From a virus, in the IMG/VR virus record IMGVR_UViG_3300028197_000095, positions 1 through 30,703 of that record: a stretch of DNA of 30,703 nucleotides. One strand, 5' to 3'. A model generated the notes under the pieces. The model was not told the origin of the DNA, made no database searches, and worked only from the letters and a program-made list of their open reading frames with translations. Below are positions 1-30,703 of the stretch, one piece after another. Positions within the stretch are counted from its first letter, which is position 1, and every line of letters begins with the position of its first letter. Made by a program: the position numbers and the translations under genes.

Positions 1-440
1 CTAAAACAGGAACAAAAGATCCTGTATTATTTGAAATGCTAGATTATATTATCAGAGACGAAGCAAGACATGTAACTTTTGGTGTAAACTACTTAGAAGA
101 ATTTGTGCAAACACTTACAGAACAAGAACGCCAAGACAGAGCTCAGTTTGCCTTTGAAGCCTGTACTGTGAGCAGAAACAGATTAAGAGCATACGATGTT
201 TGGGAAAATTATGGTATGGACATAGAAGAAACTGAAGCATATCAGAAAGAACATATATTTCAAACACAATTTCAAGATGTATTATTCAGCAGAATAATGC
301 CCAACCTCAAAAGAATAGGACTACTAACAGACGAACTTATACCTGAATATGAAAAGTTAGGTGTAATGGGTTACGCAGATGGTGACTCAGATTTCGAAAC
401 TAGTTGGGAAGAACTTTCAAAACCACTTAAATCTTCCTAA
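1..440 (+). CDS. Ferritin-like di-iron protein, C-terminal part
   Basis: The reading frame is open at the left edge (first full codon at base 3), so only about 145 C-terminal residues are present and the true start lies outside the window. The stretch RDEARHVTFG carries the E-x-x-H pair that forms half of a di-iron site in ferritin-like four-helix proteins such as AurF, R2lox and related oxygenases. A conserved tail of helices follows. The partner helix pair is upstream and not visible, so metal binding and the reaction cannot be judged. The motif is unlike the usual class I ribonucleotide reductase beta chain, so I did not call it NrdB. A late promoter octamer follows the stop by a few bases, so the next gene starts a new transcription unit. 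The family call is fairly safe; the substrate is unknown. Confidence 0.6.
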   Translation, partial: KTGTKDPVLFEMLDYIIRDEARHVTFGVNYLEEFVQTLTEQERQDRAQFAFEACTVSRNRLRAYDVWENYGMDIEETEAYQKEHIFQTQFQDVLFSRIMPNLKRIGLLTDELIPEYEKLGVMGYADGDSDFETSWEELSKPLKSS

Positions 441-443
441 GAA

Positions 444-451
444 GATAAATA
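444..451 (+). promoter_or_regulatory. T4-type late promoter (GATAAATA)
   Basis: GATAAATA matches the T4 late promoter consensus TATAAATA except at the first base, the form that recurs before genes throughout this window. Expected transcription start is near 457, giving a leader of about 78 bases to the fibre gene at 535. Confidence 0.75.
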
Positions 452-534
452 CTTATTGCGTACAAGACTATGTCGACAATTGACATAGACAGCGGTTATT
501 TACAACTTCTGAACGAGTGCGGAGATAGAAATAA

Positions 535-1515
535 ATGGCAATTTTTGGTAATTTCAAAGGTACCACTACATCTGAGTTTAAGATTGGTAAAAGTACCGGA
601 AATAAAATAAGTACAGGCACGATTCCAAGTTCCGGAATGATTGCTGGCGACTTATTTATTGATTCCTCAAATACCCAACTACAAATGTACACAGGTTCTG
701 CTTGGGCAAGTCTTAGTTCACAACTAACTGACTTAACAGTAGATACTACTACATTGGTTGTTAACAGTGATAATGATACTGTTTCTATCGGCTCCGCTAG
801 TTCTAATGAGAAGTTGTTCGTAAATGGTAACTTAAGACTAGGAACTAACCCAAGTTTACAATACTCGGGTGCTTACTTAGATTTAAGACACAGTAATGGT
901 TCAGCCACCAATATTCGTGTCAGAGATAATTCAAGTGGTAGTGATCCTATATTTAAAGTTTACAATGCTAGTAATAACGCTGAAGTATTTAAAGTAGAAG
1001 GCTCCTCAACCACAATAAACAATGCATACACATTGCCTACCGCAGACGGTAGTGCAGATCAATTCCTAAAAACAGATGGTTCGGGCAGTTTGAGTTTTGC
1101 TACTTTAAGTGCTACCCCCTCCGGCAGTAATACGCAAATCCAATATAATGATGGTGGATCATTTGCCGGAGACGACTCGTTAACATTTGATAAAGCAACA
1201 GATACTCTACAAACAGGTATAGTCCGCGGTGTGCTATTTGACCCTATAACAGATTATGGTTTAATAACAACAACGGCAAATATGACTATAGACTACGGCT
1301 TAGTAACACAGACACCAGATTCATGTGCAGGTGATTACGAATTCATTACTGAAATTTCAGGACCAACTGGCGACTCGTTTGCAGTTGCTTCACTACCAAG
1401 TGCGGCACAACCAGGACAAATGATATACGTCAGTGATGAAACAGGCGGTGCAACCATGGCGTTTAGCGATGGCACAAATTGGCGACGAATTACTGATAGA
1501 GCAGTAGTAAGTTAA
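535..1515 (+). CDS. Putative fibre/virion structural protein
   Basis: A 326-residue protein rich in Ser, Thr, Gly, Asn and Asp with low-complexity beta-type sequence, typical of phage fibres and appendages. Near residues 33-60 there is a short module (AGDLFIDSSNTQLQMYTGSAW) of the kind repeated in the tail sheath further on. The C-terminal portion (PGQMIYVSDETGG, then WRRITDRAVVS) resembles the ends of structural proteins in marine T4-like phages. The ATG follows a GGAGAT Shine-Dalgarno at about 521. It is first in a run of three fibre-like genes. No enzymatic motif or signal peptide is visible. The structural role is inferred from composition, neighbours and late promoter; its place in the virion is unknown. 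Confidence 0.6.
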   Translation: MAIFGNFKGTTTSEFKIGKSTGNKISTGTIPSSGMIAGDLFIDSSNTQLQMYTGSAWASLSSQLTDLTVDTTTLVVNSDNDTVSIGSASSNEKLFVNGNLRLGTNPSLQYSGAYLDLRHSNGSATNIRVRDNSSGSDPIFKVYNASNNAEVFKVEGSSTTINNAYTLPTADGSADQFLKTDGSGSLSFATLSATPSGSNTQIQYNDGGSFAGDDSLTFDKATDTLQTGIVRGVLFDPITDYGLITTTANMTIDYGLVTQTPDSCAGDYEFITEISGPTGDSFAVASLPSAAQPGQMIYVSDETGGATMAFSDGTNWRRITDRAVVS

Positions 1516-1548
1516 GATAGATTAATACACACACAGGACATTATATAA

Positions 1549-2895
1549 ATGGCTAAAAAGGCAACAACAAAGAGTAAGGCGATAGATTTAACGATTGGGG
1601 CAAAAAAGACTGCACCAAAGCAAGTTGTTGATGTTGAGGCATTAACAGAAAAAATAACAGCGGAAGTTACTAAAAGACTAGCCGCAGAAGTAGAAGGAAA
1701 AATGCAAGTAGCAATACAAAAAATTGCAATAGCAACAAGCGACAGAAAAGATGAAATAGGTCTTGTAGGTGGCGACGTTCCTTATTCTGTAGTAGCAGAT
1801 GGTTATGGGCTAGGATTTAAAAGAAAAGAAGATACAGTATTACAAGTTTCAAGAGTAGGTACACTATCAACAGGCACAAAGTCACCAAGAACAGTTGGTA
1901 AAGGTAGTGTTCACTTTAAGGCAGGCGAGCCAAGCGAAGCAGATATTCCGTCCTCAGGAGATGGAAGTACAAGAGGTTTAATAGTTGAAGGTGATGGAGA
2001 CGATGAAAAAACATTTGTCTTCAAAGCCGCAAGTAGAATGAATAGACAAGGCACAAATATTCATTCAGATGGTTCATTATCGGTTAGTTCAATGACAAAA
2101 GTTAATGACGCCACACTAGGAGTTTATCATAGATTTAGTGATAAAATTGGATTAAGTGTTTCAGCAAAGTCCAAAACATTTGAAGATGCAAGTGTTTTAA
2201 CATTAGATAGTGCGGCAACATCTAGTAAAAAATGGAATCTAATATCTGCTCACTCTGAGAGTGGCGACGATGATATTAGTAAGACAGAAGTTTTTAGAGT
2301 TGACGGCAATGGGTCAGTTTTTTCAGCAAAATCATATTTTTCAAACAAAGTTGGTTATGCAGAATTTTTTGAATGGGCAGACGGCAACCATAAAAACGAA
2401 GACCGAGCAGGGTTTACAGTTGCACTTAATAGTAATGGAAAATTAGTTGTAGCAGACGAAGGCGACCTTGTTATTGGGGTAGTTTGTAAAAATGCCGCAG
2501 TGATAGGAAACGAAAAACTTTATTGGAAAAGTAAATTCCAAGTAGATAAGTTTAATCAAGAGCCAAAGACAAAGTATAATATAGTAGAGTGGTTAGAGAA
2601 TGACACTACAGAGTTAGAAAGTTATTTTACAACTAGTTTAGATTCTGAATATGCTATGCCTGAAAATGCTATTGAATTTCAGACTGATGCAGAAGGAGAG
2701 GATTTATTAAGATCAATACCAAACGGAATTGTGTTTGATGAGTCACAAGAATACCAAACAAGAGACAGTAGACAAGAGTGGGCAGTAGTATGCTTACTAG
2801 GTTCAGTACCAGTTTACAAAGGACAGACAGGCAATCCTAATTGGATTGTATTAAAAAACATAAATGATGAGTTAGAACTCACATTAATTAGGTGA
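1549..2895 (+). CDS. Structural protein with C-terminal Peptidase_G2-type self-cleaving/chaperone domain
   Basis: 448 residues. The first 60 or so are Lys/Ala-rich with a predicted coiled coil. The middle is Ser/Thr/Gly-rich beta sequence. From about residue 270 the protein shows the signature of the Peptidase_G2 (intramolecular chaperone/autoproteolytic) domain: YAEFFEWADGNHKNEDRAGF, then VIGVVCKNAAVIGNEKLYW. In known members, such as the phi29 appendage protein, this C-terminal domain helps trimer folding and then cleaves itself off. AGGA at 1535-1538 precedes the ATG by ten bases. It lies 33 bases after the previous fibre gene and probably shares its late transcript. A receptor-binding or whisker-like fibre that matures by self-cleavage is likely; cleavage itself is inferred. 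Confidence 0.65.
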   Translation: MAKKATTKSKAIDLTIGAKKTAPKQVVDVEALTEKITAEVTKRLAAEVEGKMQVAIQKIAIATSDRKDEIGLVGGDVPYSVVADGYGLGFKRKEDTVLQVSRVGTLSTGTKSPRTVGKGSVHFKAGEPSEADIPSSGDGSTRGLIVEGDGDDEKTFVFKAASRMNRQGTNIHSDGSLSVSSMTKVNDATLGVYHRFSDKIGLSVSAKSKTFEDASVLTLDSAATSSKKWNLISAHSESGDDDISKTEVFRVDGNGSVFSAKSYFSNKVGYAEFFEWADGNHKNEDRAGFTVALNSNGKLVVADEGDLVIGVVCKNAAVIGNEKLYWKSKFQVDKFNQEPKTKYNIVEWLENDTTELESYFTTSLDSEYAMPENAIEFQTDAEGEDLLRSIPNGIVFDESQEYQTRDSRQEWAVVCLLGSVPVYKGQTGNPNWIVLKNINDELELTLIR

Positions 2896-2899
2896 TTAT

Positions 2900-2907
2900 G
2901 ATAAATA
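2900..2907 (+). promoter_or_regulatory. T4-type late promoter (GATAAATA)
   Basis: The octamer begins five bases after the preceding stop codon. The predicted start near 2913 gives a leader of about 44 bases before the large fibre gene. Confidence 0.75.
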
Positions 2908-2956
2908 TGTGTTATACAATTTTAATGATTACCATATCAAATTTTAGGGGAATGTA

Positions 2957-5900
2957 ATGGCAACAGCAATTCAAAGACGTCGAGGTACAACTGCCCAGCA
3001 CGGTTCATTTACTGGACTAGCAGGTGAGTTAACGATTGACACAACTTTAAATACCGTTATCGTTCATGATGGAAGCACAGCAGGTGGTATAAGACTTGCA
3101 AAACATACAGAAGTACAAGCCGCGGCAACAGGTGATATCACCAGTGTTGTAGCAGGTTCAGGACTTACTGGCGGTGCAACCGACGGAGCGGCAACGATCA
3201 ATGTAATAGGTGGAACAGGTATTACTGTAAACGCAGACGACATTGAAGTAACAGTAGCAGATATTAGAGGCATGATTAGTGTCTCTGGTGATTTAGCATA
3301 CAACAGTTCAACAGGTGTACTTAGTTTTACTAATGACGCAGGTGATATAGAAAGTGTTGTAGCAGGTGCTGGTATGACAGGCGGCGGAACATCAGGAGAT
3401 GTTACACTTAATGTTATTGGAGGCGACGGTATAACAGCGGCGGCTAACGAAATAACTGTTGATGCAACAGTTGTAAGAACAAGTGGCACACAAACTATTG
3501 CAGGCGCAAAAACATTTAGCGATAATGCAATATTTAATGGTAACCTAACAGTTACTGGAACTACAACAACAATCAATACAGAAACTTTAACTGTAGATGA
3601 CAACATTATTGTTCTTAACAACAATGAATCCGGAACCCCTAGTCAAGACGCTGGTATTGAAGTTGAAAGAGGAACATCAACTAATGTAAAATTACAGTTT
3701 GATGAAGGCACAGATAAATGGCAGTTCACAAATGACGGTACAACTTATCAAGACATATTAACAGAAGCACAAGTAGAAGGCTTCTTTAGTGCCGTAGATG
3801 CAGGTGGAGACGGAAGTCTTTCATATAGTGCAGGCGTAATTACTTATACAGGGCCAAGTGCCGCAGAAGTAAGAGCACACTTTAGTGGTAGTACAGGTAT
3901 TGATGTAAGTTCAGGTGCTATTTCAATTGACTCAACAGTTGCAACATTAACAGGTTCACAAACATTAACAAACAAAACACTTACAAGTCCAGTAATTAAT
4001 ACTGGTATAAGTGGTTCTGCAATATTAGATTCAGACACTATGTCAGGTGCAAGTGCAACTACATTAGCAAGTTCAGAATCCATTAAAGCATACGTTGATG
4101 CACAAATTTTAACAAAAGATAATACAGATGAAATGACAGAAGGTTCAACTAACCTTTATCATACAACAACAAGAGCCAGAGCGGCAATTAGTGCCTCAGG
4201 TGATATAGCATACAATAGCACAACTGGTGTAATTAGTTTTACTAACGACGCAGGTGATATTGAAGGTGTTACAGCAGGAAATGGTTTAAGCGGAGGCGGT
4301 ACATCAGGTACAGTTACTTTAGCATTAGACCTAAACGAGTTAACAGCGGCGGCAGTTGATGTAAGTGCAGATAGCATTGCATTAATAGACGGCGGCGATA
4401 ACAGTTCTAAGAAAGAAAGCATTGCAGACTTAGTAGCGGCAATGGCTGGTACAAACTTAACTGCTTCAAATGGTGTTTTATCATCATTGGCAGGTGACGT
4501 AACAGCAGTTACAGCCGGTAACGGTTTAAGTGGAGGCGGTTCAACTGGTGACTTATCACTAGCACTTGATACTACTTCATCAACATTTACAACTGGTGTA
4601 CAAACATTCTTAGCGGCAGGAACACTTGCAGGACATATTATACCTTCAGCAGATAATACTTACGACTTAGGTTCAAGTACAAGAGCATGGAAAGACTTAT
4701 ATGTTGGACCAGGTTCATTATATGTTAACGGACAGCAAGTAATTTCAGATAATTCAGGTACTATTACAGTTTCTGCAGATTCAAACCAAAACGTTACACT
4801 TCAAACATCAGGTTCTGGTGATATTGAATTTAATGCTACAGGTACTGGTACAATTAATTTACAAAGTGACATCACAGTTGATAGTGGACAAACACTAACA
4901 GGTACTGGTGGTTTAACAATGGGTTCAAATATTAATGTTAATAGTAATCACATTAATAACATATCAGATCCAGCCGCGGCACAAGACGCCGCAACTAAGG
5001 CTTATGTAGATGGAGCAACTTGGTTAACAGGTGGCGATGGTGTTACAAATAGTTCAGGTACAGTTGCAGTAGATAGTACTGTAGTTAGAACATCAGGAAC
5101 ACAAACAATTGCCGGAAACAAAACATTCTCAGGAACTACAACAATTAGTGGTGCATTACAGTCCACAGGTAGTTCAGTTGAAATAGCAGACAATCTTATT
5201 ACATTAAACGCAGACGCAACAGGTACCCCTTCTGATAACGTCGGCATTATTGTTGAAAGAGGTGATGCAACAGATGTTCAACTTAGATGGAACGAAGCAG
5301 ACGACAATTGGCAATATACAAATGACGGTGCGGCTTACAAAGACCTAATTTCTTTAGATAGTATTAGTGTTACAGACGCAGGTGGCGACGGTTCATTAGC
5401 ATACAACAACGGTACAGGTGTTATAACTTATACAGGCCCAAGTGCCGCAGAAGCAAGAGCACATATTAGTGTTACAGACGCTGGCGGAGACGGAAGTGCG
5501 GCTTATAATAGTTCAACTGGTGTAATTACTTACACAGGTCCAAGTGCTAGTGAAGTAAGAGCTCACTCATCAGGCGGTGACGGTATTGATTATGCTTCAG
5601 GTGTAATTGATGTAGACGCAACAGTAGTTAGAACATCAGGAACACAAACTATTGCAGGTGCAAAAACATTTAGTGACAATGCAATATTTAACGGTAACTT
5701 AACAGTTAACGGAACACAAACAATTCTTAATACAGAAACATTAACAGTTGATGATAATTTAATTGTTCTTAACAACAACGAAACAGGCTCACCAAGTGCT
5801 GATGCAGGTCTTGAAGTTGAAAGAGGAACAGCAACTAACGTTAAACTACAATGGGACGAAAGTGCAGATGTATGGCAGTTTACCAGAGATGGTTCTGCTT

Positions 5901-7810
5901 TCCACACTATTTACACTGAATCAGAAATTGAAGGATTCTTTAGTGCCAATGATGCAGGTGGCGACGGATCATTTAGTTATAGTAACGGTGTATTTACATA
6001 CACTGGTCCAAGTGCCGCAGAAACAAGAGCACATTTAAGTGCTGGAACTGGCATGACATTTAGTGGTGGCGCATTTGCTACAACTATTACACAGTACACT
6101 GATGCAAACGCACAGGCGGCTATTAGTGTAAGTGGTGACTTAGGTTACAGTAGTGGAGTTGTTAGTTTCACTGAAAGAACAGATGCAGAAGTACGTGGCT
6201 TATTAAGTGGCGGAACAGGCATTACATATAACAGTGGCACAGGTGCTATTAGTTTAACAGATACAGGTTATGTAACAGGTGTTACAGCAGGCACTGGTTT
6301 AAGTGGCGGTGGTACATCAGGTACAGTAAGTTTAGCAGTTAGTGGATTAACAGTATCAGAATTAGCGGCAGGCTCATTACAAATAAGTAGTGAATCTTTT
6401 GCAAATAACGATACCTCATTAATGACATCAGCGGCTATTGAAGATAAGATTCTAAGTTATGGTTACTCAACTACAACAGGCGACATCACAGGCGTAACAG
6501 CAAGTACAGGTTTAAATGGTGGAGGTACATCAGGTGCTGTTTCACTAAGTGTTGACAGCAGTTACATCACAGGCTTATTTACTGGTGGAACAGGTATTAC
6601 ATACAGTGGCGGAACAATTAGTTTAACAGATACAGGTTATGTAACAGGTGTTACTGCAGGTACATTGTTAGACGGTGGCGGCACATCAGGTACTGTTACA
6701 TTAAATGTAGACCTTTCAGAACTTCCAGATATGACAGCGGCAGTTACTGGTACAGCAGACGAACTAGTAATACTAGACGCAGGTGTACAATCAAGAAAAC
6801 TAATTAGCGAAATCACACTAAGTGACTTTAACAATGACGTAGGATATACTACTAATGTTGGTGACATCACAAGTGTTACAGCCGGTACTGGTTTAAGTGG
6901 CGGTGGTTCAAGTGGTGGCGTTACATTAAACGTTAGCACAGGTTCAGTAACAAATGGTGCAAGTACTATAACAACTGGTAATGATGTGTATGACTTTGTT
7001 ATAGGACAAGGTTATTCAACTTCAACTGGTACAGTAACAAGTGTTGGCGTAAGTGCAGGCACTGGTTTAAGTGGCGGTGGTACAGTAACAACTTCAGGAA
7101 CTATTTCATTAGCATTTGATGGTAACGAACTAAGTACATCTACTACTAACGGTGATGGAGACTTCTTTGTAGTTGTTGATGCCTCAGGTAACAGCAGAAA
7201 ACTTACTAAAGGAAGTATTGCTATAAGTGAATTTAGTAACAATGCAGGATATACTACTAATGTTGGTGACATCACAGGTGTTACAGCAGGTTCATTCTTA
7301 ACAGGTGGTGGTTCAAGTGGTGGCGTTACATTAAATGTAGACGCAACATCGGCCAATACAGCAAGTAAAGTTGTAGCCAGAGATGGTTCAGGTAACTTTA
7401 GTGCAGGCGTTATTACAGCAACAGCAACAAACGCCAGATACGCTGATTTGGCTGAGAAATATACTACAGACTCAGAACTAGAAGCAGGCACAGTTGTTTG
7501 TTTTGGTGGCGAGACATCAGAAGTAGTTGCTTGTATTGACGAAGGAACTCATACAGTAGCAGGTGTTATTAGTACAGACCCAGCATACTTAATGAACGCA
7601 GAAGCAAGTGGACAACCAGTAGCATTAACAGGAAGAGTACCGTGTAAGGTAAGTGGTCCTGTTGCTAAAGGTGACCTACTAGTTGCTTCATCATTAAGTG
7701 GACATGCTAAGTCAGACAATAATGCAAGACCTGGAACAATAATTGGTAAAGCAATTGGCGAGAACGAAGCAGGTGAAGGTGTTATTGAAGTACTAGTTAA
7801 CATGATGTAA
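2957..7810 (+). CDS. Very long repeat-built tail fibre
   Basis: 1617 residues, starting at ATG 2957 after a strong AGGGGA. The N-terminus (MATAIQRRRGTTAQH, then VHDGSTAGGIRLA) matches the short head domain found on many marine phage fibres and on Mtd-type tropism proteins. The body is made of repeats: about ten copies of a glycine-rich module (consensus TAGTGLSGGGTSGTVTL), several of DAGGDGSLSYS..GVITYTGPSA, and three long units beginning TSGTQTIAG (residues about 175-267, 712-797 and 893-985). The C-terminus starts NARYADLAEKYTTD and ends in a compact domain of roughly 120 residues, which probably acts in trimer folding or receptor contact. A terminator follows 21 bases after the stop. The fibre assignment is secure; which tail position it occupies is not. 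Confidence 0.85.
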   Translation: MATAIQRRRGTTAQHGSFTGLAGELTIDTTLNTVIVHDGSTAGGIRLAKHTEVQAAATGDITSVVAGSGLTGGATDGAATINVIGGTGITVNADDIEVTVADIRGMISVSGDLAYNSSTGVLSFTNDAGDIESVVAGAGMTGGGTSGDVTLNVIGGDGITAAANEITVDATVVRTSGTQTIAGAKTFSDNAIFNGNLTVTGTTTTINTETLTVDDNIIVLNNNESGTPSQDAGIEVERGTSTNVKLQFDEGTDKWQFTNDGTTYQDILTEAQVEGFFSAVDAGGDGSLSYSAGVITYTGPSAAEVRAHFSGSTGIDVSSGAISIDSTVATLTGSQTLTNKTLTSPVINTGISGSAILDSDTMSGASATTLASSESIKAYVDAQILTKDNTDEMTEGSTNLYHTTTRARAAISASGDIAYNSTTGVISFTNDAGDIEGVTAGNGLSGGGTSGTVTLALDLNELTAAAVDVSADSIALIDGGDNSSKKESIADLVAAMAGTNLTASNGVLSSLAGDVTAVTAGNGLSGGGSTGDLSLALDTTSSTFTTGVQTFLAAGTLAGHIIPSADNTYDLGSSTRAWKDLYVGPGSLYVNGQQVISDNSGTITVSADSNQNVTLQTSGSGDIEFNATGTGTINLQSDITVDSGQTLTGTGGLTMGSNINVNSNHINNISDPAAAQDAATKAYVDGATWLTGGDGVTNSSGTVAVDSTVVRTSGTQTIAGNKTFSGTTTISGALQSTGSSVEIADNLITLNADATGTPSDNVGIIVERGDATDVQLRWNEADDNWQYTNDGAAYKDLISLDSISVTDAGGDGSLAYNNGTGVITYTGPSAAEARAHISVTDAGGDGSAAYNSSTGVITYTGPSASEVRAHSSGGDGIDYASGVIDVDATVVRTSGTQTIAGAKTFSDNAIFNGNLTVNGTQTILNTETLTVDDNLIVLNNNETGSPSADAGLEVERGTATNVKLQWDESADVWQFTRDGSAFHTIYTESEIEGFFSANDAGGDGSFSYSNGVFTYTGPSAAETRAHLSAGTGMTFSGGAFATTITQYTDANAQAAISVSGDLGYSSGVVSFTERTDAEVRGLLSGGTGITYNSGTGAISLTDTGYVTGVTAGTGLSGGGTSGTVSLAVSGLTVSELAAGSLQISSESFANNDTSLMTSAAIEDKILSYGYSTTTGDITGVTASTGLNGGGTSGAVSLSVDSSYITGLFTGGTGITYSGGTISLTDTGYVTGVTAGTLLDGGGTSGTVTLNVDLSELPDMTAAVTGTADELVILDAGVQSRKLISEITLSDFNNDVGYTTNVGDITSVTAGTGLSGGGSSGGVTLNVSTGSVTNGASTITTGNDVYDFVIGQGYSTSTGTVTSVGVSAGTGLSGGGTVTTSGTISLAFDGNELSTSTTNGDGDFFVVVDASGNSRKLTKGSIAISEFSNNAGYTTNVGDITGVTAGSFLTGGGSSGGVTLNVDATSANTASKVVARDGSGNFSAGVITATATNARYADLAEKYTTDSELEAGTVVCFGGETSEVVACIDEGTHTVAGVISTDPAYLMNAEASGQPVALTGRVPCKVSGPVAKGDLLVASSLSGHAKSDNNARPGTIIGKAIGENEAGEGVIEVLVNMM
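3479..3757 (+). repeat. Long coding repeat, copy 1, inside fibre gene
   Basis: A 279-base unit encoding TSGTQTIAGAKTFSDNAIFN through DGTTYQDI. It is nearly the same as copy 3 at 5633-5911 and a diverged relative of copy 2. In-frame length suggests module duplication. Confidence 0.85.
5090..5347 (+). repeat. Long coding repeat, copy 2 (diverged), inside fibre gene
   Basis: A 258-base unit from TSGTQTIAGNKTFSG to DGAAYKDL. It keeps the same order of motifs as copies 1 and 3 (TIAG..TFS, then LITLN, then VERG, then W.YTNDG) but is seven codons shorter and clearly diverged. Confidence 0.75.
5633..5911 (+). repeat. Long coding repeat, copy 3, inside fibre gene
   Basis: A 279-base unit, same length as copy 1, with TSGTQTIAGAKTFSDNAIFN kept exactly at the protein level. 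The DNA differs at many third codon positions, so the duplication is old or the copies have drifted under protein-level selection. Confidence 0.85.
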
Positions 7811-7831
7811 TAACAAGTTTATAAAAACTTT

Positions 7832-7859
7832 AAAAGCACTCTTCGGAGTGCTTTTTTTT
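7832..7859 (+). terminator. Strong intrinsic terminator after the fibre gene
   Basis: A perfect 10-bp stem (AAAAGCACTC / GAGTGCTTTT) with a TTCG tetraloop and a run of T. It separates the fibre operon from the curli-like operon. Confidence 0.92.
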
Positions 7860-7870
7860 GGCCGTACTAT

Positions 7871-7878
7871 GATAAATA
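7871..7878 (+). promoter_or_regulatory. T4-type late promoter of the curli-like operon
   Basis: GATAAATA begins 12 bases after the terminator. Predicted start is near 7884, with a leader of about 73 bases to ATG 7957. It is the only recognisable promoter before the eight-gene run to 14267, so those genes are probably late and co-transcribed. Confidence 0.8.
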
Positions 7879-7956
7879 GTTGTAAGAACTAGTAGGTAGG
7901 ACTACTTAGACAAACACATAGGAATTTTGCTATTCGGAATTGCAGAAGGTATACAT

Positions 7957-8253
7957 ATGGAAAACATTTTTGTTTTAATTGCTGATGTAGGGGCACCTAT
8001 TGCCGGTAGTCTGGTAATGGGTTTTTTTATATTTACAGTTATCAAGCAAATACTAAATGGCATTGTTGACCAGATTAAAACACTAACAATGTTCTGTGAA
8101 AGTTTACAAAATAGAGCAAGAACTATGAGTAACGAAATGATAAAAATAGATTTGCTTGTAAGTAGTGCATTAGAATTAAGTCCAGATATTGATAGAGTAG
8201 CAAGAGCAGAAAACTTTATTGAAGATGGCAAGGTAGATGCAAGGAGAGACTAA
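7957..8253 (+). CDS. Small single-span membrane protein with coiled coil (holin-like?)
   Basis: 98 residues from ATG 7957, chosen because GAAGG sits eight bases upstream; an in-frame TTG at 7927 has no such site. One hydrophobic segment (about residues 3-32, including DVGAPIAGSLVMGFFIFTVI) is followed by an amphipathic helical tail with Leu/Ile/Met heptads (about 45-75). The next gene has the same architecture and a similar segment, so the two look like paralogues or a hetero-oligomeric pair. It is the first gene of the curli-like late operon. The size and topology resemble small holin-like or UviB/BhlA-type phage proteins, but no specific family is proven. It could supply a holin function or anchor the export apparatus in the inner membrane; both are inference. 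Confidence 0.6.
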   Translation: MENIFVLIADVGAPIAGSLVMGFFIFTVIKQILNGIVDQIKTLTMFCESLQNRARTMSNEMIKIDLLVSSALELSPDIDRVARAENFIEDGKVDARRD

Positions 8254-8255
8254 GA

Positions 8256-8549
8256 GTGGAATTAGCACAATTAGTTAACGAGTACGGCTTTCCGATTGTA
8301 ATGATGGTCGGGTTAGGGTACTTTATATATTTTATTTGGCACTTTATATCAGAGCATATAGAGCCTGAAATAGAAAAAATGCACTTTGCATTAATTAGAG
8401 TCATTGATCAAACTAGAATGCTTGATCAAGATATGATAAGACTGCAACAAAAGGTAAATGTAGTTTTAGAGTATAGAGAACGCCAAAAAGTAATAGATGA
8501 CGCCGCTGAAAAGGCCGAACTAGAAACACTAAAGGCAAAAGGGAAATGA
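8256..8549 (+). CDS. Small single-span membrane protein with coiled coil, paralogue of the gene before it
   Basis: 97 residues from a GTG start two bases after the preceding stop; GGAGAG at 8243-8248 is a good ribosome site. A membrane segment at about residues 8-33 (EYGFPIVMMVGLGYFIYFIW) is followed by a long charged helix likely to form a coiled coil and a Lys-rich end. It aligns with the upstream protein over the membrane segment: both have G-x-P-I, then a GxFI/GYFI core, then an acidic or polar helix. The stop overlaps the csgF start as ATGA, so translation of the two is coupled. A holin-like or inner-membrane scaffold role is possible; nothing in the sequence proves either. Confidence 0.6.
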   Translation: MELAQLVNEYGFPIVMMVGLGYFIYFIWHFISEHIEPEIEKMHFALIRVIDQTRMLDQDMIRLQQKVNVVLEYRERQKVIDDAAEKAELETLKAKGK

Positions 8550-9052
8550 AAATGAAAATCTTATTTAACATGTGTGGAAATTCCCACATAATAAGGGGCA
8601 CAGTTCTTGCATGTATACTGTTAGTATCTACAAATGTAGTTGCTGATGAACTAGTTATGAAATTTAAGAATCCATCCTTTTCAGGAGTTGGAACTAGTAG
8701 TCACTATTTGACGATTGAGAATCAGCAAAAAAGTAGAAAAGACAAAATTAAAGATGATATAGAAGCAGAGCTATTGCGTTTAAAAAGAGAAGAAGAAAAT
8801 TCTACTCTTAATAAGTTTTTAAGGAACTTAGAATCAAGAATATATTCACAACTGTCTAAGCAGTTAGTTGACAATATGTTTGGTAATGAAGAAGGCGCCG
8901 ATTTCGGCAGTTTTATCATTGAAGGCAATACTGTAACTTATGAAAGAATAGTAGGTGAAGACGGAGTTGAAATGATTCGCTTAACTATTGTTGCATCAGA
9001 TGGCAGTACTACCACAATCGATATACCGGTTGGCGTAGGAAATATAGGATAA
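8546..9052 (+). CDS. csgF: CsgF-like curli assembly protein
   Basis: 168 residues with a Sec signal peptide (hydrophobic stretch around residues 18-32, cleavage probably after NVVA). The mature N-terminus, DELVMKFKNPSFSGVG, lines up with that of bacterial CsgF, including the F-x-N-P-x-F core. In characterised systems this segment plugs into the CsgG barrel and forms a second constriction. A Lys/Glu-rich helical middle is followed by a C-terminal beta region ending in DGSTTTIDIPVGVG, like the TSTIQVSG end of the E. coli protein. It is longer than E. coli CsgF (138 residues) because of the charged middle. It overlaps the previous gene by ATGA, and its stop TAA shares one base with the csgG ATG. 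In Escherichia coli CsgF couples export to nucleation at the surface. Confidence 0.85.
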   Translation: MKMKILFNMCGNSHIIRGTVLACILLVSTNVVADELVMKFKNPSFSGVGTSSHYLTIENQQKSRKDKIKDDIEAELLRLKREEENSTLNKFLRNLESRIYSQLSKQLVDNMFGNEEGADFGSFIIEGNTVTYERIVGEDGVEMIRLTIVASDGSTTTIDIPVGVGNIG

Positions 9053-10035
9053 TGAAACTAAACAATCTTTTACCTATCGTAGTTTTAGGCTTGATAAACA
9101 GCGGATGTGCTAGTTTGTCACTGCCGACAGATATCGTAAAAGACGAATGGTGCCAACCTAACTTTATGGAATGTATAGAAGATCCAGTACAGGTTGAATT
9201 ACCAACATATGAAAAGTTGAGACAGTTACCACCGGCAGAAAACATGCCAGTTGTAGCAGTATATCAATTTACAGATTTAACAGGGCAACGTAAACAGAAA
9301 GATAACATTGCCTTATTTAGTACAGCAGTTACACAAGGCGCTAAGCCTTTGTTAATTGATGCACTAAAGGCCGCAGGAGCAGGAGATACTGGAAACGGTA
9401 CCTGGTTCCGTGTGGTAGAAAGAGGACTTGGATTGGATAATCTTGTCAGAGAAAGACAGATAGTAAGATCCACGAGAGATGAGTATGCTAAAAAAAACGG
9501 CGATAAAACTAAGAATTCTCTAGAACCTATGCTTTTTGCAGGCATGATTCTAGAAGGTGGAATTGTCGGTTATGATAGCAACGTTGAAACAGGTGGTAAT
9601 GGCGCCAGATATTTAGGTATCGGTGGTAGTGCCCAGTATAGACGTGACTCAGTTGTGGTCTCTCTTCGTGCTGTTAGTACATTAACAGGCGAAGTTTTAC
9701 TCAACGTACAGACATACAAGACAATATTGAGTGTAGGCATGGGGGCAGACGTATTTCGTTTTCTCGACATGGATACAAAATTATTAGAACTTGAAACAGG
9801 GGTGACACAGAATGAGAGTGTTACTTGGGCAGTTCGAAGTGCAATCGAAGCCGCTACTTTGGCGATGATTGAACAGGGAGATGAACGCGGATATTGGGAG
9901 ATTAATTACCCACCAGAATGGGAAGAAGTAGAGACAATAGAATCTACTCCTATCCAGGACGCGGATGCAATACTAACTGACCCAGGCTCACGTGTAACTG
10001 ATGAAAGTTCGGAAAACAAAGGAGAAGTAAAATGA
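9052..10035 (+). CDS. csgG: CsgG-like outer-membrane curli export channel
   Basis: 327 residues, a strong match to CsgG, the nonameric lipoprotein pore that exports curlin subunits. A short signal sequence ends at NSGC-AS, with Cys19 as the likely lipidation site; position -3 is Asn, where Leu is usual. Conserved blocks include VVAVYQFTDLTGQ, ALFSTAVTQGAKPLLIDAL, a segment aligned with LERQGLQNLLNERK, GGNGARYLGIGGSAQYRRDS, STLTGEVLLNVQTYKTILS and DVFRFLD. In the constriction loop the Phe of E. coli CsgG (F56) is kept, but the Asn (N55) aligns with Leu, and the Tyr (Y51) with a charged residue. An acidic extension of about 40 residues follows the conserved domain. It overlaps the next gene by ATGA. 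Function as a secretion pore is very likely; gating may differ. Confidence 0.93.
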   Translation: MKLNNLLPIVVLGLINSGCASLSLPTDIVKDEWCQPNFMECIEDPVQVELPTYEKLRQLPPAENMPVVAVYQFTDLTGQRKQKDNIALFSTAVTQGAKPLLIDALKAAGAGDTGNGTWFRVVERGLGLDNLVRERQIVRSTRDEYAKKNGDKTKNSLEPMLFAGMILEGGIVGYDSNVETGGNGARYLGIGGSAQYRRDSVVVSLRAVSTLTGEVLLNVQTYKTILSVGMGADVFRFLDMDTKLLELETGVTQNESVTWAVRSAIEAATLAMIEQGDERGYWEINYPPEWEEVETIESTPIQDADAILTDPGSRVTDESSENKGEVK

Positions 10036-10757
10036 TTAATAATAAAAGATTGTTAGCAATGTTTACAGGCTTTGCTATGTTAATAAGTTTTGATTTAGCA
10101 TCAGCAGGTACAACAGATAACGAAATTTTACTTGATCAACAAGGTACAACTCTTACTTTAACAATTGACCAACAAGGTTACGGTAATAAAGTCGGCGGAA
10201 ACACAGGTATGACATCAGATTTTCTAATTACAGGTGCAACGGTTACATTTAACTTAGATCAAGTAGGTAACTTGAATAAGTTTTTTGGACCACTTATTAG
10301 TGACAATGCAACTATTAATGCTGTCTTCACAGGCAACAGTAATATTTGGGATTGGAACTTAGGTGCTAGTGGTAGTACAGACTATGCAAACTTTTTAGTT
10401 GACGTAGCCGGTGGCAGTAATACTTTTGATATTGATGTGGGAGCATCGGTATCGTCGGAACGTTTAAACTTTGATTTAGATATATTAGGTAGCAGTAATG
10501 TGTTTACCTCTATTGATATCGAAGTTGATGATGCTGTTTGGGACTTTGATATTACTGGAAGTAGTAATAACTGGGTAACGTCACAAACCGATGGGGCATA
10601 TCACAAAATGTTTGTGGTCCATGACGGTAGTGGTGGTAACTTCAGTTTAACTCAAAGCTCGGGCACATGTGCCACAGGTATTTCGTCATGTTATAGTGAG
10701 ATGAACCTAGATATTGATAGTGAAAATGCTACAGTTACGATCACACAAACAGACTAA
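10032..10757 (+). CDS. Curlin-like secreted repeat protein 1
   Basis: 241 residues with a signal peptide (cleavage probably after LASA). Two clear curlin-type motifs occur near the start, LTIDQQGYGNKVGG and FNLDQVGNLNKFFG, fitting the x5-Q-x-G-x2-N pattern of CsgA/CsgB. They are followed by about four looser units with G-x-S-N (TGNSNIWDW, GGSNTFDID, GSSNVFTS, GSSNNWVTS) in which the Gln is lost. The C-terminal end has two Cys (GTCATG, SSC) and finishes VTITQTD; the second curlin-like protein has a matching end. Placed directly after csgG with an ATGA overlap and a GGAG site, it is the obvious candidate for the exported substrate. Amyloid formation is inferred from the repeats. Confidence 0.75.
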   Translation: MINNKRLLAMFTGFAMLISFDLASAGTTDNEILLDQQGTTLTLTIDQQGYGNKVGGNTGMTSDFLITGATVTFNLDQVGNLNKFFGPLISDNATINAVFTGNSNIWDWNLGASGSTDYANFLVDVAGGSNTFDIDVGASVSSERLNFDLDILGSSNVFTSIDIEVDDAVWDFDITGSSNNWVTSQTDGAYHKMFVVHDGSGGNFSLTQSSGTCATGISSCYSEMNLDIDSENATVTITQTD

Positions 10758-11907
10758 TATTTTATCGGTATTCTTGTTGTGTTTATTAAGTTTTGGAGTT
10801 GATGCTAATATAGGCAATGTTTCAGAACTTAATGGCACACCAGGATCGATTGATAGAAAGTCAGGTGAGAATGTTGTAGCAGAACTTTCGACTACAATCG
10901 AAAGTCTTGATCAAGTAGAGACAACAAACGGTAGACTTAAAATACAGTTTGTTGACGACACACAGGTTAGTTTAACAGAACACACATACATGGAAATAAA
11001 CGAATACGTTTATGATCCAGATCCAGCAAAGAGTAAAATGGCTTTAAACTTTGTACAAGGTACAGCCAGGTTTGCTACCGGAGGTCTTGGACTTGTTCCT
11101 AAAGAGAACATTTTAATACAGACCCCAACAGCGACTATCGGCGTTCGTGGCACGGACTTCACGACCACCGTCGACGAATTAGGTCGCAGTCTAGTTATAT
11201 TATTACCAGATGAAGATTGCACAGACAAAGTAGCCTTAGAACAAGGTTGTGCTCCTAGTGGTAGTATAACAATTACAAACCAAGGAGGCACAGTTATACT
11301 TGATGAAGCATATATGAGTGCTATGGTGAGTACAGCAGAAACACCTCCTACTCCACCAGTTGTTTTATCTGGCATTGATTTGAATGTTATAGACAATATG
11401 TTTATTGTATCAGAGCCTGCAGAAATTAAAGAAGCAATACAAGAGCAAGTAGAGGAAAAGCAAGGAGTTGATTATCTTGCATTTACAGATTTAGACTTTG
11501 ATGCTCTAGAAGAGAACATACTCGAAGATGACAAAGAAGCAAACTTAGAATTCACAGAATTAGACATAAATTTTCTTGATGTTGATTTATTGCAAGACTT
11601 ATTAGAGATAATGGAAGTAAGTATTGATTTAGCAACAGCAGGTACTGGCGATGGTGGTGAGGGATTTAATGGTGCCAGTATTGTTGGTACAGCACCAGGG
11701 TTTGACAAAGAGACATCTTTTAACACAATAATAGACCAAGGTGGCGGAACAATATGGTTCTACAGAGATAACAATGGTATTATAAGTGTTAAAATACCAA
11801 TTTCAGCAGGTGCAAGGATAGACTCAGAAGTAGACGGCAAAACCGGAACAATTATTGTTAATGGTGGCGGCAGTATAAATATTATTATCAGACAACAGAG
11901 CGGATAA
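10726..11907 (+). CDS. FecR-domain periplasmic protein
   Basis: 393 residues from ATG 10726, overlapping the preceding gene by 32 bases; a TTG at 10714 is an alternative start. A signal peptide (ILSVFLLCLLSFGVDA) is followed by a FecR domain at about residues 30-175. Its marks are the early LNGTPGSIDRKSGENV block, VETTNGRLKIQFVDDTQVSL, NFVQGTARFATGG and the hallmark TPTATIGVRGTDFTTTV. The middle (about 230-300) is strongly acidic with Leu/Phe/Asp/Glu heptads. A C-terminal Gly-rich beta segment ends NIIIRQQSG. FecR domains often bind or sense in the periplasm and, from general knowledge, commonly neighbour CHASE2 cyclases in bacterial genomes; such a cyclase lies 3.5 kb downstream here. A scaffold or sensor for the export system is plausible but inferred. 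Confidence 0.8.
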   Translation: MLQLRSHKQTNILSVFLLCLLSFGVDANIGNVSELNGTPGSIDRKSGENVVAELSTTIESLDQVETTNGRLKIQFVDDTQVSLTEHTYMEINEYVYDPDPAKSKMALNFVQGTARFATGGLGLVPKENILIQTPTATIGVRGTDFTTTVDELGRSLVILLPDEDCTDKVALEQGCAPSGSITITNQGGTVILDEAYMSAMVSTAETPPTPPVVLSGIDLNVIDNMFIVSEPAEIKEAIQEQVEEKQGVDYLAFTDLDFDALEENILEDDKEANLEFTELDINFLDVDLLQDLLEIMEVSIDLATAGTGDGGEGFNGASIVGTAPGFDKETSFNTIIDQGGGTIWFYRDNNGIISVKIPISAGARIDSEVDGKTGTIIVNGGGSINIIIRQQSG

Positions 11908-11910
11908 TAA

Positions 11911-13407
11911 ATGAATCCAGATTACATATTACCATATGTTAAAAAAGCAAAATCATATGGTAACAGAGTACTTATTGTATCTCAAGACGAAGAACTAGAT
12001 CTTGCACAGTCCCTTGCTTCTGCAGGATTAGAAGTTAGGTATCTAAAAACATACGACATAATTCTTACCGCAAACCCAGAGTACAGAAACGACTTAGTGT
12101 GGGCTCACACAGTTATTTTCTTTGGGCACACAGTACAAATAGACTCCGGGGTAGCATTTAATCTAATATGCAAAACTCCTCTACAAGAAAATACTCCTCA
12201 TGAAGTGTTTAGCGGAACTTGGAAACAGTATAGTGAATCAAGGCTAGCAAGTTTTCATAATGTTAAAGAAGCATGGTCAGAGATAGTGAATGTCTGGCCA
12301 GAATTACCATACAAGCCGTACACTAATGATATTGGTATAGTTTATGCAGGTGCAGAGCATGGAATATCAGTTGCACATATCTGCACATGCGAGTTAGTAG
12401 ACTATGTAGAGATGTTGCGTAAAACAGGTGCTAAAAAGTTTTTGTGCTATAACTTAATGGAAACAGCACAGTTAGACAGTATATTACGAATTCAGTTATT
12501 AGCAACAGCAATGCCGGGCATAGATTGTAAGGACTTTATATATGTTACTGCGGCATCTAATATGGAATCAAGTTGGAAACAATTTTGTATAGAAAATCAA
12601 ATAGAAAATCCTATTAGTATAATGTCTGGTAATTGGTATGATCAAACATGGTGGAATACGTCATGGAATCCGTTAGATGAAAATATAGATGTTCCTGATT
12701 TTGACCCAGCCTACTTGCCGCCAAATACTTTCTTATGCTTTAATAATGTTCCAAGATGGCATAGGACAAAAATAGTTACAGAGTTAGTGCATAATAATTT
12801 ACTAGAACACGGACTAGTAAGTTTGCGTAATAATAATTCTATACATTTTGATGAACTAGATCTCGAACAAACAAGACCAGAAGCAACACAATGGTTAAAA
12901 GATAATATACCATTAAGTATTGATGACACAGATGCTAGGCTTAGGCATATGGCATTTCCTGATACCACAGATGTAGCATTGCATAGAGATACAAATTTTT
13001 CAATAGTAACAGAAACAATTTTTCAAAGGGAGAACACAATACCGCCCGACAACAGTACAGACTTTGTTAAAGGTGGCTTTTTCTTTACAGAAAAAACATA
13101 TAAACCGTTTTGGTTTAAACAAGCATTTGTACTTGCCGCAGTTCCAGGTATGCTACAATATCTTAAATCTATTGGTTGGCAGACGTTTTCACCCTACATC
13201 GACGAGAGCTATGACAACGAAATAGACGACAACAAACGTTTAGAAATGATTATTAATGAAGTAAAACGGCTAAATAGTTATACAGATGAGCAGTGGCTTA
13301 GTTGGAGGCAAGGAGTCCAGCCAGCAATAGAACATAATGCACAAAGAATTCGTAGAGAACACTCGGGCGATCTAACTACTTCTCAGTGGGAGGAACTATT
13401 CAAATGA
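11911..13407 (+). CDS. Glycosyltransferase-like protein of the marine-phage type
   Basis: 498 residues, no signal peptide or membrane segment, so probably cytoplasmic. The C-terminal third carries FSIVTETIF, FFFTEKTYKPFWFKQAFVL, VPGMLQYLKSIGWQTFSPYI and DESYDNE. The E-K-T-x-K-P block with a following pro-gly-x-leu and GWQTF resembles the acceptor end of putative glycosyltransferases common in marine T4-like phages. The N-terminal part (VLIVSQDEELDLAQSLASAG) could be a Rossmann-like fold. I cannot identify donor or acceptor. It starts three bases after the FecR gene and overlaps the next curlin-like gene by ATGA, so it is translated with the secretion genes. It might modify an exported protein or a host surface glycan; this is inference. 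Confidence 0.55.
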   Translation: MNPDYILPYVKKAKSYGNRVLIVSQDEELDLAQSLASAGLEVRYLKTYDIILTANPEYRNDLVWAHTVIFFGHTVQIDSGVAFNLICKTPLQENTPHEVFSGTWKQYSESRLASFHNVKEAWSEIVNVWPELPYKPYTNDIGIVYAGAEHGISVAHICTCELVDYVEMLRKTGAKKFLCYNLMETAQLDSILRIQLLATAMPGIDCKDFIYVTAASNMESSWKQFCIENQIENPISIMSGNWYDQTWWNTSWNPLDENIDVPDFDPAYLPPNTFLCFNNVPRWHRTKIVTELVHNNLLEHGLVSLRNNNSIHFDELDLEQTRPEATQWLKDNIPLSIDDTDARLRHMAFPDTTDVALHRDTNFSIVTETIFQRENTIPPDNSTDFVKGGFFFTEKTYKPFWFKQAFVLAAVPGMLQYLKSIGWQTFSPYIDESYDNEIDDNKRLEMIINEVKRLNSYTDEQWLSWRQGVQPAIEHNAQRIRREHSGDLTTSQWEELFK

Positions 13408-14267
13408 ACATAGATGAAAAATTAAACAATATGAAACCAAAGGATACCCCTTTATTAGTCCTTGGGTACTTACTATTAGGCATGATGTTACTTTTGCCAT
13501 TAACAGCAAAAGCCGATAATACAAACAGCATAATCATTAGTCAAGTTAACAATGAAGATACTGATGACTTAATACTTACTATCTCCCAAGAGGGTTATGA
13601 TAATAAAGTTAATCTTTCTCTTGCACACGATGATAATACTATTACAATTACTCAACAAGGTAACAACCATGAAGTTAGTTGGGTTGAACAGTGGGGGTCA
13701 GGCATAAACTGGGGCGGCGACTTAGACGGCGAAAACAACACTTTGACCTTTCGTCAAAATTGTTCTCGTGGTACCAGTTGTGGGAAATCAGATATAGGAT
13801 TTCACATTCAAGGAGACTCCAACACAGTTAAATATGGGCAAGGAGTTTATATGGCGAGCTCAACCAATACTGCATTTATATATGATTCTGACGAGGGCGG
13901 AAACCATACAGCAACGTTAGACATTCACGGTAACGGCAACACTCTTTCTGGATATCAACGAAATGGAAACCTAAATGCTTACAGTGGGCATACTTCACGT
14001 TTATACCTGTACGCAGACAATAACACACTTTATGCCGCTCAAGAAGCCGACGGAGCAAAGACACTAAATTATACCAGTAACGTTGATGGTAGTGTTGGCA
14101 ATATCATACAATCACATAACGGAGGCCACACAGCCACAGTAGTGTTGAACGGCAATTATCCGACCAACATAACTTTACTTCAACATTCAGCAACAGCACA
14201 GTCATACTCATTGACACAAAATTGTCTTACATCAAGTGGTTGTAGTATTTCAGTTACACAAGATTAA
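13404..14267 (+). CDS. Curlin-like secreted repeat protein 2
   Basis: 287 residues from ATG 13404, which overlaps the previous stop (ATGA) and has a strong GGAGG at 13389-13393; a GTG at 13386 is less likely. A signal peptide (VLGYLLLGMMLLLPLTAKA) is followed by curlin-type units LTISQEGYDNKVN and ITITQQGNNHEVSW, then weaker ones (IQGDSNTVKYGQG, IHGNGNTLSGYQ, YADNNTLYAAQ). Cys pairs occur in the middle (NCSRGTSCG) and near the end (NCLTSSGC). The ending YSLTQNC..GCSISVTQD parallels that of curlin-like protein 1. It is the last gene of the operon. It is probably a second substrate of the CsgG channel, perhaps nucleator versus major subunit as for CsgB and CsgA; that split is a guess. Confidence 0.72.
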   Translation: MNIDEKLNNMKPKDTPLLVLGYLLLGMMLLLPLTAKADNTNSIIISQVNNEDTDDLILTISQEGYDNKVNLSLAHDDNTITITQQGNNHEVSWVEQWGSGINWGGDLDGENNTLTFRQNCSRGTSCGKSDIGFHIQGDSNTVKYGQGVYMASSTNTAFIYDSDEGGNHTATLDIHGNGNTLSGYQRNGNLNAYSGHTSRLYLYADNNTLYAAQEADGAKTLNYTSNVDGSVGNIIQSHNGGHTATVVLNGNYPTNITLLQHSATAQSYSLTQNCLTSSGCSISVTQD

Positions 14268-14275
14268 CTAAGCGG

Positions 14276-14304
14276 TTGACACAGTACAATTTCTGTACTA
14301 TAAT
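14276..14304 (+). promoter_or_regulatory. Consensus sigma70-type promoter
   Basis: TTGACA (14276-14281), a 17-base spacer and TATAAT (14299-14304): a perfect consensus promoter in an otherwise late-promoter region. The expected start is at about 14310-14312, essentially at the ATG of the next gene. It implies early expression, or expression by unmodified host polymerase. Confidence 0.88.
14283..14299. repeat. Inverted repeat in the promoter spacer (possible operator)
   Basis: AGTACA and TGTACT form perfect 6-base arms around a 5-base centre, filling the space between the -35 and -10 boxes. The position is ideal for a dimeric repressor to block polymerase. No candidate regulator is visible in the window. 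It could also be chance in AT-rich DNA. Confidence 0.55.
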
Positions 14305-14311
14305 ATAACTT

Positions 14312-14473
14312 ATGAAACACATGATCAAGTGGTTAAAAATAACTGCTGGTATAAACTTATATCTATCCGTGATAATGACACTAGTGCTAATAGCCTTAGT
14401 TGCGGATATCGTTTTAGATACATATTGGCATAGTAATGCTTATATAGAACAATTTAAGAATAGTGATAACTAG
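14312..14473 (+). CDS. 53-residue single-span membrane protein, probably leaderless
   Basis: A short reading frame from ATG 14312 to TAG 14471-14473: MKHMIKWLKITAGINL, then a hydrophobic stretch (about residues 16-35, YLSVIMTLVLIALVADIVL), then a polar tail DTYWHSNAYIEQFKNSDN. Lys-rich residues before the segment predict the N-terminus in the cytoplasm and the tail outside. The ATG sits seven bases after the TATAAT box and has no Shine-Dalgarno, so the message should be leaderless or nearly so. The stop region overlaps the start of the next gene. The function is unknown; small early membrane proteins in phages often act on host envelope processes, but nothing here shows this. Confidence 0.6.
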   Translation: MKHMIKWLKITAGINLYLSVIMTLVLIALVADIVLDTYWHSNAYIEQFKNSDN

Positions 14474-14777
14474 TTGGCTATCATCATATAGAACTTATTG
14501 TCTATCAGTTGCTTTTGCACACTTTGTATTGTTCACTTTCTTCTTCCCTAATGTAGTATTTTATACTATTGTTGTGGTAATTATGTTTGTAGTTTTGTAT
14601 GTGTGGATTGATTTAATTCACACAATAGAAGAAGCACACAGAATGGATATATTAAATTTAATACATACTTCTTCCTGCCAAGAAACTATAGAAATCTTAT
14701 CCTTTGAATTACACCTACACGATCAAAACAGTATAGCAGGCCACCGACCTTTTCATCTGGACGGCATTAACTATTAA
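14463..14777 (+). CDS. 104-residue two-span membrane protein
   Basis: Begins with GTG 14463, overlapping the preceding small gene by 11 bases, which suggests translational coupling since no good ribosome site is visible. Two hydrophobic segments lie at about residues 12-28 and 30-50 (CLSVAFAHFVLFTFFF and VVFYTIVVVIMFVVLYVWI). A soluble His/Glu-rich tail ends in GHRPFHLDGINY. I do not recognise a family. It shares the sigma70-type promoter with the 53-residue gene and is followed by a weak hairpin. An early membrane-acting function is possible but unproven. The start codon is the weakest part of this call. Confidence 0.5.
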   Translation: MITSWLSSYRTYCLSVAFAHFVLFTFFFPNVVFYTIVVVIMFVVLYVWIDLIHTIEEAHRMDILNLIHTSSCQETIEILSFELHLHDQNSIAGHRPFHLDGINY

Positions 14778-14789
14778 AATGCAACAAAT

Positions 14790-14811
14790 TGTTACTTGAT
14801 GTAACACTTTT
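14790..14811 (+). terminator. Weak possible terminator
   Basis: TGTTAC - TTGAT - GTAACA, a 6-bp stem with a 5-base loop followed by CTTTT. The stem is AT-rich and the T run short, so termination may be partial. It lies between the early-type pair and the next late promoter. Confidence 0.35.
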
Positions 14812-14813
14812 CC

Positions 14814-14821
14814 GATAAATA
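14814..14821 (+). promoter_or_regulatory. T4-type late promoter (GATAAATA)
   Basis: It sits just after the weak hairpin; the predicted start near 14827 gives a leader of about 49 bases to the lipoprotein gene at 14876. Confidence 0.75.
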
Positions 14822-14875
14822 TATTATGTTATAGAAACAGTTTGTTTTATAACTTATTATAATAAGGAGAAAGAT

Positions 14876-15157
14876 ATGAAAAATTTGTTATCATTCTTCA
14901 GTTTAATCGCTTTATCTAGTATAGTAGGGTGTGCCTCAGTTGGAGGTGCCTGGAATGCTGGTACAGAGATTGTTACAGGAACAGTTGACTCTGTTGTGGG
15001 CGGAGCCGCAACAATGGCAGTTGCTATTACTGATGATGTGAGAAACATTGCAGACGTAACTATTGATACAGCACAAGGTGTTGTTAAAACAGTTGCAGAA
15101 AATGTTGATGCACAAACTGATGAACTACAAAAGGACGATACACCTGAAAAAAAGTAA
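14876..15157 (+). CDS. Small outer- or inner-membrane lipoprotein
   Basis: 93 residues with a clean type II signal peptide: MKNLLSFFSLIALSSIVGC, lipobox I-V-G-C, lipidated Cys19. The mature part is Ala/Val/Thr-rich with possible amphipathic repeats (IVTGTVDSVVGG, VRNIADVTIDTAQGVVKTVA) and ends in a charged tail. A strong ribosome site (AAGGAGA) lies seven bases before the ATG. It has its own late promoter and lies between the curli-like genes and the cyclase. It might be an accessory lipoprotein of the secretion apparatus or a spanin-like partner for lysis; no partner is identifiable and neither role is shown. Residue +2 is Ala, which in enterobacteria allows outer-membrane sorting. Confidence 0.75.
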   Translation: MKNLLSFFSLIALSSIVGCASVGGAWNAGTEIVTGTVDSVVGGAATMAVAITDDVRNIADVTIDTAQGVVKTVAENVDAQTDELQKDDTPEKK

Positions 15158-15192
15158 CGAGTTTTTCTTTATTCCCAAAGGACAAGGACGAA

Positions 15193-15279
15193 ATGTCCGC
15201 CTCAGAGCTTGTTAAACTTTTTAAACAGAATGCAAAAAAGTTAGAAGCATACTGCAAGGCAAATCCTAAAGAATGTTGA
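15193..15279 (+). CDS. 28-residue small protein
   Basis: ATG 15193 to TGA 15277-15279 encodes a Lys-rich amphipathic helix followed by a tail ending YCKANPKEC with two Cys. An AAGGAC ribosome site lies just upstream, and a strong terminator follows ten bases after the stop, which frames it as a real last gene of the lipoprotein transcript. Too short for homology by eye. It could instead be non-coding 3' leader sequence. Confidence 0.45.
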   Translation: MSASELVKLFKQNAKKLEAYCKANPKEC

Positions 15280-15288
15280 AGAACAACG

Positions 15289-15312
15289 AAAGGGCAGACA
15301 ACTGCCCTTTTT
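15289..15312 (+). terminator. Intrinsic terminator before the cyclase gene
   Basis: A perfect 9-bp stem (AAAGGGCAG / CTGCCCTTT) with an ACAA loop and trailing T residues. It insulates the cyclase gene from upstream transcription. Confidence 0.9.
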
Positions 15313-15347
15313 ATTGACTGATTCTAAGAGGAAGTGTAATAAAATAC

Positions 15348-15355
15348 GATAAATA
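15348..15355 (+). promoter_or_regulatory. Late promoter with zero-length leader (cyclase)
   Basis: GATAAATA ends five bases before ATG 15361. With the usual T4 late spacing, transcription starts at or within a base of the A of the ATG. No ribosome site is visible. Confidence 0.78.
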
Positions 15356-15360
15356 TTACT

Positions 15361-17418
15361 ATGAAATGGTTGTACAGCGGATATGCTGTGGTATTGTCTA
15401 TTGTGTTACTACTTGCTTTAAGAGTAGCAGACCCAACGGCATTACAAAGTTTTCGAAGTCAAGTATTTGACAGTTACCAACAACTAGACACTATAGTAGA
15501 TAGTAACGATGTTGCTATTATTAATATAGGTGAAAAAAGTTTACAAGCATTAGGTCAATATCCTTTTCCTAGGACTACTTATGCTCAGTTAATTTACGAC
15601 ATCAGGCAAAAGAATCAAGGCATATTAGGATTTACTATTATGTTTCCTGAGGCAGATAGATTCGGTGGCGATGAGGTATTTGCATCATGGATAAAAGACA
15701 ACGGGATAGTTTTATCTCAGACCCCAAGTTCAAAAGGAGTAAAGAGTACAGGTCCTCACATTGGTACAGGAACGATAGGCCCTTTACCCGCACAGGACTT
15801 TGTGCTAACATGGCCCAATCTAGTAACGAACATAAGCCAACTAGAGACTATGGCGTTTGGTATTGGAGTTAATGCTTCAGCACCACAACCTGACAATCAA
15901 ACAAGAACTTACCCACTAACAATAGGCGTTGAAGGAAAACTATATCCTAGTTTTGCTATTGAAATGCTTAGAGTAAACACAGGAAAGCCAAGTTATATAA
16001 TTAAAACTACAGAAGTTGGTATCAGTGAAATTGCTGTTCCACCCTATGAGCCAGTTGTAACACAACCAGATGGAACATCCTATATACGTTTCAATAATAA
16101 GTTTCAAGAAGTAGAATACACAAATGCAGACAGTTTGCCTAATATGGGCGGCAAGTTTGTAATACTTGGAGTTACAGCAGAAGGTATTGCAAACCCTGTG
16201 CCTACTCCAATCGGACTCCTCTATCCACAGCATGTACAAGCTCATATGCTACAGAACTTAATAAGTGGTACCAATATAACCCGTAGCCAGTTAAGTGCTG
16301 TTACAGAGCTTCTGTGTGCGTTGTTGAGCATGATATTAATTGCTCTAGCAATATATAAGTTGCCCGTTTGGGCTGGATTAGTAACTACAGTTACTCTTAT
16401 AAGCGGAATAGTGTACTATAGTGTAAGTTCTTACACAGCAAACTTGATATTATTTGATGCAACGTTTCCAGCAATAGCCAGTTTCTTAATATTTTCACAA
16501 GCAAGTTTTAACAACTTCTGGATACAGTTTAAACTAAGAGCAGAGATACAAAAACAATTTGCCGGTTATGCCTCACCCACAGTTGTGCGTATGCTACAAG
16601 AAAATCCAGACTTAATTAAACAAGGTATGAAAAAAGAAGTTAGTATATGCTTCTCAGATTTGCGTGGCTTTACCCCATTGGGAGAAAGTTTTGGTGATGA
16701 TGTTCAAGGACTAACAAAAATAATGAATGGCTACATGGATGCTATTACACAGCCTATACTTGATGCAGACGGAATGGTTATTAAGTATATCGGCGATGCA
16801 AGTATGCACATACACAATGCACCAATGGACGATCCAGATCATCCTGCAAGTGCTGTGAAAACAGGAATACTAATGCTTAGAGCAGTAGAGGAATTCAATG
16901 ATAAAATTGTTAAAGAAGGTAGACCGCCGGTTGGTATGGGTGCTGGTATTAATACAGGGCTCGGTTATATTGGGGAAATGGGTTCTACTGCAAGACATTC
17001 ATATGACATACTCGGAGACGCAGTTAGTACTGCCGCAAGGATAGAAAGTAAGTGTAAGGAATATGGTTGTCTATTACTTGTAGGTGGCGATACATACAAG
17101 CATACTAAAAATAATTTCTTTTATCTAAAAGTAGATGATCTAGCAGTAAAAGGAAAGACTGTGGGCATTGAAATATATACTGTACTTGATGTTAAACTAA
17201 ACAAGTATGCAGGTGCAAGACAACTACACGAAGACATGCATATGAATTATCGTAAGCAAAATTTTGATAAAGCAATTAAATTATGCAATCAACTACATGA
17301 TGCATTTGAAGGTAAGATGTCAGGGTATTATGATATGTGGATCGAACGTTGCGAATTCCAAAAAACACAAACACTTCCTAAAGATTGGGACGGTGTGTTT
17401 ATAGCAACATCTAAGTAA
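15361..17418 (+). CDS. CHASE2-domain class III adenylate cyclase
   Basis: 685 residues. After one N-terminal membrane span (about 4-21) a periplasmic CHASE2 sensor runs to about 305 (LQSFRSQVFDSYQQL, ALGQYPFPRTTYAQL, MFPEADRFGGD). Three spans lie at about 312-390. The cytoplasmic cyclase domain covers about 425-615: SICFSDLRGFT with metal Asp433, KYIGD with Lys475 and metal Asp479, and YDILGDAVSTAARIE with Asp549 and Arg560. The Lys475/Asp549 pair predicts ATP as substrate, hence cAMP. At the place of the transition-state Asn there is Ser556, so activity could be low or altered. A helical tail of about 70 residues follows. It has its own late promoter and an upstream terminator. The domain call is firm; signal and phage benefit are unknown. 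Confidence 0.92.
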   Translation: MKWLYSGYAVVLSIVLLLALRVADPTALQSFRSQVFDSYQQLDTIVDSNDVAIINIGEKSLQALGQYPFPRTTYAQLIYDIRQKNQGILGFTIMFPEADRFGGDEVFASWIKDNGIVLSQTPSSKGVKSTGPHIGTGTIGPLPAQDFVLTWPNLVTNISQLETMAFGIGVNASAPQPDNQTRTYPLTIGVEGKLYPSFAIEMLRVNTGKPSYIIKTTEVGISEIAVPPYEPVVTQPDGTSYIRFNNKFQEVEYTNADSLPNMGGKFVILGVTAEGIANPVPTPIGLLYPQHVQAHMLQNLISGTNITRSQLSAVTELLCALLSMILIALAIYKLPVWAGLVTTVTLISGIVYYSVSSYTANLILFDATFPAIASFLIFSQASFNNFWIQFKLRAEIQKQFAGYASPTVVRMLQENPDLIKQGMKKEVSICFSDLRGFTPLGESFGDDVQGLTKIMNGYMDAITQPILDADGMVIKYIGDASMHIHNAPMDDPDHPASAVKTGILMLRAVEEFNDKIVKEGRPPVGMGAGINTGLGYIGEMGSTARHSYDILGDAVSTAARIESKCKEYGCLLLVGGDTYKHTKNNFFYLKVDDLAVKGKTVGIEIYTVLDVKLNKYAGARQLHEDMHMNYRKQNFDKAIKLCNQLHDAFEGKMSGYYDMWIERCEFQKTQTLPKDWDGVFIATSK

Positions 17419-18042
17419 CTATTCTTCAGGCTCCCAATTTTGTAAGTTGTAAAAGAATTGGGCATAGTATCTTCCATCCTTTATTAACTGTCTTGCATGA
17501 AAAAGTTCTAATGGTATTCCTACGTCATGTTTTAGTATAGGCCAATAGTAGCGTTTGATAATCCTTTCAAGTCTTTTAACATCAGCCTCCAATGCATCTA
17601 GTAAACTATTATTAAACTCTAAATCAGTTAGTAAACTACTAAGCCATAAGTGATGGTCACTAGTAGGGTCATAACGTCTAGTCATATCTCTTGCATCGTA
17701 ATATAATGCTCTAATTGGGTTTATACCTTTTCGATACTTATTTAGTATATGTGGAAATGAAAAGTCTCCAGACCTTGTTCTAGATTGTCTTGTTAGTGCG
17801 GCGTATTCTTTTTTGAGAGCGGCTTTAAGAGAGGCTAAACTTTCGCCAGTCTGTCTATCATACTCTTTAATTATTTTGTCTGCTAATCTTATTTGTCTTG
17901 CTGTGAAGTGATGCTTACATGATTCAATGTCTTCAATGGTGTACACACCGTCAAGTAAGTCGTGTGGTAGTGTTTTAGTTTTTGAAAACTTTGCAAGTTC
18001 GGATTGAATCCGTACACAAATAAAATCTATAACTTCTGGCAA
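17419..18042 (-). CDS. Unknown alpha-helical protein, last gene of the minus-strand operon
   Basis: 207 residues from a TTG start at 18042, chosen because AAGGAG lies six bases upstream of it. It is soluble and mostly helical with many Arg, Lys, Leu and Tyr; notable stretches are HHFTARQIRLADKIIKEYDR and RALYYDARDMTRRYDP. There is no signal peptide, membrane segment or motif I recognise. It follows the Nudix gene by 18 bases. Its stop codon abuts the stop of the convergent cyclase gene with no base between and no terminator. Related proteins may exist in other marine T4-like phages, but I cannot assign a function. Confidence 0.7.
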   Translation of the reverse strand: MPEVIDFICVRIQSELAKFSKTKTLPHDLLDGVYTIEDIESCKHHFTARQIRLADKIIKEYDRQTGESLASLKAALKKEYAALTRQSRTRSGDFSFPHILNKYRKGINPIRALYYDARDMTRRYDPTSDHHLWLSSLLTDLEFNNSLLDALEADVKRLERIIKRYYWPILKHDVGIPLELFHARQLIKDGRYYAQFFYNLQNWEPEE

Positions 18043-18060
18043 AACAGACTCCTTGCAACA

Positions 18061-18489
18061 TTACTTAGTTGCGTTGACTTCTAAAATTCTGTGTAGTTTG
18101 TCTGTGCCGCCATTACGGGTTAATGTTACTCTTGCACCTTGATGCAATGGTTGAGGCCATCTTCCTATATCAATCCATGCATACCCAGAACTTTCTTCAT
18201 TGAGTGTTGGAGAAAACTCTTTTTCTACTACAGCGGCAAAACTATAATAGTAGAAGTTTTTGTCCTTGCTTTCGTAAACATCTATAGGGTTGAGTTTGTG
18301 TAACTCTGGCATAAAACCTATTTCTTCGTTTAGTTCACGTTGTAATGCTTCAAATGGTGTTTCACCGTTATCTATAATTCCACCAAAGAATCCCCAGGTA
18401 TGTTTAAAACGTTTATCACTGTTTCTTAGTTGTAATAAACATCTACCTGTGTCCTGTGCTAAAAATACAACACCTGCGGCAGTAATCAA
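18061..18489 (-). CDS. Nudix hydrolase
   Basis: 142 residues with a perfect Nudix box, GIIDNGETPFEALQ followed by RELNEEIGF, matching G-x5-E-x7-R-E-U-x-E-E-x-G-U; the glutamates bind the catalytic metal. Nudix enzymes cleave nucleoside diphosphates linked to another group. T4 carries NudE, but substrate cannot be told here. I chose the TTG at 18489: it overlaps the gp15 stop (TTGA), has GGAG nine bases upstream, and places the domain's usual start (ITAAGVVFLA) at the N-terminus. A TTG at 18531 would add 14 residues without a better ribosome site. Setting in a tail operon suggests housekeeping of the nucleotide pool or, less likely, RNA 5'-end chemistry. Confidence 0.85.
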   Translation of the reverse strand: MITAAGVVFLAQDTGRCLLQLRNSDKRFKHTWGFFGGIIDNGETPFEALQRELNEEIGFMPELHKLNPIDVYESKDKNFYYYSFAAVVEKEFSPTLNEESSGYAWIDIGRWPQPLHQGARVTLTRNGGTDKLHRILEVNATK

Positions 18490-19835
18490 AGTACCAATCT
18501 CCAAAATCCTGGATTGTATGTACCTTGCCAACTACTTATCCACTGTGTACCTGTCCATTTGTATTGCTGTGTGGTGTATGTGTTTTTCATGTAATGTTTT
18601 GTTCCTGCACTAGTACTAGCATCAAACACCACTGCCCATGCGTTCCCATCAAACTCTATAATGTCATCGGTACTGGCTGATATTTCTCCCCATTCTGCAA
18701 ATGTTGGAACTATTGGTCCTGTTAATAAGTATCGCTGTCCGGTTGCCTGAGCAATTAACGTACCACCTGGTCTAGAAACACCCGGGTCAATAATTTTATC
18801 TACTGGTGTAAGTGTATCACTTGGTAATGTGTCTGCATCTACATTGAATACTAAGTTGTTTTCATCTAGAGAATTAGCAACAATACTGCCTATAACTAAT
18901 TGATCGATTTGGTCGGCATCGGGACTAATATTAAGTTCTAATCTACTGGTACTTTGCAATTCTCCATGCATTTCTATTATGTCTTGCCACTTAGTTGGCG
19001 TACCCTGTGCTGTTAATAATGTAGCACCGCCACTAACAACCTGTACTTTAAAGTCGCTAGGCGAAACAATTACAGTAGCATCATCGGCTAATGCACCAAA
19101 GAAGTCAGCATAACTGCTATCAAATCCTAAGTCTGCAACACTATCGACACTATGTATATCGTTAACAATTCTTTGTATAATTGTTTGTCTTTTAACTTTA
19201 GCAGGAGGACTAATCCATATAGGAACAGCAAATGTTAATGTAGATATATCAAGTGATTCATCTACTCCTGCTGGCAAAGTTCTACTACTCCAATTAATAT
19301 CTGTAAGTTCTACTTCAAAAATACTAGTCCAGTCTAACGGGTTATCGTTAACTTGTAATTGTATTCCAGGATTAAAAATTACAAAAATTTGTTCTAGTAT
19401 TTGTAACTTCATGTCAGTGTTTGTTGTCCATATATCAACTTGTATATTCAAGTTATACGGAACAGGCATATATCTTTGTGTAGTATATAAGTTGCCTTGT
19501 GCAGATGTGTATGAGCCAGATTCAACGTCCCATTCTCTTTCTGCTACTTGATTAGTATCAACTAAAAAAGGGTCTTGAATTCTATCTTTTGCTGGCTGTA
19601 TACTCTGTATACTAACTGTAATTTGCGGAGCATTGTTTACAGCATTTTCGGAATTGTTACGCAATATTTGTGCAACCATTCTGCTGATGTCACCGTATCG
19701 TGCAGGCACTCTGTTAAGACGTTCTGCGCCTTTAACTATTTCTTTAACTTTAAAGTTTGAGAATACTCGTACAAGTTGTAACAGATAACGTTTTACCTGT
19801 GCATCGTACCAATAGTCTAAGTTTTTGCCTGCCAT
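18486..19835 (-). CDS. 15: gp15-like tail sheath stabiliser/tail completion protein with C-terminal extension
   Basis: 449 residues. The first 220 follow T4 gp15 in layout: LDYWYDAQVKRYLLQLVRVF, VPARYGDISRMVAQIL, ITVSIQSIQPAKDRIQDP, YMPVPYNLNIQVDIWTTN, ILEQIFVIFNPGIQLQV, then TLTFAVPIWISPP. T4 gp15 (272 residues) forms the hexamer capping the sheath and joining tail to head. The remaining 230 residues are an added beta-rich part ending with a module like those in the sheath (DDIIEFDGNAWAVVF, YKWTGTQWISSWQG). The ATG is six bases after the lysozyme stop, with no clear ribosome site, so reinitiation is likely. Neighbouring gp14 supports a tail-completion role. The family is recognised from pattern, not alignment. 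Confidence 0.65.
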   Translation of the reverse strand: MAGKNLDYWYDAQVKRYLLQLVRVFSNFKVKEIVKGAERLNRVPARYGDISRMVAQILRNNSENAVNNAPQITVSIQSIQPAKDRIQDPFLVDTNQVAEREWDVESGSYTSAQGNLYTTQRYMPVPYNLNIQVDIWTTNTDMKLQILEQIFVIFNPGIQLQVNDNPLDWTSIFEVELTDINWSSRTLPAGVDESLDISTLTFAVPIWISPPAKVKRQTIIQRIVNDIHSVDSVADLGFDSSYADFFGALADDATVIVSPSDFKVQVVSGGATLLTAQGTPTKWQDIIEMHGELQSTSRLELNISPDADQIDQLVIGSIVANSLDENNLVFNVDADTLPSDTLTPVDKIIDPGVSRPGGTLIAQATGQRYLLTGPIVPTFAEWGEISASTDDIIEFDGNAWAVVFDASTSAGTKHYMKNTYTTQQYKWTGTQWISSWQGTYNPGFWRLVL

Positions 19836-19841
19836 AATTTA

Positions 19842-20309
19842 TTATACGTTTTCTAAACGTTCCATTAATCTTTCAGCACGATTAGTTACTTGTTTGTGCC
19901 ATCTAGAGTCTCTACCTTCTACTGCGGCAGTTTTCCAGTCGCCTTCAACAATACCGGCATGCATTTTTTTAAATTTGCTTAATCTTGTTCTGCCCATATT
20001 GAACATCATGTTAACCAAGATCTGTTGTACTTCGTCTGGTAAATCTCCAAATACCCCTTCTTCGTATAGTAACTCACACTCGCTAATTGCTGTGTCGAGG
20101 TCTTTTTCAAAGCACTCTTTTGTTCTGTCTTCTGAGATTGGCGTTCCAACTTCTTGTCCGTGCTCAGGGTCGGTCTCAAGAACGAGATGCCCGACACCAA
20201 AGGTTGGGTAACCAAGGTGGTCCAAGTAGATTTCATTTACTACTCCTTCGTCTATTTTCAGTTGCTCAAAAACTGCTTCTCTGTCTAATTTTGTATCTTT
20301 AAAAAACAT
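19842..20309 (-). CDS. T4-type lysozyme (GH24 muramidase)
   Basis: 155 residues, close in size and pattern to T4 lysozyme (164). LKIDEGVVNEIYLDHLGYPT with GVGHL carries the catalytic triad Glu21, Asp30 and Thr36 at exactly the spacing of Glu11, Asp20 and Thr26 in T4. RWHKQVTNRAERL near the end matches the conserved W-x-x-Q..NRA block. No signal peptide, so it needs a holin to reach peptidoglycan, or it rides in the virion. It lies between gp14 and gp15 genes, so either endolysin or tail-associated lysozyme is possible; T4 keeps its second lysozyme domain in baseplate gp5. A GGAG site inside the gp14 stop region gives tight coupling. Confidence 0.9.
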   Translation of the reverse strand: MFFKDTKLDREAVFEQLKIDEGVVNEIYLDHLGYPTFGVGHLVLETDPEHGQEVGTPISEDRTKECFEKDLDTAISECELLYEEGVFGDLPDEVQQILVNMMFNMGRTRLSKFKKMHAGIVEGDWKTAAVEGRDSRWHKQVTNRAERLMERLENV

Positions 20310-20317
20310 TACTGCTC

Positions 20318-21373
20318 CTATGTGTCTGTCCTAGGTCTTACAACCTGGCTTAAATTTGTTTTTTCAGTAACAACTTCACCGTCACTGTTTGTAGTATATG
20401 TATCATTATTAATGAACGATGCTAGTGTTTTATTAGCAGTTGCCCAAGTTCGTTTATTATCATCAGCATACTTAACCCATCTTGTTCCTTTCTTTTGAAA
20501 CAATCTGTGTGGAGAGAAGTCAGTTCGTAAAAAGAAATCTCCGTCACTTGTTCCTGAAGTTGGGAACGATGCTCCACTACCTACTAGACTTAATCCATTA
20601 GGTGCTGTACCATCATTTGGTTCTATGTATGCTTTATCCGGTGCATTAGGATCAACATATAAATGACTTGCCCTACCCACTCTTGAGTCTGATGCAACAT
20701 CGTTTTCTGCTTGTTCTAATAACTTGTCGTTAATAATAATTTCGTCAGCATATTTACTAAGTAAATTTCTAAGGTCGCCTTCTTCCTCACCAGTACCAAG
20801 TATGTCTCTGTACTCTTGTGAGTCTGTTATAGGTCCACACTTAACTCTCCATAAGTGAGGCCACCAACGTGGATCAAATCCTTCAGAGGGTCTTGCACCT
20901 TCTTGCACTACATAGTATCTATTAATTGCTTCATCGCTACCTAATAACATATCATCACGTAAATGAGGTAACTCTAACACATCACCTGGCATTAATTTTC
21001 TTCCTATTGTTTCCATCATAGTTTCTATGTGAAAATTAATGAATACTGTATCGTTTGCCAGGAATGCACCAAATTGTGTTAAGTCAAATCCATCATTGTC
21101 CTGCAATTGGTATGAACCAATCATCTCAAAAATATCCTCACCGTACTTCCTGTCTCTATTTTCAAGAAACAACAAGTCTTGTATAAAAATATCTGATGTT
21201 TCACCCATTGTACTTGGTCTTGTAGGGTCTTTGGACTCTGCAATGTCTTGCACACCTAAGTATTTGTGTACATGTACACCAGTACCGCCAGCATGAAGAT
21301 GCTCACCGACAACTCTGTCAAAAAACTTATAGTCGTTAGTTTTTGTTGGATTCCATAGTTTTAACTTTCCCAT
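20318..21373 (-). CDS. 14: gp14-like neck protein
   Basis: 351 residues from ATG 21373, taken as start because the late promoter ends five bases before it; an in-frame start nine codons upstream would lie inside or before the promoter. The sequence has the pattern of marine T4-like gp14: FFDRVVGEHLHAGGTGVHVH, DLLFLENRDRKYGEDIFEM, LTQFGAFLANDTVFINFHI, GDVLELPHLRDDMLLG, WWPHLWRVKCGPITDSQEY. gp14 forms the neck with gp13 and attaches tails to filled heads. A C-terminal part, longer than in T4 (256), includes a beta module (DGDFFLRTDFSPHRLFQKKG then RWVKY) similar to those in the sheath. It is first in the minus-strand late operon. Confidence 0.75.
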   Translation of the reverse strand: MGKLKLWNPTKTNDYKFFDRVVGEHLHAGGTGVHVHKYLGVQDIAESKDPTRPSTMGETSDIFIQDLLFLENRDRKYGEDIFEMIGSYQLQDNDGFDLTQFGAFLANDTVFINFHIETMMETIGRKLMPGDVLELPHLRDDMLLGSDEAINRYYVVQEGARPSEGFDPRWWPHLWRVKCGPITDSQEYRDILGTGEEEGDLRNLLSKYADEIIINDKLLEQAENDVASDSRVGRASHLYVDPNAPDKAYIEPNDGTAPNGLSLVGSGASFPTSGTSDGDFFLRTDFSPHRLFQKKGTRWVKYADDNKRTWATANKTLASFINNDTYTTNSDGEVVTEKTNLSQVVRPRTDT

Positions 21374-21378
21374 AACAC

Positions 21379-21386
21379 TATTTATC
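21379..21386 (-). promoter_or_regulatory. Late promoter with zero-length leader (gp14 operon)
   Basis: GATAAATA on the minus strand ends five bases before ATG 21373. The block TTCTGATAAATAGTGTTATG is identical to the one in front of gp13 at 24250-24269. It drives the five-gene minus-strand operon. Confidence 0.82.
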
Positions 21387-21414
21387 AGAACTTTAACCAA
21401 GCAAAAATAGTACT

Positions 21415-21422
21415 GATAAATA
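21415..21422 (+). promoter_or_regulatory. Late promoter with zero-length leader (methyltransferase)
   Basis: GATAAATA ends five bases before ATG 21428 and is divergent from the gp14 promoter 28 bases away. There is no ribosome site between it and the ATG. Confidence 0.8.
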
Positions 21423-21427
21423 TCAAT

Positions 21428-22000
21428 ATGAATAGAGATACTATCTTACATGACATCAAAGAGCAGTTAGGCAATATAGATATTGCAGTTGAAGTAGGCG
21501 TTTGGAGGGGAGACTATAGTAGATCTATGATTACAAAATTACTTCCTACGACGTTTTATGGTATAGATCCTTATGCTTTATACGAAGGATATACTGATAA
21601 ACCGTCACTTACTGAGTTTGCAGATCAATCTAATTTAGATATGCTATACAACGATGTTGTTAACACTTTTGACAAGTTTAATAACGATTACGGCTCAACT
21701 AAAAGCATTTTAGTAAGAGATTTGGGAGCCAAGTATGCATCTCAATTTGCAGATAACTCAATTGATTTCGTTTATTTAGACGCTGATCACAAGTATGAGC
21801 CTGTAAAGGAAGAAATAGAAGCATGGTTTCCTAAAGTTAAACAAGGCGGCATATTAGCAGGCCACGACTACACAGAAAGAAGTCACATAGAAGAGTTTGG
21901 TGTTATTCCAGCAGTAGACGAATTTATACAAAGAACAGGATTAAAACTTAAAACAACACTACCAGAGCCTTATGCTACTTGGTGGGTAACAAAAACATAG
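21428..22000 (+). CDS. Class I SAM-dependent methyltransferase
   Basis: 190 residues with a Rossmann methyltransferase core: motif I at about 19-30 (IAVEVGVWRGDYS), an acidic end of strand 2 (FYGIDPYALYEGY), then DFVYLDADHKYEPVKEEIEA and KQGGILAGHDY, the pattern of the Methyltransf_24-type small enzymes. These often act on small molecules or sugars, but the acceptor is not visible. It sits seven bases before an epimerase gene, which suggests a pair modifying a nucleotide-sugar or surface glycan. It starts directly at the late promoter. Its TAG stop overlaps the ribosome site of the next gene. Confidence 0.8.
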   Translation: MNRDTILHDIKEQLGNIDIAVEVGVWRGDYSRSMITKLLPTTFYGIDPYALYEGYTDKPSLTEFADQSNLDMLYNDVVNTFDKFNNDYGSTKSILVRDLGAKYASQFADNSIDFVYLDADHKYEPVKEEIEAWFPKVKQGGILAGHDYTERSHIEEFGVIPAVDEFIQRTGLKLKTTLPEPYATWWVTKT

Positions 22001-22007
22001 GACACAC

Positions 22008-22964
22008 ATGAAAATTTTTATTACAGGACACGACGGCTTTATTGGGTCGCACATGGTTGAGAGACTAAAGAACGACCATGAACTAGGATTTTTAGAATAT
22101 GATCTAAGAGATCATGCACAGGTAACAGCACAACTACATGACTTTAACCCAGAAGTTATAGTGCATTTAGCGGCAAGAACAGAAGTAGAAGATAGTTTTT
22201 ATGAGCAAATTGTATTTTCAGAAGTAAATTATGTAGGTACTGTAAATTTAATTGAAGCGGCTTCAACATTACCAAACTTAAAAAACTTTGTGTTTGCGAG
22301 TACAATGGAAGTATATGGCTGGCAACCAATTAGCGATATTATCAGAGATGGCACTGATGTACCTGAAGACATTTTTGCTTTCACAGAAGAGACCCAACCA
22401 AATCCAAATGCCCCTTATGCCGTTGCAAAATATGGATGTGAAAAGTATTTAGAATATGCAAATAGAAGTTTAGGATTACCATTTACTGCTATTAGGCAAA
22501 CCAATGCATACGGCAGAAAAGACAATAACTTTTTTGTAACAGAGCAAATTATTTGGCAAATGCTTGACAATCCAGAAGAAGTCTTCTTAGGTTACGGTAA
22601 GCCGTATAGGAACTTTATTTTTATAGAAGATCTACTAGATGCATGGGAGGCTGTAATTCGTAACCCAGAAAAATGTGCTGGTGAGATATTTTGCTTAGGT
22701 CCAGACAATGCTATTAGAATTTCAGACTATGTTGATCTTATTGCTAAAAAGTTAGGTTGGGAAGGTAAAGTGCATTGGGATAAGAAACCTGAACGCCCTG
22801 GTGAGATATTTATTCTCAACAGTTCAAATGCAAAAATTACAGAAAAACTAGGATGGGAACCTAAGGTTACCTTAGATGAAGGCTTAGATAGAACTATTGC
22901 TATTTGGAAAGAAATTCATAGCAAAAACACCAAATTTAAGAATATTACCAATATAATCGCATAA
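22008..22964 (+). CDS. NAD-dependent sugar epimerase/dehydratase (extended SDR)
   Basis: 318 residues. The NAD-binding G-x-x-G-x-x-G is at residues 7-13 (ITGHDGFIGSHM), HLAAR at about 53-57, and the catalytic Y-x3-K is Tyr137/Lys141 (PYAVAKYGCEKYLEY), with Ser98/Thr99 (FASTMEVYG) before it. FRN-like FIEDLLDAW and WEPKVTLDEGL are typical of UDP-glucose 4-epimerase and related nucleotide-sugar dehydratases. The exact sugar cannot be read. AGGA five bases before the ATG overlaps the methyltransferase stop, so the two are translated together. A role in making a modified sugar for phage DNA, fibres or host surface is inference. No terminator is seen after it. Confidence 0.87.
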   Translation: MKIFITGHDGFIGSHMVERLKNDHELGFLEYDLRDHAQVTAQLHDFNPEVIVHLAARTEVEDSFYEQIVFSEVNYVGTVNLIEAASTLPNLKNFVFASTMEVYGWQPISDIIRDGTDVPEDIFAFTEETQPNPNAPYAVAKYGCEKYLEYANRSLGLPFTAIRQTNAYGRKDNNFFVTEQIIWQMLDNPEEVFLGYGKPYRNFIFIEDLLDAWEAVIRNPEKCAGEIFCLGPDNAIRISDYVDLIAKKLGWEGKVHWDKKPERPGEIFILNSSNAKITEKLGWEPKVTLDEGLDRTIAIWKEIHSKNTKFKNITNIIA

Positions 22965-22991
22965 CTTTTGCATCTATTTTATATATAGTTG

Positions 22992-23019
22992 TTGACAAGG
23001 TTAAAAGATGTGTTAATAT
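22992..23019 (+). promoter_or_regulatory. Possible sigma70-type promoter
   Basis: A perfect TTGACA (22992-22997) is followed after 16 bases by TAATAT (23014-23019), a four-of-six -10 match. It precedes the unknown gene at 23055, which has no late octamer, and suggests early expression. Confidence 0.55.
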
Positions 23020-23054
23020 ATGACATATCTTTTTTCTAAAGGAACAACTAAAAT

Positions 23055-24221
23055 ATGGCAAAACGCAAACCAAGAGCAAAGAACGTATACTTTACTCCAG
23101 AACCAGACTGGAAGTCTATGATGACTGTAAAGACTGAAGAGGAAAAACTTAAGGTATTTCGAGAGGCTGATTATTTTACTCGCACAGAGATTGCTGATAA
23201 GAAAAAAATACAAAAGTCTCGTGAATGGATTAAAAATAAATCACCATGGACTAGCAAAGACAAAGACATAATCTTAGCAAACCCAGACTGGGCCTTTAGT
23301 GCAACCAGCAGTACATTCTTTATAGAAAGTAAACTAGGCTTTATCCCAGAAAAAATTATGGAATTTCTTCAAAGAAGAAAAGAAGAAGAATGGATACCTC
23401 GTGGCAAAAAAGCATTAGTTGAGAAGAAGGAAAAAGTACAACTACAACAAGAGAAACCTAAAGTAAGTATTCAAGAAAGAATGCGAGAGCAGATAGGTGA
23501 CCTCTGTGGTGATATAGAGTACTTTTTAGATGAACTCATTGATGGGAACAAATCAATTAAAGAGTTTGAACCATACAAAATGATGATGTCATATCAACCA
23601 GAAGTTAAAATGCCTCATGCAAAATTAATTAAAGAAGAGTTTGCTAATGGACACGAAGAAGCACTAGAAGTTATAGAATGGCAAGACGAACAAATTAAAG
23701 AAGCATATAGTAACTTTACTTTAAAGCAACGTAAAGAGTACTTAGAGTACTTTGAAATGATTAATACTGCTTGTGATACCATAATACAAACAAAAGCAAC
23801 TACACGCAAAGCTCGTAAGCCTAAGGCTAAGTCTAAAGAGAAGATAGTAACAAAGTTAAAGTTTAAGATTAACGACCCTGAATTAGGAGTAGCAAGTGTA
23901 CCACCCACAGACATTGTTTATGCAAGTGAATGTTGGGTATACAATGTTAAAACTAGAAAGATAGGTGTGTACAAAGCAAAAGATCCAGATCCTAAGAACT
24001 TACGAAGAGAAGGATCAGGACTTAATGTTAAAGGCACTACACTACTAGATTTCTGTGAAGAGTCAAGTGTGCAAAAAACACTCCGTAAGCCTAAGGAACA
24101 ACTAAAATTCTTTGAAGGTGCCAAGACTGCTTGTAAGAATAATTTTGAAGCAATTAAAACAACAGACACTAAAATGAATGGTAGGTTCAACGAGCACACT
24201 ATCATATTAAAGACATTTTAA
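23055..24221 (+). CDS. Conserved-looking basic protein of unknown function
   Basis: 388 residues, Lys-rich and soluble. It begins MAKRKPRAKNVYFTPEPDW, has a helical middle with coiled-coil tendency (about 130-235), then a very basic linker ARKPKAKSKEKIVTKLKF and a compact C-terminal domain (VYASECWVYNVKTRKIGVYK, LNVKGTTLLDFCEESS). The basic linker and Tyr/Trp-rich end could suit nucleic-acid binding, but I recognise no motif. The opening AKNVYFTPE is slightly reminiscent of marine-phage gp55 late sigma factors, yet the rest does not fit. AAAGGA lies 11 bases before the ATG. A sigma70-type promoter, rather than a late one, sets it apart from its structural neighbours. Confidence 0.75.
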   Translation: MAKRKPRAKNVYFTPEPDWKSMMTVKTEEEKLKVFREADYFTRTEIADKKKIQKSREWIKNKSPWTSKDKDIILANPDWAFSATSSTFFIESKLGFIPEKIMEFLQRRKEEEWIPRGKKALVEKKEKVQLQQEKPKVSIQERMREQIGDLCGDIEYFLDELIDGNKSIKEFEPYKMMMSYQPEVKMPHAKLIKEEFANGHEEALEVIEWQDEQIKEAYSNFTLKQRKEYLEYFEMINTACDTIIQTKATTRKARKPKAKSKEKIVTKLKFKINDPELGVASVPPTDIVYASECWVYNVKTRKIGVYKAKDPDPKNLRREGSGLNVKGTTLLDFCEESSVQKTLRKPKEQLKFFEGAKTACKNNFEAIKTTDTKMNGRFNEHTIILKTF

Positions 24222-24253
24222 CCAGCATTGTCCGTAACAACCAACTAAATTCT

Positions 24254-24261
24254 GATAAATA
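24254..24261 (+). promoter_or_regulatory. Late promoter with zero-length leader (gp13)
   Basis: GATAAATA ends five bases before ATG 24267. Twenty bases across promoter and ATG are identical to the gp14 promoter on the other strand. No ribosome site. Confidence 0.82.
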
Positions 24262-24266
24262 GTGTT

Positions 24267-25028
24267 ATGCCAGAGAATCAAATAGGATACAATAGCAGAG
24301 AAGATCTCGTAAGAGAGATGCAACTTAGGTTAGCAGATGACATCGTTGATGTAGAGCTCGACCGAGACCACTACGACGTAGCAATAGACTCTGCTATGAA
24401 AAAGTATAGACAACTAAGTGCAGGGGCGGTTGAAGAAAGTGTTATCTTTATTCAGACGCAAATAAATGTAACAGAATACACATTACCAAATGAAGTCATG
24501 GAAGTTAGAAGACTTTACCGTAGAGGTGTTGGTAGTAATTCAGGTACTGGATCAAACTTTGATCCTTTTGATGTTGCATTCAACAACATGTATCTTTTAA
24601 ACGCAGGCCAAATTGGTGGCTTAGCAACGTTTGATGCATTCTCACAATACAAAGAAACAATAGGTAGAATATTTGGAAGTGAATACAATTTCCTTTGGAA
24701 TAGAAATACCAAGCAACTTAAGATATTAAGAAATGTTTCTACTGACGAAGAAGTAGCAGTTGGAGTTTATAACTTTATACCAGAAAAATTATTGCTAGGT
24801 GATATTTATGCGGGTAAATGGTTAGGTGACTTTGCACTAGCTCAGTCTAAACTTATACTTGGTGAAGCAAGAAGTAAGTATATGGGCGGCATACCAGGAG
24901 CAGGCGGTAACATTGTTCTCAACGGAGAAGCAATGAAACAAGAAGCTCAAGCAGAAATGGAAATTCTCATTCAGTCAGTACACAATATGGAAGAAGGTAA
25001 CTTACCGCTAGGTTTCGTAATAGGCTAA
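24267..25028 (+). CDS. 13: gp13-like neck protein
   Basis: 253 residues, somewhat shorter than T4 gp13 (309). The opening matches that family: YNSREDLVREMQLRLADDIV, DVELDRDHYDVAIDSAMKKY, then a beta part (INVTEYTLPNEVMEVRRLYR). The later helical region (FALAQSKLILGEARSKY) and PLGFVIG end are also typical of marine T4-like versions. gp13 forms the neck with gp14 and seals DNA-filled heads. The gene has the same 20-base promoter and start block as gp14, although the two genes lie on opposite strands 2.9 kb apart, which fits matched expression of two partners. No Shine-Dalgarno; the first internal ATG (residue 18) would remove the conserved start. Confidence 0.75.
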   Translation: MPENQIGYNSREDLVREMQLRLADDIVDVELDRDHYDVAIDSAMKKYRQLSAGAVEESVIFIQTQINVTEYTLPNEVMEVRRLYRRGVGSNSGTGSNFDPFDVAFNNMYLLNAGQIGGLATFDAFSQYKETIGRIFGSEYNFLWNRNTKQLKILRNVSTDEEVAVGVYNFIPEKLLLGDIYAGKWLGDFALAQSKLILGEARSKYMGGIPGAGGNIVLNGEAMKQEAQAEMEILIQSVHNMEEGNLPLGFVIG

Positions 25029-25062
25029 GTTCTTTTTTCTATTAAATTTACTTACATATGAT

Positions 25063-25070
25063 GATAAGTA
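25063..25070 (+). promoter_or_regulatory. Possible variant late promoter (GATAAGTA)
   Basis: It differs from GATAAATA at one internal position. It lies 23 bases before the dNMP kinase ATG. T4 late promoters tolerate little change, so activity is uncertain. Confidence 0.3.
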
Positions 25071-25093
25071 TTTTTAGCACAAACAGGTAATTT

Positions 25094-25765
25094 ATGAACA
25101 TCATTGGACTAGTAGGTTTTATAGGCTCAGGTAAAGACACAGTAGCAAACATGTTTGTTGACAACCATGGTTGTGTACAAGATAGTTTTGCCGCTCCTCT
25201 TAAAGACTTATGTTCAACTATATTTGGTTGGGAAAGGCATTTACTCCAAGGCGATACTGTTGAAAGCAGAGACTTTAGAGAAACGCCAGACCTTTACTGG
25301 ACTAAGAAACTTAATATTGATAACTTTACTCCTAGATTAGCATTACAACTAATGGGAACAGAAGTACTTAGAAATCACTTTCATGAAGATATTTGGCTAA
25401 ACAGTTTAGAATATAGATTGCGAGTAAGACATCAAACAGATCCTTGTGTTGTTGTAAGCGATGCTAGATTCCAAAACGAGTTATCACTGATTAAATCTAT
25501 GAATGGATATGTTATTTGGGTACAACGCGGAGAACTACCTGATTGGCATGATGTTGCAAAAACATCTCACACAAATGCTGTTAATAGAAAAATAATGCAA
25601 ACACGTTATAAAGAAGTTCATGAAAGTGAATGGAATTGGGTAGGCCATCCCGTAGATTATATTATTAAAAATAATGGCACTTTAGACGAGTTAATAGAGC
25701 AAGTTGCCGAAGTGAGAGCAGACATAGACTCCCGTAAACCGCCTACAGCACTATATAGTGTGTGA
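25094..25765 (+). CDS. 1: Deoxynucleoside monophosphate kinase (T4 gp1-like)
   Basis: 223 residues (T4 gp1 is 241). A P-loop at residues 8-16, GFIGSGKDT, parallels GVKRSGKDT of T4 gp1. FAAPLKDLC follows as the substrate-side helix. ALQLMGTEVLRNHFHEDIWL aligns with the gp1 block around LMQALGTD, and VVVSDARFQNE with its VPDTRQDHE. DYIIKNNGTLDELIEQV gives the usual C-terminal end. The enzyme phosphorylates dNMPs, including a modified one in T4, feeding phage DNA synthesis. An AGGT site precedes the ATG. It lies between gp13 and the sheath gene, which is an unusual spot for a nucleotide-metabolism gene. A minus-strand late octamer points into its 3' end. Confidence 0.87.
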   Translation: MNIIGLVGFIGSGKDTVANMFVDNHGCVQDSFAAPLKDLCSTIFGWERHLLQGDTVESRDFRETPDLYWTKKLNIDNFTPRLALQLMGTEVLRNHFHEDIWLNSLEYRLRVRHQTDPCVVVSDARFQNELSLIKSMNGYVIWVQRGELPDWHDVAKTSHTNAVNRKIMQTRYKEVHESEWNWVGHPVDYIIKNNGTLDELIEQVAEVRADIDSRKPPTALYSV

Positions 25766-25770
25766 AGGTA

Positions 25771-25778
25771 TATTTATC
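25771..25778 (-). promoter_or_regulatory. Antisense late-promoter octamer
   Basis: GATAAATA on the minus strand, six bases past the dNMP kinase stop and pointing into that gene. No minus-strand gene lies downstream. It may make an antisense RNA late in infection, or be a chance match in AT-rich DNA. Confidence 0.35.
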
Positions 25779-25810
25779 TAAAACCCCCAAAACCTTGTTA
25801 CCCAATATTC

Positions 25811-25830
25811 TATAATACCGTATAATACCG
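25811..25830 (+). repeat. Tandem 10-base repeat TATAATACCG x2
   Basis: Two exact adjacent copies, each with a perfect TATAAT, in the gap before the sheath gene's late promoter. No good -35 box lies 16-18 bases before either. They could be weak promoters or a binding site. Confidence 0.6.
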
Positions 25831-25837
25831 TCTTTTG

Positions 25838-25845
25838 GATAAATA
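25838..25845 (+). promoter_or_regulatory. Late promoter of the tail sheath gene
   Basis: GATAAATA with predicted start near 25851, giving a leader of about 35 bases and a good GGGAGA ribosome site before ATG 25886. Confidence 0.82.
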
Positions 25846-25885
25846 CATGTATCCATAACAAATTATATATAAATGGGAGAACAAT

Positions 25886-28702
25886 ATGGCTACATTAACC
25901 TCACCAGGAGTTAGCATTACCGTAACAGACGAAAGTTTTTACGCGGCGGCTGGCACTGGAACTGTACCTCTTATTGTTATTGCTACAGCAGAAGACAAAA
26001 CCGCACCAGATGGTTCATCAACTGCAAGTTACACAACATCAGCAACTGCTGGTAATGTGTATTTGATCAATAGCCAACGAGAGTTACTTACAAATTACGG
26101 TAACCCTAACTTTAGAAAAAGTGGGGCAACACCTTTACACGGAGACGAACTTAACGAGTACGGCTTACAAGCGGCTTACAGTTTCTTAGGAATTGCCAAC
26201 AGAGCATACGTCCTTAGAGCTGACATCGACTTGTCAGAACTTACAGGTTCTACAACGGCTCCAACAGCGGCACCGGCAAACGGTTCATACTGGTTAGATA
26301 CAAGTGCAACAACTTGGGGTCTTAAAGAATGGAGCGGAACTGGCTGGGTAATTAAACCAACATTAGCACCAAATAGTACCCAAGTTACTACAGGAGCCTC
26401 ACCGGCACCTAAAGCATCTATTGGTGTAGACGGTAACTATGCAGTTGTTTATCAACAAGACACTGGCGCAACAATGGCAGATATCAAACTATTTGAAAAG
26501 ATTTCAGGTGCTTGGTATCAAATTGGTACAACAGGTTGGGACTCAGCATCAAGTGGTGACTTCCAAATTGCTAGACATACTAACATTCCTTCAACAAGAA
26601 GCGGTGGTGGTTCATTAGCGGCAGGTGATTTATTCTTACAAACTAACACATTGAACAATGGTTCAGTAATTGGTTTAAAACTTTACAGCTCTACTACAAC
26701 AGCATGGACTACTCAGTTAGCATCTTACAGACAAACATCTGCAGAAGCATACGCTGATTACGGTACTGCAAGTTTAGGTGATCTTTGGTTTAAGTATTCA
26801 TCAGCAGATGCAACTGTTAAACTAAAAAGACATAACGGTGCAAGTACATTAAGTATTTCAAGTTCAGCGGCAATAGCCGATGACGTTATTGTTACAACTG
26901 GTCATACTAGTGGTACTACTGCAATCAAACTTGACATCAATGACAGATTTGCTGTTAATGGTGCAAGTGGTTATGTTAATGTAACATTCCATAACTTTGA
27001 TAGCGATTCAAACGGTAAACTAAGTGTTGATGACATGGTCCAAGCAATTAACTCAGCATTGAGTTCAGCAAACCAAGTTAATACACAGGCAGGATCAATT
27101 ACATGTTCAAATGTTTCTGGTAAAATCTCACTAGTTAATAGTGCTGGTACTGATATTAATGTTGTAGCAGGTGATGTCTCAGGCTTTAACGCCGCAGATT
27201 TAAATCTACTAGAAACAAATAGTAACTGGGAAGATTTAACATTTACATCTTCACCTATTGCTCCAACAGGAACATTAGCAGATGGTACTTTATGGTACGA
27301 TAACTTACTTGACAATACTAACATTGACTTTGTCTTTAAAGGTTCTGACAGTAAGTGGAATTCATATCCATATGACGTAAACATTGCGGCGGCAGAGCCA
27401 ACAGTACAAAGTGACAAAGGTTCACTTGTAACTGGTGACTTATGGGTCAGTAGTGCAGACTTAGAAAACTATCCTAAGATTTACAAGTACAATTCAGCAT
27501 TAGCGGCAGGTAGCAGATGGGTATTAGTTGATAATACAGATCAAATATCAGCAGATGGTATAGTATTTGCAGACATGAGAAGTGCTATTACACAGGGCGC
27601 CGGCGTTGCTATGGACAGTGATTGTCCTAATCCATCAGTATATCCTTTAGGTATATTAGGTTGGAACAAACGTTTGTCAGGTGGTAATATTAAGAAGTAT
27701 TCAACAACTAACGCAAGATGGGAAGACAACAGTGGTAACTTTGCCAATGGTGCTCCTAAATTACTTAGAAAAGCACAAAGAGGTGCAGTTGTTACAGCAT
27801 TACAATCAGCATTAACAAGTAACCAAGATATCAGAAATGAAACTAATAGATACAATCTAATAGCAACTCCAGGTTATGCAGAATGTTTAGATGAAATGAT
27901 TACACTAAACACTGATCGTAAAGAAACAGCATTTGTTATTGCAGACGCTCCTTTAGGATTAGCAAGTGATTCAACATCAACTCAAGCATGGGCAACTAAC
28001 ACAGCAGTTGCTACAGCAAACGGCGAAGATGGATTAGTAAGTGGATCAGCATACGCGGCTGTTTACTACCCACATGGTATGTCAACAAACTTAGACGGAA
28101 CTAACATTGTTGTTCCTTCAAGTTCAATTGCATTGAGAACACTGGCCTATAATGACCAGGTTGCTTTCCCTTGGTTTGCTCCAGCAGGTTTCCAAAGAGG
28201 TGTCGTTAGTAACGCAACTTCAACTGGTTACTTAAACAGAGCAACAGGTGAATTTAAAGCAGTTGCATTGAATGAAGGTCAAAGAGACAGTCTATACAGC
28301 AACAAAGTTAACCCAATTGCTAACTTCCCAGGAAGAGGCATTAACGTATTTGGACAAAAGACTTTAAGTCCTACATCAAGTGCGTTAGACAGAGTTAACG
28401 TTGCACGTTTAGTTGTTTACATAAGAGAAAGACTTGATGATTTAGTTAAGCCATTCTTGTTTGAGCCAAACGATGCTTCTACAAGAGCAGATGCTAAAGC
28501 AATCGTAGATAGATTCTTAGCAAACCTTGTTACTCAAAGAGGTTTATTTGACTTTGTTACAGTTTGTGACACAACAAATAATACCGCAGAAAGGATTGAC
28601 AGAAACGAATTGCACATTGATATTGCTATACAGCCTATCAAAGCAATTGAGTTTATTTACATTCCGATCAGAGTACAAAACACTCTTGGTTCGACTGCAT
28701 AA
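25886..28702 (+). CDS. 18: Tail sheath protein (gp18-like) with large insertion
   Basis: 938 residues, against 659 for T4 gp18. The N-terminus (TLTSPGVSITVTDESFYAAA, then TVPLIVIATAEDKTAPDGSS) is the standard contractile-sheath opening with a beta strand donated to a neighbour. YGNPNFRKSG and GLQAAYSFLGIANRAYVLRA follow. The C-terminal third is classic: VNVARLVVYIRERLDDLVKP, FLFEPNDASTRADAKAIVDR, then HIDIAIQPIKAIEFIYIPI. Between residues about 128 and 550 lies an insertion with five copies of a small beta module. Such insertions normally face outward on the sheath surface. A terminator follows the gene. The sheath call is secure; the insert's role (decoration or surface adhesion) is inferred. 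Confidence 0.92.
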   Translation: MATLTSPGVSITVTDESFYAAAGTGTVPLIVIATAEDKTAPDGSSTASYTTSATAGNVYLINSQRELLTNYGNPNFRKSGATPLHGDELNEYGLQAAYSFLGIANRAYVLRADIDLSELTGSTTAPTAAPANGSYWLDTSATTWGLKEWSGTGWVIKPTLAPNSTQVTTGASPAPKASIGVDGNYAVVYQQDTGATMADIKLFEKISGAWYQIGTTGWDSASSGDFQIARHTNIPSTRSGGGSLAAGDLFLQTNTLNNGSVIGLKLYSSTTTAWTTQLASYRQTSAEAYADYGTASLGDLWFKYSSADATVKLKRHNGASTLSISSSAAIADDVIVTTGHTSGTTAIKLDINDRFAVNGASGYVNVTFHNFDSDSNGKLSVDDMVQAINSALSSANQVNTQAGSITCSNVSGKISLVNSAGTDINVVAGDVSGFNAADLNLLETNSNWEDLTFTSSPIAPTGTLADGTLWYDNLLDNTNIDFVFKGSDSKWNSYPYDVNIAAAEPTVQSDKGSLVTGDLWVSSADLENYPKIYKYNSALAAGSRWVLVDNTDQISADGIVFADMRSAITQGAGVAMDSDCPNPSVYPLGILGWNKRLSGGNIKKYSTTNARWEDNSGNFANGAPKLLRKAQRGAVVTALQSALTSNQDIRNETNRYNLIATPGYAECLDEMITLNTDRKETAFVIADAPLGLASDSTSTQAWATNTAVATANGEDGLVSGSAYAAVYYPHGMSTNLDGTNIVVPSSSIALRTLAYNDQVAFPWFAPAGFQRGVVSNATSTGYLNRATGEFKAVALNEGQRDSLYSNKVNPIANFPGRGINVFGQKTLSPTSSALDRVNVARLVVYIRERLDDLVKPFLFEPNDASTRADAKAIVDRFLANLVTQRGLFDFVTVCDTTNNTAERIDRNELHIDIAIQPIKAIEFIYIPIRVQNTLGSTA
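26268..27534 (+). repeat. Five degenerate beta modules within the sheath insertion
   Basis: Each module has the form G-D/S-L/Y-W/F-x-D/T...hydrophobic strand...W: NGSYWLDTS..GWV, AGDLFLQTN..AWT, LGDLWFKYS..KRHNG, DGTLWYDNL..KWNSY, TGDLWVSSA..RWVLV. They are diverged at DNA level, so recognised only as protein. Similar modules occur in gp14, gp15 and the first fibre gene. Confidence 0.6.
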
Positions 28703-28726
28703 GTTAAACTTTACAGTAAAAACACT

Positions 28727-28753
28727 AAAAGGCGTCATTAGGCGCCTTTTTTT
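28727..28753 (+). terminator. Intrinsic terminator after the sheath gene
   Basis: AAAAGGCG and CGCCTTTT arms with an eight-base loop and a long T run. It separates sheath from tube, each with its own late promoter. Confidence 0.87.
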
Positions 28754-28794
28754 GTGGTTATAATAGCATACGTTAATTAAATTTAGCAAAAGAT

Positions 28795-28802
28795 GATAAA
28801 TA
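28795..28802 (+). promoter_or_regulatory. Late promoter of the tail tube gene
   Basis: GATAAATA, with predicted start near 28808, gives a leader of about 47 bases with a TAGGAGA ribosome site before ATG 28855. Confidence 0.8.
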
Positions 28803-28854
28803 TTTGCATATAAACGATTATCGTTATTATTTTATTAACGTAGGAGAAAATACA

Positions 28855-29475
28855 ATGGCATTAGAGGCTATACCAACATTAAATAAATTCGGAGTACCAA
28901 CTGGTGACAGTACTACCGGAACTGGCATATTAATGCCAAAACTAAAGTATCGATTTAGAGTAACATTCTTTGAAGGCTTTGGTGGTGCAGTTGCAGGTGA
29001 TAACTTAGTTATTACTCAAAACGTACAATCAGTAGAAAGACCAAAATTGACTCACGAAGAAGTTACAATTGATTCTTACAACTCAAGAGTATATATCCAA
29101 GGTAAACATACTTGGGATCCAATTACTGTAACTGTAAGGGACGACATGACTAATGGTACTTCTAAGGCAATCGGTAGACAGTTGCAAAGACAATTTAACC
29201 ATTTCCAACAAACAACACCAAGTGCTGGTTCAGATTACAAATTTCAAACAGCAATTGAAGTACTAGATGGTAGTTCAACAGAAGCAACTGAGTATTGGGT
29301 ATTAGAAGGATGTTTCCTTACTAATGTTAACTATGGTGATCAAGACTATTCTGCAACAGATCCTGTTCAGATCGTAATGACTATCAAGTATGATAACGCA
29401 ACTCAGTATGATACAGATTCTTCACCATTAAGTCCGGCTCCAACAGCAGGATCAGTTAGTACTAACAGAGCTTAA
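28855..29475 (+). CDS. 19: Tail tube protein (gp19-like)
   Basis: 206 residues from ATG 28855; the reading frame is open further upstream but only this ATG has a ribosome site (TAGGAG, seven to nine bases before). KLKYRFRVTFFEGFGG, LVITQNVQSVERPKLTHEEV, YIQGKHTWDPITVTVRDDMT and FLTNVNYGDQDYSATDPVQI form the known tube-protein pattern, in which stacked hexamer rings line the DNA channel inside the sheath. Position directly after gp18 is the conserved T4 order. It is longer than T4 gp19 (163), with a Ser/Ala-rich end (SSPLSPAPTAGSVS). Confidence 0.9.
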   Translation: MALEAIPTLNKFGVPTGDSTTGTGILMPKLKYRFRVTFFEGFGGAVAGDNLVITQNVQSVERPKLTHEEVTIDSYNSRVYIQGKHTWDPITVTVRDDMTNGTSKAIGRQLQRQFNHFQQTTPSAGSDYKFQTAIEVLDGSSTEATEYWVLEGCFLTNVNYGDQDYSATDPVQIVMTIKYDNATQYDTDSSPLSPAPTAGSVSTNRA

Positions 29476-29500
29476 GACTAGCCTTGCTAGGAGTTAGCAT

Positions 29501-30703
29501 ATGGCTTTAGACTTTTTAGGGAAATACAGCGGCGACCAGAAATTTCTACTTAGAGATTTTAGGAATGCCGCAAGATTAACACCTGGTGTTAATCCGCCAA
29601 GACAAAAGTTTGAGGGTTATGTAAATTTTATACTTAACCGTGAGCTTTATTCTACTCTCTATGGCGACCAAGCATCCAATGAATTTAGAACACAAATCAG
29701 TAGTTTAGTTAGAACTGCTGATTTACCTTCTGTTGTATTCCAAACAGAAACTAAAAATGCATTTAACAAAAAACGAATTGTAAACACAGGTGTTACATAC
29801 AATCCTGTGAGTATGACGGTATTTGATACTGTAGGTAATGAATGGATTACTACATTAATGAAATACTTTTCATACCATTTTATGGATCCTCGTAATAATC
29901 AAAAATCAGATGACAGAGACATAGCCGCCGGAAACATTAGAGAAGGTGGAGTAGAAAATACAAATTCGTCTTATGGTCCAGCCACGGGTTTTGATGTTGG
30001 GTTTAATTCTAATGACGCCGGTTATAACTTAAATGCTTCTGCACAATTTTTCGAACGTATTGATTATGTATTGTACCACGGAAACAAAGGTGTTCAGTAT
30101 AGTATTATAAACCCAATGATGTCAGAATTCAAACCAGGCAGTATAGATTATTCATCAAGTGATGTGCAAGAATTTTCAATGACATTCGATTATGAAAGAT
30201 TTACAGTATATAATAAACTAAACTTTGACTTAGCGGCAGAGGACGTAGACAGATTTGAAGAGCTAGGCGCAATTACAGGTGATTTATTTGAAGGTGGTGA
30301 CGAAACCAAACCATTAGTACTACAAGAAGCAAACGAAAGAACACTAGGATATTTAGGCTCAGAAGAAGAACGCAGAGCTAGGAGTTCACAACCAGCATAT
30401 ACAAAACCAGCACCACCAACACCTCCTGCAGAAGGCAGTACCTCGGAAGATACAGACGAAAGCGGATCAGGTGATGACCCAGAAACAAATAATGCACCAG
30501 ATAATGAATCACCTTCAGGAACATACTCAAACGAAATAGGAGAGGGAATCTTAGCAGGTTCATCTGCAGATAGCTCGTTATTTGGCAGTGATATTTTAGG
30601 CGATATAGCAGATTCGGCCTTATCCGCAGTACTCAGAGGGCAGAATGTTAAAGATGCAGTTATTAGTACAGCAGTTCATAATATATCAACAGCAATAGGT
30701 AGT
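29501..30703 (+). CDS. Tail-tube-like or tube-initiator structural protein, 3' truncated by the window
   Basis: An open frame of 401 codons from ATG 29501 to the right edge, with no stop. A TAGGAG ribosome site precedes the ATG; a small CTAGC-CTT-GCTAG hairpin (29478-29490) touches that site. The N-terminal 240 residues have the look of a tail-tube fold: FEGYVNFILNRELY, ISSLVRTADLPSVVFQTETK, NKKRIVNTGVTYNPVSMTVF, EWITTLMKYFSYHF, FSMTFDYERFTVYN. A Pro/Glu/Asp/Ser-rich linker (about 300-350) and an Ala/Gly/Ser-rich helix-like region follow. It could be a gp54/gp48-type tube initiator or a second tube-related protein typical of marine T4-like phages. It lies where T4 would have gp20. The structural role is likely; the exact counterpart is open. 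Confidence 0.6.
   Translation, partial: MALDFLGKYSGDQKFLLRDFRNAARLTPGVNPPRQKFEGYVNFILNRELYSTLYGDQASNEFRTQISSLVRTADLPSVVFQTETKNAFNKKRIVNTGVTYNPVSMTVFDTVGNEWITTLMKYFSYHFMDPRNNQKSDDRDIAAGNIREGGVENTNSSYGPATGFDVGFNSNDAGYNLNASAQFFERIDYVLYHGNKGVQYSIINPMMSEFKPGSIDYSSSDVQEFSMTFDYERFTVYNKLNFDLAAEDVDRFEELGAITGDLFEGGDETKPLVLQEANERTLGYLGSEEERRARSSQPAYTKPAPPTPPAEGSTSEDTDESGSGDDPETNNAPDNESPSGTYSNEIGEGILAGSSADSSLFGSDILGDIADSALSAVLRGQNVKDAVISTAVHNISTAIGS

Follow-up and report, generated by a model that had tools for sequence, protein, structure and literature searches.

An early-type sigma70 promoter abutting a conserved membrane microprotein gene within the late curli island of a T4-like marine phage

Pelagimyophages and Melnitz-type methylophages carry curli (csg) genes, and the curli pore genes of SAR11 and OM43 phages have no known role. 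The authors of the Melnitz study proposed that the phage curli pore acts in lysis timing (PMC9004378). Late genes of cyanomyoviruses are preceded by the consensus NATAAATA (PMC2984593). Leaderless messages are documented in alphaproteobacteria, with 375 mapped in Caulobacter (PMC4117421). T4 Spackle is an early periplasmic inhibitor of the gp5 lysozyme (PMC7677548).

The window, a 30.7-kb linear viral contig, encodes T4-like tail proteins as well as a curli island with the CsgF, CsgG, curlin-like, FecR and adenylate/guanylate cyclase genes known from the pelagimyophages and Melnitz-type phages. CsgF, CsgG, FecR and the CHASE2-cyclase were identified by profile matches, while the curlin-like assignments were made from a weak repeat match together with position. 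The gene order in the curli islands is curlin, SM, TM104, lipoprotein and cyclase, where SM and TM104 denote two small membrane protein genes (Table 1). At the head of the curli operon, two neighboring genes for small membrane proteins (7927–8253 and 8256–8549) both match phrog_18771, and their products look like paralogues. The 498-aa protein (11911–13407), encoded between FecR and the second curlin-like gene, has no family match and is present in some relatives only. The CHASE2-cyclase (15361–17418) is also matched by the Pycsar cyclase models in PADLOC (E 9e-16), which probably reflects similarity of the catalytic domain only.

Table 1 Coordinates of SM, its promoter and the flanking features in the window.
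Feature	Position	Strand	Evidence
Late-promoter box GATAAATA before curli operon	7871..7878	+	ATAAATA 39-114 nt ahead of first gene in 8/8 relatives
Late curli island: CsgF, CsgG, curlin-like, FecR, 498-aa protein, curlin-like	8546..14267	+	PF10614, PF03783, PF04773
Consensus sigma70 promoter TTGACA-17-TATAAT	14276..14304	+	12/12 match
Inverted repeat AGTACA-N5-TGTACT, operator-like, in promoter spacer	14283..14299	.	Subset of relatives only
SM, 53-aa single-span membrane protein, putatively leaderless	14312..14473	+	pN/pS 0.17 over 36 codons; 69 related loci
TM104, 104-aa protein, two membrane helices and a third helix	14463..14777	+	AlphaFold2 mean pLDDT 85
Late-promoter box GATAAATA before lipoprotein gene	14814..14821	+	ATAAATA at lipoprotein start in 39/40 distinct upstream regions
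93-aa lipoprotein, signal peptide with lipobox, Cys19	14876..15157	+	Constant SM partner
Hairpin terminator AAAGGGCAG-ACAA-CTGCCCTTT	15287..15312	+	Folding z -5.5; same hairpin also listed on minus strand
Late-promoter box GATAAATA before cyclase gene	15348..15355	+	At -13 from ATG in most relatives
CHASE2-adenylate/guanylate cyclase, flanking late gene	15361..17418	+	PF05226, PF00211

The promoter of SM consists of TTGACA (14276–14281), a 17-nt spacer, which lies within the 16–18 nt that define the early sigma70 promoters of T4-like phages, and TATAAT (14299–14304). It is the one perfect sigma70 promoter in the window, against 0.06 expected from dinucleotide shuffles. Conservation is a stronger test than these shuffle statistics, as promoter and ORF recur jointly over tens of contigs, and the arrangement is not due to chance. 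Among the curli-island loci L002–L057 with upstream sequence present, all except L023–L026 and L036 show a promoter with 10–12 of 12 consensus positions and a 16–17-nt spacer, followed by the ATG after 6–12 nt with no ribosome site between. Abutting promoters are not confined to SM, since a DNA helicase gene in L100, L106, L110 and L131 likewise has a perfect sigma70 promoter 5–7 nt from its ATG. With those of the helicase gene included, about ten perfect promoters besides that of SM stand 5–8 nt from an ATG in these phages, which suggests that early promoters of this abutting and probably leaderless type are common in them.

In L137, although SM is lost, the lipoprotein gene is still preceded by an ATAAATA box and by a perfect sigma70 promoter. 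L018 (105–272) and L049 (101–283) have identical 80-nt upstream regions and different SM C-terminal halves, as if recombination had occurred with a breakpoint in the conserved start of SM. Many contigs (L006, L008, L018–L021, L038, L045 and L049–L051) start within about 250 bases upstream of SM, which suggests that assemblies break at this shared stretch.

The genes on either side of the SM unit are preceded by a different signal. The window holds 11 copies of GATAAATA, a sequence that agrees with the cyanomyovirus late consensus, against 2.1 expected, and no shuffle reaches 11. The copies lie mostly directly upstream of gene starts; one each precedes the curli operon, the lipoprotein gene and the cyclase gene, and none precedes SM or TM104. 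The T4-type TATAAATA was rejected as the late box; with one copy in the window it is below chance, and GATAAATA is the enriched form. In relatives, ATAAATA stands near the cyclase start in 23 of 31 distinct upstream regions, and it was found before SM in 0 of 40 (a count drawn mainly from the curli-island group) and before TM104 in 0 of 35. This pattern indicates that the late operons flank an early-type unit made up of SM and TM104. The initial annotation had proposed such a unit for SM; the assignment is well supported by the promoter sequences, which also show the early-in-late arrangement to be conserved across relatives. In the hydrolase-group relatives, an ATAAATA late box abuts the SM ATG in place of the sigma70 promoter.

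SM begins with an ATG at 14312, seven bases past the −10 box, and its stop codon ends at 14473. The product has one strong hydrophobic stretch at residues 17–35, which leaves about 18 residues after it for a predicted periplasmic tail, or fewer in the 43-aa relatives. Over 36 codons pS is 0.70 and pN 0.12, and over codons 2–9 the values are 0.91 and 0.002. These ratios indicate selection at the protein level, and an incidental ORF was rejected on this basis. The unusually constant start region might otherwise have pointed to an RNA or DNA element that happens to contain an ORF, a reading that we regard as highly improbable: the constancy is at the amino-acid level, with synonymous sites saturated and residues 2–9 hardly changing, and a search of Rfam gave no match. 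A search for tRNAs found none. As the search seed contained MKHMIKWL, the motif was retested in loci found via the lipoprotein alone, and [MV][KR]H[MQ]IKWLK was present in 12 of 14 distinct loci, L137 and L153 being without SM. Seed bias was thus rejected as the source of the constant N-terminus.

Codon 1 is taken as the start because L138 has GTG at this position and no methionine at codon 4. No Shine-Dalgarno-like stretch was found upstream of the SM ATG in the window. Among the relatives, a ribosome-site-like stretch is missing wherever a sigma70 promoter abuts the ATG, and six that lack such a promoter have one (L036, L058, L062, L064, L069 and L070). As ribosome sites are confined to relatives without an abutting promoter, SM is probably leaderless. 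On this and on the plain features of the locus, namely the promoter with its arms, the position of the ATG, the missing ribosome site and the 53-residue product with one span, our results agree with the initial annotation.

The same annotation had read the inverted repeat in the spacer as the operator of a repressible switch. Its 6-bp arms, AGTACA (14283–14288) and TGTACT (14294–14299), have a length that shuffles of such a spacer reach with p about 0.01. Arms of at least 5 bp occur in 10 of 28 distinct SM spacers, against 4 of 37 perfect promoters found elsewhere in these phages, and arms with a shuffle p<0.05 in 8 of 28 against 1 of 37, both counts being uncorrected for shared descent. Arms of the AGTAC type moreover persist in loci with diverged flanks that share about 50% identity. 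This enrichment speaks for an operator, but the majority of distinct SM spacers lack arms, with 5 of the 28 carrying the AGTAC type and 4 an AGCA type, and the repeat is kept in some relatives only. A search for AGTAC-N7-GTACT in 22 records found it at SM promoters and at two further places, both in coding sequence, and at no other promoter. A regulon sharing the repeat was rejected on this search of the 22 records, and no known repressor can be named. The sequences thus weakly support the arms as a repressor operator, and we lean slightly toward an unregulated strong early promoter whose arms are lineage-specific sequence. This concerns the arms alone and is compatible with any of the functions of SM considered below.

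TM104 starts with GTG and overlaps the 3′ end of SM, and its relatives are present in nearly all curli-island loci. L033 and L041–L046 have an additional small ORF between SM and TM104 that may be a TM104 paralogue. The hairpin terminator stands after the lipoprotein gene. A 28-aa mini-ORF at 15193 was rejected as a conserved gene, as it occurs in the nearest relatives only. Searches of SM, TM104 and the lipoprotein against Pfam, PHROGs, NCBIfam and PADLOC gave best E-values of 0.0047 or worse and no family match, and a structure search with TM104 returned no neighbor at E<=0.001. The lipoprotein model is of low confidence (pLDDT 54).

The membrane microprotein is kept in 69 viral loci or contigs, an outcome that bears out the small ORF noted at first; it was found neither in cultured phages nor in bacterial genomes. 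Its association with csgG and csgF is not obligate. Most close relatives have the SM unit within a curli island, and distant phages lacking curli genes still encode SM followed by the lipoprotein. The pair stands directly after an Rz-like spanin gene in L061, L069, L070, L135, L136 and L138, across from a PF07486 cell-wall hydrolase gene in L060, L065–L068, L142–L152 and L154, and after a class 3 lipase gene in L058. SM lies downstream of a lysozyme gene, tail-lysozyme-like, in L023–L026. The contexts of L063, L064 and L141 hold no lysis gene, and L139 and L140 have a cyclase gene upstream.

The distribution bears on an early proposal that SM is a repressible early switch preparing the envelope for the curli secretion genes. 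The placement of an early-type unit inside a late-type curli island agrees with such a role. However, the SM–lipoprotein pair exists in phages that have no curli genes, and two cultured phages that do have them, HTVC008M and Melnitz, lack SM, so that we consider this role improbable.

The pairing with the lipoprotein, which persists outside curli islands, and its position beside spanin, hydrolase, lipase or lysozyme genes elsewhere favor a role in lysis. In the explanation that we rank first, tentatively and with somewhat less than even confidence, the stretch would hold the promoter of a short transcription unit, expressed early by a T4-like marine myovirus, together with the first gene of that unit. 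The host RNA polymerase, carrying the main sigma factor, would use the consensus promoter, and transcription would begin at the ATG or a few bases from it, giving a leaderless message for SM. SM would be inserted in the inner membrane with its N-terminus in the cytoplasm, and the two-span TM104 would be made next from the overlapping frame. Transcripts from the late boxes would supply the curli operon upstream and the lipoprotein and cyclase downstream. SM and the lipoprotein may be an old inner-membrane and lipoprotein pair, belonging to the envelope module of the phages, that sets the timing of host lysis in the manner of an antiholin or a spanin accessory, and in phages with curli islands the membrane part of the pair would be expressed early. 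The neighbors of SM fit the lysis-timing proposal for the curli pore and do not prove it. Several points weigh against a lysis function: lysis effectors are usually late and the SM promoter is early, the three proteins match no family and TM104 no known structure, the lipoprotein is poorly modeled, and some of the contexts listed above have no lysis gene or have the cyclase. In the window itself no lysozyme gene lies closer than 5 kb, and the one at that distance, on the opposite strand, is as similar to tail lysozyme domains as to endolysins.

A role in superinfection exclusion ranks second and appears less likely. Here the early membrane proteins might, by analogy with T4 Imm and Spackle, block the DNA entry or the tail-lysozyme action of a second phage, and the lipoprotein would work at the outer membrane like T5 Llp. 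The early promoter, the small inner-membrane proteins with a lipoprotein partner, and the tail-lysozyme-like gene close to SM in L023–L026 would all suit this role. It is at odds with the late box of the lipoprotein gene and with the late box of SM in the hydrolase group, where expression would come too late to exclude, and no known family of Pfam, PHROGs or NCBIfam was matched.

In our best reading, SM and the lipoprotein would be a previously undescribed envelope pair that probably acts in lysis timing or superinfection exclusion and is expressed early in this lineage. More speculatively, the two might form a device of the envelope in marine T4-like phages, made up of a lipoprotein and a microprotein of the inner membrane whose N-terminus is almost invariant. 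A swap of the promoter abutting the start codon would have changed its timing between early and late, and it would work with spanins or endolysins in some phages and with the curli pore and cyclase in others. An early-type gene in a late island, together with a lysis-linked lipoprotein, offers a testable tie of curli islands to lysis control or exclusion, and a promoter-swapped device, if true, would connect the phage curli islands, so far unexplained, with the control of lysis.

Among the described systems, HTVC008M and Melnitz are annotated with no gene between the last pre-cyclase gene and the cyclase. T4-like early promoters share the consensus sigma70 hexamers, and the window promoter differs from them by its abutting ATG. 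T4-like late promoters are matched by the boxes of the island, and the difference is the early-type unit wedged between them. As in alphaproteobacterial leaderless mRNAs, the ATG of SM is at or adjacent to the predicted transcription start, although SM is phage-encoded and predicted from sequence alone. T4 Imm and Spackle and T5 Llp are early, small superinfection-exclusion proteins of the membrane or envelope; no family match was found for the SM unit, its lipoprotein has a late box, and in some phages SM has one as well. The size, single span and lysis neighbors of SM would fit a holin or antiholin. Two-component spanins (Rz/Rz1) likewise combine a small N-in inner-membrane protein with a lipoprotein, and SM shares with them the adjacent lipoprotein partner and, in distant relatives, the lysis-gene neighbors. 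Its predicted periplasmic tail is nevertheless too short for the long coiled coil of the Rz type, and several phages have a separate Rz-like spanin gene beside SM.
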